Source of the DNA: Effusibacillus pohliae DSM 22757
GTDB taxonomy: Bacteria; Bacillota; Bacilli; Tumebacillales; Effusibacillaceae
Length of the DNA: 64,000 bases
NCBI RefSeq assembly: GCF_000376225.1
Contig: NZ_AQXL01000128.1
Span: 1-64,000, forward strand
Direction: 5' to 3'
In this document: piece by piece, positions 1-64,000 of the stretch
How the letters are laid out: the number at the start of each line of letters is the position of its first letter
How positions within the stretch are numbered: the stretch's first letter is position 1
Notes under the pieces: model-generated
The model's input: only the letters and a program-made list of their open reading frames with translations
What the model was told of the DNA's origin: nothing
The model's database searches: none
Translations under genes and position numbers: made by a program

Positions 1-173
1 AACAGACCATTTTCGTCGTTCTGGAACAGGCAACGCTTGCCGAGCTCGATGCCTCGGTAATTAAAGGCACGAGCGACGTGATTGTGTTTCGCGATGTCGG
101 TTCCAATGACCAGAGTCGTTTCAGAAATTCTCGAAATCCGTTGATTTTGTTTGTTCGATTGGTTAAACTTCAT
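1..173 (-). CDS. IS110-family transposase, N-terminal fragment cut by window edge
   Basis: The first 57 codons of a DEDD-type recombinase of the IS110 family are visible; the rest lies outside the window. The ATG is preceded by AGAGGAGG at good spacing. The N-terminus contains L-V-I-G-T-D-I-A-K-H, where the Asp is the first acidic residue of the RuvC-like DEDD domain, followed by V-A-R-A-F-N-Y-R-G-I-E, typical of Firmicute IS110 transposases. The family excises and inserts circular intermediates guided by a bridge RNA encoded in the noncoding end. The full length and an intact C-terminal serine domain cannot be judged here. It sits downstream of the cold shock gene and its terminator, in the same direction. 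Confidence 0.85.
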   Translation of the reverse strand, partial: MKFNQSNKQNQRISRISETTLVIGTDIAKHNHVARAFNYRGIELGKRCLFQNDENGL

Positions 174-330
174 AGTGAGCGTCCTCCTCTAATTAGGGCA
201 GTGAATGTCAACCATTCCGAGACCCAGCATACAGGAGGCGCTTTTTGTTTTGCAAACCGCATTTTAATTCATCACAGGAATAGCTCCTTTCCGAGTTTAG
301 TATCGGCCCGGGCGGTGGCGATCATCCTCA
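1..330 (-). mobile_element. IS110-family element, left end (boundary approximate)
   Basis: The transposase start is followed upstream by about 160 bases without a gene, ending at the cold shock gene terminator. IS110 elements have a noncoding left end that carries the bridge RNA and lack long terminal inverted repeats, so the outer boundary cannot be fixed by eye. A possible promoter in the leader is TTGCAA, 18 bases, TATGCT on the minus strand. The end coordinate is the last base before the terminator poly-U tract and is only an upper limit. Confidence 0.45.
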
Positions 331-333
331 AAC

Positions 334-361
334 AAAAAGCTCCGAATCCTGGATTCGGAGC
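334..361 (-). terminator. Rho-independent terminator of the cold shock gene
   Basis: Minus strand reads GCTCCGAATCC, a short AG loop, GGATTCGGAGC, then a run of five T. It lies about 85 bases after the cold shock protein stop codon. Confidence 0.9.
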
Positions 362-445
362 CACGTTCGCTTACGTTTCCAACGAAGGATCATGCCGGTG
401 CCAGACGTTACCCACGCAGGAAAAGCAAGCGATCCGAGGATCGGT

Positions 446-643
446 TTACAGCTTGAACACGTTGGCGGCTTGCGGGCCGCGGGTTCCTTCGACGATGTCA
501 AAGGAGACCAGTTGTCCCTCTTCCAGTGTTTTGAAACCTTCCGTCTGGATCGCGGAGTAATGGACGAACACGTCGCCGCCGTCTTCCCGTTCGATAAAAC
601 CATATCCTTTTTCTGCGTTGAACCATTTCACTTTTCCTTGCAT
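446..643 (-). CDS. Cold shock protein (CspA/CspB family)
   Basis: This 65-residue single-domain OB-fold protein binds single-stranded RNA and DNA and acts as an RNA chaperone in the cytoplasm. RNP1 is K12-G-Y-G-F-I-E18 and RNP2 is V25-F-V-H-Y-S-A-I; the length is the usual one for the family. The start is supported by GCAGGAGG six or seven bases upstream. It is a monocistronic unit with its own sigma-A-like promoter (710-687) and a strong terminator (361-334). Which paralogue (cspB, cspC, cspD) it corresponds to cannot be told from the sequence alone. Confidence 0.95.
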
Positions 644-686
644 AGGAAACCTCCTGCAGGTACATTAAAAATAGATCATTACGGAC

Positions 687-715
687 ATTCTACTAGTATC
701 CAGAATGAAAGTAAA
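687..715 (-). promoter_or_regulatory. Sigma-A-like promoter for the cold shock gene
   Basis: Minus strand TTTACT, 17-base spacer, TAGAAT, with a leader of roughly 35-40 bases to the ATG. The match is four of six in the -35 box and five of six in the -10 box. Confidence 0.55.
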
Positions 716-744
716 TTTCAGGCAGAAAGAGAGGGGAGCAGCCG

Positions 745-1353
745 ATGCATCAGCAACTCACCTATTTTTATGATTACAACTGCCCGTACTGTTATCTTAC
801 CCATGTCATGCTGGAACAATTGTTGAAAAAACAGCCAATTCAGGTGGAACTGGCCGCATGGCGGATGCCGGACGATGCGGTCGTCGATCCCAAGCCGGCC
901 GGCTATAAGGAACAGGGCAAGCAGTTCGCCAGCGGAATCGCGCGGGAACTTGGCGTGCCAATCCGCTTCGACTCGCCCGCAACAGGCACGCGTGCCGCGC
1001 AGGAAGCGACGAAGATCGCCAAGCGGATGGACCGGGAGTTTGAATTCAGCCGCGAGCTGTTTCGTCAAAAATGGGAAGAAGGAAAAGACATTTCCAACCG
1101 CGACACGATTCTGGAAACGGCCGGCCGGATTGGCCTGAACGTGGAGGAATTTCGGGCGGCGTTCCTGGACAGACAAGGACGGCAGGCGGTGGAAGACGAT
1201 TTTCGCAGAAGCGCAGCCGAAAAAATTTGGACGATCCCAACTTATGCAGCACATGGGCGAACGATCCAGATCCATCATTTTAAGGACATGCCGTCATTGG
1301 AGCAGTTGCAAAATTTTATCAAGCAGGGAGAATCTTTTTTGCATGAAGCCTGA
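745..1353 (+). CDS. DsbA-family (FrnE-like) thiol oxidoreductase
   Basis: This 202-residue protein has a thioredoxin fold of the DsbA/FrnE type. The redox motif is C13-P-Y-C16 directly after the first strand, and a cis-proline loop T-I-P-T-Y lies near residue 160. There is no signal peptide or membrane segment, so it probably acts in the cytoplasm as a disulfide oxidoreductase or isomerase; the substrate is unknown. The start follows GAGGGGAG. The downstream reading frame begins 11 bases before this stop codon, suggesting translational coupling. In this family the protein is sometimes linked to oxidative stress, but nothing here shows that directly. Confidence 0.8.
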   Translation: MHQQLTYFYDYNCPYCYLTHVMLEQLLKKQPIQVELAAWRMPDDAVVDPKPAGYKEQGKQFASGIARELGVPIRFDSPATGTRAAQEATKIAKRMDREFEFSRELFRQKWEEGKDISNRDTILETAGRIGLNVEEFRAAFLDRQGRQAVEDDFRRSAAEKIWTIPTYAAHGRTIQIHHFKDMPSLEQLQNFIKQGESFLHEA

Positions 1354-1726
1354 CAAGCAGATCCCGGTGCAGTCGATCTACACGATTTTTGTCGAAGAGC
1401 CGGACGATTTCTATTTTCACCCGCGCGGCGTTTTGTTCGTTGATGCCGAACAAAACCACAGCCTGTTCTGTTCGGATATCGACCACAATTTCTTGCTGAA
1501 GGTGATCCGCAAGTTTCCCTATGCCGCATTGGAAAAAGGGATTGAGTTTAACGGCTGCCAGTTCGAGCTGAAAAACATCACCGAACCTATGCGGCAAAAA
1601 TTCGGCGACACAACGAATGCCATTCCGCTGGTCTTGCAGGAACTGTACCAAACAAGCCCACGCCAGTATGCTTTTTTGGGAAAACTGTTGCAGGACGGTT
1701 CCGTACATTCGCACTTCGCTCCATGA
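1343..1726 (+). CDS. Hypothetical protein coupled to the DsbA-like gene
   Basis: I do not recognise this 127-residue soluble protein. The frame stays open further upstream inside the DsbA-like gene, but the ATG at 1343, with GGGAG upstream and overlapping the preceding stop region, is the sensible start. It has no signal peptide, no membrane helix and no obvious catalytic motif; it contains two Cys residues (F-C-S-D near position 38 and N-G-C-Q near 66). Because it overlaps the DsbA-like gene it is probably co-expressed with it. A convergent terminator follows immediately. Confidence 0.65.
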   Translation: MKPDKQIPVQSIYTIFVEEPDDFYFHPRGVLFVDAEQNHSLFCSDIDHNFLLKVIRKFPYAALEKGIEFNGCQFELKNITEPMRQKFGDTTNAIPLVLQELYQTSPRQYAFLGKLLQDGSVHSHFAP

Positions 1727-1730
1727 AACA

Positions 1731-1777
1731 AACAGCCGGCCCTCCCGCAGACGGGAAAATCCGGCTGTTCGCTATTT
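1731..1777. terminator. Bidirectional terminator between convergent genes
   Basis: AACAGCCGG pairs with CCGGCTGTT around an inner CCCG/CGGG stem, followed by a T-rich run (CTATTTTTG) on the plus strand and preceded by A-rich sequence that gives a short T run on the minus strand. It separates the plus-strand pair from the minus-strand SDR gene. Confidence 0.75.
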
Positions 1778-2557
1778 TTGTTTCCGGTACAGCCTGCCGG
1801 CTCCCCGGGCAAACAAGGTGGGCATCAACGCTTTGAATTTGACCAGCGGGGCCATGCCTCCCGGTACCATCACCTGCGGAATTTCCTGCTCGACCGCCCG
1901 CACGATCGCCCGCGCCACCCGGTCCGGTTTTTGCATGAACCGCTGCGCCACTCTCGGAATTTTTTGAATGTCGGCCCGTTCGAAAAACGGGGTGTCAATC
2001 GGCCCCGGATTGATCGTAATCACCTTGACGCCGTGTTCCCTCACTTCCTCGCGCAACGCCTCCGACAAGCCGATCACTGCAAATTTTGTCGCCGCATAGC
2101 CGCCGTGCGTCGGCGCCGCCACAAATCCGGCCATGGAACCGACGTTCACCACACACCCCTTTGCTTGTCTGACCATGTGCGGCACAACAGCCTGGATGCA
2201 ACGGACCACGCCAAAATAATTTACATCCATCATCCCGACGATATCCTGCATATCCGCTTCCAGCACCGGCGCGAATACGCCAAAACCGGCATTATTGACC
2301 AGGACGTCGATGCGTCCGTAACGGTCGATGACCTTCTGCGCCATCGTGTAGACTGAGCCCGGGTCAGTTACGTCGACCGGTACGGGTAGACATTGTCCTC
2401 CATTGTTTTCGATGATCGCCGCCAACTCTTGCAGCCTGTGTTGGGAACGGGCAGCCACCGCCAGCAACGATCCCCTGGCAGCAAACGCAAGTGCCGTTTC
2501 CCAACCGATTCCGCTGGAAGCGCCGGTAATCAGGGCGACTCTGCCTTTCAGGTTCAT
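1772..2557 (-). CDS. SDR-family NAD(P)-dependent oxidoreductase
   Basis: This is a classical short-chain dehydrogenase of 261 residues. The Rossmann motif T-G-A-S-S-G-I-G is at 11-18, N-N-A-G at 88-91, the catalytic Ser at 141 (V-G-S-M-A-G) and Y154-x-x-x-K158 (Y-A-A-T-K). The C-terminal part (T-P-F-F near 180-190) resembles the ketone or acyl reductases annotated as YqjQ or DltE-like, so the substrate may be a lipid or hydroxyacyl compound, but that is inference. Its ATG overlaps the stop of the Lin0512-family gene as ATGA, so the two are translated from one transcript. Confidence 0.9.
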   Translation of the reverse strand: MNLKGRVALITGASSGIGWETALAFAARGSLLAVAARSQHRLQELAAIIENNGGQCLPVPVDVTDPGSVYTMAQKVIDRYGRIDVLVNNAGFGVFAPVLEADMQDIVGMMDVNYFGVVRCIQAVVPHMVRQAKGCVVNVGSMAGFVAAPTHGGYAATKFAVIGLSEALREEVREHGVKVITINPGPIDTPFFERADIQKIPRVAQRFMQKPDRVARAIVRAVEQEIPQVMVPGGMAPLVKFKALMPTLFARGAGRLYRKQK

Positions 2558-2928
2558 GCCGAATCACCCGGTTCGTAGCCGACTTCTACCGCTGCGTTCA
2601 CAATATACACCAGGTCGTTGCGATCCCCTTTATCCGGCAAAACGACACCGCTCGAACATAACAATCCGCCGGGTACCACCTCCACAGTCACTTGCCCGTA
2701 TGGAAAAACGGACTTCACTTTTTCAATGTTCACTTTGTCGGCGTCTGCCGGCACTCCGAGCTTCACATTGACCCGCATGTTGTTGATATCCCGGCCGGGC
2801 AAAAACTCCCGCAGCCCCGGCATCGAATTATGTTGAATCGCATTTCGGGCAGCCCGCACGCAAGCTTCCGTCACATCCTGGCCATGCAAATCGACGCCCA
2901 TCCCGATCTCGACAAATACCACTTTCAT
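2554..2928 (-). CDS. Lin0512-family protein of unknown function
   Basis: This 124-residue protein matches the Lin0512 family, which has no established function. Recognisable features are the N-terminal F-V-E-I-G-M-G-V-D-L-H-G-Q-D, the central D-A-D-K-V and V-P-G-G-L-L, and a conserved length. The ATG follows AGGGGTG. It is first in a two-gene unit with the SDR gene (ATGA overlap). A LexA-type palindrome lies only 17-30 bases upstream of its start codon, so its transcription may also be damage-responsive. Confidence 0.8.
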   Translation of the reverse strand: MKVVFVEIGMGVDLHGQDVTEACVRAARNAIQHNSMPGLREFLPGRDINNMRVNVKLGVPADADKVNIEKVKSVFPYGQVTVEVVPGGLLCSSGVVLPDKGDRNDLVYIVNAAVEVGYEPGDSA

Positions 2929-2944
2929 TCACAGCACCCCTTTC

Positions 2945-2958
2945 CGAACATATGTTCT
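2945..2958. promoter_or_regulatory. LexA (DinR) type SOS operator
   Basis: The sequence CGAACATATGTTCT matches the Gram-positive LexA box CGAAC-N4-GTTCG at all but the last base, with the perfect palindrome GAACATATGTTC as core. It abuts the -35 box of the plus-strand promoter and lies just upstream of the minus-strand Lin0512 gene, so repression of either or both is possible. Confidence 0.75.
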
Positions 2959-2986
2959 TGACGATCAGACAGCCTTTTGCTAAAAT
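2958..2986 (+). promoter_or_regulatory. Sigma-A promoter for the orphan gene at 3048
   Basis: TTGACG, exact 17-base spacer, TAAAAT; five of six matches in each box. The predicted start falls around 2993, giving a leader of about 55 bases. The LexA-type box overlaps the first base of the -35 box. Confidence 0.8.
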
Positions 2987-3047
2987 TTTCTTGCACCCGG
3001 AATTCTTCACCGCAGGATACGATTTTGAAGTGAGGAGTTGAATCTGG

Positions 3048-3599
3048 ATGTTGCTTGCCGCCAACCAATGGAATGAAACGATCGCCCGCTTTGTGATCGA
3101 GAATTATTCCCGCCCGTTCGACATCGTGTTCAACGGCTTCCGTGATTCGACCGTTGCGAATCGGGTGGGGAACGAGCTGTTGCGCTGCACCGAGCCGAAT
3201 CATCCTGTGCCAGACCTGTATCCATACATGCGCCGCTTGCCGGAGAACCTGATTCATCTGCTGTGCCTTGATGCCGCCACGCTGCTTTTGATGAATCGGT
3301 CCGAACAGCAGGAGATGCTGCGCGAAGCTTTACGGATTTTATCGCCGGGCGGATGTTGTGCGCTGTTGATTACGGATGAGATTCGTTCCGGCAAACTGGT
3401 CCCCAATGGTTTCCAACTGGTGCATCGATTCCTGGCCCAGCGGTTCAAAGTACTCACCATCATCGATCAACATGCGTGTCAAGGACTGCCTTTCCGGCTG
3501 GCTGCTCATCAGTATCTGGCTATCTTCCAAAAAACGGTCAACCGCAAGCAAGCGGTTCCTCGTTACACTCCAGCCGCTTTTCGATTTTCTTACTATTAA
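3048..3599 (+). CDS. Hypothetical protein, methyltransferase-like C-terminal part, probable SOS gene
   Basis: I do not recognise this 183-residue protein as a named family. The middle (about 75-115), with L-R-E-A-L-R-I-L-S-P-G-G followed by a hydrophobic strand A-L-L-I, resembles the post-motif region of class I SAM-dependent methyltransferases. The glycine-rich SAM-binding motif I is not visible, so it is either a divergent, reduced fold or not a methyltransferase. It has no membrane segment. The start has GAGGAG about ten bases upstream. It is preceded by a strong sigma-A promoter abutted by a LexA-type operator, so DNA damage induction is likely. The next gene, nth, is convergent. Confidence 0.7.
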   Translation: MLLAANQWNETIARFVIENYSRPFDIVFNGFRDSTVANRVGNELLRCTEPNHPVPDLYPYMRRLPENLIHLLCLDAATLLLMNRSEQQEMLREALRILSPGGCCALLITDEIRSGKLVPNGFQLVHRFLAQRFKVLTIIDQHACQGLPFRLAAHQYLAIFQKTVNRKQAVPRYTPAAFRFSYY

Positions 3600-3750
3600 T
3601 GTTTGTCTTTCAATCGTTCCTGCCGTTTTCCCCTCATGCCTGAGCCCAACAGTCTGTACTGCAACATTATAAAGTTTTCCAACATGGAAGTGAAGTCGAG
3701 CTGCGAGGAGAGACCCCTTGGGATCGCACAACATGGGAAAAGAAATAGGG

Positions 3751-4401
3751 TCAGGATACCCCCCTCCCCCTTGTCCGGTTTTGCTCTTTGCAAATGTCCG
3801 CCAACGGACAGGAATCGCACGCCGGTTTCTGGGCCTTACAATGATACCTGCCAAAGAAAATCAGCCTGTGGTGTGTCTGCGTCCATTCCTCTCTGGGAAC
3901 CGCCTTCATCAGCTTTTTCTCAACTTCCAGAACGGAGTCTTTCTTGTTCGCCAAGCCAAGGCGTTTGGACACCCGTTCCACATGCGTGTCCACGGCAATG
4001 GCGGGAACACCGAAGGCGTTGGACACCACCACGTTCGCAGTCTTGCGTCCGACTCCGGCCAGTTTGGTCAGCTGTTCATGCTCCCGTGGCACTTCCCCGT
4101 TGTGTTCTTCAATCAACGCTCTGCACAATGCCTGAATGTTCTTCGCCTTGCTGCGGTACAATCCGATATGCCTGATATCGTTCTCCAGTTCTGCCAAGGG
4201 AACGGAAACGTAATCCCAGGGAGTTTTATATTTCTTGAACAGCTCTTTCGTTACCTCATTCACCTTGCGGTCGGTGGCCTGAGCGGACAAAACAACCGCG
4301 ATCAACAGTTCAAACGGATTGGAATGGTGCAGTTCGCAATGTGCCTCAGGAAACATTTCCGCTAGAGTGTCCAAAATCCTGCGGACCGTCTTTTTGTTCA
4401 T
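3751..4401 (-). CDS. nth: Endonuclease III
   Basis: This 216-residue base-excision repair enzyme is a DNA glycosylase/AP lyase that removes oxidised pyrimidines. The helix-hairpin-helix L-A-G-V-G-R-K at 114-120 includes catalytic Lys120, and Asp138 lies in A-V-D-T-H. The [4Fe-4S] cluster ligands are Cys188, 195, 198 and 204 (C-x6-C-x2-C-x5-C). The frame is open for 87 more codons upstream, but that part looks noncoding; the ATG at 4401 follows AGGTGA and gives the family's usual length. In B. subtilis nth sits next to dnaD far from this region, so the position here is unusual. A TATAAT lies about 17 bases above the start. Confidence 0.95.
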   Translation of the reverse strand: MNKKTVRRILDTLAEMFPEAHCELHHSNPFELLIAVVLSAQATDRKVNEVTKELFKKYKTPWDYVSVPLAELENDIRHIGLYRSKAKNIQALCRALIEEHNGEVPREHEQLTKLAGVGRKTANVVVSNAFGVPAIAVDTHVERVSKRLGLANKKDSVLEVEKKLMKAVPREEWTQTHHRLIFFGRYHCKAQKPACDSCPLADICKEQNRTRGRGVS

Positions 4402-4690
4402 ACAATCACCTGCGTCTATTATAAACAAAAAAAGAACGCTTGGGAGCGTCCGCTCACATCGATTGATTCCTGTTCCGCCTGAGAGCGGGCATTGCAACCG
4501 CTTCAACGCGCACCGGCACAGCGCAAACAGACACAAATGCATTTTTGTAGGTATACGGGCTTTGCAATCGGCATATGATGGATTATGAGTCTTCTTCGGC
4601 AGCCCGATGGTTGTCTGATGATGGGGCCGGAGCATCGTTGGCTTCCAGTCGGAAACTGACAAACCAATCGTGTAAAAAGAGGTGTTTCCT

Positions 4691-5029
4691 ATGATGTCAG
4701 GTTCCGAAAATGAACGGGAAGTGGCGAAAGCGCTGTTACAACTAGATATTTATCTGAAAGCCCTGAAATTGCCGTTTACGGTCAAAGACGTCTACCGACG
4801 GGCGTATCAACACCGGCTGGGCGAGTATTACAACGATCACTGGATCGATTTGCTGATGGCAGACCCCGAATACCAAAACTGCCTGCAGGAACCTTTCACC
4901 GTCTATACGATTCTCGACACGCTGAACAAAAATGGCCATGCGCCGATCAATTACGCCTTGTATCGGATGACCCGCCGGCTGGACATCAATTACTCGCACG
5001 CCTATGTGATCGGGATCACCCAGGAATAA
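4691..5029 (+). CDS. Hypothetical protein (112 aa)
   Basis: I do not recognise this acidic, helical, soluble protein of about 112 residues. It contains aromatic-rich stretches (R-R-A-Y-Q-H-R, E-Y-Y-N-D-H-W) and no cysteine-rich, membrane or catalytic motif. A GTG three codons earlier is also in frame, but it forms part of the ribosome binding site AAGAGGTG, so ATG at 4691 (or the adjacent ATG at 4694) is the better start. It is followed within five bases by a strong terminator and is a single-gene unit. A clear promoter was not found in the 280 bases upstream. Confidence 0.65.
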   Translation: MMSGSENEREVAKALLQLDIYLKALKLPFTVKDVYRRAYQHRLGEYYNDHWIDLLMADPEYQNCLQEPFTVYTILDTLNKNGHAPINYALYRMTRRLDINYSHAYVIGITQE

Positions 5030-5032
5030 AAA

Positions 5033-5055
5033 GGCCCGTTCTCACGGGTCTTTTT
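5033..5055. terminator. Bidirectional terminator
   Basis: GGCCCGT, TCTC loop, ACGGGTC, then TTTTT on the plus strand; AAAAA before the stem gives a T run on the minus strand too. It serves the 4691 gene and the convergent small membrane protein gene. Confidence 0.85.
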
Positions 5056-5168
5056 CACCGCTTTTGCCGGCGGCGTCTGTATGCGGCCAGGTACCAGATG
5101 AGCCCCACCGCCAAGATAAGCGTGCCGTACCCGATCCAGTTGCCCCAAGCTATCCACGCCGGATACAT
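5055..5168 (-). CDS. Small single-pass membrane protein (37 aa)
   Basis: A 37-codon frame starts with ATG after AAGGGGGAT at good spacing and ends at a TGA inside the shared terminator. The product begins M-Y-P-A-W-I-A-W-G-N-W, has one hydrophobic helix at about 12-30 (I-G-Y-G-T-L-I-L-A-V-G-L-I-W-Y-L) and ends in a strongly basic tail R-R-R-R-Q-K-R, the charge pattern of an N-out, C-in membrane miniprotein. No family is recognised. It is too short for many gene finders. It follows the 59-residue gene by 20 bases in the same direction and may share its transcript. Confidence 0.65.
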   Translation of the reverse strand: MYPAWIAWGNWIGYGTLILAVGLIWYLAAYRRRRQKR

Positions 5169-5188
5169 CGAGATCCCCCTTCGCTTGT

Positions 5189-5368
5189 TCAGAAATGCTT
5201 CTCCAGTTCGGCGACAAACGATTGGATGGAATGCTTCGTTCCTTCGCCAAAATCCTCGTCCAACGACTCGTATTCCTTCAGATCATTTTTCAGTACCTCG
5301 AGCACATGCCGGGCAACCGTTTCCGGAATCTCAAATATATGGATCACACGTGAACTCTCCGAACGCAT
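5189..5368 (-). CDS. Small acidic hypothetical protein (59 aa)
   Basis: This is an unrecognised acidic protein with predicted helices (P-E-T-V-A-R-H-V-L-E-V-L, S-F-V-A-E-L-E-K). The frame is open to 5470, but the ATG at 5368 has GGGGAT upstream and the region before it lacks a ribosome binding site. The sequence I-H-I-F-E-I-P near the N-terminus is the only strand-like stretch. It sits between spoIIIE and a 37-residue membrane protein gene, all on the minus strand. No function can be proposed. Confidence 0.55.
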   Translation of the reverse strand: MRSESSRVIHIFEIPETVARHVLEVLKNDLKEYESLDEDFGEGTKHSIQSFVAELEKHF

Positions 5369-5532
5369 GACCGATCCCCATTTCTTTTTCCGTAGTATGA
5401 GCAGCTTGCCGAGTCCTGATTCGCCCGAGTAAGGGTTCGCCTGCGGATATGCCGCAAGTCGTTGCCGCACCGGGGGAGGGCACCAGTGACATTTTCCCGG
5501 TTATGTGTGGCGGTTGTGGCTTTGCACGTCAG

Positions 5533-7908
5533 TTAGGCCTGCAACATGTCGGCCAGTTGCTCTTTCGTCAACCGTACCTCACGCGGTTTCGAGCCTTCAA
5601 ACGGGCCGACAATCCCTTTTTCCTCCATCTGGTCGATCAAGCGGGCCGCCCGCGAATAGCCGACTTTCAGCCGCCTCTGAATCAAAGAAACGGAAGCTTG
5701 TTCCGATTCGACAACCAATTTGACCGCTTCCCAGAACAGCGCATCCAGCTCCGTATCATCGGCCGCTGCATCCTCTTGCGGCGCCGTCAGATCCAGATGG
5801 TAAGCGGCCGTTTGTTGCTGTTTCGCGTACGAGACCAGCCGTTCCACCTCCGCCTCTGACAAAAATGCGCCCTGAAGGCGGATCGGCTTTGATTCCCCCA
5901 CCGGCAGGTACAGCATGTCGCCGCGGCCCAACAATTTTTCCGCCCCGCCCATATCGAGGATCGTGCGCGAATCCATTTGCGAAGAAACGGCAAATGCGAT
6001 GCGGGAAGGGATGTTCGCTTTGATCACCCCGGTGATCACGTCAACGGACGGTCGCTGCGTGGCAAGGATCAGGTGGATGCCGGCAGCCCGCGCCATTTGC
6101 GCCAAACGGCAGATCGCATCTTCCACATCACCGGGCGCAACCATCATCAAATCGGCCAACTCGTCGATGATCACCACGATATAGGGCAGCGGCTGCTGCG
6201 CCCGTTCCAGCATGATCACGTTGTACCCTTCCAGGTTGCGGGTTCCCTCTTTGGCAAACAGCTCATAGCGGTGTTCCATTTCCTGCACCACTTTTTTTAG
6301 CGCGTAGGCGGCCCGTCTTGGGTCGGTCACAACCGGTGCCAGCAGGTGAGGAATACCGTTGTACACGTTCAACTCGACCATTTTCGGGTCGATCATGATA
6401 AACTTCACTTCACTCGGCTTTGCCTTGTACAGCAACGAGGTAATGATCCCGTTGATACAGACCGATTTGCCGGAACCGGTCGCGCCCGCCACCAGCAGAT
6501 GGGGCATTTTCGCCAAATTGCCAACGATCGGGGCGCCGGAAATGTCCCGCCCCAAAGCGATCGACAGTTTCGACGGGGCCGTCTGAAACTCCGTCGATTC
6601 AATCACTTCCCGCAAGGTGACGATTGCCACTTCCCGGTTGGGAACCTCGATCCCCACTGCCGCCTTGCCGGGAATCGGCGCCTCGATCCGGATGTCCTTC
6701 GCTGCCAAAGCGAGCGCCAGATCGTCCGCCAGGTTGACAATCCGCGATACTTTCACTCCGACCGCCGGTTGAATCTCGTAGCGGGTGACCGTCGGTCCGC
6801 GATGGGCCTCCGTCACTTTTACCTGCACACCGAAGCTGGCAAGCGTTTCCTGCAATTTCAGGGCATTCGCCTCGAGGTCCTTGCGGTCGCCGCCCGTGCG
6901 CGGCCCGTAAGGCGCTTCCAATAGAGACAAAGGCGGCAGTTCGTACGCGTCATCGTGCGTTTGCATTTGCAGCACCAGCGGCTCGGTTGTTTCGTAGTCG
7001 GGAAGCGGTTCCTTCACCGGTTTTGGCAGACTGCGCTCTTTATACCTGACGGTGATTTGAGCGGACGTCCGCTCACCGGCGGCCGGTGGTTTGTCCTGGC
7101 CAAGTCTCCCTTCTCCCTGCAGTTGGTCGGCAAAGTCCCTGATTTTTAAAGGGAGCGTATCTTCAAGCACGCCCGCTTGGGCGGCTGCCGCCGTCTGCTC
7201 GGAAGAGGCCTGCTGCCGGGGGGCTTTTGGTTTCGAATCGGCCGTTCGCTCCACCGGATCCGGTTTCAGCAATTCCCACGCTTCTTTTATCTCAGATTTG
7301 ACAATCCGGGCCCGATTCGCGATTACCCGGCCGATCTTGCCGAGCCCCGCCACGATCGATTTGCCAGTGATCATCGTGAGCGACACGGTCGCCAGAATCG
7401 TCAGCACAAATACGGTTCCGGCAGTGTCAAACAGCCTGTGCATTACCATAAAAACCGCATAGCCGACCAAACCACCCCCGGCGTTTGGAGGGGCGGCCCC
7501 CTTCACGCCCGGTTTTCCCGAAAAGGCGTCATGCAAGGTGCTGATCTTGTTCATTGTCACCGCCAGCAAATCGGGTTCTCTCCCCGATGCAGCGACGAGC
7601 GATGTATAAAGGTTCAGGTGACTCCAGGTCAACACCACCAGCATCAAGAGGACGATCCCGCCTTGTCGGACCGACAACCGCAGCGGCAACCGCTTAATCA
7701 TCATATACAAAGCGGCGTAAATCAAATACAGCCCGATCATCCAGTGCCAATTTCCCGCCACAAACATGAACAGGTACGCGATCAGTTTGCCTACCCAGCC
7801 CATCCCGGCCAATGTCAGACCGGCCGTAGCCAGCAGACAAAGTCCCAGAATTTCATATTTGATCAATTGTTTGCCTTTCCCCGTACCGCTTCTTTTCCGT
7901 TTCCCCAT
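5533..7908 (-). CDS. spoIIIE: DNA translocase SpoIIIE/FtsK
   Basis: This 791-residue protein matches the usual size of SpoIIIE (B. subtilis about 787). The N-terminus is basic and followed by about four membrane helices (residues 15-170), then a linker, the RecA-like motor with Walker A G-A-T-G-S-G-K-S near 472-480 and Walker B I-I-D-E-L, and a C-terminal winged-helix gamma domain that reads chromosome-orienting sequences. It pumps the chromosome across the septum during sporulation and cell division. The frame is open for 132 codons further upstream, but that stretch has no family similarity; the ATG at 7908 follows GGAG. The order tepA-ylzJ-spoIIIE is that of B. subtilis. Confidence 0.97.
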
Positions 7909-8051
7909 ATTTCCCGCTCCAATTGAAAAATGGCAGTAAGCCGGATGCGCAAACAAACAACACCTGGAAGGTGCTGTCGCAGCGATCTTGCCGTACCCAA
8001 TTGTTTCTGCACGCGGGCGCAATTTCCTGCCAAACAGATGGATTTGCCACT

Positions 8052-8294
8052 TTACGATTGTTTCGCAATCGCCTGTTCCGGTTGAAAGAGCGGAACAATC
8101 GAACCGGGAGCAAGATTCGGTTTCAGGTAGTCGTACGGGTTGGGCGACAACAAACGTACCACTCGGCCGCACCCCTGCCCGCACGGTTCGACGAGCATTT
8201 TCACACCTTGATACTCGGTTTCCATCCAGTTGCATTCCATCGAATCGTACCCTTCCAGCACCGTTTCTAGCGGGATCGCCGCCCAATGGAGCAT
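8052..8294 (-). CDS. ylzJ: YlzJ-like family protein
   Basis: This 80-residue protein is identified by its start (L-H-W-A-A-I-P-L-E), the central V-R-L-L-S-P-N-P-x-D-Y-L and its position between tepA and spoIIIE, as in B. subtilis. Function is unknown. Cys residues at C-N-W and C-G-Q-G-C-G are notable but not diagnostic. The start codon overlaps the tepA stop as TAATG, so it is translationally coupled to tepA. Confidence 0.85.
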
Positions 8295-9079
8295 TATTGG
8301 ACAACTCCCATCGTTTTGTTTTGACGGTACTGTTCGATCAGTTCGTTCAGCTTCTTGATTGCATCTCCTAATCCGCCGATCTGGTCGATCAGTCCGTATT
8401 CGACCGCGTCCTTGCCGACGACAGTCGTGCCGATGTCGCGGGCCAGTTCGCCGGTTTTCAGCATCAGCTCGCGGAATTTTTCCTCACTGATGCGGGAATG
8501 TTTAGTGACAAACCGGATCACCCGCTCCTGCATTTTCTCCAGATACTCGAACGATTGCGGCACCCCGATCACGAGACCGGTCAACCGGATCGGGTGGATC
8601 GTCATCGTCGCGGTCTCACTGATGAAGGAATAGTCGGAAGCCACAGCGATCGGCACTCCGATCGAATGGCCGCCGCCCAGTACCAGCGTAACGGTGGGCT
8701 TGGACAGCGACGCGATCATCTCGGCGATGGCCAGACCGGCTTCCACATCGCCGCCAACCGTGTTCAAAATCACCAGAATCCCTTCGATTTTGTCATTTTG
8801 TTCGGCCGCCACCAGCTGCGGAATGATGTGTTCGTATTTCGTGGTTTTGTTCTGGGGCGGCAACACCATGTGGCCTTCTACCTGTCCGATCACCGTGATG
8901 CAAAAAATATTCGATTGATCCGCCGACGCCACCTGCGTCTGACCGAGCGTTTCGAGATTTTCAACGAGCGGGTTGCGTCTGTCATCCTTCGGCACGGGGG
9001 CAGGCGCCGGCGGAACGGGCACTTCCGGAGCAGGCGGGGTGTTGTTGATATAGCGCAGCATCCAGTTGTCGTTGTTCAT
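8294..9079 (-). CDS. tepA: ClpP-like protease TepA (YmfB)
   Basis: This 261-residue ClpP-fold serine protease homologue belongs to the translocation-enhancing protein TepA family, implicated in protein export and in degradation of small acid-soluble spore proteins in Bacillus. After a proline-rich N-terminus (about residues 15-35) the crotonase-like fold follows, with the nucleophile Ser in G-G-G-H-S-I-G and a His in M-T-I-H-P-I. There is no signal peptide. The frame runs open to 9142, but AAAGGAG precedes the ATG at 9079 and gives a family-like N-terminus. It heads the tepA-ylzJ-spoIIIE group downstream of the rnjB terminator. Confidence 0.92.
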
Positions 9080-9140
9080 CGACTGGTCACTCCTTTTCCC
9101 TTCTCGCGTGTAGTATGATTCAGCCGTCGCGATTGCATAC

Positions 9141-9169
9141 AAAAAAAGCCTGATGTTTCCATCAGGCTT
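9141..9169 (-). terminator. Terminator after rnjB
   Basis: Minus strand AAGCCTGATG, GAAA tetraloop, CATCAGGCTT, then seven T; 14 bases beyond the rnjB stop. Confidence 0.95.
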
Positions 9170-9182
9170 GTCTGCTCCCTGT

Positions 9183-10850
9183 CTACACTTCCATGATGAT
9201 CGGCAGAATCATCGGCCGGCGGCGGGTCTGTTCATAGAGGTAGCGTCCCAGCGCGTCGCGCACGCCGTTTTTCAGGGAAGACCACTCGTTGACATTTTCG
9301 GCCACCATTTTGCCGAGTGTTTGCATCACGATCTTGTTCGCCTCTTCCAGCAGTTCCTCCGACTCCCGGACATACACAAAACCGCGGGAAATAATGTCGG
9401 GGCCGGACAGAATGGTGCCGTCCTGTTTCGACAGGGTGACCACCACGACCAAAATGCCGTCTTGCGACAGCAGCTTCCGGTCGCGCAGGACGATATTGCC
9501 GACATCGCCGACGCCCAGTCCATCGATCAGCACGTTGCCGGCCGTGTATTTCGGGCCTAACCGCGCTCTGCCACCCTGGAATTCGACCGAATCGCCGATG
9601 TCGACGATAAAAATATGGTCAGGATTAACGCCAGTACCGACTGCCAGTTCGGCATGACGTTTCAACATGCGGTATTCGCCGTGAACAGGGATGAAGTATT
9701 TTGGCCGAACCAAACTCAACATGAGTTTCAATTCTTCCTGACTTCCGTGACCTGACACGTGCACGCCGGAAACAGCTTGGTAAATCACGTTGGCGCCAAT
9801 TCGAAACAACTGGTCGATTGTACGAGAGATAAATTTTTCATTGCCCGGGATCGGTGACGAAGCGATGATCACCGTGTCGCCCGGCATCACTTCCACTTTG
9901 CGGTGGGTCGCCCGCGCCATCCGGGTGAGCGCCGACATCGGCTCGCCCTGGCTGCCGGTCGACAGAATCGCGATTTTATCGGCGGGCAGCTTATTCAACT
10001 CATCCGGATCGATCAGCGTGCCCGGCTTGATCCGCAGATAACCGAGATCGTGGGCAATCGTGATGTTGTTGACCATGCTGCGGCCAACGACCGCCAGCTT
10101 GCGGCCAAATTTTTCAGCCGCGTCGATGATCTGCTGGATTCGATGCAAGTTGGAAGCGAACGTGGCGATAATAATCCGCCGCTCCGCCGTCGCGAAACAG
10201 TCGTTGATCGTCTGCCCGACCACCCGTTCCGACATGGTGTACCCCGGCCGCTCCGCATTGGTGCTGTCAGACAGCAGCGCGAGCACGCCCCTCTGCCCCA
10301 GTTCTGCCAGCTTGTAAAAATCGGCCGGACGCCCGTCTACCGGTGTGAAATCGAACTTGAAATCGCCCGTATGGACGATCACGCCCTCCGGGGTGTCAAT
10401 CGCAAAGCCTACAGTGTCTGGAATGCTGTGGTTGTTGTGAAATGCGCTGACGGTGAAGTCGCCGCATTGGATTACGCTCTGGTTGGTGATGACGTTCAGT
10501 TTGGCGGTTTCCAGCAGGCCGTGTTCCCGTAGTTTCCCTTCGACCAGGCCGAGCGTCAGCCGCGTCCCATAGACGGGAACCTGCAGATGCTTCAACAGAT
10601 AAGGCAGTCCGCCGATATGATCCTCGTGTCCGTGGGTAAGGAAAACGCCCCGCACCTTCGCCTTGTTCTCAACCAGGTACGTAATATCAGGAATCACGAT
10701 GTCGATGCCCAGCATTTCCTCTTCCGGAAATTTCAGGCCGGCATCGATCACGATGATGTCGTTCCCGTACGCATAAACCGTCATATTTTTGCCGATCTCG
10801 CCAACTCCGCCCAACGGGATGATCGACAATTTGTTGTGTGTCTTGCTCAA
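9183..10850 (-). CDS. rnjB: Ribonuclease J
   Basis: This 555-residue metallo-beta-lactamase/beta-CASP ribonuclease has 5'-3' exo- and endonuclease activity in RNA decay and maturation. The zinc motif H73-G-H-E-D-H78 is intact and the length equals B. subtilis RNase J1/J2. The frame runs to 10940, but a TTG at 10850 preceded by GGAGGTG gives the family N-terminus ([19 protein letters not shown]). Position between dapA and tepA is that of B. subtilis rnjB (ymfA), the basis for the symbol; sequence alone does not separate J1 from J2. It has its own promoter and terminator. Confidence 0.95.
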
Positions 10851-10941
10851 AACTACACCTCCATCTTGATTGCTCGTACATTCGTTCGTGTGTTGCCCCC
10901 AGTTCGTGTTTACCAAAAACCCGCACCAGTCACTTGGCATT

Positions 10942-10971
10942 ATTATACATGAACCTCTGTCGCTGACACAA
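10942..10971 (-). promoter_or_regulatory. Sigma-A promoter for rnjB
   Basis: Minus strand TTGTGT, 18-base spacer, perfect TATAAT, giving a leader of about 85 bases to the TTG start of rnjB. Confidence 0.75.
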
Positions 10972-11000
10972 GATTCTATCCGTACTAGTATGCGCAGATG

Positions 11001-11023
11001 AAAAAAAGAGCCTGTACAGGCTC
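11001..11023 (-). terminator. Terminator after dapA
   Basis: Minus strand palindrome GAGCCTGTACAGGCTC followed by seven T, about 70 bases beyond the dapA stop. Confidence 0.9.
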
Positions 11024-11093
11024 ATGAGAAATCCACAGAAAAAATCGGTTCATGCGGCCTCCGGCCAGCAACAGCCAGACTGTTCACCACCCA

Positions 11094-11996
11094 TTACGAG
11101 GCGAGTAGTTCCGGGTGCCACTCCGCAAGCAGTTCACGCAGCAGCCCGACCATGTTTTCATCCGCTTCCACCAGCGGCAAACGGACGCCGCCCACCGGGA
11201 CGCCGATCAGATGGAGCGCCGCTTTCACCGGGGCCGGGCTCGGCATCAGGAACAATGCTTCAAAAATCGGCAACAGCCGATTGTGCAGTTCGGCCGCTCC
11301 CACCATGTCGCCGGTAACAAACCGGTCGATCATTCGTTTCATCGGCAGGCCGACCACATGCGAAGCGACGGAAACGATCCCATATCCGCCCAGCGCCAAA
11401 AACGGCAGCAGCAGTTTGTCGTCACCCGAATAGACGGTCAGATTTCGCGGTTTGTTGGCCATCAGTTTCAACACCTGGCCAAAATCGGCCGGCGATTCTT
11501 TGACCGCCACGATGTTCGGAATCTCCGCCAGACGCGCCAGCGTGGACACTTCGATGTTGACCGCCGTACGGCCCGGGATATTGTAGATCATGTTCGGCAG
11601 CGGGGTCGCTTCGGCGATCGCCTGAAAATGGCGATACAGCCCCTCCTGTGAAGGTTTGTTGTAGTACGGAGAAACGACCAGCAGCCCGTCGACCCCGCAC
11701 TGCTCCGCCTCTTTCGAGAGACGGACGGAAGCAGCCGTGTCGTTCGTACCTGTGCCGGCGATCACTTTCGCTCGGCCGTCGACCAGTTCGACCACTTTTT
11801 TGAACAGATCGAGCTTTTCGTCGTGCGACAAGGTCGGCGACTCACCTGTCGTTCCGACTACCACCAGCGACTCGGTGCCGGTCTGCAAGAGGTGTTCCAC
11901 CAGCCTCTCCAAACGCCCGTAATCGATTTGCAGCTGATCATTGAAGGGGGTCACCATTGCGGTAACCATTCTGCCAAAATCCAATCGGTCCACCAC
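11094..11996 (-). CDS. dapA: 4-hydroxy-tetrahydrodipicolinate synthase
   Basis: DapA condenses pyruvate and aspartate-semialdehyde, the first committed step to diaminopimelate, lysine and spore dipicolinate. In this 300-residue (beta/alpha)8 aldolase the Schiff-base lysine is K166 (V-A-V-K-E-S), with Tyr138 and Arg143 in Y-N-I-P-G-R-T and G-T-T-G-E-S at 48-53. The longest start is a GTG at 11996 with a poor ribosome binding site. A TTG at 11984, preceded by AGGTGG, would give M-D-F-G-R-M-V-T-A-M, closer to the family, and may be the true start. It is last in the dpaA-dpaB-asd-dapG-dapA cluster. Confidence 0.96.
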   Translation of the reverse strand: MVDRLDFGRMVTAMVTPFNDQLQIDYGRLERLVEHLLQTGTESLVVVGTTGESPTLSHDEKLDLFKKVVELVDGRAKVIAGTGTNDTAASVRLSKEAEQCGVDGLLVVSPYYNKPSQEGLYRHFQAIAEATPLPNMIYNIPGRTAVNIEVSTLARLAEIPNIVAVKESPADFGQVLKLMANKPRNLTVYSGDDKLLLPFLALGGYGIVSVASHVVGLPMKRMIDRFVTGDMVGAAELHNRLLPIFEALFLMPSPAPVKAALHLIGVPVGGVRLPLVEADENMVGLLRELLAEWHPELLAS

Positions 11997-12095
11997 CTAA
12001 GAGTAAAATCCCGAATTCGTTTTTTAAGATGCCCAAAAAGTACGCCAAACCACTGATGGTTGACTGATCACCCTTGATTCACATGCCCGCAAGCG

Positions 12096-13310
12096 TTATG
12101 CATGTAACCTGAACTTCGCGTGCAGGGCGCGCACAGCCTTCACCATGTCCTCCTCGCGAACGAGGCACCAGATCGTCGTATGCGAGTCGGCCGACTGCAG
12201 GACTTCGATCCCCTCCTCGGTCAGCGCCTCCATAATGGTTGCCATCACGCCCGGCACACCGGCGATACCGGCACCGACGGCCGAGACTTTCGCACAGTTG
12301 GGCAACAGCGCCGGATCAAACCCGGCGTTCCGCAAAATAGCAGCCGCTTTTTCGCTGTCCTGGTTGGGCACGGTAAAAGCGACGCCGGTCGGCGTGACCG
12401 AAATAAAATCGACCGAAATCCGATTGTCCGCCATCGCCTGGAACACTTTCAACTGGTTGCCGCCGGTCGGGGCGCAGTTCACCTGCACCTGTGTGAGGTT
12501 GGCCGTATGCGTGATGCCCGTCAGCACCTGATCCCGCATCGCGCGCGGTTCCATCCGGTCCAGTTCGGCCTGGCTGACGATCAGCGTTCCGTCGTCTTTC
12601 GACAGGGTGGAACGGACGCGCACCGGGATATTTTTCTGCATGGCGATTTCAACCGCCCGTGGGTGAATCACCTTGGCGCCCGAATAGGCCAGATTGCAAA
12701 TTTCCGCGTAAGTGACGGTGTGCAGTTTGCGGGCATCGTTTACCACTCGCGGATCGGCTGTCATAATTCCGTCCACATCGGTAAAAATATCCACGTACTC
12801 GGCGTTCAGCGCGACCCCCAGGGCCGTCGCCGTGGTATCGCTGCCGCCGCGGCCGAGCGTCGTGATGTCGCCGTTTTCAGCGGCACCCTGGAAACCCGCA
12901 ACAATCACCACTTTTCCTTGTTCTAATTCCTGCAAAATCCGCGTAGGAGTAACTGAGATAATCTGCGCGTTGGAATGGTCAGAATTGGTCAAGATCCCCG
13001 CCTGCGCGCCGGTCAGCACGCAGTTGTCATAGCCGCGCCCTCTCAGCATGGAGGAAAAGACGACAGCGGAGATCAGTTCACCGCATGACATTAAGAGATC
13101 TCTTTCCCGGCTCGCGCACTCATCCTGCGGATCCAACAGCCCGAGCAGAGTATCGGTTGCATACGGGTCTCCCTTGCGCCCCATCGCGGACACGACGACC
13201 ACAACCTGATAACCGGCTTTCATGGCGTCTTCAATATGACCGATTGCGAGCAGCCGATTTTCGCGGGTCGCCACCGAGGTCCCGCCAAATTTTTGCACGA
13301 TGATTCGCAT
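12096..13310 (-). CDS. dapG: Aspartate kinase (DapG type)
   Basis: This 404-residue aspartokinase I phosphorylates aspartate, the entry step for lysine, methionine, threonine and diaminopimelate. The kinase domain begins V-Q-K-F-G-G-T-S-V, and two C-terminal ACT regulatory domains start near residues 265 and 340 (V-S-A-V-G-A-G-I-A-G-V-P-G-V-M). B. subtilis DapG is feedback-inhibited by diaminopimelate; the same control is inferred from synteny. It follows asd by 12 bases, so the two are cotranscribed, and about 100 bases separate it from dapA. Confidence 0.96.
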   Translation of the reverse strand: MRIIVQKFGGTSVATRENRLLAIGHIEDAMKAGYQVVVVVSAMGRKGDPYATDTLLGLLDPQDECASRERDLLMSCGELISAVVFSSMLRGRGYDNCVLTGAQAGILTNSDHSNAQIISVTPTRILQELEQGKVVIVAGFQGAAENGDITTLGRGGSDTTATALGVALNAEYVDIFTDVDGIMTADPRVVNDARKLHTVTYAEICNLAYSGAKVIHPRAVEIAMQKNIPVRVRSTLSKDDGTLIVSQAELDRMEPRAMRDQVLTGITHTANLTQVQVNCAPTGGNQLKVFQAMADNRISVDFISVTPTGVAFTVPNQDSEKAAAILRNAGFDPALLPNCAKVSAVGAGIAGVPGVMATIMEALTEEGIEVLQSADSHTTIWCLVREEDMVKAVRALHAKFRLHA

Positions 13311-13322
13311 TGGGTCCTCCTG

Positions 13323-14360
13323 TTACTTGGATTTCACCATATATTCGGCTATTTGTACCGCGTTCAGAGCGGCTCCTTTCAGCACGTTATCCGATACGAT
13401 CCACATGTTCAGGCCGCGCGGATGGAACAGATCGCGGCGAATCCTGCCGACAAATGTGTCGTACCGGCCTTCCGCATCGATTGCCATCGGATATTCCTGT
13501 TCCGCCAGGTTGTCGACCACTTTGACGCCCGGCGCCGATTCCAGCAGCGACCGTACTTCCGCCAGGTCAAACGGCTTGCGCGTTTCCACATAGACCGACT
13601 CGGAATGTCCGTAGAAAACGGGGATCCGGACGCACGTGGCCGTGATCTGAATCGAATCGTCGCCAAAAATCTTGCGCGTTTCGTTCACCATTTTCATCTC
13701 TTCGCGGGTGAACCCATTTTCTTCGAACACATCGATCTGCGGAATCGCATTGAAGGCGATTGGGTGATGTTTCGGCAGGGATTTCACCGGCAGCACCTGC
13801 GGGTTAGCCGGTTGTCGGTCCAGCACAGCCCGCGTCTGCTCGCGCAGTTCATCAATCGCCGCTTGGCCGGAACCGGAGACCGCCTGATACGTCGAAACGA
13901 TGATTCGGTCGATTCCGTAGGCATCATAAATCGGCTTGAGGGCCACCACCATCTGAATGGTGGAGCAGTTCGGGTTGGCGATGATGCCTCTGTGCTGCGA
14001 AATTTTATGAGCGTTGACTTCCGGCACGACGAGAGGAACTTCCGGCAGCATCCGGAACGCGCTGGTGTTGTCGATCACCACCGCTCCCCGCTCGACAGCC
14101 GCCGGAGCCAGTTTTTCGGAGACAGATCCGCCTGCGGAAAACAGGGCAAAATCGATACCGACAAACGCTTCCGGAGTCGCTTCTTGAACGGTGTACGTGT
14201 TGCCTTGGAAGGTTACCTGTTGTCCTGCCGATCTGGCGGACGCCAAAGGACGCAGTTCCCCCACCGGAAAGCTACGTTTTTCGAGCGTCTCCAACATCTT
14301 TTGTCCAACCGCACCTGTAGCCCCAACGACTGCTACATTGTAAAGCTTTTTCCTCTCCAT
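13323..14360 (-). CDS. asd: Aspartate-semialdehyde dehydrogenase
   Basis: Asd reduces aspartyl phosphate to the semialdehyde used by DapA and homoserine dehydrogenase. The 345-residue protein has the NADP-binding G-A-T-G-A-V-G at 13-19 and catalytic Cys132 in N-P-N-C-S-T-I-Q. The frame extends to 14519, but the ATG at 14360 follows GAAGGAG and starts exactly where family members do. A leader of up to 185 bases separates it from dpaB and contains a 7-bp GC-rich hairpin. It is part of the precursor cluster feeding dipicolinate synthesis in the sporulating mother cell. Confidence 0.96.
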   Translation of the reverse strand: MERKKLYNVAVVGATGAVGQKMLETLEKRSFPVGELRPLASARSAGQQVTFQGNTYTVQEATPEAFVGIDFALFSAGGSVSEKLAPAAVERGAVVIDNTSAFRMLPEVPLVVPEVNAHKISQHRGIIANPNCSTIQMVVALKPIYDAYGIDRIIVSTYQAVSGSGQAAIDELREQTRAVLDRQPANPQVLPVKSLPKHHPIAFNAIPQIDVFEENGFTREEMKMVNETRKIFGDDSIQITATCVRIPVFYGHSESVYVETRKPFDLAEVRSLLESAPGVKVVDNLAEQEYPMAIDAEGRYDTFVGRIRRDLFHPRGLNMWIVSDNVLKGAALNAVQIAEYMVKSK

Positions 14361-14545
14361 CAACAGCAACTCCTTCAACATACTTTTCGCCGACCGTGGC
14401 TCGAACACCCTGCCGATCAACGAAATTTTTGCAGCTTGTGCAGAGTACCAATACACGCCGGCCGTTTCGCGCCAGTCGCGCCATGACGGGGAGCCTGACA
14501 GCTCCCCATAGCATTGCACCTGGCTCCCGGTTATGCCGGCGCAGT

Positions 14546-15139
14546 CTACTTTTTATATCGTTCGATCAGAACGGGCTGCAGTTGTTTCTTCTCCAGTGCA
14601 GCTTCCAATGTGGCGTAGACCAGGTCCATGTTCGCCACCAGGGAGTTCATCTTTTTAAAGGGATCATCCTGACCAAATGGTACCATAAAAATATTCTTTG
14701 CGGACATTAATTTTGCAATGTTCGACATGTTCAACCCCAAACCGTCATTGGTCGAGATCGCCAAGACCACCGGCCGATCATTGCGCATCGTCGCTTTCGC
14801 AGCCATCAAAACGGGCGAATCGGTCATCGCGTTCGCCAACCGGGAGATCGTGTTGCCTGTGCAGGGGGCGATCAACAGGGCGTCCAGCAGCCTGCTAGGG
14901 CCCAGCGGTTCCGCCTCGACGATCGAAGTGATCGGCTTGCGACCGGTGATCTGCTCGATTTCCGCAATCCAGGCGTCCGCTTGCGCGAAGCGGGTATCGG
15001 TGGTTTGCACCGTATAGGAAACAATCGGGATGACGTTCACCCCTAACTCGACCAACTTTTTCATGACCGGGCGAATCTCGTCGTATGTGCAATGAGAACC
15101 GGTGATTGCAACACCGATCGTCTTGCCCTTCAGTTCCAT
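14546..15139 (-). CDS. dpaB: Dipicolinate synthase subunit B
   Basis: DpaB (SpoVFB) is the flavoprotein-like subunit of dipicolinate synthase, which oxidises dihydrodipicolinate to dipicolinic acid in the mother cell; dipicolinate-Ca gives spores heat resistance. The 197-residue protein starts with G-V-A-I-T-G-S-H-C-T-Y and contains the flavin-binding-like A-P-C-T-G-N-T-I-S-R-L-A-N near 110-122. It follows dpaA by 15 bases with its own ribosome binding site. The substrate comes from DapA encoded downstream in the same cluster. Confidence 0.96.
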   Translation of the reverse strand: MELKGKTIGVAITGSHCTYDEIRPVMKKLVELGVNVIPIVSYTVQTTDTRFAQADAWIAEIEQITGRKPITSIVEAEPLGPSRLLDALLIAPCTGNTISRLANAMTDSPVLMAAKATMRNDRPVVLAISTNDGLGLNMSNIAKLMSAKNIFMVPFGQDDPFKKMNSLVANMDLVYATLEAALEKKQLQPVLIERYKK

Positions 15140-15154
15140 GCTGTTCCCCCCAGG

Positions 15155-16033
15155 CTATGCGTGATCCAAAACGAGCCGGCAGATCGTTTTGGCCATGATC
15201 TGGCCCGCCGTCTTGGGTGCAACGATCCCTGGCAGGCTGGGAGCAAGCAGCGCTTTGATGCCTCTTTTTTCGGCAAACCGGAAATCGGTGCCGCCCGGAC
15301 TCGACGCGATGTCGATGATGACGCACGTTTTCTGCATGCGGGACAAAACTTCCGATGTGACGACCGGTGCGGGAATCGTGTTAAACACGATATCCACCTG
15401 CTGCAGCTCCCGGTTGATCTGGGACAGCGGGAACGCCTGAAACCCCATCTCATAGATTCTCGCAAGATCGGATTCTTTGCGCGCCCCGACCTTCACTCTC
15501 GCCCCGATCCCGGCACACATGCGGGCGATCGTCATGCCGCAACGGCCGAAGCCGAGCACCGCCACATCGGAACCATGAATGGTAAAATCGGTGTTTTCCA
15601 TCGCCATTTGAATGGCCCCTTCGGCCGATGGAATCGAGTTCAAAATGGCCACTTCATCCAGTTCCATCAGCTTGATCAGCTTCAATCCGTGCCGGCGGCA
15701 CGCTTCCGTCAGGACGGTCCGGGCGATGCCGGTGAAAATCTTGCATTTTTTCGAGAGGGCGGCAAAATGCTCGTCGGTCAACACAACCGGCCGAGCGGAA
15801 TAGCGGGAGCTGATCGTCCAATCCTCGCTCATTCCGGTGACCGGCAGGATCAGTGCATCCAAATCCTGCAGAACATCGACTGACAGGTTGGTTTTCACAG
15901 CGTCTGCCATCTTCAGTTCCAGGTCGTCAAATCCGATCAGGTACACGGAGGCGTCCAAATCGAGGGCGTGCTGAATCACTTCGATGATCCGCGCGTCTCC
16001 GCCCAGGAACGCCATCTTAATACCTGTTAACAT
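15155..16033 (-). CDS. dpaA: Dipicolinate synthase subunit A
   Basis: DpaA (SpoVFA) is the NAD(P)-binding subunit of dipicolinate synthase. The 292-residue protein has an N-terminal domain beginning F-L-G-G-D-A-R and a Rossmann motif V-L-G-F-G-R-C-G near residues 160-167, as in the DpaA/SpoVFA family. It starts at an ATG with AAAGGGG upstream. It is the first gene of the dpaA-dpaB-asd-dapG-dapA run, and a promoter-like sequence lies 23-50 bases above the start. In B. subtilis the gene is under sigma-K; here the visible boxes look more like sigma-A, which is odd. Confidence 0.96.
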   Translation of the reverse strand: MLTGIKMAFLGGDARIIEVIQHALDLDASVYLIGFDDLELKMADAVKTNLSVDVLQDLDALILPVTGMSEDWTISSRYSARPVVLTDEHFAALSKKCKIFTGIARTVLTEACRRHGLKLIKLMELDEVAILNSIPSAEGAIQMAMENTDFTIHGSDVAVLGFGRCGMTIARMCAGIGARVKVGARKESDLARIYEMGFQAFPLSQINRELQQVDIVFNTIPAPVVTSEVLSRMQKTCVIIDIASSPGGTDFRFAEKRGIKALLAPSLPGIVAPKTAGQIMAKTICRLVLDHA

Positions 16034-16055
16034 GGTGACTGACCCCTTTCACATC

Positions 16056-16083
16056 ATTGTACGCGAAACAGGCGAAAATTCAA
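16056..16083 (-). promoter_or_regulatory. Promoter-like sequence upstream of dpaA
   Basis: Minus strand TTGAAT, 16-base spacer, TACAAT. The match is good for sigma-A. The -10 with flanking CG also resembles the sporulation mother-cell consensus CATACAAT at seven of eight positions, but no correctly spaced sigma-E/K -35 box was found. Confidence 0.5.
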
Positions 16084-16202
16084 GGTAAAATCTGTTTCAA
16101 AAGCGTAAATCGGCGCCAGTCTGGCTTGCTCCCGCGCCGGTTCGTTGCACGTGCTGCATACTATGCAAACGCCCAGACGTTGGTGACAACCTGCACGGCG
16201 CC

Positions 16203-16460
16203 TCACTTGCGATCCGACTGCTTGTGGTTGAGATCCAGCAGGATCATGTCCGCTCCGATTTTTCGCACCGCTTCCCACGGCACCGACTGTTCGTCCTGTT
16301 TCTTGCCAAATCCGAAACGCCGGACGTTTTCCGGCAAAATCAGATAGCCGATCTTCCCCGTTTCCGTATCGATCCACAGATCGGCATCATGCAGTTGCCC
16401 GATTTTTTGCCCGTTATGTAAGTCGATCAGTTCCCGGCCCGCCAACTCGCTGAGTCGCAT
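16203..16460 (-). CDS. ymxH: YlmC/YmxH-family sporulation protein (PRC-barrel)
   Basis: This 85-residue PRC-barrel-like protein has R-L-S-E-L-A-G-R-E at the start, followed by I-G-Q-L-x-D-A-D and a central G-Y-L-I-L-P. Family members (YlmC, YmxH) are found in spore formers, with unproven roles. Two ATGs compete: GGAGG is three bases from the first (16466) and nine from the second, so 16460 is preferred. It lies 170 bases upstream of dpaA, as in B. subtilis, where ymxH precedes spoVFA. Confidence 0.9.
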   Translation of the reverse strand: MRLSELAGRELIDLHNGQKIGQLHDADLWIDTETGKIGYLILPENVRRFGFGKKQDEQSVPWEAVRKIGADMILLDLNHKQSDRK

Positions 16461-16650
16461 GCGCATCCACCTCCGCAACGATCATTCGCACAGAACGTTC
16501 CGTTATTTTGTATGCGCCGGAGCGGGCAAAAAGTCCTGAAACGGACGGTGTGGGAAAGTGACGAATGGCTCGGTTTCCAAACATCGGCGAAAGCACATTC
16601 GGCTGTTCGGTTAAATGATGATCCCGAAGAAATTAGCGTGGTTAGGAGGA

Positions 16651-16680
16651 TTGTAGAGGCGAACCTTCCGTTAGTATAAT
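16651..16680 (+). promoter_or_regulatory. Sigma-A promoter for the small toxin-like gene
   Basis: TTGTAG, 18-base spacer, perfect TATAAT on the plus strand, with a leader of about 60 bases to the toxin ATG. Confidence 0.65.
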
Positions 16681-16749
16681 ATCCCTGTACAATAGAAGCG
16701 GCTCCTCAAGCGTGACCGACTCATCCCCTGACGGAAAGGGGGTGGGGCC

Positions 16750-16833
16750 ATGACAGTATACGAGGCACTGTCCCTGATGATCGTATTCGGGATCTTGGTG
16801 GCGACGATACTGTCTGACAGAAAAAAGAAGTAG
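16750..16833 (+). CDS. Putative holin-like / type I toxin peptide (27 aa)
   Basis: A 27-residue hydrophobic peptide starts M-T-V-Y-E-A-L-S-L-M, has one membrane helix and ends D-R-K-K-K. This closely resembles the putative holin-like toxin peptides (TxpA/BsrG-like) of Firmicute type I toxin-antitoxin systems. The strong ribosome binding site AAAGGGGGTGG can pair with an upstream ATCCCC, which would sequester it, a known trait of such mRNAs. It is the only plus-strand gene in the central 50 kb, with its own promoter and a long 3' stem-loop. The toxin activity and the antisense antitoxin are inferred. It is too short for most gene finders. Confidence 0.75.
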   Translation: MTVYEALSLMIVFGILVATILSDRKKK

Positions 16834-16873
16834 GTCACCCTTGAGCTTTTTGACAACACCAAGGTGACCTACT
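16828..16873. terminator. Long stem-loop after the toxin-like gene, possible bidirectional terminator
   Basis: AAGTAGGTCACCCTTG pairs with CAAGGTGACCTACT around a loop of about 15 bases; the left arm overlaps the stop codon. On the minus strand the stem is followed by TTCTTTTTT, so it would terminate an antisense RNA; on the plus strand the T run is weak (CATTTTGG). Confidence 0.7.
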
Positions 16874-17064
16874 CATTTTGGTCAGTTGAGCCGGCCCCTT
16901 AGGGGCGACTATACGCTCCCTGGGTGACGGCCAAGTACCGGTTGCGAAACCCTGCTTCCCGGGCGGAGAACCTGACCGTCGCATTCCTTACTGTGAAGCC
17001 GGCGACAGACATCAACGTTGACTGGGAAGGGCGGGAGATACCCGTCGTTTCCTGCTTGATCCGT

Positions 17065-17535
17065 TTATTTGCCCGTCGAGCCAAAACCGCCGGAACCACG
17101 CTCGGTCGGCTGCAATTCGTCGACCAGCCGCAGATCCGCCTGCAGCACCGGCAGAATCACCAACTGGGCGATCCGTTCGCCCGGTTGAATCGTATACATG
17201 GTCTGTTCCTGGTTGACGACGACACATTGGATTTCGCCGGTATAATCGCTGTCGATCACGCCGACCGAATTCGCCAGATTGATGCCGTGCTTGCTGGCCA
17301 GCCCGCTGCGCGGAAACACGAGCGCCACGTAAGCGGGGGAAGGCAGTTGAATCGCAATGCCGGTCGGGATGCGCACCTTCCCGCCCGGCGGAACCACCAC
17401 CGGCTCGTCCAGACATGCGCACAAATCCATACCGGCCGCGCCGGGAGTTGCGTAATAGGGCAACGGAAATCGCTCCCCGATCAACGGGGACACTTTTTTC
17501 ACCGACACTTGCAACTTTCGCTCCACAACCTGCAC
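17065..17535 (-). CDS. dut: dUTP diphosphatase
   Basis: Dut hydrolyses dUTP to dUMP and pyrophosphate, keeping uracil out of DNA and feeding thymidylate synthesis. All five trimeric dUTPase motifs are visible in 156 residues: A-G-M-D-L, P-R-S-G-L-A, G-V-I-D-S-D-Y-x-G-E-I, R-I-A-Q-L-V and the C-terminal R-G-S-G-G-F-G-S-T-G arm. The start has AGAGGTG upstream. It lies 84 bases below mlpA, in the position where B. subtilis order continues from mlpA to ymxH. Confidence 0.96.
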   Translation of the reverse strand: MQVVERKLQVSVKKVSPLIGERFPLPYYATPGAAGMDLCACLDEPVVVPPGGKVRIPTGIAIQLPSPAYVALVFPRSGLASKHGINLANSVGVIDSDYTGEIQCVVVNQEQTMYTIQPGERIAQLVILPVLQADLRLVDELQPTERGSGGFGSTGK

Positions 17536-17619
17536 CTCTTAATCCTGACTCGACAATTTTTGGTCCCCAGCGAAGGAATCGGTATTGACCGCAAAAGCTT
17601 TGCATCATTGCCTGTGGTA

Positions 17620-18861
17620 CTACGGCAGCCGCAAATCGTCAAACGGCCCGATCGCAGCCATCGCCAGCGGACCGCTGCACACTTTTTCCGCCACTTCCCG
17701 GATCTCATCCAGCGTCACATCGTTGATCCGGCGGATCGTCTCATCCAGGGTGATTTGTTTGCCAAGCAGCAGCTGATTTTTGCCGAGGCGGCTCATCCGC
17801 GAACTGGTGCTCTCCAGCGACAGCATCAGCGAACCTTTCACCTGTTCTTTCGCTTTCTGCAGTTCTGCCGTTGTAATCCCTTCGCTCGCGAGTTGAGCCA
17901 ATATCTTGCCGATCAAATCGACCACTTGCTGCGCCTGTTCCGGGGACGTGCCGGTATAAACGCCGAATGCTCCGCTGTCACGATAAGACGAATAGAAGCT
18001 GTAGACCGAATACGCCATCCCGCGCTCTTCGCGAATCTCCTGGAACAGCCGGGAGCTGGAACTGCCGCCGACGATATTATTCAACAGGATCAGCGGATAC
18101 ATCTGCGGGTCATCAAAAGCAAACCCTTGTGCTGCAAGACAGATGTGAGCCTGTTCGGTCGCTTTCCGTCGAACCTGCTTGTTCGCCTCAAATACGGGCG
18201 GGATATGGGTCGTCTCCACCCGCTGGCCGTTCAGCTCGGAGAACCATTGCTCGGCCGCTTTGTGTACAACTTCCGCCCGCACATTGCCGGCTACCGCCAA
18301 CACCATATTGTCCGGAGTATAGCGGGCGTTCAGGTACGACAGCAAATCATCGCGCGTAAACGACAGCAGATTCGATTCCGGCCCCAAAATCGTATACCCG
18401 AGCGTATGGTCCGGAAACATCGTCAGCGCCAGCAGGTCGTGCACCTGATCGTCCGGCGTATCTTCGTACATTTTGATTTCCTCGATGATCACTTTCCGTT
18501 CTTTCGCCAGTTCCTCCGGCGCAAAATTCGAGTGAATCAACATATCGGCCAGCGTTTCCAGCGCCAGTTCAAAATGTTCGTCCAACACCTTCGCGTAATA
18601 GCAGGTGTATTCCTTTGACGTAAACGCATTCACCTGGCCGCCGATCCCGTCAAACAGCTCGGCGATTTGCCTGGCTGTCCGCTTGTCGGTTCCCTTGAAC
18701 ATCATATGTTCGATAAAATGCGAAATCCCGTTCGTGGCCTGATTCTCGTCGCGCGAGCCCGTATGTACCCATACGCCCAGCGATACGGACCGAACGGACG
18801 GAATCTCTTCCACAACGAGTTGCATCCCGTTCCTTAATCTCCCCTGGTAAAACAATGACAT
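17620..18861 (-). CDS. mlpA: M16-family zinc peptidase (MlpA/YmxG)
   Basis: This 413-residue inverzincin-type protease resembles mitochondrial processing peptidase and B. subtilis MlpA (YmxG). The inverted zinc motif H48-F-I-E-H52 is intact and the third ligand Glu lies in the E-R-x-V-I-I-E-E-I-K stretch near 125-130. The C-terminal half is the usual inactive homologous domain (R-L-F-Q-E-I-R-E-E-R-G-x-A-Y). There is no signal peptide, so it should be cytoplasmic. The order pnp-ylxY-mlpA is conserved. The cellular substrate is unknown. Confidence 0.95.
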   Translation of the reverse strand: MSLFYQGRLRNGMQLVVEEIPSVRSVSLGVWVHTGSRDENQATNGISHFIEHMMFKGTDKRTARQIAELFDGIGGQVNAFTSKEYTCYYAKVLDEHFELALETLADMLIHSNFAPEELAKERKVIIEEIKMYEDTPDDQVHDLLALTMFPDHTLGYTILGPESNLLSFTRDDLLSYLNARYTPDNMVLAVAGNVRAEVVHKAAEQWFSELNGQRVETTHIPPVFEANKQVRRKATEQAHICLAAQGFAFDDPQMYPLILLNNIVGGSSSSRLFQEIREERGMAYSVYSFYSSYRDSGAFGVYTGTSPEQAQQVVDLIGKILAQLASEGITTAELQKAKEQVKGSLMLSLESTSSRMSRLGKNQLLLGKQITLDETIRRINDVTLDEIREVAEKVCSGPLAMAAIGPFDDLRLP

Positions 18862-18922
18862 CCTCCTTTTAACCTGTGCCTGTCATACAATATAGCAAAG
18901 GAAAGGAGTTCCTACAATGAAT

Positions 18923-19861
18923 TTATTGGACCTTGCGGATCGGCGACAGCAGTTCACTGACCGTAACCAATTGGAACCCCTTTTGCTTCAGGTCTGGTAC
19001 TAGAGTACGCAGCGCGCCTAAAGTTGGTTCGGTCGGATGCATCAACACGAGCGCCCCGTTTTTCGCGTTCGGAACAATCCGCCTGATAATCTCCGCTTGC
19101 GACGGTCGGCGCCAATCGACCGTATCAAGCGTCCACAAGACGGTGCCCATGCCGTGCTCCCTTGCGATTTTTACGGTGGTCTCGTTGTAGGAACCGGACG
19201 GCGGAGCGAACCACTTGCTTTGTACGCCGAGTACCTTGCGGATTTCCTCCTGCGTTTTGGCAATTTGCTCCGCCTGTTTCGCCGGCGGTAGGGCAGCCAT
19301 ATCGGGATGCGTGTACGCGTGGTTGCCGATCTCATGGCCTTCCGCCACAATTCGTTTGGCGGCATCCGGATTTTTTTTGAGCCATGACCCGTCGAGAAAG
19401 AACGTCGCCTTCACCCCGTTTTCCCTCAACACCTGCAGAATGCCGTCGAGATACTCGGTTCCCCATGCCACGTTGACCATTAACGCCATTTCCTGTTTGT
19501 GCGGGTTCCCCTGATAGACCGGTAGGTTGGGAAAATCGCTCATCTTCACTTTCGGCAGAATCTGCCGGTAGATGTAGCACTCGGGACCGCGTCCGCCCAT
19601 TTTTCTCATGTTTTCCGCTGTCGCTTCCACATCCAGCTCGATCCCGTTCAACTCCGGGATGATGTTCGGTTTGCCCGCTTTGCTGACCACCGCGTCGATC
19701 GGCTTTTGATAGCGCCTGGCGGCCTCGTGTTGCAAATCTTCGCGCGATATCGATTGCACCGAAGCCGCTTGCGGTTGAACACCTGCCGGCTGCCCCGTAG
19801 CGGTCTGCAGAGTGATCCCCAAGAAAGCGGCCAACAAGCTGGCGACAACATACGATCGCAT
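18923..19861 (-). CDS. ylxY: YlxY-like polysaccharide deacetylase family protein, probably non-catalytic
   Basis: This 312-residue exported protein has a signal peptide (residues 1-23, ending A-T-G-Q) and a C-terminal NodB homology domain from about 125. Zinc-type histidines are present in H176-E-I-G-N-H181-x-x-T-H185, but the first catalytic motif, normally T-F-D-D-G, reads M-V-N130-V-A-W-G, so the catalytic base and metal Asp are missing. Members of the YlxY sporulation family share this position between pnp and mlpA. It is likely located outside the membrane or in the intermembrane space of the forespore; enzymatic activity is doubtful. Confidence 0.9.
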   Translation of the reverse strand: MRSYVVASLLAAFLGITLQTATGQPAGVQPQAASVQSISREDLQHEAARRYQKPIDAVVSKAGKPNIIPELNGIELDVEATAENMRKMGGRGPECYIYRQILPKVKMSDFPNLPVYQGNPHKQEMALMVNVAWGTEYLDGILQVLRENGVKATFFLDGSWLKKNPDAAKRIVAEGHEIGNHAYTHPDMAALPPAKQAEQIAKTQEEIRKVLGVQSKWFAPPSGSYNETTVKIAREHGMGTVLWTLDTVDWRRPSQAEIIRRIVPNAKNGALVLMHPTEPTLGALRTLVPDLKQKGFQLVTVSELLSPIRKVQ

Positions 19862-19909
19862 GCAAATTCCTCCCTCTCTGACAGCTTTTTCGCCTGGCTT
19901 AGTTTGCGC

Positions 19910-19948
19910 AAAAAAAATGGAAAAGAGCCAGATAGCTGACCCTTTTCC
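19910..19948 (-). terminator. Terminator after pnp
   Basis: Minus strand stem GGAAAAG plus GTCAG, CTAT loop, CTGGC plus CTTTTCC, followed by A and seven to eight T, immediately downstream of the pnp stop. Confidence 0.9.
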
Positions 19949-19950
19949 AA

Positions 19951-22176
19951 CTATTGCTTGTGTTCGGTTCGGTGGGACACGCGATCTCGTTCGCGGTCCC
20001 GCTCACCGCGTCCGTGCCGGCCGTCCCGTTCCCTTCTCGCAGACGGCGCAGGCGGCTCCGGCGGTTCGCCGCGCAGTTCCCGCAAGGCGGCTTTCCGCGA
20101 CAGATTGACCCGCCCCTGCGGATCGATGTCAGTCACTTTCACCATGATGTGATCGCCGACTTTCACCACATCTTCCGTCTTTTCCACCCGTTCTTCCGCC
20201 AGATGCGAGATGTGGACGAGCCCTTCCTTGCCAGGCAGCACTTCCACGAACGCCCCATATTTTTCCACTCGGGTGACGCGACCGTTGTAGATGCAGCCGA
20301 CTTCCACCTCACGAACGATCGCCTCGATCATCGAGCGGGCTTTCTCGCCTGCTTCGCTGTCGGTGGTGGCGATGTAGATCCGGCCGTCCTGTTCAATGTC
20401 GATTTTCACGCCGGTTTCTTCGATGATCTTGTTGATCACGCGGCCGCCCGGTCCAATCACTTCGCGAATCTTGTCCGGATGAATCTTCAGCGTGATGATC
20501 CGCGGTGCATACTTGGACAACTGTTCGCGCGGCTTGTCGATCACTTCCAGCATCTTGCCGAGGATGTGCATCCGGCCGCGATGCGCCTGTTCCAGCGCCT
20601 GTTTGAGGATTTCCCGGCTGAGGCCCTTGATTTTGATATCCATCTGCAGAGCGGTGACGCCGTTCGCAGTGCCCGCCACCTTGAAGTCCATATCGCCCAG
20701 GTGATCTTCCATGCCCTGGATGTCAGTCAACACGGCAAACCGGTCCCCTTCCGCCACCAGACCCATCGCAACCCCGGCAACGGGAGCCTTGATCGGCACC
20801 CCGGCATCCATCATCGCCAGGCAGGAAGCGCAGATGCTGGCCTGCGACGTGGAGCCGTTCGATTCCAGCACTTCGGACACCAGGCGAATGGTATACGGGA
20901 ACTCGTCTTCCGACGGAATCACCGGTTCCAGCGCCCGTTCGCCCAATGCCCCGTGGCCGATTTCCCGCCGGCCGGGAGCCCGGATCGGCCGCGCTTCGCC
21001 GACAGAAAACGGCGGAAAATTGTAATGGTGCATGAACCGTTTCGTCTCTTCCAGATCAAGCCCGTCCAGGATCTGCACGTCGCCCAACGCGCCCAGCGTG
21101 CAGACGGACAGCGCCTGTGTCTGCCCGCGCGTGAACAGACCGGAACCGTGCGTCCGCGGCAAAATTCCCACTTCACTGGTGATCGGCCGGACTTCGTCAA
21201 GCGCTCTGCCATCCGGGCGAATCCCTTCGAAAATAATCGCCCGGCGTACCTCTTCCTTCACGATGTTGTACAGAACTTCGTTAATATCAGCAATTTGCTG
21301 TTCCGTCAGTTCCGGATCGTTTTCTTGGAAGTACGCCACCGTCTCTTCTTTTACCGCATGGATCGCGTCTTCGCGGGCCTGTTTTTCCGGCGTGCGGATC
21401 GCCGCTTTCAGCTTCTCGGTCGCATACGCGCGGACCTGCTGGTCGATCGTCTGATCCACCGCGTGCAGCACCACTTCCATTTTCGGTTTGCCGACGGCGC
21501 GCTGAATTTCTTCCTGGAAGGCGACCAGCCGCTTGATTTCTTCGTGGCCGAACATGATCGCTTCCAGCATCACTTCTTCCGGCACCTCGTTGGCGCCCGC
21601 TTCTACCATCACGATCGCGTCTTTCGTGCCCGCTACCGTCAAATGCATGTCGCTTTTCGCTTCCTGCTCGACAGTCGGGTTGATCACGAACTGCCCGTCG
21701 ATCCTGCCAACGATCACGCCGGCGATCGGCCCTTCAAACGGTACATCGGAGATCATCAGCGCCGCCGAGGTGCCAATCATCGCAGCAATTTCCGGAGCAC
21801 AATCCTGGTCGACCGACATCACGATGTCGACGATTTGCACCTCGTTCCGAAATCCTTCCGGAAACAGCGGGCGGATCGGACGGTCAATCAATCGGCTCGC
21901 CAAAATCGCCTTTTCACTCGGACGGCCTTCCCGTTTGATAAAGCCGCCGGGGATTTTCCCGACCGCATACAGCCGTTCCTCATAGTTGACAGTCAACGGA
22001 AAAAAATCCAGGTCCTTCGGCTCCTTCGAGGCCGTGACAGTGGCCAGCACCACCGTTTCCCCGTAGCGAACCATCACAGCTGCGTTTGCCTGTTTCGCAA
22101 ACTTGCCTGTCTCAATCGTCAGTTTTCTGCCCGCAAGGTCTATTTCAAAAACCTGTGGTGTGACAGTTTCCTGCAT
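19951..22176 (-). CDS. pnp: Polyribonucleotide nucleotidyltransferase (PNPase)
   Basis: This 741-residue phosphorolytic 3'-5' exoribonuclease works in RNA turnover and cold adaptation. Two RNase PH domains flank an all-alpha domain; the second core carries [13 protein letters not shown]. The KH domain ([11 protein letters not shown]) is near 555-615 and the S1 domain near 620-690, ending in a highly charged low-complexity tail rich in Arg, Asp and Glu (about 705-741). It follows rpsO by about 145 bases, the widely conserved arrangement in which rpsO and pnp are cotranscribed. Confidence 0.97.
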
Positions 22177-22283
22177 GTAGGCAATAAGCCTCCCTTCAAC
22201 ATCTCTTCCGCAACAGATTCAAAAAACATGTACACAAACAAATACATTTCGGCATAGCCACAGTATTTCCTTCTTTTTCATGC

Positions 22284-22319
22284 AAAAAACAGGAAGCGGG
22301 TGGCGTTCCCCGCTTCCTG
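22284..22319 (-). terminator. Terminator or attenuator after rpsO
   Basis: Minus strand CAGGAAGCGGG and CCCGCTTCCTG arms followed by six T. Because pnp lies just beyond in the same direction, partial read-through is expected. Confidence 0.85.
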
Positions 22320-22320
22320 G

Positions 22321-22590
22321 TTATTTCCGCAGGCCCAGTTTTTCCACCACCGCACGGTACCGGTTGATATCCTTCTTGCGAAGGTAGTTCAACAAGTTCC
22401 GGCGATGTCCGACCATTTTCAGAAGGCCACGGCGAGAGTGGTGATCCTTCTTGTGAACGCGCAAATGCTCGTTCAGGTAGTTGATCTTGTTGGTCAGGAT
22501 CGCGATTTGCACTTCCGGCGATCCGGTGTCGTTTTCATGCACCTTGAACTCGTCGATCAAAGCCTGTTTTTGTTCAGCGGACAACGACAT
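22321..22590 (-). CDS. rpsO: 30S ribosomal protein S15
   Basis: S15 (89 residues) is a primary 16S rRNA-binding protein needed for 30S platform assembly. Family hallmarks are the N-terminal helix [10 protein letters not shown], the [11 protein letters not shown] motif, [11 protein letters not shown], and R-R-x-L-L-x-Y-L-R-K. An in-frame extension upstream lacks similarity; the ATG at 22590 has AGGAGG upstream. It is followed by a strong stem-loop and then pnp. In other bacteria S15 represses its own translation; I could not identify the leader structure here. Confidence 0.97.
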
Positions 22591-22664
22591 GGTACGCCAC
22601 CTCCTTTTCGATAATATCCCCTCAGCCCAGAAATCGTCGAGGTACTCGAAATCCGCGCAGAGGT

Positions 22665-22886
22665 TCACTTTCCGATGACGGTAATGACCAATCTTCCTTG
22701 GGCAATGTCCTTTGCCACAATGTCAAACGTGCGCCCCGATAGTGACACAAACCCGCGAAAGCGGGTGGCTATCGGTACGCTGCCGGGAATCTGGTTTGCC
22801 GCCCGCACGATGTCTTCCACGCGAATCCCTCGTTGTCGCTCCTCATGCAGCCTCTGCTTCGCATGCACCGTGACGATCACTTTCAT
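22665..22886 (-). CDS. Small hypothetical protein, DUF4258/BrnT-like fold suspected
   Basis: This 73-residue basic protein begins [17 protein letters not shown] and continues R-G-I-R-V-E-D-I-V, the pattern (His-Ala-x-x-Arg-Met/Leu ... Glu-Arg-Gly-Ile) of DUF4258-type proteins, some of which are RelE-fold toxin relatives. The rest is beta-rich ([22 protein letters not shown]). Its ATG lies one base after the stop of the upstream 76-codon gene and it has no good ribosome binding site, so it is translationally coupled. No membrane segment. Assignment to a family is tentative. Confidence 0.65.
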
Positions 22887-22887
22887 G

Positions 22888-23118
22888 TCAGTTGAAAGGT
22901 TCGGTCGAACCTTCAAAATAACGGTCAGTCTCGACAAACAGCGAAAACAGCGTGTCCTGAAAGGCAACGAGGTGCGGATCGGTTATGCCGTTTTTCCGGT
23001 ACAACTTGACCATTTCGCGGTTCAGGCGCTGGAACTCTTCGCTGATACAGATGCGGGCGATCTCCCGGCACAGTTGAAAAAGACGGGCATCACGCGAGTC
23101 AACGGACGGGTATTTCAC
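22888..23118 (-). CDS. Small helical hypothetical protein (76 aa), Spo0E-like hairpin suspected
   Basis: The start is a GTG preceded by AAGGGGAGAT. The product is mostly helical, with two amphipathic helices around residues 32-45 (L-N-R-E-M-V-K-L-Y-R-K-N-G) and 50-68 (V-A-F-Q-D-T-L-F-S-L-F-V-E), reminiscent of the Spo0E-type phosphatase hairpin, but the diagnostic S-Q-E-L-D motif is absent, so this is only a shape resemblance. It is the first gene of a two-gene unit driven by a good sigma-A promoter and sits between the ribF terminator and rpsO, where most relatives have nothing. Confidence 0.6.
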   Translation of the reverse strand: MKYPSVDSRDARLFQLCREIARICISEEFQRLNREMVKLYRKNGITDPHLVAFQDTLFSLFVETDRYFEGSTEPFN

Positions 23119-23181
23119 GGCACATCTCCCCTTGCAGCCAGGATGTGCTGTCAAGACAAGTGTCCGTTCATACCAGGTTGT

Positions 23182-23210
23182 AGTATAGCATAGATTGCGG
23201 CGGGAGTAAA
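23182..23210 (-). promoter_or_regulatory. Sigma-A promoter for the small gene pair
   Basis: Minus strand TTTACT, exact 17-base spacer, TATACT, with a leader of about 55 bases. It lies just after the ribF terminator and may also feed rpsO-pnp by read-through. Confidence 0.75.
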
Positions 23211-23263
23211 CCAGACAGCACTCGATTGCTTCCAGTCTATGCCGCTTTTTGGTTGTCTTATGC

Positions 23264-23284
23264 AAAAACCCGCTCACGAAGCGG
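23264..23284 (-). terminator. Terminator after ribF
   Basis: Minus strand CCGCT, TCGTG loop, AGCGG, then GTTTTTG, about 40 bases after the ribF stop. It closes the rimP-ribF operon. Confidence 0.7.
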
Positions 23285-23322
23285 CCGTCTCCAGCAATCG
23301 CAGCGCACCGCAAAGCATCGCT

Positions 23323-24276
23323 TCACTTCGTGGGGCTGTTTGCCAGCCGCCGTTTCGCTTCCTGCACATCCGCCTGAATCTGGGCGATCAGGTCGCGGGC
23401 GGAGTTGAATTTTTTCTCCGACCGCAGGAAATCGAGAAACTCGATGCGGATTTGCCGGTGGTACAAATTCCCGGAAAAATCGAACAGGTGGGCCTCCAGC
23501 GTGACCCCTTCCTCCAAGTCGTGAAACGTCGGCTTGAAGCCGATATTCATCACGCCGTAGCGTGTTTCTTGCGAATCCAGCAGATGCGCCCTGATCAAAT
23601 AGACGCCGGTGCGCGGCAGCACAAATTTGTACAGCGGTTCCACATTGGCAGTCGGAAATCCGAGCAGCTTGCCGCGTCCTTCCCCCCGGACAACCTCTCC
23701 AACCACCGCGTAAGGTTTGCCGAGCAGCTCGGCTGCCAGCTTCACTTCTCCCAACAGCAGTTTCTCCCGGATAAACGAGGAAGAAACTTTCTCCCCATAG
23801 AGATTCACAGCCTGCACCACATGCACCGTTTTGCCGAACCGTTCCGCCAATTCCCGCAAGACGGAAGCATCGGCCCGCCCGCCAGCCCCAAACCGGTAGT
23901 CAAACCCGACGACGATCGCGGTCGCGTTCATCCGCGCGAGAAAATCGGCCACAAACCGGTCCGCCGGGATGGCGGCAAACCGCTCGTCAAACTGCACAAC
24001 GTAACAAATCTCCACTCCCAGCTCCGCAAGCGCCTGCAGCTTGATCGGCAAAGGGGTCAATTGCCGATCATAGTTGGCGCCCGCTCCCAACACTTGCCGC
24101 GGATGCGGATCGAATGTCATGACCGACAGACTGACGCCTTTTTGCCTGGCTAGTTCGCCCGCTTCCCGGACTATCTGCCGATGCCCTTTATGTACTCCGT
24201 CAAAATTGCCGAGCGCCATCACGCTCGGTTCGAACGGCTGGTTACCCGCTATTCCTGCAATTCGAACTGTCTTCAC
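23323..24276 (-). CDS. ribF: Bifunctional riboflavin kinase/FAD synthetase
   Basis: RibF makes FMN and then FAD from riboflavin. The 317-residue protein has the nucleotidyltransferase motif G-N-F-D-G-V-H-K-G-H near 27-36, a second conserved S-S-x-I-R (S-S-S-F-I-R-E) near 160, and the C-terminal kinase domain with G-R-G-K-L-L-G-F-P-T-A-N near 190-202. The frame is open for over 140 codons upstream inside truB, but a GTG preceded by GGAGG gives the normal family length. It is the last gene of the rimP-nusA-infB operon. Confidence 0.95.
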   Translation of the reverse strand: MKTVRIAGIAGNQPFEPSVMALGNFDGVHKGHRQIVREAGELARQKGVSLSVMTFDPHPRQVLGAGANYDRQLTPLPIKLQALAELGVEICYVVQFDERFAAIPADRFVADFLARMNATAIVVGFDYRFGAGGRADASVLRELAERFGKTVHVVQAVNLYGEKVSSSFIREKLLLGEVKLAAELLGKPYAVVGEVVRGEGRGKLLGFPTANVEPLYKFVLPRTGVYLIRAHLLDSQETRYGVMNIGFKPTFHDLEEGVTLEAHLFDFSGNLYHRQIRIEFLDFLRSEKKFNSARDLIAQIQADVQEAKRRLANSPTK

Positions 24277-24308
24277 CGCTATGCCCTCCTGCTCCTTGTA
24301 CCCAACCT

Positions 24309-25223
24309 TCACGCGTTGAACACTTTCTCCGGCTTTGTGCGGATCGTCTGTCCGTCGCTGTCCACCACCCGGTAGATCGCCAGCAATTGGCCGCTGGCCG
24401 ATTCGAGCCGGATTCGTTCCCCCGTTTCCCGTTCCTGTCCGGCGGCGGAAAACGACATCTCCAGTCCGTTGAACACCCGTCTCGCCTGTCTGTCGGTCAC
24501 GACATAGCACGGAAAATCGGCCACAGCAACCGACGGCGGCAACAGATAATCCGCGATCCGCCCTTCCGCTGCCGCCTGCCCGATCACGTCGAGCGAATGG
24601 GCCATCTGCAGCGTGAAAGGACCCGAACGGGTGCGCGTCAACCGCGACATATGGGCGGGAATCCCAAGCGTTTGTCCGATGTCGTGGCAAAGCGTCCGCA
24701 CATAGGTGCCTTTTGAACATTCCACGCGGAACCGGACCCGCGGCAGCTCGCAGTCCAATTCCAGTTCCGTAATCGCGAGCTCGTAGATCGTCACCCTGCG
24801 CGGAGGCAGCGCCACCCGCTCCCCTTGCCGGGCCAGGTCGTAAGCCCGCCGGCCGTTGATTTTGAGCGCGGAAAACGCCGGTGGAACCTGTTCAATCTCA
24901 CCGCAAAATTTGTCGAATGCCGCCCGAATTTCCGCCTCCGTCACAGACACATGCGCCACCCGTTCGACGATTTCGCCCGATGCGTCCTGCGTGTCGGTCG
25001 AGTACCCGAGCGTCAGTTCGGCTGCGTACGCTTTGCTCTGGTCGAGCAGGTATTCGGCGAGGCGGGTGGCCTGCCCGATGCACAACGGGAGCACGCCGTC
25101 CACATCGGGATCGAGCGTTCCGGTATGGCCGACCTTCTTCACGCCGAGAATCTTTTTGACTCGGCCCACCACCTGCTGCGACGTCATGCCTTTCGGTTTG
25201 TCGATCACCAGGATTCCGTTCAT
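24309..25223 (-). CDS. truB: tRNA pseudouridine(55) synthase
   Basis: TruB isomerises U55 in the T-loop of tRNA. The 304-residue protein begins G-I-L-V-I-D-K-P-K-G-M-T-S and has catalytic Asp38 in G-H-T-G-T-L-D-P-D, followed by G-V-L-P-L-C-I-G-Q-A-T-R. The C-terminal PUA-like part (V-F-N-G-L-E) is present. Its ATG overlaps the stop of nrnA as ATGA, and ribF follows 32 bases later; rbfA, truB and ribF are neighbours in many bacteria. Confidence 0.96.
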   Translation of the reverse strand: MNGILVIDKPKGMTSQQVVGRVKKILGVKKVGHTGTLDPDVDGVLPLCIGQATRLAEYLLDQSKAYAAELTLGYSTDTQDASGEIVERVAHVSVTEAEIRAAFDKFCGEIEQVPPAFSALKINGRRAYDLARQGERVALPPRRVTIYELAITELELDCELPRVRFRVECSKGTYVRTLCHDIGQTLGIPAHMSRLTRTRSGPFTLQMAHSLDVIGQAAAEGRIADYLLPPSVAVADFPCYVVTDRQARRVFNGLEMSFSAAGQERETGERIRLESASGQLLAIYRVVDSDGQTIRTKPEKVFNA

Positions 25224-26194
25224 GATCCGACCGCTTCTCTCACTTTCGCCAGCACCGCCAACGCCGCTTGTTCAATCGGTCCTTCCAGAATGCACCCGGC
25301 GGCCCGCGCATGTCCGCCCCCGCCGAACAACAGGGCGATTTCCCCCACGTCCACCCGCCGTTTCGAACGCAGGCTGACTTTGATCGTGCCGTCCGCTTGT
25401 TCCCGGAACAGAATGCCGACTTCCACGCCCTGAATGTTGCGGGCGTACGCAACCAGCCCTTCCGTGTCCTGATCGGTCGCTCCCGCCCGCGCGAGCTGCT
25501 CGCGATTGACCGCGATCCAGGCGATTTGCCCGGAATCGTCCCGCTTGAGGCCGGCCAATCCCTCCCGAATCAGTTGCACCTGGGACCAGGTCAACGTTTC
25601 CAGCGCCCGTTCCGCCACATCGTAGGGAGCGACTCCGTGCGCCAACAGGTCGGCCGCCATGTGGTGCACCTCGACAGTCGTATTGCTATAGCGGAATCCT
25701 CCCGTATCGGTCAAAAGCCCCGTATACAGGCAGGTGGCCATCTTCCGGTCGATCGCCACGTTCATGAATCGGGCCAGATTGTAGACGATTTGCGAGGTGG
25801 CGGCCGCGTCCGCATCCACCAGATTGATCTGCCCAAACTGATCGTTCGTTTTATGATGGTCGATATTCAGCAGGCAGGCGTCTTCTGCCACCAATGCTGC
25901 ACAGCTCCCCAACCGCTTCAAATCGCCGCAATCCAGCGCCACAACGCTGGCAAATGGGCGCGGGATCTCGGCAGCCAACCGCACGGCGTCCGCCAGCGGC
26001 AAAAAGCGAAACCTGTCGGGCACCGGTTCCTCCACTGCAACCGTAAACCGTTTGCCCAACATATGCAGCAGATGGGCGAAGCCGAGCGTGGAACCGAGCG
26101 CGTCCCCGTCGGGCTGGACGTGCGTCAGCAGCAAAAAATCGTCATGCCGCCGGAGAAAATCGGCCGCCTCCTGCATCATGCGCATTTTGTCCAC
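25220..26194 (-). CDS. nrnA: Bifunctional oligoribonuclease/pAp phosphatase NrnA
   Basis: This 324-residue DHH/DHHA1 phosphoesterase degrades oligoribonucleotides (nanoRNA) and 3'-phosphoadenosine 5'-phosphate. Metal motifs are H25-V-Q-P-D-G-D31-A-L-G-S, A-L-D-C-G-D, and D-H-H-K-T; the DHHA1 substrate motif G-G-G-G-H-A-R-A-A-G is near 293-302. Start is GTG sharing a base with the rbfA stop (TAGTG), and it overlaps truB by four bases, so translation through rbfA-nrnA-truB is coupled. B. subtilis nrnA is elsewhere in the chromosome; insertion between rbfA and truB is common in other Firmicutes. Confidence 0.94.
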   Translation of the reverse strand: MDKMRMMQEAADFLRRHDDFLLLTHVQPDGDALGSTLGFAHLLHMLGKRFTVAVEEPVPDRFRFLPLADAVRLAAEIPRPFASVVALDCGDLKRLGSCAALVAEDACLLNIDHHKTNDQFGQINLVDADAAATSQIVYNLARFMNVAIDRKMATCLYTGLLTDTGGFRYSNTTVEVHHMAADLLAHGVAPYDVAERALETLTWSQVQLIREGLAGLKRDDSGQIAWIAVNREQLARAGATDQDTEGLVAYARNIQGVEVGILFREQADGTIKVSLRSKRRVDVGEIALLFGGGGHARAAGCILEGPIEQAALAVLAKVREAVGS

Positions 26195-26550
26195 TACGAT
26201 TCCTCCCGGTCGGAGTTAATCTCCCGCAAGACCTCCTGGATTCTCGTGCTGTACTCGAGCGAGGTGTCCAGCTCGAACAGGATCTCCGGCGTCAGCCGCA
26301 ACCGGATTCGCCGTCCCACCTCGCTGCGGATAAATCCGGTCGCTTTCCGCAATGCCTCCAAAGTATCCTGTTTGGCTTGCTCGGAGCCGAGGACCGACAC
26401 ATAGACCTTGGCGATCTGCAGGTCACCGCTGACTTCCACGCCCGTCACCGTAACAAACCCGACGCGGGGATCTTTCAGTTCGTTGCGGATGATGTCGGAG
26501 ATCTCTTTTTTCAGTTGTTCGCCGACACGGCCGACACGAATTTTCCCCAT
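26194..26550 (-). CDS. rbfA: 30S ribosome-binding factor RbfA
   Basis: RbfA (118 residues) is a KH-like factor needed for late 16S rRNA 5'-end maturation and 30S assembly, especially in the cold. Family features are [24 protein letters not shown], and a C-terminal L-x-P-E-I-L-F-E-L-D. The ATG at 26550 is nine bases after GGAGG; an upstream in-frame GTG belongs to the ribosome binding site. Typically ylxP separates infB from rbfA in Bacillus, but only 118 noncoding bases do so here. Confidence 0.95.
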
Positions 26551-26668
26551 GCGAAACACCTCCTAAGACACCCCAAAAAGTGAAGAAAAAGCTTTGCAAG
26601 GAACGGAAGAAACCCGGTCCGCCTGGCTGCGACTGCTACCGGGTGCTTCCAAATTGAATTCGCTTGTG

Positions 26669-29113
26669 TTACTGAACTTTCACCGCTTCCATCACAAACG
26701 CTTCAATGATGTCGCCTTCCTTGATGTCATTGAAGTTTTCCAAAGTCAGACCGCACTCGTAACCTGCCGCCACCTCACGCACATCATCCTTAAAGCGTTT
26801 GAGCGATTCCAGCTTGCCTTCGTATACAACGATTCCGTTGCGGATCAAGCGAACTTCCGAATTGCGGGTGATCTTGCCGTCTGTCACATAGCAGCCGGCG
26901 ATCGTGCCGATTTTCGACACGTGGAACGTTTGCCGCACTTCCAGGCGGCCGACCACGACTTCCTTGTATTCCGGATCGAGCAACCCTTTCATGGCCGCTT
27001 CCAGTTCCTCGATCGCATTGTAAATCACCCGGTACAAGCGGATGTCGACTTTTTCCGATTCGGCCATTTTCGCCGCGTTCGGTTCGGGCCGGACGTTAAA
27101 GCCGATGACGATCGCGTTCGAGGCAGTCGCCAGCAGGATATCCGACTCGGTGATCGCACCGACACCCTTGTGGATGACGCGTACCCGGACGCCCGCCACA
27201 TCGATCTTTTCCAGCGCGCCGGTCAGCGCTTCCACCGATCCTTGCACGTCCGCCTTGATAATTACGTTCAGCTCTTTCATTTCGCCTTCCTGAATCTGTT
27301 TGTACAGATCCTCCAGCGTCACGCGGGTTTGCGCGTTCAGTTGCTCCTGGCGCTGCCTTGCGATCCGCTTCTCGATCAGCGCTCTCGCCTTGCGCTCATC
27401 ATCGTACACGACAAACAAATCGCCGGCGCTCGGCACATCGTTCAGTCCGAGGATTTCCACCGGATAGGACGGACCCGCCTCTTTCACGCGGCGGCCGCGG
27501 TCGTTTACCATCGCCCGCACCTTGCCGTACGTGGTGCCCGCCACCACAACATCACCGACGCGCAACGTCCCGTTTTGCACCAGCACGGTGGCGACCGGTC
27601 CGCGTCCCTTGTCAAGCTCCGCCTCAATCACGGTGCCGCGCGGCCGGGCTGTCGGATCCGCTTTCAACTCGGCCATTTCCGCCACCAGCAGGATCATCTC
27701 CAGCAGATTTTCGAGACCTTCTTTTTTCTTCGCTGAGATCGGCACAAAAATCGTGTCGCCGCCCCACTCCTCGGCCACCAGTCCGTATTCGGTCAGCTCC
27801 TGGCGCACACGGTCCGGGTTGGCGTCCGGTTTGTCCATCTTGTTGATCGCTACGATGATCGGCACGTTCGCCGCTTTCGCGTGGTTGATCGCTTCCACCG
27901 TCTGCGGCATCACACCGTCATCGGCCGCAACCACAAGCACGGTAATGTCGGTCACCTGCGCACCCCGTGCCCGCATGCTCGTAAACGCGGCGTGGCCCGG
28001 CGTATCGAGAAACGTAATCTTCTTGCCGTTGATTTCCACCTGGTAAGCGCCGATGTGCTGGGTGATACCGCCCGCTTCCTGCGCGGTGACGTTGGTTTCG
28101 CGGATCGCGTCAAGCAGCGTCGTTTTCCCGTGGTCCACGTGGCCCATGATCGTGACGATCGGCGGACGCTCGACCAGTTTGGCCGGATCCGCCTCTTCGA
28201 TCAGCATTTCCAGCGCTTCTTCGTCAACCGGTTCCTTGACGACCACTTCGATGTCGTAGTCACTCGCCACCAGTTCGATCGCGTCGGTGTCGATCTCCTG
28301 GTTGATCGTCGCCATAATACCGAGGAACAACAGCTTTTTGATCACTTCCGACGGCTCGCGCTTGATCAGTTTGGCGAATTCGCCGACCGTCATCGGCCCT
28401 TCGATTTCGATTTTTTTCGGGCCTTCCGGCTGCTTGGGAGCTTGCTGCTGCGGTTGCGGCCGCTGCTGGTTGACTCTGCCGCCTTTTGCGTTGCGGTTGT
28501 TTTGCGGCCCTACGGGCTTCCGGTTGTCTTTCGCTCCCTGCGGACCTTGCTTCGGTTTCTTGGCGATCTTTTCGCCCCGGGTGTAACGCGGATCATCCAA
28601 CACTTCCTCGACGATCGCGTCCGCTTTCTGCGCGTGCGCCACTGTCGGCCGCTGCTGCGCCTGCGGACGATTCGCCTGTGCAGCCGCCTGTGCTTGCGGA
28701 CGGTTGCCCTGTCCCTGGGCATGTCCGCGGTTCCGGCTGCCCTGCGGCTTGCCGTCGTCCCGTCGGTGGCCCTGTCCGGACGGCCGGTTTGCCTGCTCTT
28801 TCATATGGTCATGCGGCCGTTTTCCGTGCTTTTGTCCCTGGTTCTGCTTGCGCGGCTCCTGGCCGTGCGCCTGCTGCCCCTGCTCCTGTCCCTGTTGCGC
28901 CCGTTTGTCCTTCGCCGCCTGTTCGGTCTCCTGCTTCGCCTGCGCCCGGCTCTTCACGTCCGCCATGAATCCTTCAACGGCGGCAATCATCTCCGGATCC
29001 ATCACGCTCATGTGATTGTTGACCTGTATGTGCAACCGATTCAAAATCGTTATGATTTCCTTGCTCGACATGTTCATCTGTTTTGCGTATTCGTACACAC
29101 GTATCTTACTCAC
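26669..29113 (-). CDS. infB: Translation initiation factor IF-2
   Basis: This 814-residue GTPase places initiator tRNA on the 30S subunit. Order of parts: N-terminal IF2 domain ([10 protein letters not shown]), a long Gln/Gly/His/Asn-rich linker (about 65-200), a second IF2N region, the G domain with G-H-V-D-H-G-K-T-T near 322-330 and N-K-M-D, then domains II-IV. The GTG at 29113 follows GGGGGTG and gives the family start; another GTG three codons earlier is too close to the ribosome binding site. It overlaps ylxQ by eight bases within the nusA operon. Confidence 0.97.
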
Positions 29114-29432
29114 ATGCTTCACCCCCGATTTGTTCCCTTGACAACTGCAAAATCCGTCCGGCGAAGCCCTGGTTCACCACCACGGCGACCGCCCGCTCGA
29201 TCTTGCCCAATGCCCTGCCGAGTTCCTGTTTGGTGCCGATTTCCACCAGCGGAACCTGATAAGTGCGGCATTTGTCGCGGTACTTCTTTTTGGTGTTCGG
29301 GCCCGCATCCTGGGCAACCACGGTTAACGCCGCCTTGCCGGCGCGAATCCGCGCCAGGCACGCTTCGTCTCCCGTCACCACCGCTCCGGCTCTCATCGCC
29401 AATCCCAACAGGTTGAATACCCGTTTATCCAT
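29106..29432 (-). CDS. ylxQ: YlxQ, L7Ae/L30e-family RNA-binding protein
   Basis: This 108-residue protein has the L7Ae fold, with L-L-G-L-A-M-R-A-G, the A-L-T-V-V-A-Q-D-A core strand and K-Y-R-D-K-C, as in the ylxQ (rplGA) genes found between rnpM and infB. It is expected to bind kink-turn or related RNA motifs; its cellular role is not settled. It overlaps both neighbours, by eight bases with rnpM and with infB, so translation is tightly coupled. Confidence 0.93.
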
Positions 29433-29703
29433 CTGCTTTCACCGTTGCCAAATCGCTTTCCAACTGCCGGTACACTTCGTCGGACACGGTGATTTTCAGG
29501 GAACGGTCCAACGCTTTTTTCTTTTTCGCGATTTGGAAACAGGCAAGCGACTTGCATAGATAAGCGCCTCGCCCCGCTTTCTTCCCGGTCGGGTCGAGGA
29601 ACACCTGATCATCCGGACTGTGCACCACGCGAATCAGTTCGCGCTTCGGTTTCATTTCCTGGCAGCCGACACATTTGCGAAGCGGGATTTTTTTCTGCGT
29701 CAT
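29425..29703 (-). CDS. rnpM: RNase P modulator RnpM (YlxR)
   Basis: This 92-residue YlxR-family RNA-binding protein has the R-K-C-V-G-C near residues 9-14 and G-R-G-A-Y-L-C near 45-51 that define the family. B. subtilis RnpM binds RNase P RNA and modulates its activity. It follows nusA by 17 bases and overlaps ylxQ. The Lys-rich stretch [11 protein letters not shown] is the conserved basic surface. Confidence 0.93.
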
Positions 29704-29720
29704 TGGAAATCCCCCCGCCT

Positions 29721-30803
29721 TTACCGTTCAACCTCATGCTCAATGTCAAGTTCCGGATCGTCAGCTGCAGGCCCCATCTGCGATTCGCTCTTGATATCGA
29801 TCTTGCACCCGGTCAGTTTGGCCGCCAGGCGGGCGTTTTGCCCCTCTTTGCCGATCGCCAGCGAAAGCTGGTAATCGGGTACGACGACGCGGGCGACTTT
29901 TTCCGATTCTTCCACATCCACTTTGACGACTTTCGCCGGTGACAGTGAATTGGCCACAAATTCGGCCAAATCGCTGCTCCAGCGGACGATGTCGATTTTC
30001 TCGCCTTTTAGTTCGTTGACGATCGCCTGCACGCGGGCGCCGCGCGGACCGACGCATGCTCCCACCGGATCGACGTCCGGATTTTTTGTGTGCACCGCAA
30101 TCTTCGACCGCTGGCCCGCTTCCCGTGACACAGATTTGATCTCGACGACGCCCTCGTAAATTTCCGGCACTTCCAGTTCGAACAACCGCTTCAAAAGCCC
30201 AGGATGCGTGCGCGACACGAGAACTTGCGGCCCTTTGGTCGTCTTCTCGACTTTTGTAATATATGTCTTGATGCGATCGTTTTGTTTAAACTTCTCCCCC
30301 GGTATCACTTCGGCAAACGGCAGCACCGCCTCGACCTTGCCAAGGTCGACATAGTAGTTGCGGGCGTCCTGCCGCTGGACGACGCCGGTCACAATATCTT
30401 CCTCGCGATCGATAAATTCGGAATAGATCAAACCCCGTTCCGCTTCCCGGATCCGCTGCGTCACCACCTGTTTGGCGGTCTGGGCGGCAATCCGGCCGAA
30501 ATCGCGCGGCGTCACCTCAATCTCGACAATGTCCCCGATCTGGATGCCCGGATCGATCTGCTCCGCCGCATCCAGCGAGATTTCCAGCCGCGGATCCTCC
30601 GGCTCCTCCACCACCTGCTTGCGGGCGAACACTTTGACGTCCCCCGTCTGCCGGTTGATGTCGACACGGACGTTCGCGGCCGAATTGAAATTCCGCTTGT
30701 AACCGGAGATCAGCGCCGCTTCGATCGCTTCGATCAGCACATCTTTTTTGATCCCTTTTTCCCGTTCGAGAGCTTCCAGCGCCTCGATAAAATCGACGTT
30801 CAT
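29721..30803 (-). CDS. nusA: Transcription termination/antitermination protein NusA
   Basis: NusA (360 residues) binds RNA polymerase and nascent RNA to control pausing and termination. N-terminal RNAP-binding domain ([13 protein letters not shown]), an S1 domain (about 135-200) and two KH domains (G-A-C-V-G-P-R-G and [12 protein letters not shown]) are present. It lacks the C-terminal acidic repeats of E. coli, normal for Firmicutes. An in-frame upstream start exists, but ATG at 30803 follows GGAGGAG. It is second in the rimP-nusA operon. Confidence 0.97.
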
Positions 30804-30925
30804 AAAGCCGTTTCTCCTCCTTCTGATCAAGGATGATCACCTCCGCAACACCTCCCGCCATTGCGCGGCCAGGTACCATGGGTGCCGCCGTACGGATAAC
30901 GAGGTGCTTTTCGCGGAGCCGCATT

Positions 30926-31399
30926 TTAAAAGGTAACAGACAAACGCGCGCCCGCAATCTTATTGAGCGGAATGTGGCATTGTTTGCGCACCGTTTTTTG
31001 CAATTCGGCCACCACAAGCCACTCACCGTCATAGGAGACCAGTTCGCCGTTGAATTCTTTTTTGCCATCGACCGGTTCATACGTGGTGATATGTACCTGT
31101 TTGCCGATTGCCCTTACAAAATCGGACGGTTTCTTCAACGGACGCTCCGCACCCGGAGAGGACACTTCCAGGAAATAGCTGGTCGGTATCGGATCCACTT
31201 CATCCAGTTTGCCGGATAACGCCTCGCTGACGCGGCCGCAATCTTCAATATCGACGCCGCCCGGCTTGTCGATGAAGATCCGCAGAAACCAATTGGCCCC
31301 TTCCTTCGCGTACTCGACATCCACCAGTTCAAGCCCTTCTGCCGCGACGATCGGCGTCACCAGTTGTTCCACAATCTCTACCACTCTGGATTTCGACAT
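30926..31399 (-). CDS. rimP: Ribosome maturation factor RimP
   Basis: RimP (157 residues) is required for 30S maturation. It shows the family features [20 protein letters not shown], the S-S-P-G-A-E-R-P-L motif near 90-98 and a C-terminal SH3-like domain. The frame is open to 31459, but the ATG at 31399 follows GGAGGGATT. It is the first gene of the rimP-nusA-rnpM-ylxQ-infB operon and lies after the polC hairpin. Confidence 0.96.
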
Positions 31400-31440
31400 G
31401 TAATCCCTCCTGGGCATTCTGCAACCCTTATATAATATCG

Positions 31441-31461
31441 AAAGAGTGGGTTTCCCCACTC
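31441..31461 (-). terminator. Hairpin after polC
   Basis: Minus strand GAGTGGG, short GAAA-type loop, CCCACTC, then CTTTCG. The stem is good but the T tract is short, so it may be a weak terminator or RNA-stabilising hairpin between polC and rimP. Confidence 0.55.
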
Positions 31462-31544
31462 TCGAAGATCGGCAATATCACCTAATATACCTTTATTATT
31501 ATAGCACGGGCAAGCATCTTAAGCAAGCCGTTCAGAGCAAACGG

Positions 31545-34500
31545 TCAGAACAAACTGAGCTGGTTGGTCTCCGGCAGGTCTTTCAGGCAGCCGAACCCCT
31601 GCAGCAGTTCGATCACCGTTTTCGAAACACGGGACCGCTGCTGCAGGTCTTCCACTGACAAAAACGGGCCTTCTTCCCTCGCCGCGACGATGCCTTTGGC
31701 GGCCGACTCGCCGACGCCGGCAAGCGCCCCGAACGGCGGCAGCAAGCCGTCCTCCAGCACCTGGAATTTGATCGCGTCCGACTTGTAGAGATCAAGCGGA
31801 TAGAACTTGTAGCCCCGCGCCGTCATCTCCAGTGCCAATTCAAGGACAGTGTGCAGCGCTTTTTCCTTGGGCGTGGCCGATAACCCTTTCGCTTCGATCT
31901 CTTCAATCTTTTTCCAGATGGCCTGGTAGCCCTGACACATCAATTCGAGGTCGAAGTCATCCGCCCGCACGGAAAAATAGGTCGCATAAAATTCCAACGG
32001 CCGGTACACCTTAAACCAGGCGATCCGCACAGCCATCAGCACGTACGCCGCGGCGTGCGCCTTCGGGAACATGTATTTGATCTGCTTGCACGACCAGATG
32101 TACCAATCGGGCACGCCGAACGATTTCATGTATTCCTCGTCTTCCGGCGAGACGCCTTTCCCTTTCCGCACCGACTCCATGATTTTGAACGCGCGGCTCG
32201 GTTCCAGCCCCTGGTAGATCAGGTAGACCATGATGTCGTCGCGGCATCCGATCACATCGGACAGTTTGCAGATTCCCTTGCGGATCAGTTCCTGCGCGTT
32301 GTTCAGCCAGACGTCGGTGCCGTGCGACAGACCGGAGATCTGAACCAGTTCGGCGAACGTGCTCGGTTTCGTCTCTTCCAGCATCTGGCGCACGAACTTG
32401 GTGCCGAATTCCGGGATCCCGTAGGTGCCCGTTTTCGAGCGGATCTGTTCCGGCGTGACGCCAAGTGCTTCCGTGCTGCTGAACAGCGACATGACTTTCG
32501 GATCGTCCGTCGGGATCGTTTTCGGATCGATGCCGGTCAAATCCTGCAGCATGCGGATCACGGTCGGATCGTCGTGCCCGAGGATGTCCAGCTTCAGCAG
32601 ATTATCGTGAATCGAATGGAAGTCAAAATGGGTCGTCCGCCACTCCGAACTGCTGTCGTCTGCCGGATATTGAATCGGACAGCAATCGTAAATGTCCATG
32701 TAGTCGGGCACGACGATGATGCCGCCCGGATGCTGGCCGGTCGTCCGCTTGATGCCTGTGCAGCCGTTCACCAGGCGGGTGATCTCCGCACTGCGCAGAT
32801 TGAGTCCTTTTTCCTCCGCATATTTTTTCACGTAGCCGAAAGCCGTTTTTTCCGCCACCGTGGCGATCGTCCCGGCCCGGTAGACGTTGTCGACGCCGAA
32901 CAGTTCCTGCGTGTACTTGTGCGCGCGCGGCTGGTATTCACCCGAAAAATTGAGGTCGATATCGGGGACCTTGTCCCCTTTGAAGCCGAGGAACGTTTCG
33001 AACGGGATGTCCTGCCCGTCTTTTTTCAGTTTGGTGCCGCATTTCGGACAGTCTTTGTCCGGCAGGTCGAATCCGGAGCCGACCGAACCGTCCGCGATAA
33101 ACTCGCTGTATTTGCAGGACGGGCAGAGGTAATGAGGCGGCAGCGGATTGACCTCCGTGATTTCCGAAAATGTGGCGACCAGCGAAGATCCGACCGATCC
33201 GCGCGAACCGACCAGGTAGCCGTCTGACAGCGATTTTTTGACCAGCCGCGACGAGATCAGATAGATCACGGCAAATCCGTGCGTAATGATCGAGTTCAAT
33301 TCTTTTTCCAACCGCTTTTCGACGATTTCCGGCAGCGGATCGCCATACAGCCTGCGTGCCGTATCGTAGCACATGTTGCGCAGTTCGTCATCCGCCCCTT
33401 CGATCACAGGCGTGTACAATTTGTCCGGGATCGGGCTGACGTCATCGATCTGCTCGGCGATCAGGCGGGGATTGTCGACCACGATCCGCTTCGCCGCCTC
33501 TTCACCCAGATAGGAAAAAGCGGCCAGCATCTCATCCGTCGTCATAAAGTACAGCGGCGGCTGGTCGCCTGCCTGCGCGTCGCCGACCGATTGCAGGAAC
33601 ACGTCGCGGTAGATTTCGTCTTCCGGGTTGAGAAAATGGACGTCCCCCGTCGCCACCACCGGCTTGTCGAGCTGCCTGCCGATCTCCAGGATCTGCCGGT
33701 GATACTCCTTGACCGATTCGAGCGAGGAGACCGACTCGTTTTTCAATAGAGGTTTGTAATGCACAAGCGGCTGGATTTCCAGATAATCGTAAAATTTGGC
33801 GATCTCCTGCAGTTCCTGCTCGTTTTTCCCGCGCAAAATCGCCTGGAACAGCTCCCCTTGCTGGCAGGCGGTCCCGACCAGCAGCCCTTCCCGGTATTTC
33901 ACGAGCAGGCTGCGGGGCACCCGGGGATGCCGGTAAAAATAGTTCACATGCGACTCGGACACGATTTTGTACAAATTTTTCAGTCCCGTTTTGTTGCGTA
34001 CCAAAATCGTCGCGTGAAACGGGCGCATTTTCGAGTAGTCGATATCGCCGTCGTTTTCGTTCAGACGGGACAGCCGGTCCATCCCGCGTTCTTTCATGTC
34101 TTTCAGCATATGCTGAAAGACCTTGGCGAGCGCCACCGTGTCGTCCAATGCGCGGTGGTGGTTGACCAGCTCGACGCCAAATTTTTGCGTCAGCGTTTTC
34201 AGCTTGTAATTTTTCTCCGACGGATACAGCTTGCGGGCCAACGGCAGCGTGTCGAGCACCGGATTGGTCCATTTCGGCATGCCGATCCGCGATGCGCAGA
34301 CCGAGATAAAGCCGAGGTCGAATTCCGCGTTGTGCGCCACGAGCACGGCGTCTCCCACAAACTCGCGGAATTTGGGCAGCGCTTCCGCCAGTTTCGGCTG
34401 CCCATTCACCATCTCGTTGGTGATGCCGGTCAGTTCGGTGATTTTCGGAGAAATTTCCATTTCCGGATCGATCAGCGTCGTCCACTCTTCAAGGATCTCC

Positions 34501-35870
34501 GATCCTTTCATTTTGACCGCCGCGATTTCGATCAGCGTATTTTCCGCCGCGTTCAGGCCGGTCGTCTCCGTGTCAAACACGACGTACGGCGTATCCGCAT
34601 CGATCGGGCAGTCGTTGGCCTCCGACAGATTGTACACAATCGGCACACCGTCATCGACGACATACGCTTCCAGTCCCAAAATGCACTTGATGCCCGCTTT
34701 TTTGGCGGCGCTGTAAGCCTCCGGGAACGACTGAACCACCCCATGGTCGGTGATGGCGATCGCCGGATGGCCCCATTTCGCCGCCTGCGCCACCAGTTCC
34801 TTGACCGGCGTCACCCCGTCGAGGGCGCTCATCTGCGTATGCAGGTGCAGCTCGACCCGCTTTTCCGCCGCCGTATCCTTGCGGGCGGGCGGCTCGATCT
34901 CAAACAGATCCTGCACGATCAGCACGAGTTCCTTGGCGAACGTGTCAAACTGGACCGAGCCGCGTACCTGCACCCACTTGCCGTCTGCCAGCAGTTTGAG
35001 GGTGTCCAGCTGTTTGCCTTCTTTAGCGAATATCTTGCACATGATCGAGTCGGTAAAATCGGTGATATTGAACTGAAAAAGCGTCCGGCCGCTGGCCAGT
35101 TCCCGCGTCTCGAGGCTGAACACTTTGCCTTTGACCGCCACTTTCCGCATTTCGTCGCCGATTAATCGGATCTCGCTGAGCGGGTCGTCGATTTCGCGGC
35201 CGATCGCCAATTTTTCGGGAGCGGGCGGTTCGGCCGCTGGCGGCTCCGCCTCATTTTCCTTCTCCTCTTCCGCGATCGCTTGCCGCATCTGTTCGAGCAG
35301 TGTCTGTTCCTGCTCGATCGCCTTTTGCCGGATCGACTCTACTTTCTCCTGCGCCTGTTCATCCAGCTGGAAGCAGATTTGCACCATCAGACCGACTTCG
35401 TCCCGAAACCATTTTTCCAAAGCGGACGAGATGCCTTTTTTCTGCATGCGCTCGAGAGCCAGTTGGTCGATCAGCGCAACCGCAATCTGGTTGCCTGTGA
35501 CAGCCCTTTCCGCCTGCCGCAGCGCGTTGGCGGACACCGGATCGCTGGCGCAGACCGTTTCGATGCTGAGGTTCCAATAGGCCTCGACCCATTTTTCCAG
35601 ATTGGCCACGTCAGCCGGGTAGCGAAAGCGCGTTTGGATGGCGGCTTGCAACGGCAGCCGCTGGCGAAGCGCCTGCGTGATCTGCCGGTAGACATCCGGC
35701 GGCAACCGGTCCAGGACTGCAAGGCAGATCACCACCTGCTGCCTGGAACGGGAGACGATCACTTTTTCCACCATTGCCCGCTCCGCATGCTGCAGCACGG
35801 CCGGATCCTCCCATCCCAGCAGCTCGCGAAACTCGGACAGACGTTTCCCATTGGTTTCCACCAAACTCAA
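31545..35870 (-). CDS. polC: DNA polymerase III subunit alpha, PolC type
   Basis: PolC (1441 residues) is the main replicative polymerase of low-GC Gram-positives, with built-in 3'-5' exonuclease. Order: N-terminal domain, OB fold (about 245-320), split PHP domain starting L-H-L-H-T near 337, the inserted DEDD exonuclease with D-T-E-T-T-G-L near 430, a C-x2-C ... C-x2-C zinc motif near 905-930, the polymerase core with P-D-I-D-L-N-F near 968, and the helix-hairpin-helix and C-terminal clamp region (tail L-S-L-F). Start is TTG with GGGAGGGGG upstream. Full length, no disruption seen. Confidence 0.98.
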   Translation of the reverse strand: MSLVETNGKRLSEFRELLGWEDPAVLQHAERAMVEKVIVSRSRQQVVICLAVLDRLPPDVYRQITQALRQRLPLQAAIQTRFRYPADVANLEKWVEAYWNLSIETVCASDPVSANALRQAERAVTGNQIAVALIDQLALERMQKKGISSALEKWFRDEVGLMVQICFQLDEQAQEKVESIRQKAIEQEQTLLEQMRQAIAEEEKENEAEPPAAEPPAPEKLAIGREIDDPLSEIRLIGDEMRKVAVKGKVFSLETRELASGRTLFQFNITDFTDSIMCKIFAKEGKQLDTLKLLADGKWVQVRGSVQFDTFAKELVLIVQDLFEIEPPARKDTAAEKRVELHLHTQMSALDGVTPVKELVAQAAKWGHPAIAITDHGVVQSFPEAYSAAKKAGIKCILGLEAYVVDDGVPIVYNLSEANDCPIDADTPYVVFDTETTGLNAAENTLIEIAAVKMKGSEILEEWTTLIDPEMEISPKITELTGITNEMVNGQPKLAEALPKFREFVGDAVLVAHNAEFDLGFISVCASRIGMPKWTNPVLDTLPLARKLYPSEKNYKLKTLTQKFGVELVNHHRALDDTVALAKVFQHMLKDMKERGMDRLSRLNENDGDIDYSKMRPFHATILVRNKTGLKNLYKIVSESHVNYFYRHPRVPRSLLVKYREGLLVGTACQQGELFQAILRGKNEQELQEIAKFYDYLEIQPLVHYKPLLKNESVSSLESVKEYHRQILEIGRQLDKPVVATGDVHFLNPEDEIYRDVFLQSVGDAQAGDQPPLYFMTTDEMLAAFSYLGEEAAKRIVVDNPRLIAEQIDDVSPIPDKLYTPVIEGADDELRNMCYDTARRLYGDPLPEIVEKRLEKELNSIITHGFAVIYLISSRLVKKSLSDGYLVGSRGSVGSSLVATFSEITEVNPLPPHYLCPSCKYSEFIADGSVGSGFDLPDKDCPKCGTKLKKDGQDIPFETFLGFKGDKVPDIDLNFSGEYQPRAHKYTQELFGVDNVYRAGTIATVAEKTAFGYVKKYAEEKGLNLRSAEITRLVNGCTGIKRTTGQHPGGIIVVPDYMDIYDCCPIQYPADDSSSEWRTTHFDFHSIHDNLLKLDILGHDDPTVIRMLQDLTGIDPKTIPTDDPKVMSLFSSTEALGVTPEQIRSKTGTYGIPEFGTKFVRQMLEETKPSTFAELVQISGLSHGTDVWLNNAQELIRKGICKLSDVIGCRDDIMVYLIYQGLEPSRAFKIMESVRKGKGVSPEDEEYMKSFGVPDWYIWSCKQIKYMFPKAHAAAYVLMAVRIAWFKVYRPLEFYATYFSVRADDFDLELMCQGYQAIWKKIEEIEAKGLSATPKEKALHTVLELALEMTARGYKFYPLDLYKSDAIKFQVLEDGLLPPFGALAGVGESAAKGIVAAREEGPFLSVEDLQQRSRVSKTVIELLQGFGCLKDLPETNQLSLF

Positions 35871-35893
35871 AGGTCAACCCCCTCCCAAAGATA

Positions 35894-36089
35894 CCCCACA
35901 AAGTGACGCAAAGCGTTGGAGCGTATTCTGATTGCTTTGTACCAAGAGGGCACGAGTCTCGCCATGGCGCCGGGGCCCCCGCTAAGTGCTTGCACTTAGT
36001 GGGGTGGGCTATTGCGCCAGGTCTCGCTTTGCACCCAAAGGGCACGAGTCTCGCCATGGCGCTAAAGCGCCAGGTCTCGCTTTGTGGGG
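35894..36089. repeat. Nested palindromic repeat element between polC and a glycosyltransferase gene
   Basis: A perfect 10-base outer inverted repeat CCCCACAAAG / CTTTGTGGGG bounds the element. Inside are two copies of a unit: GGGCACGAGTCTCGCCATGG plus CGC (35948-35970 and 36040-36062), then GCGCCAGGTCTCGCTTTG (36014-36031 and 36067-36084). In the second copy the two halves are separated by only TAAA; in the first by 43 bases holding another palindrome (arms CTAAGTGC and GCACTTAG, extended by CCCC/GGGG, 35977-36004). The first part (CAAAGTGACGC) resembles the palindromes at 45.4 and 59.1 kb. It has no coding capacity; a mobile or REP-like element is likely. Confidence 0.75.
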
Positions 36090-36106
36090 GCCCCGATTTC
36101 CGCTTG

Positions 36107-36742
36107 CTACTTTCCGATCACTCGCAAGATCTCCCAGTACATTTTCAGGCGGGCTGCCGCTCCGCGGGCGAGCCCCAGTTTCTCTTCCTTCATCTTTTGC
36201 GTCAGATCCTGCAGCAAGACTTCCACAACCGGGACATTGAGCCGCTTCGCATGCTTGGTCAGCGCCAGATCGACACCAAAGCGCGTGTTTTCCAAATCAG
36301 GCATGCTCTCTAGTAATTCGCGCCGCAACACCCGTTGTCCTGTTATGGAAGGGGCGATTTTTTGCGCCCAGTCGGTGGGCAGCCGGCCGGAAGTGAAGAT
36401 GCCCATCGACATGGCGGCTTCCCCGTTCAAAACAGGCTGTGCAAGCAACCGGACATGCTTTGGCTGCAAGCCGACCAGGTCGGCGTCCAACAAGGTAAGA
36501 AAAGGGCTGTCGCTTGCCTTGAGACCGGCAGCGATTGCCCCTCCCTTCCCCTGGTTTTGCGCGAGGCGGATGACGCGCACACCGAACGACGCCGCCACCT
36601 CCGCCGTCGAGTCGGTTGAACCGTCATCCACCACGATGATGTCGTGAAAATCGGGCATGTCCGCAACCACTTGCAAGACGCCGGCAATGTTGGCAGCTTC
36701 ATTGTAAGCCGGAATCATCAACGTGTTCACGTTGCCATCCAC
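36107..36742 (-). CDS. Glycosyltransferase family 2 protein
   Basis: This 211-residue GT-A enzyme has M-I-P-A-Y-N-E-A at the start, D-D-G-S-T-D-S-T near 39-46, and a D-A-D metal motif near 83-85 (L-L-D-A-D-L-V-G-L). It is short, with no C-terminal membrane helices, like polyprenyl-phosphate or dolichyl-phosphate-type GT2 proteins without anchors. Donor and acceptor are unknown. It lies between proS and polC, where B. subtilis has no gene, so it is probably an insertion, adjacent to the nested palindromic element. Confidence 0.85.
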   Translation of the reverse strand: MDGNVNTLMIPAYNEAANIAGVLQVVADMPDFHDIIVVDDGSTDSTAEVAASFGVRVIRLAQNQGKGGAIAAGLKASDSPFLTLLDADLVGLQPKHVRLLAQPVLNGEAAMSMGIFTSGRLPTDWAQKIAPSITGQRVLRRELLESMPDLENTRFGVDLALTKHAKRLNVPVVEVLLQDLTQKMKEEKLGLARGAAARLKMYWEILRVIGK

Positions 36743-36834
36743 TCGCTTTTTCGGGTATTTTTGCTACTACTGTTCTGCCCACACGCCGCGTTTTTCATCC
36801 GTTTTGCAGCCGCTGCCCATCAGTCCACCCTTGC

Positions 36835-38544
36835 CTAGACGCTTGCCTTCACCAGTTCGACGATGCGAGTGCAAGCATCGTCAACCGTCAATTCCTGCTG
36901 CTTACCCGTCTTCCGTTCCTTGTATTCGACGCGCCCTTCCGCCGCGCCCTTGCCGACCGTCAGGCGAATCGGAATTCCGATCAGGTCGGCATCCTTAAAC
37001 TTGACGCCGGGCCGTTCGTCCCTGTCGTCCAGCAGCACCTCGACCCCCGCCGACCGCAGGCGGCCATACAGTTCTTCCGCCAGTTTCATCTGCGTTTCAT
37101 CCTTGACCGAGACAGGGATCAGATGCACGTGGAAAGGAGCCACCGGCAGTGGCCAGATCATGCCGTTCTCATCGTGATGCTGCTCGACGATCGCCGACAG
37201 CACGCGGGAGATGCCGATGCCGTAACAGCCCATGATCATCACCTGTTCTTGCCCGTTCGCATCCAGGTACTTGGCACCCAGGATCTCGCTGTATTTGGTC
37301 CCCAGTTTGAACACGTGCCCGACTTCGATCCCTCGGTAAAATTTCAACGTGCCCTCACAACGCGGACAGCGGTCGCCTTCCACCACATTGCGGAAATCCC
37401 CTGTTTTCTCGAGCGGGAAATCGCGGCCCGGGCGGACATTTTTCAGATGGTAATCCCGCTCGTTCGCCCCGCTGATCCCGAACAGCATGGCGGCCACTTC
37501 CTGATCGACCAAAATCGGAATCGTCAAACCGACGGGACCCGCAAACCCGACCGGCGCCCCCGTCACTTTTTGCGTGGTTTCCGCATCGGCCAGCTCGACG
37601 TGATCCGCGCCCAAATAATTTTTGACCTTAATCTCGTTGACCTCGTGATCCCCCCGCACAACCACGGCAACCGGCTGACCGTCCGCCAGGTAGATCAGCG
37701 TCTTGATCAGCTGCTGCGGTTCAATCCCAAGCGACTCGGTCAACTGTTCGATCGTCCGGATGGCGGGCGTATGGAATTTTTCATATTTGCTGACCGTTAC
37801 TTCCTGGTACTCCTGCCGGCCGGGAGCCGCTTCCGCCTTTTCCAGGTTCGCCGCATAGTCGCAGTTCGTGCAGGTTGCGATCGTGTCCTCCCCGATATCG
37901 GCCAGCACCATGAATTCATGCGTGCCGCCTTCGCCACCGATCGCGCCGGCATCCGCTTCCACCGCCCGGAAGTTGAGACAGCACCGGGTAAAAATCCGGT
38001 TGTACGCGTCATACATCGCCCAGTACGAGCGATCCAGCCCTTCCCAATCGAGGTCGAACGAATACGCGTCCTTCATCAGAAATTCCCGCCCGCGCAGCAA
38101 CCCGAACCGCGGCCGCCGTTCATCGCGGAACTTGGTTTGAATCTGGTACAGGTTGATCGGCAGCTTGCGGTACGAGCGCACCTCGTTGCGGACCAATGTC
38201 GTCACGACTTCTTCGTGCGTCGGACCGAGCGCAAATTCCCGATCATGCCGGTCTTTCAAGCGAATCAGTTCCGGGCCGTACACCTGATACCGGCCGGATT
38301 CCTGCCACAGTTCGGCGGGCTGCATCGCCGGCATCAAAATCTCCTGTGCCCCCGCCCGGTCCATCTCCTCCCGCACGATCGTCTCCACTTTCCGCAATAC
38401 GCGCCAGCCCAAAGGCAAATATGTATAGATCCCGGCCGCCAGCTGGCGGATAAATCCGGCCCGCAGCATCAGCTTGTGGCTGACCGCTTCCGCTTCCGCC
38501 GGCGCTTCCCTCAGTGTCGGTACCAAATATGTACTTTGCCGCAT
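36835..38544 (-). CDS. proS: Prolyl-tRNA synthetase
   Basis: ProS (569 residues) is the bacterial-type class II synthetase with an INS editing domain between motifs 2 and 3. Motif 1-2 region includes [19 protein letters not shown] and [13 protein letters not shown]; the editing domain spans about 235-395; motif 3 G-x-G-I-S-R-V-L near 440. Of two close ATGs, the second (38544) has correct spacing to AGGAGG. It lies 57 bases after dxr; the rasP gene usual at this point is absent. No T-box leader was seen. Confidence 0.97.
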
Positions 38545-38601
38545 CGTCATTCCTCCTTCGATCACACATCGACTCCGCACCCCCGCGGATTCCTCGTCTT
38601 T

Positions 38602-39753
38602 TTATCGCAAAGCCAGCCGACGCGCCATTTCGCGCGCCCACCTGTCGTAAAACAAAATCTCGTCCAAACTTGGATTGCCGACCGGATCGTGCTGTTCAAT
38701 CACGCCGAGCAACGTTTTCTCGATCTCGAGAAAGCCGATTTTCTCCTGCAAGAACAGGTCAACAGCCGCTTCGTTCGCCGCGTTCAAAACGGCCGGCATG
38801 CTGCCTCCCGTTTTCCCCGCCTGATACGCCAGCCCCAAGATGGGAAACCGGTCCCAATCGGGTTCCCGAAACGTGAGCGTTCCGACGGCCAGCAGATCGA
38901 GCGACGGCCAATCGGCTGCCAGGCGCCGCGGATAAGACAGCGCATATTGAATCGGCACCCGCATATCCGGCGTCCCGAGCTGCGCCAAGACCGACCGGTC
39001 CTGGAACTCGACCAGGGAATGGACGATGCTTTGTGGATGGATCAGCACCTCAATTCGCTCGTATGGCAATCCGAACAACCAGTGGGCTTCGATCACTTCC
39101 AACCCTTTGTTCATTAACGTCGCCGAGTCGACCGTGATTTTCGCCCCCATTGACCAGTTCGGATGGGCCAATGCATCTTCCCGCGTCGCCCGCGCCATTT
39201 CTTCCCGCTTTTTGTCGCGGAACGCGCCGCCGGAAGCGGTCAACAGAATCCGCCTGACTTCCTTCGTCTGCTCTCCGTGTACGCATTGAAAAATCGCCGA
39301 GTGTTCGCTGTCCACCGGCAAAATCCGGCAGCCGCGCCTTGCAGCCAGATCGGTCACCAGATGGCCGGCCGCAACAAGCGTCTCCTTGTTGGCCAAGGCG
39401 ATGTCCTTGCCCGCCGCAATCGCCTCCAGCGTCGGCCGCAGCCCCATCGTACCAACCACCGCTGTCAGCACGATGTCCGCTTCCGGACAAGTGGCCACCG
39501 CCTGCAGACCGGCTTGTCCCGCCTCCACCTGCACGGCCTTGCCGAACCGCTCCTTCACTTTGGCAGCCAGTTCGGGCGTCGCGACGGAAACGAGCGCGGG
39601 GCGAAACCGTTCGATTTGTTCAAACAAGCGAGTCAAATTCGCACCGGCCGCCAACGCCACCACTTCAAATTCATCCGGATGCGATGCGACCACATCCAGC
39701 GTTTGCGTCCCGATCGAACCTGTAGACCCCAAAATCGCCAGTTTTTTTGGCAT
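38602..39753 (-). CDS. dxr: 1-deoxy-D-xylulose 5-phosphate reductoisomerase
   Basis: Dxr makes methylerythritol phosphate, the committed step of the MEP isoprenoid pathway. The 383-residue protein has the NADPH motif G-S-T-G-S-I-G-T-Q-T at 9-18, V-D-S-E-H-S-A-I-F-Q near 148-157 and the flexible loop region with N-K-G-L-E-V-I-E-A-H-W near 210. It is followed, ten bases on in the other direction of the cluster, by cdsA upstream. Isoprenoids from this route supply UppS, encoded two genes upstream. Confidence 0.97.
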   Translation of the reverse strand: MPKKLAILGSTGSIGTQTLDVVASHPDEFEVVALAAGANLTRLFEQIERFRPALVSVATPELAAKVKERFGKAVQVEAGQAGLQAVATCPEADIVLTAVVGTMGLRPTLEAIAAGKDIALANKETLVAAGHLVTDLAARRGCRILPVDSEHSAIFQCVHGEQTKEVRRILLTASGGAFRDKKREEMARATREDALAHPNWSMGAKITVDSATLMNKGLEVIEAHWLFGLPYERIEVLIHPQSIVHSLVEFQDRSVLAQLGTPDMRVPIQYALSYPRRLAADWPSLDLLAVGTLTFREPDWDRFPILGLAYQAGKTGGSMPAVLNAANEAAVDLFLQEKIGFLEIEKTLLGVIEQHDPVGNPSLDEILFYDRWAREMARRLALR

Positions 39754-39762
39754 TCTGTCACC

Positions 39763-40551
39763 TCAAAACCGAAACCATACAAGTACATGATACGCAATCG
39801 GCGCCGCAAATAGCAAGCTGTCAAAGCGGTCCAGAACACCGCCATGCCCCGGCAAAATCCGGCCTGAATCCTTCACGTCAAACGACCGTTTGATGCCCGA
39901 TTCGACAAAATCCCCGAGCTGTCCGGACACGGAAATCACCAGCGCGGTCACCACCCATTGCGCAAGCGGATGCCCGCCGCCCGCCACCGCAAAGAACACG
40001 GCGCCCGTCAAAGCGGCCGCCGCCAGTCCCGCGACCGTGCCCGACACCGTTTTGTTCGGCGAAATGGCCGGCCAGATTTTCGGGCCTTTCAACGCCCGGC
40101 CGATAAAATAGGCGCCGGTGTCAGTCGCCCAAATGCACAGCAGTAGAAACATGAACAACAGCAGCCCATCCGGCAAATCCCTGACCTGCAACACATAGTG
40201 AAAGGACAGGCCGACGTACAGCGTGCCGACAAAAAGAAACGACACATCGCCGAATGTATAGCGGTTTTTCAGAATCACCGTCAAAAGCAAAAATCCAAAG
40301 ACTGTCCACAGCAGCACACCGGGCCAGGCCTGCAGCCAACCTGTCCCGCAGAACAGCCAGGCCGCTGTCAATACAAACCCGGCCAAAGCGGGAATCTCAA
40401 AATAGCGGTGTCCCTTCATCCGCAGCAGTTCAGCAAATCCGATCAGCCCCAATATCACGATGAGTCCGGCAAACCACGCGCCTCCCGCAACCACGGCCGC
40501 CAAAAAAACGGCCCCGCCGACGATGCCGGTCAGAACTCGCTCGTACAACAT
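39763..40551 (-). CDS. cdsA: Phosphatidate cytidylyltransferase
   Basis: CdsA makes CDP-diacylglycerol from phosphatidic acid and CTP at the membrane. The 262-residue protein has about seven membrane helices and the family signature from S-P-N-K-T-V-S-G (about 165) to D-S-G-R-I-L-P-G-H-G-G-V-L-D-R-F-D (about 225-241). The frame is open to 40656, but the ATG at 40551 follows GGAGTGAG and is the natural start. It lies between uppS and dxr as in most Firmicutes. Confidence 0.95.
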   Translation of the reverse strand: MLYERVLTGIVGGAVFLAAVVAGGAWFAGLIVILGLIGFAELLRMKGHRYFEIPALAGFVLTAAWLFCGTGWLQAWPGVLLWTVFGFLLLTVILKNRYTFGDVSFLFVGTLYVGLSFHYVLQVRDLPDGLLLFMFLLLCIWATDTGAYFIGRALKGPKIWPAISPNKTVSGTVAGLAAAALTGAVFFAVAGGGHPLAQWVVTALVISVSGQLGDFVESGIKRSFDVKDSGRILPGHGGVLDRFDSLLFAAPIAYHVLVWFRF

Positions 40552-40564
40552 CCACGGCTCACTC

Positions 40565-41326
40565 CTATTTGAGTCCTCCAAAGCGCCGACCCCGTTTTTG
40601 ATATGCACGAATCGCTTCGTAAAAATGTTCTTTCGTAAAATCGGGCCACAGCACATCGGTGAACCACAGCTCGGTATACGCGCACTGCCACAGCAAAAAA
40701 TTGCTCAACCGCAGCTCGCCGCTGGTGCGAATCAGCAAGTCGGGATCAGGGATCCCTCTGGTCAGCAAGCGGGAATTGACCGCTTCCTCGTTGATCTGAT
40801 CGATCGTCAGGCTGCCTGAACGGACGTCGGCCGCGATTTGTTTGATCGCTGCCAGCAGTTCCGCCCGGCTTCCGTAATTGAGCGCTATATTCAGCAGCAT
40901 CCCCGTATTGCTGGCCGTCTTGTCCACCGCTTCCAGCACGGACTCCCGCGTGTGCGAAGGAAGCGCACTGACATCGCCCAGGATCTGCAGGCGCACATTC
41001 TTTTTGATCAGCGTGTCCAATTCCATCAACAGAAACTCTTGTGGTAGCCGCATCAAAAAATCGACTTCCTGCACCGGCCGTTTCCAATTTTCGGTGGAAA
41101 ACGCGTACAGGGTGAGAATCCGGATGCCGATCTCGTCAGCCGCCCGGGTGATGCTCTTGACGCTTTCCATGCCGGCCCGATGGCCCGCGATGCGCGGCAG
41201 GCCGCGCTTTTTCGCCCAGCGCCCGTTGCCATCCATGATCACCGCCACGTGATAAGGGACCCCTTCTTCCATCAATTCCGCGAGATTCCCCGTTTCCTTG
41301 CGCACAAAAAAATTTTTCAGGTTCAT
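40565..41326 (-). CDS. uppS: Isoprenyl transferase (undecaprenyl diphosphate synthase)
   Basis: UppS condenses isopentenyl diphosphate units onto farnesyl diphosphate to make C55-PP, the lipid carrier for peptidoglycan. In 253 residues the catalytic motif M-D-G-N-G-R-W-A-K near 31-39 is intact, with G-H-R-A-G, Y-A-F-S-T-E-N-W and the C-terminal R-T-S-G-E-x-R-L-S-N-F. It sits between frr and cdsA, with 60 bases to frr containing a hairpin. Confidence 0.97.
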   Translation of the reverse strand: MNLKNFFVRKETGNLAELMEEGVPYHVAVIMDGNGRWAKKRGLPRIAGHRAGMESVKSITRAADEIGIRILTLYAFSTENWKRPVQEVDFLMRLPQEFLLMELDTLIKKNVRLQILGDVSALPSHTRESVLEAVDKTASNTGMLLNIALNYGSRAELLAAIKQIAADVRSGSLTIDQINEEAVNSRLLTRGIPDPDLLIRTSGELRLSNFLLWQCAYTELWFTDVLWPDFTKEHFYEAIRAYQKRGRRFGGLK

Positions 41327-41352
41327 CGTCGTCAGTCCCCCGGAATAGAACT

Positions 41353-41378
41353 AACCCCCCTTGCGACAAAGGGGGTTT
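41353..41378 (-). terminator. Hairpin between frr and uppS
   Basis: AACCCCCCTT and AAGGGGGTTT arms with a short loop; the T tract on the minus strand (TTAGTTCTATT) is interrupted, so partial termination is likely. Confidence 0.5.
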
Positions 41379-41386
41379 CGTCGAGG

Positions 41387-42672
<1,286 letters not shown>

Positions 42673-42753
42673 TCATCCTCCACATCTTAGATTCTACGTA
42701 AAATCTGCCAACTCCTCCAGCCCAACGAAAAGCGAATCGTTTCACCAGGCTGG

Positions 42754-42781
42754 AAAAAAGGGAACACCCTGTTGTGTTCCC
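42754..42781 (-). terminator. Terminator after tsf
   Basis: Minus strand GGGAACAC, AACAGG loop, GTGTTCCC, then six T; about 13 bases beyond the tsf stop. Confidence 0.9.
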
Positions 42782-42794
42782 TATGTGCCTCTCG

Positions 42795-43445
42795 TTAGAT
42801 TTTCGCTTGCGCCATGACCTCTTCCACGAAGTTGTCCTGCTTCTTCTCGAGGCCTTCGCCCATTTCATAGCGAACAAACCGGCGAATCGAAATTTTTTCC
42901 CCGATTTTCGCGATTTTCTCGTTCAAGAGTTCCTGGATCGTTTGATCCGGATTCTTCACGAACGGTTGCTCCAGCAGGCAGACGTCCTTGAAGAACTTGT
43001 CGATGCGGCCTTCCACGATTTTGTCCACAATGTTCTCCGGCTTTCCTTCATTCAGGGTTTGCGCCCGCAGGATTTCCTTTTCCTTTTCCACCACTTCCGC
43101 CGGAACTTCTTCCCGGCTCACGTACAACGGCTTGGCGGCCGCGATGTGCATCGCCACATCTTTTACAAACGTGCGGAATTCGTCCGTTTTCGCGACAAAG
43201 TCGGTCTCGCAGTTCACTTCCACCAACACGCCGATTTTACCGCCCATATGAATGTAGGAATCGACGATCCCTTCCGCCGCGATGCGGCCCGCTTTTTTCG
43301 CAGCAGCGGCGAGCCCGCGTTCGCGCAGCAGTTCAATCGCTTTTTCCATGTCTCCGTTCGCGTCGGCCAGCGCTTTTTTGCAATCCATCATGCCGGCGCC
43401 GGTTCTCTCGCGCAGCACTTTCACATCGTTTGCTGTAATCGCCAT
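42795..43445 (-). CDS. tsf: Translation elongation factor Ts
   Basis: EF-Ts (216 residues) is the nucleotide exchange factor of EF-Tu. The N-terminal domain has [15 protein letters not shown] and the core has the Tu-contacting [10 protein letters not shown] near 80-89. It is the short form common in Firmicutes. It is cotranscribed with rpsB, with a strong hairpin in between. Confidence 0.97.
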
Positions 43446-43500
43446 TGAAAAGCCCTCCTTATGTAAAAATCATACCCATGCGTCGTCGAGTCCCATACAA

Positions 43501-43539
43501 AAGGGGTGCCAGGGTCGTCCAACCCTACCGCACCCCCTT
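43501..43539 (-). terminator. Intercistronic hairpin between rpsB and tsf
   Basis: Minus strand GGGGTGC ... AGGGT, six-base loop, ACCCT ... CACCCC, followed by only TTTTG. The weak T tract suggests an attenuator or processing/stability hairpin rather than a full stop. Confidence 0.55.
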
Positions 43540-43548
43540 CATGCACCT

Positions 43549-44250
43549 TTAAGCAGTTTGTTCGTCGTTGCCTTGCGTACCTTCGATCACCGCATCGGCA
43601 ATTTTGGAAGTCAGCAGTTTCACGGCGCGAATCGCATCGTCGTTACCCGGAATCACATAGTCGATTTCGTCCGGATCACAGTTGGTGTCAACAATGCCGA
43701 CGATCGGGATGCCAAGCTTGCGGGCTTCCGCCACCGCGATACGTTCTTTCCGGGGATCGATGATGAAGAGTGCGCCAGGCAGACTCTTCATGCCTTTGAT
43801 CCCGCCGAGGAACTTCTCAAGCCGTTCCATTTCCTTTTTCAGTTTGATGACTTCCTTTTTCGGCAGAACATCAAACGTACCGTCTTCCTGCATGCGCTCC
43901 AGTTCGTGCAAACGCTCAATCCGCTTGCGGATCGTCCCGAAGTTGGTCAGCGTGCCGCCCAGCCAGCGCTGGTTCACATAGAACATGCTGGAGCGTTCCG
44001 CTTCCTCTTTCACAGACTCTTGCGCCTGTTTCTTGGTGCCGACGAACAGGATCGTTTTTCCTTCCGCTGCCAGATCGCGCACGAAGTTGTACGCTTCTTC
44101 CACTTTTTTGACCGTCTTTTGCAGGTCGATGATGTAAATGCCGTTCCGTTCGGTGAAGATGTAGCGAGCCATTTTCGGGTTCCAACGGCGCGTCTGATGG
44201 CCGAAGTGGACACCCGCCTCCAGAAGCTGCTTCATGGAGATGATCGCCAT
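43549..44250 (-). CDS. rpsB: 30S ribosomal protein S2
   Basis: S2 (233 residues) is a late-binding 30S protein. The sequence has the hallmark [22 protein letters not shown] near 6-28, W-L-G-G-T-L-T-N, and P-G-A-L-F-I-I-D-P. The ATG at 44250 follows GGGGGCGAGG; the open frame above it is the leader. The leader of about 110 bases is GC-rich and could carry the S2 autoregulatory structure known in other bacteria, but I cannot define it by eye. Confidence 0.97.
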
Positions 44251-44358
44251 ATCCTCGCCCCCTTTCATGGTTTTTTCCGCCGCCGCCTTCATCCCGCGCG
44301 ACACCCGTCCGGGCACCTTCGCCACGGTCTTGCAGCGTGTGTAGTAACACCATGTGAT

Positions 44359-44388
44359 ACTATACCATAGCCAACAAATGTCATGCAA
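44359..44388 (-). promoter_or_regulatory. Candidate promoter for rpsB-tsf
   Basis: Minus strand TTGCAT, 18-base spacer, TATAGT, leaving a leader of about 105 bases. The -35 is weak (three of six); the -10 is five of six. Confidence 0.5.
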
Positions 44389-44438
44389 GAAAAAACAAAG
44401 AAAAATTGTCCCATCCCCGCTTGGGCCATTTGCCGGAA

Positions 44439-44897
44439 CTAAGCGTCCTTGGTGATGATCGCCAAAATCTGTTGGTAATCCCCGTTGACCGGCAACTCGT
44501 AGACGCCAACCCGGATCTGCTTCACTTTTTCCTGCGCGGTGTTGAGAAATGCATTCGCGTCAGCTATGACACCTGACTTCACAAGCAGATCGGCGATTTC
44601 CGCCGCCGTCATTCCTTTTTTGATTTCCACCTTGACCTTGGCAGAAGATGGAGCGGCAGCCGGAGCTTGTGGCTGCGGGACGGCCGTTTGTTGGTTTGCC
44701 GACGAGGGTTGGTTGTTTGCATTCGAATTTTCGCGGCCGGCAGCATGATTGTCAACAGACTTCGCAGACGTTGTTGCGGGAGAAGGCTGCGGGATCACCG
44801 CCGGCTGCGAGCGGACCAGGTCGGAAACCCCATATACAATCGACGTGGCGATCAGTCCTGTGCCAAGGCCGAACAAAAAGTTGCGATTTTGAATCAT
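44439..44897 (-). CDS. Membrane-anchored protein with YceG/MltG-like terminal domain
   Basis: This 152-residue protein has an N-terminal membrane helix ([19 protein letters not shown]), a Ser/Pro/Gln/Asn-rich linker (about 30-90) and a C-terminal domain with [16 protein letters not shown] and G-V-Y-E-L-P, like the small LysM-like domain at the start of MltG (YceG) endolytic transglycosylases. The catalytic MltG domain is absent, so it may bind cell wall or proteins rather than cut glycan. The ATG overlaps the stop of the SwrB-like gene (ATGA); start RBS AGGGGAACG. Function unknown. Confidence 0.75.
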
Positions 44898-45358
44898 ACG
44901 GCGTTCCCCTGTTTGATCAGATTGCAAATCATTTGAATCTCTCCCAGTCCGATCCCCGTATCCTTCGCGATCTGTTCCGGCGCGCGTCCTTCCTTTATCA
45001 TTGTCACCACGCGGCTGTAATGTTCGTTAAACACAAGCGCGGGCATCGCTTCCAAAGGCTGCGGCACCGAACGGCCCCTGTCAGTTCCGCCCTGCAGCTG
45101 AAACTCCGCGATTTTCGCTTCCAACTGCTCGATCCGCCGCCGGTTCAGGTTGATTTCAGATTGCAGTTCGCTCTGCAATTTTTCGATCGTGTCGATCAGA
45201 TACTGATTTTCCTTCTCGAGTTCATCCATAAACGCCTGCAGGCTGGCTTCCAGTTCCCGGTGGGACGCGCCGACTGCATCGGGCTTGCCTTTGACGGCAG
45301 CATAGAGCACGATTCCAATCCCACAGAGCGTTATGAACAAAAACAGTTTGCTGTCCAA
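44894..45358 (-). CDS. SwrB/YlxL-like protein with membrane anchor and coiled coil
   Basis: This 154-residue protein has an N-terminal helix (F-L-F-I-T-L-C-G-I-G-I-V-L-Y-A), a long coiled coil (about 35-90) and a C-terminal domain V-V-T-M-I-K-E-G-R-A-P-E-Q-I-A-K-D-T, matching the DUF6115 domain that contains SwrB. In B. subtilis swrB follows sigD, precedes rpsB and promotes flagellar export and swarming; here fapA lies between. The TTG start (45358) follows GAAGGAG at good spacing, whereas the upstream ATGs lack one. The -10 TATAAT just above suggests its own promoter. Confidence 0.8.
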   Translation of the reverse strand: MDSKLFLFITLCGIGIVLYAAVKGKPDAVGASHRELEASLQAFMDELEKENQYLIDTIEKLQSELQSEINLNRRRIEQLEAKIAEFQLQGGTDRGRSVPQPLEAMPALVFNEHYSRVVTMIKEGRAPEQIAKDTGIGLGEIQMICNLIKQGNAV

Positions 45359-45376
45359 AGCACCCTCTCCTTCTAG

Positions 45377-45403
45377 ATTATAGCGCGACAGCATCCCCAT
45401 CAA
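45377..45403 (-). promoter_or_regulatory. Candidate promoter for the swrB-like gene, overlapping a palindromic repeat
   Basis: Minus strand perfect TATAAT with TTGATG (15-base) or TTTGAT (16-base spacer) as -35; the -35 sequence lies inside the arm of the palindrome at 45395-45450. Only about 19 bases separate the -10 from the TTG start codon. Confidence 0.4.
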
Positions 45404-45450
45404 AGTGAGGCCAAACTCCGAAGCTTACTCCGATCACTTTAATGGGTCCC
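45395..45450. repeat. Palindromic repeat, copy A
   Basis: CCCATCAAAGTG and CACTTTAATGGG are near-perfect inverted arms around a core with AACTCCGAAGCTTACTCCGA. A nearly identical element occurs at 59096-59150 and a related sequence starts the element at 35.9 kb. It lies between fapA and the swrB-like gene, within the transcribed strand. Confidence 0.75.
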
Positions 45451-45471
45451 ATATAGCGGGCAAAAAATGGT

Positions 45472-46893
45472 TCACGAGAGCGGCACCGCCCGCACCTCCG
45501 CATCCCGCAATACGAAACAAACCTTCGCAAGCGGGTCGCGGACATAATGCGCGTAGTGGCTGATCGCCACTTTCACGCCGGGATGCACCGCTTCGATCAC
45601 CTGCACGTGCGCGCTCTTCACATCCTGCAAAACGAGTTCGATCTCCGAGCGGCGGAACAGCAGCTCCTCCTCTTCCACTTTGTAATGCTCGAGCGTGATT
45701 TTCAATTTTTTCAGCAGCGCCGCTTTGTCCGCCGGCAGCTTGCCTCCCGCCGTAGCCATCTGCTCGAGCAGCGTGATCGCTTTTTGCGTTTTGTCGATGT
45801 CGGCGCCCACTTTCTTCAATGATTCGCTGATCGACACCAATTCGGTCCGCAAATGGGGATGCACGCCAACCTCGACTTCGGTCGGGGTGGCCATCGGCGA
45901 GCCGAGCACGCGTGTCACGACCGCTTCCCCCGCCCGGACGATTCCCCCGACGATCACCGCTCGCCGGCCTTCCATCACGATCTTCGAACCGGCGTTGATC
46001 TGGCTGTGCATAATGCTTTCCCCGACCAGGCAACTGCCTCCGATATCGACCAACGCATACTGGATAAATGGAGTGCGCAAATTTCCGCCCGCCCGAATCA
46101 CGCCCTTGTTGCGCCCTTGCACGCCACCGCGAATCGTCACATTGCCGCCCGCTTCAATCAGCGCCGCATCCATGTATCCGTGAATCTCCACATCGCCTTC
46201 CGCAATGATCTTGAAACCCGGCTGCACATTGCCCAATACGCGGACCGAGCCGGTAAACTCAATATTACCGACGGAAAAATCGACGTCCTTCGCCACCACA
46301 TATTCGTCAAACACGTGAATCTTGTTATCTTTCGGGCGATACACCACATGTCCGTCGGTTGCCGCAACCAGCGTACATCCGTCCTGTTCGATCACCGTAT
46401 TTTGTCCTTGCGGCAGCCGGTAGTCGCGCCCTGGCTTGCCCGGGATCGGGTGTCCGGTGACCGCCACTCCGTCCTGCGCCGGGGTAGGCGGAACGCGAAC
46501 CGCCAGCACTTGTCCTTTTTTCACAAGCTTGACGATCCCCATATCAAAAAAATCAACCCGTCCGTCCTCCAGGACTTTCGGTTTCCGTTCTCCGTCCTCT
46601 TCCACATACACCTCGATCCGGGCGTCCTGCCCCTGTACAGGCTGCTTGCCTTTGGCGACAGGCAGCCGTTCGTTCACATACAAGCCGGGGGTGTTGACGA
46701 TTTCCTGGCAAAGTGCGCTGTCGATACCATACTGAATGCCCGCATTTTGCAGATACTCGCACAATCCTTGCAGCGACAGGACCAGTCCGTCGGGAGGAGC
46801 CGATTGCATTACAAGCACCCCGGTCAAGCCGCCGTCTTCGATATAAACCTTCGCTTGATTGTTCCACCAGCTTTTTTCTTCCATAGGCTGCAT
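45472..46893 (-). CDS. FapA-like (DUF342) protein
   Basis: This 473-residue protein belongs to the FapA/DUF342 family of polymer-forming, beta-helix-like cytoplasmic proteins of unclear function. It has an N-terminal domain (about 1-140), G-H-P-I-P-G-K-P-G-R-D near 165-175, then a parallel beta-helix with Gly-rich repeats (I-E-A-G-G-N-V-T-I-R-G-G, I-R-A-G-G-N-L) and a C-terminal coiled coil (V-S-I-S-E-S-L-K-K, about 355-430). Start has GGGGGGACC upstream. It follows sigD by 16 bases, so it is transcribed with the fla/che operon, and precedes the SwrB-like gene. Confidence 0.88.
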   Translation of the reverse strand: MQPMEEKSWWNNQAKVYIEDGGLTGVLVMQSAPPDGLVLSLQGLCEYLQNAGIQYGIDSALCQEIVNTPGLYVNERLPVAKGKQPVQGQDARIEVYVEEDGERKPKVLEDGRVDFFDMGIVKLVKKGQVLAVRVPPTPAQDGVAVTGHPIPGKPGRDYRLPQGQNTVIEQDGCTLVAATDGHVVYRPKDNKIHVFDEYVVAKDVDFSVGNIEFTGSVRVLGNVQPGFKIIAEGDVEIHGYMDAALIEAGGNVTIRGGVQGRNKGVIRAGGNLRTPFIQYALVDIGGSCLVGESIMHSQINAGSKIVMEGRRAVIVGGIVRAGEAVVTRVLGSPMATPTEVEVGVHPHLRTELVSISESLKKVGADIDKTQKAITLLEQMATAGGKLPADKAALLKKLKITLEHYKVEEEELLFRRSEIELVLQDVKSAHVQVIEAVHPGVKVAISHYAHYVRDPLAKVCFVLRDAEVRAVPLS

Positions 46894-46909
46894 GCCGGTC
46901 CCCCCTATG

Positions 46910-47617
46910 CTACAGCTTCAAGTCCTGTCTCCTCCGGCTCAGCGCCCCTCGCAGCCGGCATATCGCTTTGCTGTGCAGTTGCGAAATTCTTGCAGAGGTG
47001 ACCTCCAGAATCTCGGCGATTTCCTTGATCGACAGTTCTTCATAATAATACAATGCGATGACGAGCTTTTCCTTCTCAGGCAGACGGTTGATCGCCTGTT
47101 CCAGCACCTCCCGCAGTTCCTCCCGGGTCAGCCGGACGCTCGGATCCTCCGCTGTCGGGTCGGGCAGCAGATCGTGATAGCCCGCATCGTCGCCGGCCGG
47201 ATGAAACGCTTCTTCCAGCGACGCCACCGACCCCAGCGAAACCTGGGCCATCCGCCTGTGAAATTCCTGCACGCTGATTCCCAGCCAATCAGCCACTTCC
47301 TGGTCGCTTGCAGACTCCGCCTTGTGCGTTTCCACCGCCGCGTAGGCCCGCTCGATTTCCTTCGCCCACTGGCGCACCTGCCGCGGTACCCAATCCATCT
47401 CGCGAATGCCGTCGAGCACGGCGCCCCGGATTCTCCATGTGGCGAACGTCTCAAACTTGACCCCTTTTTCCGGCTGAAATCGTTCCATCGCGCTGATCAG
47501 CCCGAGCGTGCCAAAACTGATCAGATCTTCGCGCGGAACATGCGCGGGCATCCCTTTCGCGACGCGGTTGACAACCCGGTGAACGAGCGGCAAATACTTT
47601 TCCAGGGTCTCGCTCAT
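46910..47617 (-). CDS. sigD: RNA polymerase sigma factor SigD/FliA (sigma-28)
   Basis: This 235-residue flagellar sigma factor directs late flagellar, motility and autolysin genes. Region 2 has D-L-I-S-F-G-T-L-G-L-I-S-A-M-E-R-F near 31-47 and the F-E-T-F-A-T-W-R-I-R-G-A motif; region 3 D-W-V-P-R-Q-V-R; region 4 has L-P-E-K-E-K-L-V and E-I-A-E-I-L-E-V-T-S-A-R-I-S-Q. RBS GGAGGTGGG. It is last of the classical che genes in the operon, so its level depends on operon read-through, as in B. subtilis. Confidence 0.97.
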   Translation of the reverse strand: MSETLEKYLPLVHRVVNRVAKGMPAHVPREDLISFGTLGLISAMERFQPEKGVKFETFATWRIRGAVLDGIREMDWVPRQVRQWAKEIERAYAAVETHKAESASDQEVADWLGISVQEFHRRMAQVSLGSVASLEEAFHPAGDDAGYHDLLPDPTAEDPSVRLTREELREVLEQAINRLPEKEKLVIALYYYEELSIKEIAEILEVTSARISQLHSKAICRLRGALSRRRQDLKL

Positions 47618-47632
47618 CTTCGCCCACCTCCG

Positions 47633-48013
47633 TTAGTCTTTCATGGCGCGTACCGCTTGCACAATCTCCTCAATCCGATCATCGCGCAGTGCCGCCTGGC
47701 CGTCGATCACCCAGGGCTGAAAATCGGCCCCAGACGGAGGAATCTCGGATAATTCTGGCGGCAGCGAAACGTCAAAACGGGTTCCCGCCGCCTGTCCGTT
47801 CGCTTCCGGACCGCCGGTTGCGGCAGCGATCGCCAGCAGCCGCTGCAGCGCCCAAGCGACAGCAAACAACAAAACGAATCCGACCAATCCCCGTTGCAAA
47901 CTGGTCCACAGCAAATTCCCTGCCAAGAGGCTCCCGGCCAGACCGATCGCAAATCCGCCGCCGGCCGCCATCCACAGAAAACGCCTTTGCCACGACCGCC
48001 TCGCCTGTTTCAT
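47633..48013 (-). CDS. Hypothetical membrane protein between cheD and sigD
   Basis: I do not recognise this 126-residue protein. The N-terminal half has two hydrophobic helices (about 13-33 and 38-60, with basic R-R-S-W-Q-R-R before the first), so it is probably an inner-membrane protein with both ends in the cytoplasm. The C-terminal half is acidic. The ATG overlaps the cheD stop as ATGA and sigD follows 16 bases later, so it is in the operon and translated coupled to cheD. In B. subtilis cheD is followed directly by sigD. Confidence 0.7.
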   Translation of the reverse strand: MKQARRSWQRRFLWMAAGGGFAIGLAGSLLAGNLLWTSLQRGLVGFVLLFAVAWALQRLLAIAAATGGPEANGQAAGTRFDVSLPPELSEIPPSGADFQPWVIDGQAALRDDRIEEIVQAVRAMKD

Positions 48014-48489
48014 ATCGTCTTGACCCCTTGCGCCACCGTGCGAATCGTCAACGATCCATCGGCAGCCGAAAAATCGATCGTTCTGCCCGCGTTACCGCCC
48101 GTGTCTTCGCCGCGTACGGGAATCCGCAACTGATCCAGCACCGTTTTCACCGCCTCCACATTGCGCGGTCCGACCCTGATCAAATCGCTTTGGTTGAGGT
48201 TGGTAAACATTTGCGCACCGCCGGCCAGCTTGGCAATCATTCTGTTGAGGCAGGCGCCCTGTTGCTGCATTTTCTGAACGAGCAGCGGGACGGCGGTATC
48301 CGCATATTTGGCAGGATTCTCCACGTCCAATCGGCCCGCTGCCGGCAGCATGATGTGGGCGAGACCGGCCACTTTGCAGGACAGGTCGATAATCGCGACG
48401 CCAACGCACGAGCCGAGTCCGACCGTTCGCAGCACGTCCGGGCTGCAGGCCACGTTCATGTCGGCCATTCCCACTTTGATGATATTCAA
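48010..48489 (-). CDS. cheD: Chemoreceptor glutamine deamidase CheD
   Basis: CheD deamidates glutamines on chemoreceptors and stimulates CheC. The 159-residue protein has catalytic Cys28 in G-L-G-S-C-V-G-V and His45 in L-A-H-I-M-L-P, with the rest of the fold (G-G-A-Q-M-F, V-G-x-R-N) conserved. It overlaps cheC by four bases (ATGA) and the downstream small gene likewise. CheC and CheD form a complex adapting the receptor in Bacillus-type chemotaxis. Confidence 0.95.
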   Translation of the reverse strand: MNIIKVGMADMNVACSPDVLRTVGLGSCVGVAIIDLSCKVAGLAHIMLPAAGRLDVENPAKYADTAVPLLVQKMQQQGACLNRMIAKLAGGAQMFTNLNQSDLIRVGPRNVEAVKTVLDQLRIPVRGEDTGGNAGRTIDFSAADGSLTIRTVAQGVKTI

Positions 48490-49106
48490 GCAAAATCAAC
48501 TCCCAATAACTTGAATATCGTTTCGACCGACCCGTGATCCGGCACGAAGAAAAAGTGGCTTTCGACGTTCTCGCTGCCTTGCCGGAACTCGGTGTCCACC
48601 ACCAGCGCCCTGTCGCTGTACATGCCGATGTGAAGCAGCACCGCATTGATCAAGGCGCCCGCCATGTCCACCGCAATCGCCGGCACGGACGCGTGCAGAT
48701 TCGTTTTCGTAAAATCGGAAAAAGCGGACAGATAGGAACCGGCCAGGATATTTCCAACCTCCATCAAAGCGGACATTTCCAGTTCGGAAAACGAATCAAC
48801 CGGCTGGTGGCTGCCAGTCAAAATTTGCAGCAGCATGTTCGCGCTTTCCATCTTCAGCATGAGAAACATGCTGCCCGGAATCTCGCCTTCGACCCGCAGA
48901 TAGACGCCGACCACAAGCTGCTCTGCCCCGCCGATCACTTCATCGATCTCTTGAATGGACACCACATGCACCCGCGGCACGTTCATTTCAATATGCTTCT
49001 GCATCAGAACAGACAGGGCAGTGGCGGCATGCCCCGCCCCGATGTTGCCGATTTCACGCAGGACGCTAAGCTGGAAGTCGTCTAACTCGAACAAGCGGCC
49101 CGCCAT
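48486..49106 (-). CDS. cheC: CheY-P phosphatase CheC
   Basis: CheC (206 residues) dephosphorylates CheY-P and partners CheD. Both phosphatase half-sites are present: L-R-E-I-G-N-I-G-A-G near 16-25 (E18, N21) and M-E-V-G-N-I-L-A-G-S near 114-123, each with the S/D-x3-E-x2-N pattern. It follows cheW by one base and overlaps cheD by four. This supports a B. subtilis-type adaptation system rather than CheZ. Confidence 0.95.
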   Translation of the reverse strand: MAGRLFELDDFQLSVLREIGNIGAGHAATALSVLMQKHIEMNVPRVHVVSIQEIDEVIGGAEQLVVGVYLRVEGEIPGSMFLMLKMESANMLLQILTGSHQPVDSFSELEMSALMEVGNILAGSYLSAFSDFTKTNLHASVPAIAVDMAGALINAVLLHIGMYSDRALVVDTEFRQGSENVESHFFFVPDHGSVETIFKLLGVDFA

Positions 49107-49107
49107 T

Positions 49108-49593
49108 TCAGTTCTCCATCACATGCAGTTGCTGCAGTTCTTCTTCGTTCAACACTTTTTCCAGATTCAACAGGATGAGCAGGCGGTCTTGCAGTTTGGC
49201 CACCCCTTCCAGATAGGCGGCGCGCACCCCGCCGACGATTTCCGGCGGCGGCTCGATCGAATCGGACGAGATGTCGATCACATCGTTGGCCGAATCGACA
49301 ATCAGGCCGACTTCCATCTCGTTGACCGCCACGATAATAATCCGGGTGGTGTCCGTATAGGTTTCCGTTCCAAGACCGAAGCGGGTGCGCAAATCGATTA
49401 CCGGAGTCACCACCCCCCGCAGGTTGATCACCCCTTTGACAAACGCCGGGGTGTTGGGAACCCGTGTAATCCGCTGCATTCGCTCGATTGAGCGAACCTG
49501 GTTGACTTCCACGCCGTACTCTTCGTCCCCCAGCCGAAACACGATATATTTGTGTTCCGGCATGCCCTTTTCAACCGCTTGTTGATTCAGCAT
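49108..49593 (-). CDS. cheW: Chemotaxis adaptor protein CheW
   Basis: CheW (161 residues) links chemoreceptors to CheA. The SH3-like fold shows Y-I-V-F-R-L-G-D-E-E-Y-G, R-V-P-N-T-P-x-F-V-K-G-V-I-N-L-R-G near 45-61 and the second repeat V-I-D-L-R. Another in-frame ATG occurs ten codons in (M-P-E-H-K); the upstream one has AAGGAGG. It is in the cheA-cheW-cheC-cheD run. Confidence 0.95.
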   Translation of the reverse strand: MLNQQAVEKGMPEHKYIVFRLGDEEYGVEVNQVRSIERMQRITRVPNTPAFVKGVINLRGVVTPVIDLRTRFGLGTETYTDTTRIIIVAVNEMEVGLIVDSANDVIDISSDSIEPPPEIVGGVRAAYLEGVAKLQDRLLILLNLEKVLNEEELQQLHVMEN

Positions 49594-49606
49594 TCGAAAC
49601 GCCTCC

Positions 49607-51664
49607 TTAGGGAATCAGTGCATTGCAATCGAGGATCAGCGCCACTTGTCCGTCGCCGAGAATGGTCGAACCGGAGATGCCAAAGATCCCTCCCGCCAGG
49701 TATTTCCCCAACGATTTCAAAACGACTTCCTGCTGGCCGATGAACGAATCGACCACCAGCGCCGCCAGTTTGTCCCCCTTGCGGACGATCACGACGTTTT
49801 CCTGGTCGTCCCGCTTCGCTTCCGAGCGGGGGATCGAAAAGACGCGTTCCAGATCGACCAGCGGCACCACCCGGCCGCGAAAATCCATCACCATCTGACC
49901 ATGTACGCTCTTGATCTCATGCCGCTTCAGGTTAGCCGTTTCGATGATCGAAGTTAACGGTATCGCATATTTCTCGTCGTTGATCTGCACGAGCATCGCC
50001 TGGATGATCGAAAGCGTCAGCGGCAATTGGATGATGAACCTGGTTCCTTCTCCCGGCACGGAGTGTACCACCACCCGGCCGCCAAGCGATTCGATCTTGC
50101 TTTTCACTACATCCAGTCCGACGCCGCGGCCGGACACGTCGGAAATTTTGTCGGCTGTACTGAATCCCGGCCTGAACATAAAATCGAACACCTGCTCATC
50201 ACTCAGACCTTCCGTCCGTGCCGCATCGATCAGGCCCCGCTCGACCGCTTTTTGCAAAATTTTGCGGCGGTCGATTCCCCGGCCGTCGTCAGCGATTTCA
50301 ATAAACACATGATTGCCGGAATGATAGGCGGTCAGTTGCAGCTTGCCGACTTCGCTTTTGCCAGTCCGAATCCGCTCTTCCGGTGTCTCCAGCCCGTGGT
50401 CGAGTGCATTACGCAGAATATGCACCAGCGGATCGCCGATTTCGTCAATCACGGTGCGATCCAATTCCGTTTCCGCTCCGTGAATCTCAAACTCCACTTT
50501 TTTGTTCAGATCTTTCGCCAAGTCGCGAACCATCCGCGGGAACCGGTTAAACACCGTTTCCACCGGCACCATCCGGATGGTCATGACAATCGACTGGAGA
50601 TCCGTGCTGACCCGTGACATATGTTCGACCGTTTCAACCAATTCCGGGTGATTCAGCTCCCTTGCGATCTGTTCCAACCGCGTCTTGTCGATCACCAGCT
50701 CGCTGAACAGGTTCATCAGGATGTCCAGCCGCTCGATATCCACCCGAACCGACTTGCCTGCCGACAACTTTCTGATTTCCACCTGCTGCTTGTCGTTAGC
50801 CGATTGTTCGAAGGCAACAGCTTGCTCGCCTGTCCCGTTCGAGTGGCTGGCCACTTCACCGGTTGCCGTCGCGGCGGCCGCTTCCGCACTGGCTTGTTGA
50901 ACTTGCAGTGCCGCCAGGTTGATTTTTTCCACGTCGACGCGCGCCACCTCGGACACGTTCAACCCGGTTTGCCGTATCGCCTGCTGCTCCGCATCGGTGA
51001 TCAGAACGATCAGAAATGCCTGTTCAAACTTTTCTTCCTCGATATCCTGGACAGATGGTTCCGACTTAATGATCTCCCCCAGCTGTTCGTACGCCTGAAA
51101 CACCATAAACGCGCGAGCCGAGCGAAGAACGCAGCTGGGGTCGAGCAGCACTCGCACGGCATACACCTGCTTACCGTTTGCCAACGATTGCCGGATCACC
51201 GTTTGTTCATATTGATTGAACGTCAACCCCAATTCGGTCCCATCGCGGCTCGATGCCGCCGGAAGAGACGCGGCCGCGGGCTTTCCTTTCACGACAGCCG
51301 CCAGATTTTCCAGCACAGGCCCGATCTCCACCGACGCATCGGTACCCGTTTCCATAATCGACGCCAATTGCGCTTCCAAGATGTCGACGCAGCGAAACAG
51401 TGCGTCCATCACCGGCTCGGTTACCGGCAGCTTGTTGTTTCTCATCAGATCGAGGCCGTTTTCCATCTCGTGCGTCAGATGGGCCATTTTCTCAAACCCC
51501 ATCGTCGCCGCCATGCCTTTTAACGTATGGGCGGAGCGGAAAACCAAATTGACGATTTCGAGATCCTGCGGGGATTGTTCCAGCGCCAGCAAGTTGTCGT
51601 TTATTGCCTGCAAATGCTCTTTTGATTCTTCAATGAAAATCTCCATATACTGGCTCATGTCCAT
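49607..51664 (-). CDS. cheA: Chemotaxis histidine kinase CheA
   Basis: CheA (685 residues) phosphorylates CheY and CheB. Order: Hpt P1 with His46 in F-R-S-A-H-T-L-K-G, a long P2 region with an acidic/Ala/Gln linker near 275-295, P3 dimerisation, P4 ATPase with N box H-I-L-R-N-A-L-D-H-G near 410 and G1/G2 boxes G-R-G-I-D and G-R-G-V-G-L-D, and a C-terminal CheW-like P5. It starts at ATG with GGAGG upstream. Full length and intact. Confidence 0.97.
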   Translation of the reverse strand: MDMSQYMEIFIEESKEHLQAINDNLLALEQSPQDLEIVNLVFRSAHTLKGMAATMGFEKMAHLTHEMENGLDLMRNNKLPVTEPVMDALFRCVDILEAQLASIMETGTDASVEIGPVLENLAAVVKGKPAAASLPAASSRDGTELGLTFNQYEQTVIRQSLANGKQVYAVRVLLDPSCVLRSARAFMVFQAYEQLGEIIKSEPSVQDIEEEKFEQAFLIVLITDAEQQAIRQTGLNVSEVARVDVEKINLAALQVQQASAEAAAATATGEVASHSNGTGEQAVAFEQSANDKQQVEIRKLSAGKSVRVDIERLDILMNLFSELVIDKTRLEQIARELNHPELVETVEHMSRVSTDLQSIVMTIRMVPVETVFNRFPRMVRDLAKDLNKKVEFEIHGAETELDRTVIDEIGDPLVHILRNALDHGLETPEERIRTGKSEVGKLQLTAYHSGNHVFIEIADDGRGIDRRKILQKAVERGLIDAARTEGLSDEQVFDFMFRPGFSTADKISDVSGRGVGLDVVKSKIESLGGRVVVHSVPGEGTRFIIQLPLTLSIIQAMLVQINDEKYAIPLTSIIETANLKRHEIKSVHGQMVMDFRGRVVPLVDLERVFSIPRSEAKRDDQENVVIVRKGDKLAALVVDSFIGQQEVVLKSLGKYLAGGIFGISGSTILGDGQVALILDCNALIP

Positions 51665-51677
51665 CGGTCGTCACCTC

Positions 51678-52742
51678 CTATTGGTGTAAGAAGCTGAGGA
51701 TTTGCGCCGCCACCTGGTGCAGCGGCACCACCGCGTCGACACACCCGGTCTCCGCCGCCGTTTTCGGCATGCCGTAGACGACGCAGGTCTCCTTCGCTTC
51801 CGAGATCGTCCTGCCGCCCGCCTGTTTGATCAGTTTCAACCCCTCCGCTCCATCGTTTCCCATACCTGTCAAAATAACCGCCTGCAAGGCGACCCCTTGC
51901 AGCGCGGCGACCGACCGAAACAGGCGGTCGACGGCCGGCCGATGGCCGCCAAGCGGAGGGGTTTGATCCAATTGGACGACCAATCGCTTGCCGGAATTCT
52001 CCACCCGCATATGGTAGTCTCCTGGCGCTATATATACATGCCCCGGTTCCAGCTCCTGGCCGTGCGCCGCCTCATGCACACGCAGCTCGCAGATTTGGTC
52101 CAGTCGGTTGGCAAGCGATTTGGTGAAACCGGGCGGCATATGCTGCACCACCACGACCGCCGCATCCAGATCGGCCGGCAGTCCGGTCAACACACTCTGC
52201 AAGGCGCGGGGACCACCGGTGGAAGTGCCGATCGCCACAACCGCTTTGATGTTCCCGGAAGCGGCCGGGACGAGGTCCTTTTTCTGCTGCCTCACTTTAC
52301 CCGGCAAACTGGAAAGCTTCCTGCCGGGATCGAAAGCTTGCTTGCGGTAGGCCGCCGTTTTCACTTTGCGGATCAGTTCGTCGCGGACTTTCGCCAAATC
52401 GAGCGAAATCGAACCGGAAGGTTTCGCGATAAAGTCAAACGCTCCCAATTCCAGCGCCCGGATCGTGGTGTCGGCGCCCGCGGCCGTCAAACTGCTCAGC
52501 ATAATCACAGGTAGCCGGTACGAGCGGAGAATCTCCGGCAGTGTCTCCAATCCGCCCAGTACAGGCATTTCGATATCCAGTGTCACGATATCAACCTGCT
52601 GCTGCGACAGCACGTCCAGCGCATCCTTGCCGTTGCGAGCGGTCGCGATCACCCGGATGTCCGGGTCGGATTGCAAAATATCGCTGATCATCTGCCGCAT
52701 CAGCGCGGAATCGTCTACCACAAGCACGCGAATCGGTTTCAT
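51678..52742 (-). CDS. cheB: Chemotaxis response regulator, receptor methylesterase CheB
   Basis: CheB (354 residues) has a receiver domain with phosphoacceptor Asp56 (T-L-D-I-E-M-P), Asp10 and Asp11, a linker, and a C-terminal methylesterase with the Ser in G-T-S-T-G-G-P, His in Q-H-M-P-P-G-F and Asp in G-N-D-G-A-E-G. It removes methyl groups from receptor glutamates. Lies between flhG and cheA; RBS GGGGGACACC. Confidence 0.97.
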   Translation of the reverse strand: MKPIRVLVVDDSALMRQMISDILQSDPDIRVIATARNGKDALDVLSQQQVDIVTLDIEMPVLGGLETLPEILRSYRLPVIMLSSLTAAGADTTIRALELGAFDFIAKPSGSISLDLAKVRDELIRKVKTAAYRKQAFDPGRKLSSLPGKVRQQKKDLVPAASGNIKAVVAIGTSTGGPRALQSVLTGLPADLDAAVVVVQHMPPGFTKSLANRLDQICELRVHEAAHGQELEPGHVYIAPGDYHMRVENSGKRLVVQLDQTPPLGGHRPAVDRLFRSVAALQGVALQAVILTGMGNDGAEGLKLIKQAGGRTISEAKETCVVYGMPKTAAETGCVDAVVPLHQVAAQILSFLHQ

Positions 52743-52758
52743 CGGTGTCCCCCTGTCA

Positions 52759-53634
52759 TCACCTGTTGCGGAATATCGAAACCATCCGGGACAGAAACGA
52801 TTTGATTCCGGAATCGGCCGGCACCCCCGCCAATCCGTTCTTGATCTGTTGGTTCACCAGTTGCTCGATACAGCGGCTGGCAGTCGAATGCGGATAGCGG
52901 ATAAAAAACGGAACCTGCTCCTTCACCGCCTTCTGGACTTGCGGATCATCGAGCACATAGCCGAGCGTCTGCAACTCGAGATTGAGAAACCGTTTCGCCA
53001 CCAGTGCAAGCTTCTCCGCCGTCTGTCTGGCTTCCTGCGGGGAAACGGCCCGGTTGATCACCAGTTGAATGTTTTTGTTTGCGTTCTGGCTGGCCACCAG
53101 CTTGATCAACGCGTACGCATCGGTGATCGCGGTCGGTTCCGGGGTGCTGACGACGATTACCTCGTCGGCCGATAAAATAAATCGCAGCGTCCCTTCGCTC
53201 AGACCGGCTCCGGTGTCGATGATCAGGTAATCGGCAAAGCCCTGCAGTCCCTCCAATTGATCGACCAGATAATTCAACTGTTCACCCTGCAGATTGATCA
53301 GATCCTGTAATCCCGATCCGCCGGCGATATAATGAATCCCCAGCGGACCCGCCTGCAAAATGTCCCAGATCGTCGCCCTTTGCCTGACGAGGTCGGCCAG
53401 CGTATGGCGCGGGGATCTGCCGAGCAGCACGTCGATGTTGGCAAATCCGACATCCGCATCCAACACCACCACTCTTTTGTTGGCGGCGGCGAGCCCCAGG
53501 GCGAAATTTAACGATAGGTTCGATTTGCCGACACCGCCCTTGCCGCTGGTGACGGTAATCACGCGAGTCGCCGGCCGTAACGAGCTGCGGTCGGGCTGCA
53601 AAAGTCGCCGAAGACGCTCCGCTTGGTCATACAT
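52759..53634 (-). CDS. flhG: Flagellum number regulator FlhG (YlxH), MinD-like ATPase
   Basis: This 291-residue MinD/ParA-type ATPase controls flagellar number and position with FlhF. The deviant Walker A K-G-G-V-G-K-S at 32-38, D-A-D-V-G-F-A-N-I-D and D-T-G-A-G are present, and a short N-terminal activation helix (Q-A-E-R-L-R-R-L) that stimulates FlhF is visible. It overlaps flhF by eight bases. An in-frame extension upstream to 53703 lies inside flhF; ATG at 53634 with GGGGAGAAG is used. Confidence 0.95.
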   Translation of the reverse strand: MYDQAERLRRLLQPDRSSLRPATRVITVTSGKGGVGKSNLSLNFALGLAAANKRVVVLDADVGFANIDVLLGRSPRHTLADLVRQRATIWDILQAGPLGIHYIAGGSGLQDLINLQGEQLNYLVDQLEGLQGFADYLIIDTGAGLSEGTLRFILSADEVIVVSTPEPTAITDAYALIKLVASQNANKNIQLVINRAVSPQEARQTAEKLALVAKRFLNLELQTLGYVLDDPQVQKAVKEQVPFFIRYPHSTASRCIEQLVNQQIKNGLAGVPADSGIKSFLSRMVSIFRNR

Positions 53635-54862
53635 ACTGCTTCTCCCCTGCCACCAATCCGGCAATTCGTTCGGGCGTCGCCACTTCGATGTCGTCGGGCA
53701 CATTCTGGCCGGTTGTCAGATAGGCCAGCGGTTTTTTGTAGCGTTGTGTCAGATTGTAAATCGCACCGTAACTTTGGGTTTCATCCAGTTTGGTGAAAAT
53801 GAACTTGTCGATCTCCACGGCCTGGAAATTGCCGACAATCTGCTCCAAATCGACCGCTTTCGTCGTCAGCGAGAGGACCAGGCAAGTTTCATCGGGCTGC
53901 GCTGCGTTCAGCAATTCGTTCAGTTGCTCCACCCATGCCGGATCTCCATAATTTCTGCCGGCGGTGTCGATCAGGATCAGGTCGCGGTCCTGCAACCTGC
54001 CGATCGCCTGCCCGATCTCGCCGGCGGAAAACACCACCTCGACCGGGATTTGCAAAATATTCGCATACGTTTTCAGTTGATCGACCGCTGCGATGCGGAA
54101 AGTGTCGGTTGTAATGAAGCCGACTTTCCGTTTGTTCTTCAACAACTCCTCGGCTGCAATTTTGGCGATCGTCGTCGTCTTGCCGACACCGGTCGGGCCG
54201 ACGAACGCCACCACCCGAGAAGCAGGGGAGAGCGGTGCGGGCAGCAGCCCATCATTAAATTCCTTACTGATTAATTTCGTCAGGTGACGGCGAAATTCTT
54301 GTTCCGGAAGCCGGTCAACCGGATCATTTTCTTTCAGCAAATTGAAAATCAACCGCTCGGCGAACTCGGACGACACATCGTTGGCCAGCAACTCAGAGCG
54401 GATTTTTTCAAGCGGGGCGGGCAGCAGCCCGGAATTTTGCTGCAAAAATTTGCCCAGGATCATCCGCAGTTCCTGCACTTCCTGCAAAATTTCGGATTCC
54501 CCGCCGGCTGCCTGCCGCCCGTTCAAGAGCAGCGACGGCGCCGCCGGATGCGGCGGATTTGCACCGGCAACGGTATGTCCGGCAATGGGATGCTGGACAG
54601 GCATATGCCCGCCGACGACATGCTTTTTGTCCACTTGCGGCGATTGGCCGTTCGCTTCCGCTGCTTTCCGCTTCTGCGGGGCAACGGGCGGAGCATCGTT
54701 AACGGCCGCCACCACTTCCAGCTGCGTTGTGAAAAAAAGGCCTAGCCACCCTCGCTGCCTGATTTTCTTTGAGCTGAGGATCACTGCGTCATGCCCCAGA
54801 TCCTGCCGGATCTTCGCCAGCGCCTCCGGCATATCCTTCACTACATACCGTTTGACAATCAT
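53627..54862 (-). CDS. flhF: Flagellar SRP-type GTPase FlhF
   Basis: FlhF (411 residues) is an SRP-like GTPase that sets the place of flagellar assembly. Order: basic B domain, Ala/Pro-rich linker (about 70-120), N domain and G domain with G-P-T-G-V-G-K-T near 219-226, D-T-F-R-I-A-A-V-D, D-T-A-G-R and T-K-L-D. It overlaps flhA upstream by four bases and flhG downstream by eight. Family and context agree. Confidence 0.96.
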   Translation of the reverse strand: MIVKRYVVKDMPEALAKIRQDLGHDAVILSSKKIRQRGWLGLFFTTQLEVVAAVNDAPPVAPQKRKAAEANGQSPQVDKKHVVGGHMPVQHPIAGHTVAGANPPHPAAPSLLLNGRQAAGGESEILQEVQELRMILGKFLQQNSGLLPAPLEKIRSELLANDVSSEFAERLIFNLLKENDPVDRLPEQEFRRHLTKLISKEFNDGLLPAPLSPASRVVAFVGPTGVGKTTTIAKIAAEELLKNKRKVGFITTDTFRIAAVDQLKTYANILQIPVEVVFSAGEIGQAIGRLQDRDLILIDTAGRNYGDPAWVEQLNELLNAAQPDETCLVLSLTTKAVDLEQIVGNFQAVEIDKFIFTKLDETQSYGAIYNLTQRYKKPLAYLTTGQNVPDDIEVATPERIAGLVAGEKQYV

Positions 54863-56901
54863 CCGATGTTCACCGTCCCTCCGCTTTTCACTTCAACCGA
54901 TGGTTCCAGTTCATTGTAGGACAGCACCGGCAAGTCGGGCAGCACCCGTTCCACCAGCCGCCGGAAATGCATGCGGACATTCGGCGATGTCAGGACGATC
55001 GGCGTGTTGCCGGTTGCAGTCAAGTATTGAATTTGCTCGTTTAGCGATTGGTAGATTTTCTGCGATACGCTCGGATCCAGAACCAGATAGGAACCGTGTT
55101 CCGAGTGCTGGATGTGGTCGAGAATCAGCTTTTCCACCGACGGCGACAGGCTGATGACCGTCAACGGCTGACCGGGCGTCCGGTATTGGTGCGTGATCTG
55201 CCTTGCGAGAGCAGCCCTGACATACTCGGTCAGCAAATCGGGATCTTTCGTGTACGACGCCGCATCCGCCATCGTCTCGAGGATGGTGACCAGGTCGCGG
55301 ATCGAGACTTTTTCCCGCAACAGGTTGGCCAGCACTTTTTGGATGTCGCCGATCGCAAAAACGTTCGGCACCACCTCTTCCACCAGCGCCGGATAATTGT
55401 TTTTCAGCGAATCGATCAGTTGCTTCGTCTCCTGGCGTCCCAACAACTCATGCGCATGCCGCTTCAGCACTTCCGTCAGGTGAGTTGCCACCACCGACGC
55501 CGGATCGACCACCGTATAGCCGGACATTTCCGCGATTTCCCTCACCTCGTCGGTGATCCACAAAGCGGGCAAGCCGAACGCCGGTTCTTTCGTTTCGATG
55601 CCGAACACATTCGGATCGTCGATCCCCGGACTCATCGCCAGATAATGATCGAGCAAAAGCTCCCCTTTCGCCACTTCGTTGCCTTTGATTTTGATGACAT
55701 ATTCGTTCGGGCGAAGCTGGATGTTGTCGCGAATCCGGATCACCGGGATGACGACGCCGAGCTCCAGTGCCAGTTGCCGGCGGATCATGATCACCCGGTC
55801 GAGCAGATCGCCGCCCTGGTTCGCGTCGGCCAGCGGAATCAGCGCATAGCCGAATTCGAATTCGATCGGATCGACGTGCGTCAAGTTGACGACACTTTCC
55901 GGACTCCGCACTTCCGCCTGCTCCGCTTCCGCCACCTGCTCCTGCCGCTTGTTCTCCTCCGCCGTCTTCGTCTGTTGGATGCGGTATCCGCCAAAAGCCA
56001 CCAACACGGCAATCGGCAAGGTCGTCAGCGGACTGATCGGCGTAAGCAATCCCAACAATACAAGCAGGCCGGCAACCACGTACAGCATTTTCGGATAGGC
56101 CAGCATCTGCCGCATCACGTCCTGGCTCAGATTGCTGTCCGATGCAGCCCGGGTAACGACCAGACCGGTGGCTGTCGAAATCAGCAGGGCGGGAATTTGC
56201 GACACCAGACCGTCCCCAACCGACAGCAGGGTGTAGTGCTGCATCACCTGCGTAAAGTCCATTCCTTTGTTGTTCATTGTCATCCCGATCACAAAACCGC
56301 CGATGATGTTGATGATGACGATGATGATCGAAGCGATCGCGTCCCCTTTGACAAACTTGCTGGCCCCGTCCATCGCTCCGTAAAAATCGGCTTCCCGCTC
56401 GATCGTCTGCCGCCGCTCGCGGGCCTCTTTTTCCGTGATCAGGCCGGAGTTCAGGTCAGCGTCGATGCTGATCTGTTTGCCCGGCATCGCATCGAGCGTA
56501 AACCGGGCTGCCACCTCCGCCACCCGCTCGGCGCCTTTCGTAATCACGATAAATTGAATGACAACCAGAATCAAAAATACGATAAAGCCGACAACCGCAT
56601 TGCCCCCGATCACAAAATCGCCGAACGTGTGGATCACATTGCCCGCTTCCCCGCGGCTGAGGATCAGGCGGGTGGACGATACGTTGAGCCCCAGCCGGAA
56701 CAGGGTGGTGATCAGCAAAAGCGACGGAAACACGGCAAACTGCAGCGGCTCCTTCGTATTCATCGCCACCAGCAAAATGGTCAGGGACAGGCTGAGGTTG
56801 ATGATCAGCAGAAAATCGAGCAGCCATGTCGGCAGCGGAATCACCAGCATCACGACGATTCCCAGAATCCCCAGGATCACTCCCAGATCGGACGGTCTCA
56901 T
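54859..56901 (-). CDS. flhA: Flagellar export gate protein FlhA
   Basis: FlhA (680 residues) is the nonameric export gate and proton-linked component. About eight membrane helices occupy the first 320 residues, including the conserved cytoplasmic FHIPEP region (K-Q-I-S-I-D-A-D-L-N-S-G near 145-156); the cytosolic domain that binds substrates and FliJ spans the rest. Start RBS AGGAAAGGAGGG. It follows flhB by 30 bases. No truncation. Confidence 0.97.
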   Translation of the reverse strand: MRPSDLGVILGILGIVVMLVIPLPTWLLDFLLIINLSLSLTILLVAMNTKEPLQFAVFPSLLLITTLFRLGLNVSSTRLILSRGEAGNVIHTFGDFVIGGNAVVGFIVFLILVVIQFIVITKGAERVAEVAARFTLDAMPGKQISIDADLNSGLITEKEARERRQTIEREADFYGAMDGASKFVKGDAIASIIIVIINIIGGFVIGMTMNNKGMDFTQVMQHYTLLSVGDGLVSQIPALLISTATGLVVTRAASDSNLSQDVMRQMLAYPKMLYVVAGLLVLLGLLTPISPLTTLPIAVLVAFGGYRIQQTKTAEENKRQEQVAEAEQAEVRSPESVVNLTHVDPIEFEFGYALIPLADANQGGDLLDRVIMIRRQLALELGVVIPVIRIRDNIQLRPNEYVIKIKGNEVAKGELLLDHYLAMSPGIDDPNVFGIETKEPAFGLPALWITDEVREIAEMSGYTVVDPASVVATHLTEVLKRHAHELLGRQETKQLIDSLKNNYPALVEEVVPNVFAIGDIQKVLANLLREKVSIRDLVTILETMADAASYTKDPDLLTEYVRAALARQITHQYRTPGQPLTVISLSPSVEKLILDHIQHSEHGSYLVLDPSVSQKIYQSLNEQIQYLTATGNTPIVLTSPNVRMHFRRLVERVLPDLPVLSYNELEPSVEVKSGGTVNIG

Positions 56902-56931
56902 CCGATTTTCCCTCCTTTCCTGCGTCGGTCG

Positions 56932-58008
56932 TTAAACCTTTCGCTTCAATCGGTACACGTATGCCAGCACTTCGGCCACCGCCTGAAACAACTCTTGCGG
57001 AATCATTTCGCCAATCTCGACCGTTTTGTAGAGCGTCTGCGCAAGCGGCTTGTTCTCCACCAGCGTGACGCCGTTTTCCCGCGCCACCTGTTTGATCCGC
57101 TGTGCCAGTTCATCGGTTCCCTTGGCCAGCACGACCGGCGCTTCCATTCGCTCTCCGTCATATTGAATCGCCACGGCAAAATGGGTCGGGTTGGTGATCA
57201 CTACATCCGCTTTCGGCACGTCATGCATCATCCGCCGCATCGCCAGCGCCCGCTGCCGCTCCTTGATTTTGCTTTTGATCGTCGGGTTCCCCTCCGTCTT
57301 TTTGAACTCCTCTTTCAGTTCCTGCTTGCTCATGCGCAAACTGCGCTCGTGCTCATAGCGCTGATAGAGATAGTCAAAAACGGCCAGCACCAACAGCAGA
57401 AAAGCGCACTTCCAGAGAACCGCAAACATCATATCGCCGACCACAGCCAGGATGCCGCGGATGTCCATGCGGGTCAGGTTGGACAGCTGGCCAATTTCTC
57501 CGGCGATCGTGCCATACGCCAGATAGCCGATCAATCCGACTTTCAGCAGGGACTTCAGCAGCTCGATCAGACTGCGCTGCGAAAAAATCCGTTGCAGCCC
57601 TTGCAGAGGGTTCAATTTTTCGAGCTTGGGGGTGATCGGCTCGAGTGTGAAGACTCCCCCGACCTGCAGGAAAACCGCCAGGAACCCGACCGCAAACACA
57701 ACGCCGAGGATCGGCAGCGCCAGGCGGGCAGTCATCAGCAAGCTGTCGAGAAACAGTTGATGTGCATTGCCCTCCGTCAAAGAGAAAAAAAGATTGGTTG
57801 TAAAACTGGTTTTCAAGTAGCCCAGCAAATTGTCTATGTAAAATCCGCCCATCAGTTTCAGGGCAAGGATCGAACCGAGCAAAATCAAGGCGGACGACAG
57901 CTCGGGGCTTTTCGGAATCTGCCCCTTTTTTCTTGCCTCCTGCAGTTTGCGGGGCGTCGGTTTTTCCGTTTTTTCGCCGGCAAATTGTTGCAGATTCCAG
58001 CGGATCAT
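56932..58008 (-). CDS. flhB: Flagellar export switch protein FlhB
   Basis: FlhB (358 residues) switches export from hook to filament substrates. Four membrane helices lie between about 25 and 210; the autocleavage motif N-P-T-H near 269-272 is intact, in V-I-T-N-P-T-H-F-A-V-A. Cytoplasmic N-terminus is basic (K-T-E-K-P-T-P-R-K-L). It overlaps the fliR stop as ATGA. Confidence 0.97.
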   Translation of the reverse strand: MIRWNLQQFAGEKTEKPTPRKLQEARKKGQIPKSPELSSALILLGSILALKLMGGFYIDNLLGYLKTSFTTNLFFSLTEGNAHQLFLDSLLMTARLALPILGVVFAVGFLAVFLQVGGVFTLEPITPKLEKLNPLQGLQRIFSQRSLIELLKSLLKVGLIGYLAYGTIAGEIGQLSNLTRMDIRGILAVVGDMMFAVLWKCAFLLLVLAVFDYLYQRYEHERSLRMSKQELKEEFKKTEGNPTIKSKIKERQRALAMRRMMHDVPKADVVITNPTHFAVAIQYDGERMEAPVVLAKGTDELAQRIKQVARENGVTLVENKPLAQTLYKTVEIGEMIPQELFQAVAEVLAYVYRLKRKV

Positions 58009-58796
58009 AGGCGCCCCCCAAGCAGTTGCAGAAGCGAATCGACCTGCCGGAACAGCAGATGGAACAGATCTTGCAAAAAATACGCCAGCACGGGCATCAC
58101 CAGGATCATCATCAGCAGTCCGAGCAGGATTTTGACCGGCAAACCGACGAAAAAAATGTTCATCTGCGGAACGGTTCGCGCCATGATGGCAAACCCGACA
58201 TCAGTCAGGAACAGGGCGCCCACCACCGGCATGCTGATTTTCACCGCCAGCAGAAACATCACCGCGAACGCCTTGAACAGCAGTTCCAACAATCCTTCCG
58301 ACAGGGGAAACGATCCCGGCCGCAGGAACTGAAAGCTCTGCAAGACGGCGGTGAGCAGACCGAAGTGGCCGTCCATCCCGAGGAACAGCAAAATCGTCAG
58401 CAGGTTTTTGAAACTGCCGAGAATCGGAATGTGAAACCCGGTTTGCGGATCGATCACGTTGACGATCGAAAAACCGATTTGCATGTCGATGAACTGACCG
58501 GCCAACTGGGCTGCGGAAAAAATCAGGACGCACACATACCCGATCACGAGCCCCACCGCCGCCTCTTTCACCACCGCCGCCAGCAGCAACAACGGACTCG
58601 CCAGCAATCCGGTCTGCGCTTGCATGCCAGGGACGGAAGACCATGCGATCAGGCTGACGAAAAACGCCAGGCCGATTTTAAAATGAGCCGGCACGCCGCG
58701 CACCCCGAAGATCGGAGCGACCATCAGCATGCTGGCGACACGCACCAGAATCAGCAGAAACGTGCCCAGTTGCCCGCCGAGGATGTCGAAACTCAC
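58005..58796 (-). CDS. fliR: Flagellar export channel protein FliR
   Basis: FliR (263 residues, about six membrane helices) forms the export channel with FliP and FliQ. Conserved E-A-A-V-G-L-V-I-G and Q-L-A-G-Q-F-I-D-M-Q are present near 80-105. Start is GTG preceded by GGAGGTACAG. It is followed by flhB with a four-base overlap and preceded by fliQ at 12 bases. Confidence 0.96.
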   Translation of the reverse strand: MSFDILGGQLGTFLLILVRVASMLMVAPIFGVRGVPAHFKIGLAFFVSLIAWSSVPGMQAQTGLLASPLLLLAAVVKEAAVGLVIGYVCVLIFSAAQLAGQFIDMQIGFSIVNVIDPQTGFHIPILGSFKNLLTILLFLGMDGHFGLLTAVLQSFQFLRPGSFPLSEGLLELLFKAFAVMFLLAVKISMPVVGALFLTDVGFAIMARTVPQMNIFFVGLPVKILLGLLMMILVMPVLAYFLQDLFHLLFRQVDSLLQLLGGRL

Positions 58797-58808
58797 CTGT
58801 ACCTCCGC

Positions 58809-59078
58809 CTATCGCACAAATTGCATCAGATTGCCCAAGATTCCGTTTGTGAAATCGAGCAGCACCGACAGCATCCAAGGGCCGAAGACGGCAAGCGCGA
58901 TCGCCACCGCAAGGATTTTCGGGATGAACGACAACGACTGTTCCTGCACCTGCGTGGTCGCTTGCAGCACGCTGACCACCAGGCCGACCACCAGCCCCAG
59001 CAGCAGGATCGGTGCGGAAATCTTGACCGTCACCCAGAGTGCCTGTTGCCCCAGTTGAATCACAAAATCGGTTCCCAT
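58809..59078 (-). CDS. fliQ: Flagellar export channel protein FliQ
   Basis: FliQ (89 residues) has two membrane helices with the usual P-I-L-L-L-G-L-V-V-G-L-V-V-S and F-x-P-K-I-L-A motifs. RBS GGAGGAGGG lies immediately beside the palindromic repeat at 59096-59150, whose arm ends in a G run next to the ribosome binding site. It is between fliP and fliR. Confidence 0.96.
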   Translation of the reverse strand: MGTDFVIQLGQQALWVTVKISAPILLLGLVVGLVVSVLQATTQVQEQSLSFIPKILAVAIALAVFGPWMLSVLLDFTNGILGNLMQFVR

Positions 59079-59095
59079 CGGTCAGCCCTCCTCCC

Positions 59096-59150
59096 CCCCA
59101 TCAAAGTGACGCCAAGCTCCGAAGCTTTCTCCGAACACTTTGATGGGACC
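59096..59150. repeat. Palindromic repeat, copy B
   Basis: CCCATCAAAGTG and CACTTTGATGGG are perfect 12-base inverted arms around GACGCCAAGCTCCGAAGC and TTTCTCCGAA. Copy A at 45395 differs at only a few positions. It sits in the fliP-fliQ gap, in an operon where such gaps are normally very short, and abuts the fliQ ribosome binding site. Confidence 0.85.
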
Positions 59151-59171
59151 GCATACAACCTGGTTTGCACT

Positions 59172-59924
59172 TTATTGATAACCCTGCAGCAGCGATTTCA
59201 CGATCAGGTACCAGCCGTCGACCATCACAAACAGCAGAATCTTGAACGGCAGCGAGATCATGACAGGCGGCAACATCATCATTCCCATCGACATCAGCGT
59301 CGTCGAGACCACCAAATCGATGATGAGAAAAGGAATGAAAATCATGAATCCGATCTGAAAGGCGGTCTTCAGTTCGCTGATCGCATAGGCCGGCACCAAG
59401 GTGGACAGGGGAATCTCTTCAACCGTTTTCGGAATCGGGCTTTTGCGGTATTCAAGAAACAGCATCAGATCCTTTTCCCGCGTATGTTTCGCCATAAAAT
59501 GCTTGAACGGGATCGCCGCCTGTTCCATCGCCTGTGCCTGCGAAAGCTGGCCTGCCAGATACGGCTGCAGCGCTTTTTCATTGACTTCCGACAAGGTGGG
59601 GGTCATCACGAACAACGTCATGAACAATGCCAGACCGATCAATACCTGGTTCGGTGGCATCTGCTGGATCGACAGGGCGTTCCGAACGAATGAGAGCACC
59701 ACGACGATCCGGGTAAAACAGGTCATCAAAATCAGAATCGCCGGCGCCAGCGACAATACGGTCAACAGCAGCAGGATCTGCACGCTGGTCGCCACATTTT
59801 GCGGGTTGTTCGAAGTCGTCACATTGACATCGATGCCGGGAATCCCAATCCCTTCGGCGTGCACCGTGCCCGTGTGCGCCAGCCACACAACGATTGCAAG
59901 CAAAACCAGAATCTTTTTTGTCAT
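59172..59924 (-). CDS. fliP: Flagellar export channel protein FliP
   Basis: FliP (250 residues) forms the core of the export channel. It has a cleavable N-terminal signal (first about 23 residues, ending V-H-A), T-C-F-T-R-I-V-V-V-L-S-F near 65-76, P-P-N-Q-V-L-I-G-L and the conserved membrane helices at the C-terminus. It overlaps fliO by four bases. Intact. Confidence 0.96.
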   Translation of the reverse strand: MTKKILVLLAIVVWLAHTGTVHAEGIGIPGIDVNVTTSNNPQNVATSVQILLLLTVLSLAPAILILMTCFTRIVVVLSFVRNALSIQQMPPNQVLIGLALFMTLFVMTPTLSEVNEKALQPYLAGQLSQAQAMEQAAIPFKHFMAKHTREKDLMLFLEYRKSPIPKTVEEIPLSTLVPAYAISELKTAFQIGFMIFIPFLIIDLVVSTTLMSMGMMMLPPVMISLPFKILLFVMVDGWYLIVKSLLQGYQ

Positions 59925-60493
59925 CGCTGATCAGAGTCCCATTTCCGAAACTTTTTCCGCTGCTCTTTGAATTGCCGCAGTTTCGATTGCAGTATTTCCT
60001 GAAACGACGGAGCTTGCATCGGTTCGCCCGGGTCCGATTTTCGTTGCGGCAGCCGCCAGTTCGCCAGCCAAGCGGGAAAATCGGGTCCTGCCGACGCGCT
60101 CGCCTGGTTTTTGATGCGATCCGCCACCCCCTGGTCGGTAATCACATCCAGCAACGTTACGTCCTCTCCCACCCCGACCACATAAATCCGATCTTCCAGC
60201 GCCACCAGGTAAATCGTCCGGTTCGCGGCCAGCGGGTGCACGGCGACGGTCCGCAGCAGCGAATGCGAACGTCCCGCCCGCGTGTTCCGCGCCAAAAATC
60301 TGATCAGCAGGTAGATCACCCCGGCCACCACCCCCAAGACCACCAGCAGTTCGACCATGCCCAGCAGCAGCGACCAATCGCTCTGCCCGCCTGCCGGGGG
60401 AGGCTGCGTTCCGCTTCCTTGGCCGCCCCGTTTGATCATGTCTTCCACGCTTTCGCCAAGCGCCAGAGTGCCCACCGGTCCTGCCTCCTTCAA
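59921..60493 (-). CDS. fliO: Flagellar biosynthetic protein FliO/FliZ
   Basis: FliO (190 residues) is a single-pass membrane protein assisting FliP assembly. The membrane helix is at about 45-65 (V-E-L-L-V-V-L-G-V-V-A-G-V-I-Y-L-L-I-R-F), followed by the SHK-like FliO domain (L-L-R-T-V-A-V-H-P-L, I-Y-L-V-A-L-E-D) and a basic C-tail. An N-terminal extension of about 40 residues is hydrophilic. It lies between cheY and fliP, as in B. subtilis. Confidence 0.9.
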   Translation of the reverse strand: MKEAGPVGTLALGESVEDMIKRGGQGSGTQPPPAGGQSDWSLLLGMVELLVVLGVVAGVIYLLIRFLARNTRAGRSHSLLRTVAVHPLAANRTIYLVALEDRIYVVGVGEDVTLLDVITDQGVADRIKNQASASAGPDFPAWLANWRLPQRKSDPGEPMQAPSFQEILQSKLRQFKEQRKKFRKWDSDQR

Positions 60494-60496
60494 CGT

Positions 60497-60859
60497 CTAT
60501 CCCACGATCTTTTTGATCGCTTCCAGCACGCGGTCCGCTTGGAATGGCTTGACGATAAAATCTTTCGCGCCCGCCTGAATCGCATCGATCACCATCGCCT
60601 GCTGGCCCATGGCCGAACACATGATCACTTTCGCGTTCGGATCGTGCTGTCGAATTTGCTTCAAGGCGGCGATGCCGTCCATCTCCGGCATGGTGATGTC
60701 GAGCGTCACCAGATCGGGGTTCAGCTCTTTGTACTTGACGACCGCTTCCTTCCCGTCCTGCGCTTCTCCCACGACCTCATACCCGTTTTTGGTGAGAATT
60801 TCTTTGATCATCATCCGCATGAAGGCTGCATCATCCACGATCAAAATGCGTTTTGCCAT
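60497..60859 (-). CDS. cheY: Chemotaxis response regulator CheY
   Basis: CheY (120 residues) is a single receiver domain: Asp9, Asp10, phosphoacceptor Asp54 (T-L-D-I-T-M-P), Thr (C-S-A-M-G) and Lys (K-P-F-Q-A) are in place. It binds FliM/FliY at the switch. It sits between fliY and fliO, its normal place in Bacillus. Confidence 0.97.
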   Translation of the reverse strand: MAKRILIVDDAAFMRMMIKEILTKNGYEVVGEAQDGKEAVVKYKELNPDLVTLDITMPEMDGIAALKQIRQHDPNAKVIMCSAMGQQAMVIDAIQAGAKDFIVKPFQADRVLEAIKKIVG

Positions 60860-60879
60860 GTCGAGTCCCCCTGTCCTGA

Positions 60880-62283
60880 TTATTGCAGTTTGGAAATTCG
60901 TTCCGCAGGCGTGAGAATATCGGTCACACGCACCCCGAAGTTTTCGTCGATAACCACCACTTCACCCTTGGCGATCAACTTGTTGTTGACCAGAATATCG
61001 ACCGGTTCGCCCGCCAGCTTGTCCAGTTCGAGAATCGATCCCGGTCCCAGTTCGAGGATTTCCCGGATCTGTTTGCGCGTTCTGCCCAATTCCACCGTCA
61101 CCTGCAGCGGGACATCGAGCAGCAGGTTCAAATTCCCGCTGCCGATCACATTCGGCTCGACCGGATCAAAAGCAGCAAACTGGACAGGTTGCACATTCAC
61201 GGTCGGCGCCTCGTGCTGGCGTCCGCCAGGCGGGTAAGCCGATGCCGTGGATCGTGCCCCGCTTCCGTAAGCGGGCGAATAGCCTGTCGCTCCGTGCAGA
61301 GCACGATCCTGCACTGCCCCATGTACCGGGTTATCTCCCGGTCCGTATCCGGAGTGATACCCTGCGGCTCCGTGGAAGACGGGATCTGTCACGGCTCGAT
61401 GCGCAAGCGGATCTCCTGCCGGCGGGATCGCCCCCGGGTGAGGCGGCTGCGAAACCGATAGAGGGGAAGCCGCCTGTTGGTATGAAACGGAACCGGAAGT
61501 GAATGATGGCTGCGGTGCGGCAGCCATTGGTTCCGGCGCCTGCATCGCCGGTTGCGGCGTTGCAACTGGCGCTTCCTGAGCAGCAGTTGCGGCCGCTTCT
61601 GCCGGTTCGTCGTTTCCCGTCAATTTCGCCAGCATCGTTTTGGCAAAGCTGATGGGCACCAGATTCATGATTTGCGAGTCGATCAGATCGCCCACCAACA
61701 GCCGGAAAGCGATTTTTACCAACACCTCGTCAGTTGGAAACAGAGCGTTCGCATGCTGCCGGTCCAGTGTGAAAATGTCGACCGAAGGCGGCGTGATGTT
61801 CACCACCATATTGAAAATCGTCGACATCGACGTGGCGGCCGATCCCATCATCTGGTTCATCGCCTCAGCCACCGCGCTCATATGCAGTTCGTTCAATTCA
61901 CCTGGCTCGACGCGGCCGTCCCCGCCAAGCATCAGATCGGCGATCACCTGGGCGTCTCCCGTGCGGATGGCCAGCACATTCGACCCGACGAATCCGTCCG
62001 TGTAGTCCACTTTAATCACCACGTGCGGAATCGGCAGATCGTTCTGCAGCTGTTCGCGGTCGATCACCGACACTGCGGGCGTGGTGATCTCCACTTTTTG
62101 CCTGAGCAAGGTGGACAAAGCGGTGGCGGCAGTGCCGAACGAAATGTTGCCGATCTCGCCCAACGCGTCTTTTTCAAAATCGCTCAACAAATCCGTGGGC
62201 TTTGGCTGCTGCGGGCCGCCCGCTTCCGCCTGCCGCAGCAATGCGTCAATTTCTTCTTGTGATAGGAAGTCGTTACCTGTCAC
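60880..62283 (-). CDS. fliY: Flagellar switch phosphatase FliY with expanded linker
   Basis: FliY combines a FliM-like N-terminal CheY-P-binding segment (F-L-S-Q-E-E-I-D-A-L), a CheC-like phosphatase domain with two half-sites (L-G-E-I-G-N near 41-46 and A-E-A-M-N near 139-143) and a C-terminal FliN/SPOA domain (about 380-467). Between them lies an Ala/Pro/Gly/Tyr-rich linker of about 150 residues with a repeated 17-residue pattern, making the protein 467 residues instead of roughly 380. Start is GTG after GAGGGAAG, overlapping the end of fliM by 11 bases. Confidence 0.95.
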   Translation of the reverse strand: MTGNDFLSQEEIDALLRQAEAGGPQQPKPTDLLSDFEKDALGEIGNISFGTAATALSTLLRQKVEITTPAVSVIDREQLQNDLPIPHVVIKVDYTDGFVGSNVLAIRTGDAQVIADLMLGGDGRVEPGELNELHMSAVAEAMNQMMGSAATSMSTIFNMVVNITPPSVDIFTLDRQHANALFPTDEVLVKIAFRLLVGDLIDSQIMNLVPISFAKTMLAKLTGNDEPAEAAATAAQEAPVATPQPAMQAPEPMAAAPQPSFTSGSVSYQQAASPLSVSQPPHPGAIPPAGDPLAHRAVTDPVFHGAAGYHSGYGPGDNPVHGAVQDRALHGATGYSPAYGSGARSTASAYPPGGRQHEAPTVNVQPVQFAAFDPVEPNVIGSGNLNLLLDVPLQVTVELGRTRKQIREILELGPGSILELDKLAGEPVDILVNNKLIAKGEVVVIDENFGVRVTDILTPAERISKLQ

Positions 62284-63271
62284 CTTCCCTCACCCCTTCC
62301 TCCAGAACTTCCGTGACTTGGACGGCAATCCGGCCGCGGCTGGTGCCCGGCTGGCCGAGATATTTTGGGGAATTGCCGATTTTGATCTGGACATTCTGAT
62401 CGATCGCTTGATCCAGTTTGATCACATCCCCGACCGCCAATTGCAAAAATTCGCCGACACTGATCGTGGACGACCCCAGTTCGACTGTAATCGGCAAAAA
62501 CGCTTTTTGCAGCGTCTTCCGAATCACTTCCGCATCTTCGGACTTGTCGCGCGTTTTTTTCGGGTGCATCCAATAGTGGGCGGACAATTTCGGCATGATC
62601 GGCTCCAACACCACATGCGGCATGCACACGTTGATCATGCCGGTCGTCTCGCCGATTTTCGAACTCAGGGAGACGACCGCCACTGTCTCATTGGGAGACA
62701 CCAGCTGCATAAACTGCGGATTCACTTCCAGCATCTCCAGTTCCGGCGCCAAATCGGCCACGCCCTTCCATGCCTCGCCGAGATATTCGAGCGACCTGCC
62801 GAAGATGCGCACCATCACCCTCGTTTCGATCTCCGTCAGGTTGCGGTCTTTTTCCTGCCCGACGCCCGGTCCGCCGAGCAGCCGGTCCAACATCGCGTAG
62901 GCGACGTTCGGATTGACTTCCATTACGAACTTTCCGTTCAGCGGATGCACCCCAAACACGTTGAGAATCGTCACTTTCGGGATGGAACGGATAAATTCCT
63001 CATACGGCAACTGCTCGACCGACACCACCTGGATCTGCACGTAGGTGCGCAGTTGCGCGGAAAAATAACTGGTGAGCAAGCGTGAAAAATTTTCAAAGAT
63101 GCGGGTGAGGCTGCGGATCTGATCCTTCGAGAAACGCATCGCCCGTTTGAAGTCGTAATTGCGGATCTTGCGTTCCGTTTCACCCTGACGGATCTCCTCG
63201 GCCGACAACTCACCGGATGACAAGGCGGATAACAAGGCGTCTATTTCACTTTGCGACAATACTTCCGCCAT
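62273..63271 (-). CDS. fliM: Flagellar motor switch protein FliM
   Basis: FliM (332 residues, same length as B. subtilis) has the N-terminal CheY-P-binding peptide (L-S-Q-S-E-I-D-A-L-L), middle domain with G-G-P-G motif (L-L-G-G-P-G near 132-137) and C-terminal SPOA domain. The longer frame begins three codons earlier in the ribosome binding site; ATG at 63271 follows GGGGGTGACG. It lies between fliL and fliY. Confidence 0.97.
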   Translation of the reverse strand: MAEVLSQSEIDALLSALSSGELSAEEIRQGETERKIRNYDFKRAMRFSKDQIRSLTRIFENFSRLLTSYFSAQLRTYVQIQVVSVEQLPYEEFIRSIPKVTILNVFGVHPLNGKFVMEVNPNVAYAMLDRLLGGPGVGQEKDRNLTEIETRVMVRIFGRSLEYLGEAWKGVADLAPELEMLEVNPQFMQLVSPNETVAVVSLSSKIGETTGMINVCMPHVVLEPIMPKLSAHYWMHPKKTRDKSEDAEVIRKTLQKAFLPITVELGSSTISVGEFLQLAVGDVIKLDQAIDQNVQIKIGNSPKYLGQPGTSRGRIAVQVTEVLEEGVREGDR

Positions 63272-63307
63272 GCGCGTCACCCCCTTTGTCCGATCTGTAC
63301 GTGCGGA

Positions 63308-63748
63308 TCACTGAATCACAATATCGGTGATGTAGACGTCGACCACTTTGCCGGTTTGCAGGTATTTGTTGACACCGTCCTTGATTTTTTGCCGCAATTG
63401 CCGGTAGTCCCTGTCATTTTGAATGTCGACGTGAGTGGTGGAATGCAGGATTTGATTGATCGTGTCTTTCACTTGCAGCTTGCGCAATCCCAGTTCTTCT
63501 ACCGTTTTGCGGGAATCGGTTTGCAGTGTCATACCGATCTGGATCAGACTGGAGCCGGACAGGTTGGTGGTCATCTTGTCGACGGCAAATTGCCGCTCCG
63601 CCAGTTCCTGTGCCGTAGGCGGCTTGGGAGCTTTCGCCGCTGCCTCCCTGTCCCCGAGATATTGCCAGCCTACCAGCGCGACGACGGCCAAAAGCGCGAT
63701 TGATACCATGATGATCAATGCCATGTTGAACAGTTTGTTTCGAAACAT
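63308..63748 (-). CDS. fliL: Flagellar basal body protein FliL
   Basis: FliL (146 residues) is a membrane protein near the stator that aids motor function. One N-terminal helix (about 7-27, M-A-L-I-I-M-V-S-I-A-L-L-A-V-V-A-L) is followed by the conserved periplasmic domain (T-N-L-S-G-S-S-L-I-Q-I-G-M-T-L, R-x-K-I-K-D-G-V-N-K-Y-L). A GTG four codons earlier lies in the ribosome binding site GGGGTG, so the ATG is preferred. Follows flbD. Confidence 0.93.
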   Translation of the reverse strand: MFRNKLFNMALIIMVSIALLAVVALVGWQYLGDREAAAKAPKPPTAQELAERQFAVDKMTTNLSGSSLIQIGMTLQTDSRKTVEELGLRKLQVKDTINQILHSTTHVDIQNDRDYRQLRQKIKDGVNKYLQTGKVVDVYITDIVIQ

Positions 63749-63753
63749 CTGGT

Positions 63754-63966
63754 TCACCCCGTATGCGGACGCTCTTGCCGGCCGATCAAGCCGATCGTTT
63801 TGTAATAACCGGTGATCCGATCCGCCACTTCCTCAACCGATTCCTTCACCACAATCTTTTTGTTGGTCACCAACGTGATCACCGTATCCGGCGTCGCTTC
63901 CACCGTTTCCACCAACGTGGCGTTCAGCATCAGCTCCGAACCGTTAAAGCGGGTGACTCTGATCAT
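63754..63966 (-). CDS. FlbD/SwrD-family flagellar protein
   Basis: This 70-residue protein matches the FlbD family (SwrD, YlzI in B. subtilis), identified by the N-terminal I-R-V-T-R-F-N-G-S-E-L and the E-A-T-P-D-T-V-I-T-L region with K-K-I-V-V-K-E-S. B. subtilis SwrD raises motor torque. It is located just upstream of fliL. The start ATG overlaps a TGA of a frame entering from the window edge as ATGA, the pattern of a coupled upstream gene (probably a hook protein gene by synteny). Confidence 0.9.
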   Translation of the reverse strand: MIRVTRFNGSELMLNATLVETVEATPDTVITLVTNKKIVVKESVEEVADRITGYYKTIGLIGRQERPHTG

Positions 63967-64000
63967 GCAGGTCCCTCCCTCTGAAGGAAGCGTCCGCCCC
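63963..64000 (-). CDS. Possible 3' end of an upstream flagellar gene
   Basis: Eleven sense codons enter from the window edge and end in a TGA overlapping the FlbD start as ATGA. In B. subtilis the hook gene flgE occupies this place. The fragment (G-G-R-F-L-Q-R-E-G-P-A) is too short to identify the product; only the overlap arrangement supports it. Confidence 0.3.
   Translation of the reverse strand, partial: GGRFLQREGPA

Follow-up and report, generated by a model that had tools for sequence, protein, structure and literature searches.

Gene organization of the locus

The window, i.e. the whole 64,000-nucleotide stretch of Effusibacillus pohliae DNA that was analysed, contains a divergent gene pair in which a gene of the Lin0512 family, followed by one for an SDR-family oxidoreductase, faces a gene encoding a protein of 183 residues (Table 1). 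The region between them contains a 14-mer, CGAACATATGTTCT on the + strand, which differs at one position from the perfect palindrome CGAACNNNNGTTCG and lies 17-30 bases from the start of the Lin0512 gene (position 2928, on the opposite strand). This box is fused to a sigma-A promoter that matches the consensus at 10 of 12 positions, the overlap being one base, namely the first T of the TTGACG hexamer. A preliminary description of this DNA had noted a near-perfect Gram-positive LexA box, a strong sigma-A promoter abutting it and this same spacing to the Lin0512 gene, and all three are borne out exactly. Within the window the exact 14-mer is unique; all further sites have 2-3 mismatches, in a number equal to that seen in shuffled sequence.

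Table 1. Coordinates of the genes and regulatory features in the window
Feature	Position	Strand	Remarks
SDR-family oxidoreductase gene	1772..2557	-	overlaps the Lin0512 gene at its end; the two genes stay together in the genus of the window
Lin0512-family gene (PF09585/TIGR02058)	2554..2928	-	divergent from the box; probably not a conserved LexA target
LexA-type operator CGAACATATGTTCT	2945..2958	.	palindromic core GAACATATGTTC at 2946-2957; core in 11/11 homologous loci; motif also at lexA (twice), recN and uvrB in this genome
Sigma-A promoter	2958..2986	+	TTGACG (2958-2963), 17 nt, TAAAAT (2981-2986); hexamers and 17-nt spacing in 11/11 loci
Probable ribosome-binding site GAGGAG	3032..3037	+	10 nt 5' of the ATG; read from the sequence
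Pseudo-methyltransferase gene (183 aa)	3048..3599	+	orthologous to the solitary N6/N4-type DNA methyltransferase of Tumebacillus but degenerate, with motif I changed and the segment of motif IV deleted
nth (endonuclease III)	3751..4401	-	convergent with the pseudo-methyltransferase gene; retained beside it in both families, without a promoter in common

Conservation of the box and promoter

A protein search recovered orthologues of the gene at 3048-3599 in three further genomes belonging to the window's genus and in seven Tumebacillus-type genomes of a second family, one of which (G013) is Tumebacillus avium (identical locus). When 398 Bacilli genomes and 14 genomes of the order were searched with a profile, the gene was found in these 11 alone, and restriction-modification-type relatives were additionally recovered from two further genomes. 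Conservation of the box among relatives had been proposed as a check in the preliminary description; when this comparison was made, all 11 gene-bearing genomes (four of the window's genus and seven of the Tumebacillus type) proved to carry the core GAAC-RNNY-GTTC in the homologous intergenic region. Each of these loci, covering 3.2-3.5 kb, contains GAACRNNYGTTC exactly once, invariably in the gap that separates Lin0512 from the gene, and in every case the box is followed by TTG(A/T)C(A/G)-17-TA(A/C)AAT reading into the gene. The promoter alignment was anchored on the box, and the 100% conservation of the core within it is by construction; independent of this anchoring are the facts that each locus has a single site, that the -35/-10 geometry is fixed and that the box flanks are only about 27% identical between the families. 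The chance of encountering GAACN4GTTC in a 140-bp region is about 0.001-0.002, and its presence in 11 of 11 such regions therefore establishes the significance of the box, in an argument that spans two families of shared ancestry. Moreover, the placement of the box at a -35 element with a -10 element spaced by 17 nt in all 11 loci fits a blocking of the promoter by LexA.

Relationship to the LexA operators of Gram-positive bacteria

The LexA motif of Firmicutes has been described previously (PMC2248561), and the published LexA consensus of B. subtilis is CGAACATATGTTCG (PMC8270828). The GAAC-N4-GTTC palindrome of the window equals this consensus, as represented by the LexA (DinR) operators of B. 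subtilis lexA, recA, uvrB and recN, except for the last base, and both the overlap with a sigma-A promoter and the motif at the cell's own lexA, recN and uvrB genes are features shared with that system. In the genome of the window, lexA (C134:138114) is preceded by two exact boxes, GAACATTTGTTC and GAACGTCTGTTC, situated between it and a divergent gene for a LysM (YneA-like) protein; the second of these runs into TTGTCA (GTTCTTGTCA), thereby reproducing the fused box/-35 arrangement of the window site. The recN and uvrB genes are respectively associated with GAACATCTGTTC and GAACAGAAGTTC, and recA with GAACAAATGTTT, which has one mismatch, all of these being sampled loci of the LexA regulon rather than a full list of it. 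Each of the 11 genomes likewise has a box of the GAACN4GTTC type 5' of lexA (exact in eight, with one mismatch in three), and the recognition segment of LexA itself, PPSVREIG(D/E)AVGLASSSTVHGHL, is identical or near-identical across them. On the basis of these comparisons the site in the window is a genuine LexA-type operator of the ordinary Gram-positive kind.

Motif frequencies were less informative in this regard. In the 3.36 Mb genome there are 17 copies of the pattern GAACRNNYGTTC as against 12 of the reversed control; counting of the bare motif was dropped as proof of an operator, and since the motif is scarcely above control genome-wide, it is the conservation that must carry the argument. 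There are several chromosomal boxes that have no known SOS role, and a box alone is therefore no proof of regulation. The fused pattern GAACRNNYGTTCTTGNCA was matched 25 times in the 398 Bacilli genomes versus about 10 times for its reversed control, with 10 of the 25 matches belonging to the gene of the window type and 5 to lexA.

Assignment of the box to one of two divergent genes

Twenty Lin0512 loci of Bacilli were examined, of which all seven that lie beside a methyltransferase or methyltransferase-like gene show a perfect box core. In the other 13, from other Bacilli families and without a methyltransferase neighbour, there is no box within 260 bp upstream (none with fewer than two mismatches). 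Furthermore, the distance from the box to Lin0512 drifts, amounting to 17-52 bases in the window's genus and 70-90 in Tumebacillus, whereas that from the box to the -35 element of the methyltransferase gene is constant across loci. Taken together, the 7/7 versus 0/13 distribution and the fixed -35 junction assign the box to the gene at 3048-3599. The earlier suggestion of a LexA operator serving an undescribed SOS gene is hence well supported for this gene and unsupported for Lin0512, which we reject as the conserved LexA target; the closeness of the box in the window's genus is such that Lin0512 may still be affected by it there, with no conserved link. The sole solved relative of Lin0512 is 3c8l (E 7.8e-21), which is titled 'FtsZ-like protein of unknown function'. 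A functional link of nth through an operon was also ruled out, nth being convergent in all loci read.

Derivation of the gene from a DNA methyltransferase

The product of the gene at 3048-3599, which had been presented as an unrecognised orphan, proved to be a degenerate orthologue of a DNA methyltransferase. Its Tumebacillus orthologues are proteins of about 252 residues that match PF01555 (2.7e-24) in two stretches of swapped order, with motif I (LDxFxGSGT) preceding motif IV (TQPPY); their residues 45-243 also match the PADLOC profile MTase_II (PDLC03376). The window protein itself gives no match in Pfam (including at the gathering score of PF01555) or PHROGs and only weak ones in NCBIfam and PADLOC (1.4e-4 for PDLC03376); a profile built from our own alignment retrieves it at 1e-36, a value that is partly by construction. 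The window protein and its Tumebacillus orthologue are about 30-35% identical, and their orthology is additionally indicated by the shared order nth - gene - box - Lin0512, by the box and by the promoter. By these sequence comparisons the window protein and the PF01555 members are of common descent.

In all four species of the window's genus the motif I loop (FxGSGT) is replaced by NGFRDST and the PPY segment of motif IV falls in an alignment gap. The N-terminal 40 residues are also gone, and about 70 residues are missing relative to the Tumebacillus protein. A C-terminal stretch, P-NGFQLVHRFL...LPF-L-PHQYLAVFQK, is strongly conserved within the genus, where overall identity among congeners is 40-56%. 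The reading frame is open in all four species, and the window gene differs from its nearest relative (G002) mostly at third codon positions (0.39/0.21/0.63 for the three positions), dS being saturated and dN/dS bounded as low, no more. This excess at third positions indicates that the frame is maintained by purifying selection.

A structure model of the window protein (pLDDT 88.5, pTM 0.81) aligns with solved methyltransferases at Z 13-15 and rmsd 2.4-3.8 over 130-154 residues, and the Rossmann-like fold of class I SAM-dependent methyltransferases is accordingly predicted with confidence; a model made for the Tumebacillus enzyme was of low quality (pLDDT 60.6) and was left out. The matches include the N-terminal methyltransferase-like domain of anamorsin (4m7r), which we take to be an example of a methyltransferase fold devoid of a full SAM site. 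Anamorsin has the class I fold in common with the window protein, with no sequence relationship and an unrelated function. In the Tumebacillus orthologues a Q takes the place of D/N/S before PPY, so that even their activity is only putative. One Tumebacillus-type genome (G011) shows a frameshift about 40 codons from the start of the methyltransferase gene, with box and promoter intact.

Outside these two families, the relatives of the Tumebacillus protein are the THPPY methyltransferases (with AHPPY and SHPPY variants) of DpnII/MutH-type restriction-modification operons from Clostridia, Peptoniphilus, archaea and others, which are about 36% identical to it and share its motif order and a full-length alignment. 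Several of the loci read have adjoining genes for Dam and for DpnII or MutH-type endonucleases, unlike the Effusibacillus and Tumebacillus genes, which lack an endonuclease neighbour. A search of the 600 bp upstream of 76 more distant methyltransferase loci found no GAACRNNYGTTC-type pattern, clostridial variants ending in GTTT lying outside its scope, and LexA control as an old property of the methyltransferase family was thus set aside for the range of sites so covered. In genome G074 an exact GAACATTAGTTC lies 40 bases 5' of a Dam-type gene divergent from a THPPY methyltransferase, and may represent a LexA-type box within a restriction-modification cluster.

A proposed LexA-controlled methyltransferase remnant and its alternatives

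Based on these observations we consider it very likely that the locus combines a LexA operator at the promoter of the gene at 3048-3599 with a gene that is the remnant of a solitary N6/N4-type methyltransferase, whose product most likely acts without catalysis. LexA bound to the box would keep RNA polymerase off the -35 element, and upon DNA damage the RecA-stimulated self-cleavage of LexA would free the promoter. The methyltransferase would have come under LexA before the window's genus and the Tumebacillus family diverged, in their common ancestor. Subsequently, in the former, the SAM-binding loop and the catalytic PPY segment would have been lost while the fold and the C-terminal half were kept; a non-catalytic role in the SOS response, such as the binding of DNA or of a partner protein, is likelier there because the SAM-binding and catalytic motifs are absent and the fold and C-terminal half conserved. 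In Tumebacillus, repaired or incoming DNA could be what the solitary methyltransferase modifies. A more specific scenario, which we offer only tentatively, is that a DNA methyltransferase captured from a DpnII-type restriction-modification lineage came to be controlled by LexA and in one genus then turned into an SOS effector without catalysis, which binds DNA or a partner protein, for example in site shielding, restriction relief or a checkpoint.

That the palindrome arose by chance or is the operator of another regulator with a similar site appears highly improbable: the genome-wide count of the core, so close to that of its control, would allow it, but conservation in 11 of 11 loci with a fixed promoter geometry, and the same motif preceding lexA, recN and uvrB, speak against it. 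The box could instead control both divergent genes, with LexA repressing Lin0512 and the following SDR gene as well and the whole divergent unit being SOS-controlled. In the window's genus the box is indeed near enough to the Lin0512 start to block transcription, and the title of 3c8l makes a link to cell division imaginable; we nevertheless regard this as unlikely, given the 13 Lin0512 genes that have neither a methyltransferase neighbour nor a box, the variable distance to Lin0512 as against the invariant one to the methyltransferase -35 element, and the failure to find a good divergent promoter near the box.

The gene might also be a decaying pseudogene, with the box and promoter as relics from the time of an active methyltransferase. 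Such decay would account for the loss of the catalytic motifs and of about 70 residues and for the low identity among congeners, and the frameshift near the gene start in the one Tumebacillus-type genome is in line with it. However, four species retain the open frame, box, promoter and downstream half despite saturated synonymous change, and the concentration of differences at third codon positions and the strongly conserved C-terminal stretch are likewise opposed to it, making a pseudogene quite improbable.

Our proposal of a LexA-controlled methyltransferase remnant differs from the known B. subtilis-type operators in its target, a methyltransferase relative that none of the papers found recognises as an SOS gene. 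The open-access literature yielded no paper on Lin0512 in connection with LexA, nor any on a LexA-controlled methyltransferase like that of the window, and as far as this literature shows the best reading of the gene at 3048-3599 is as an undescribed SOS gene. What is unusual here is a methyltransferase relative without catalytic motifs that has probably stayed under SOS control. With it the SOS regulon of two Bacilli families would gain a lineage-specific gene, and DNA modification would be tied to the response to DNA damage. These families would also provide a natural comparison under one operator, between an apparently intact enzyme in one and a motif-less one in the other, which makes it testable of what use a methyltransferase is to a cell with DNA damage and whether this use depends on catalysis.

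Other LexA-type boxes

Elsewhere in the genome of the window, two identical boxes, GAACGTTTGTTC, are found at C123:78268 and C123:79094, respectively 19 and 50 bases 5' of genes that, as named by eye, encode an ImmA/IrrE-like protein with an HExxH motif and a protein resembling DUF5131 (phage Gp37/Gp68); these are possibly part of a LexA-controlled mobile or phage-derived unit. At C104:15888 a box, GAACGCGTGTTC, precedes by 36 bases a radical-SAM gene that by eye is like the SplB/Rv2578c group and is a possible further SOS gene. In three other Bacilli genomes (G330, G304 and G295) a LexA-type box lies 19-35 bases 5' of a radical-SAM gene whose product resembles, again by eye, a putative DNA modification/repair radical-SAM protein.
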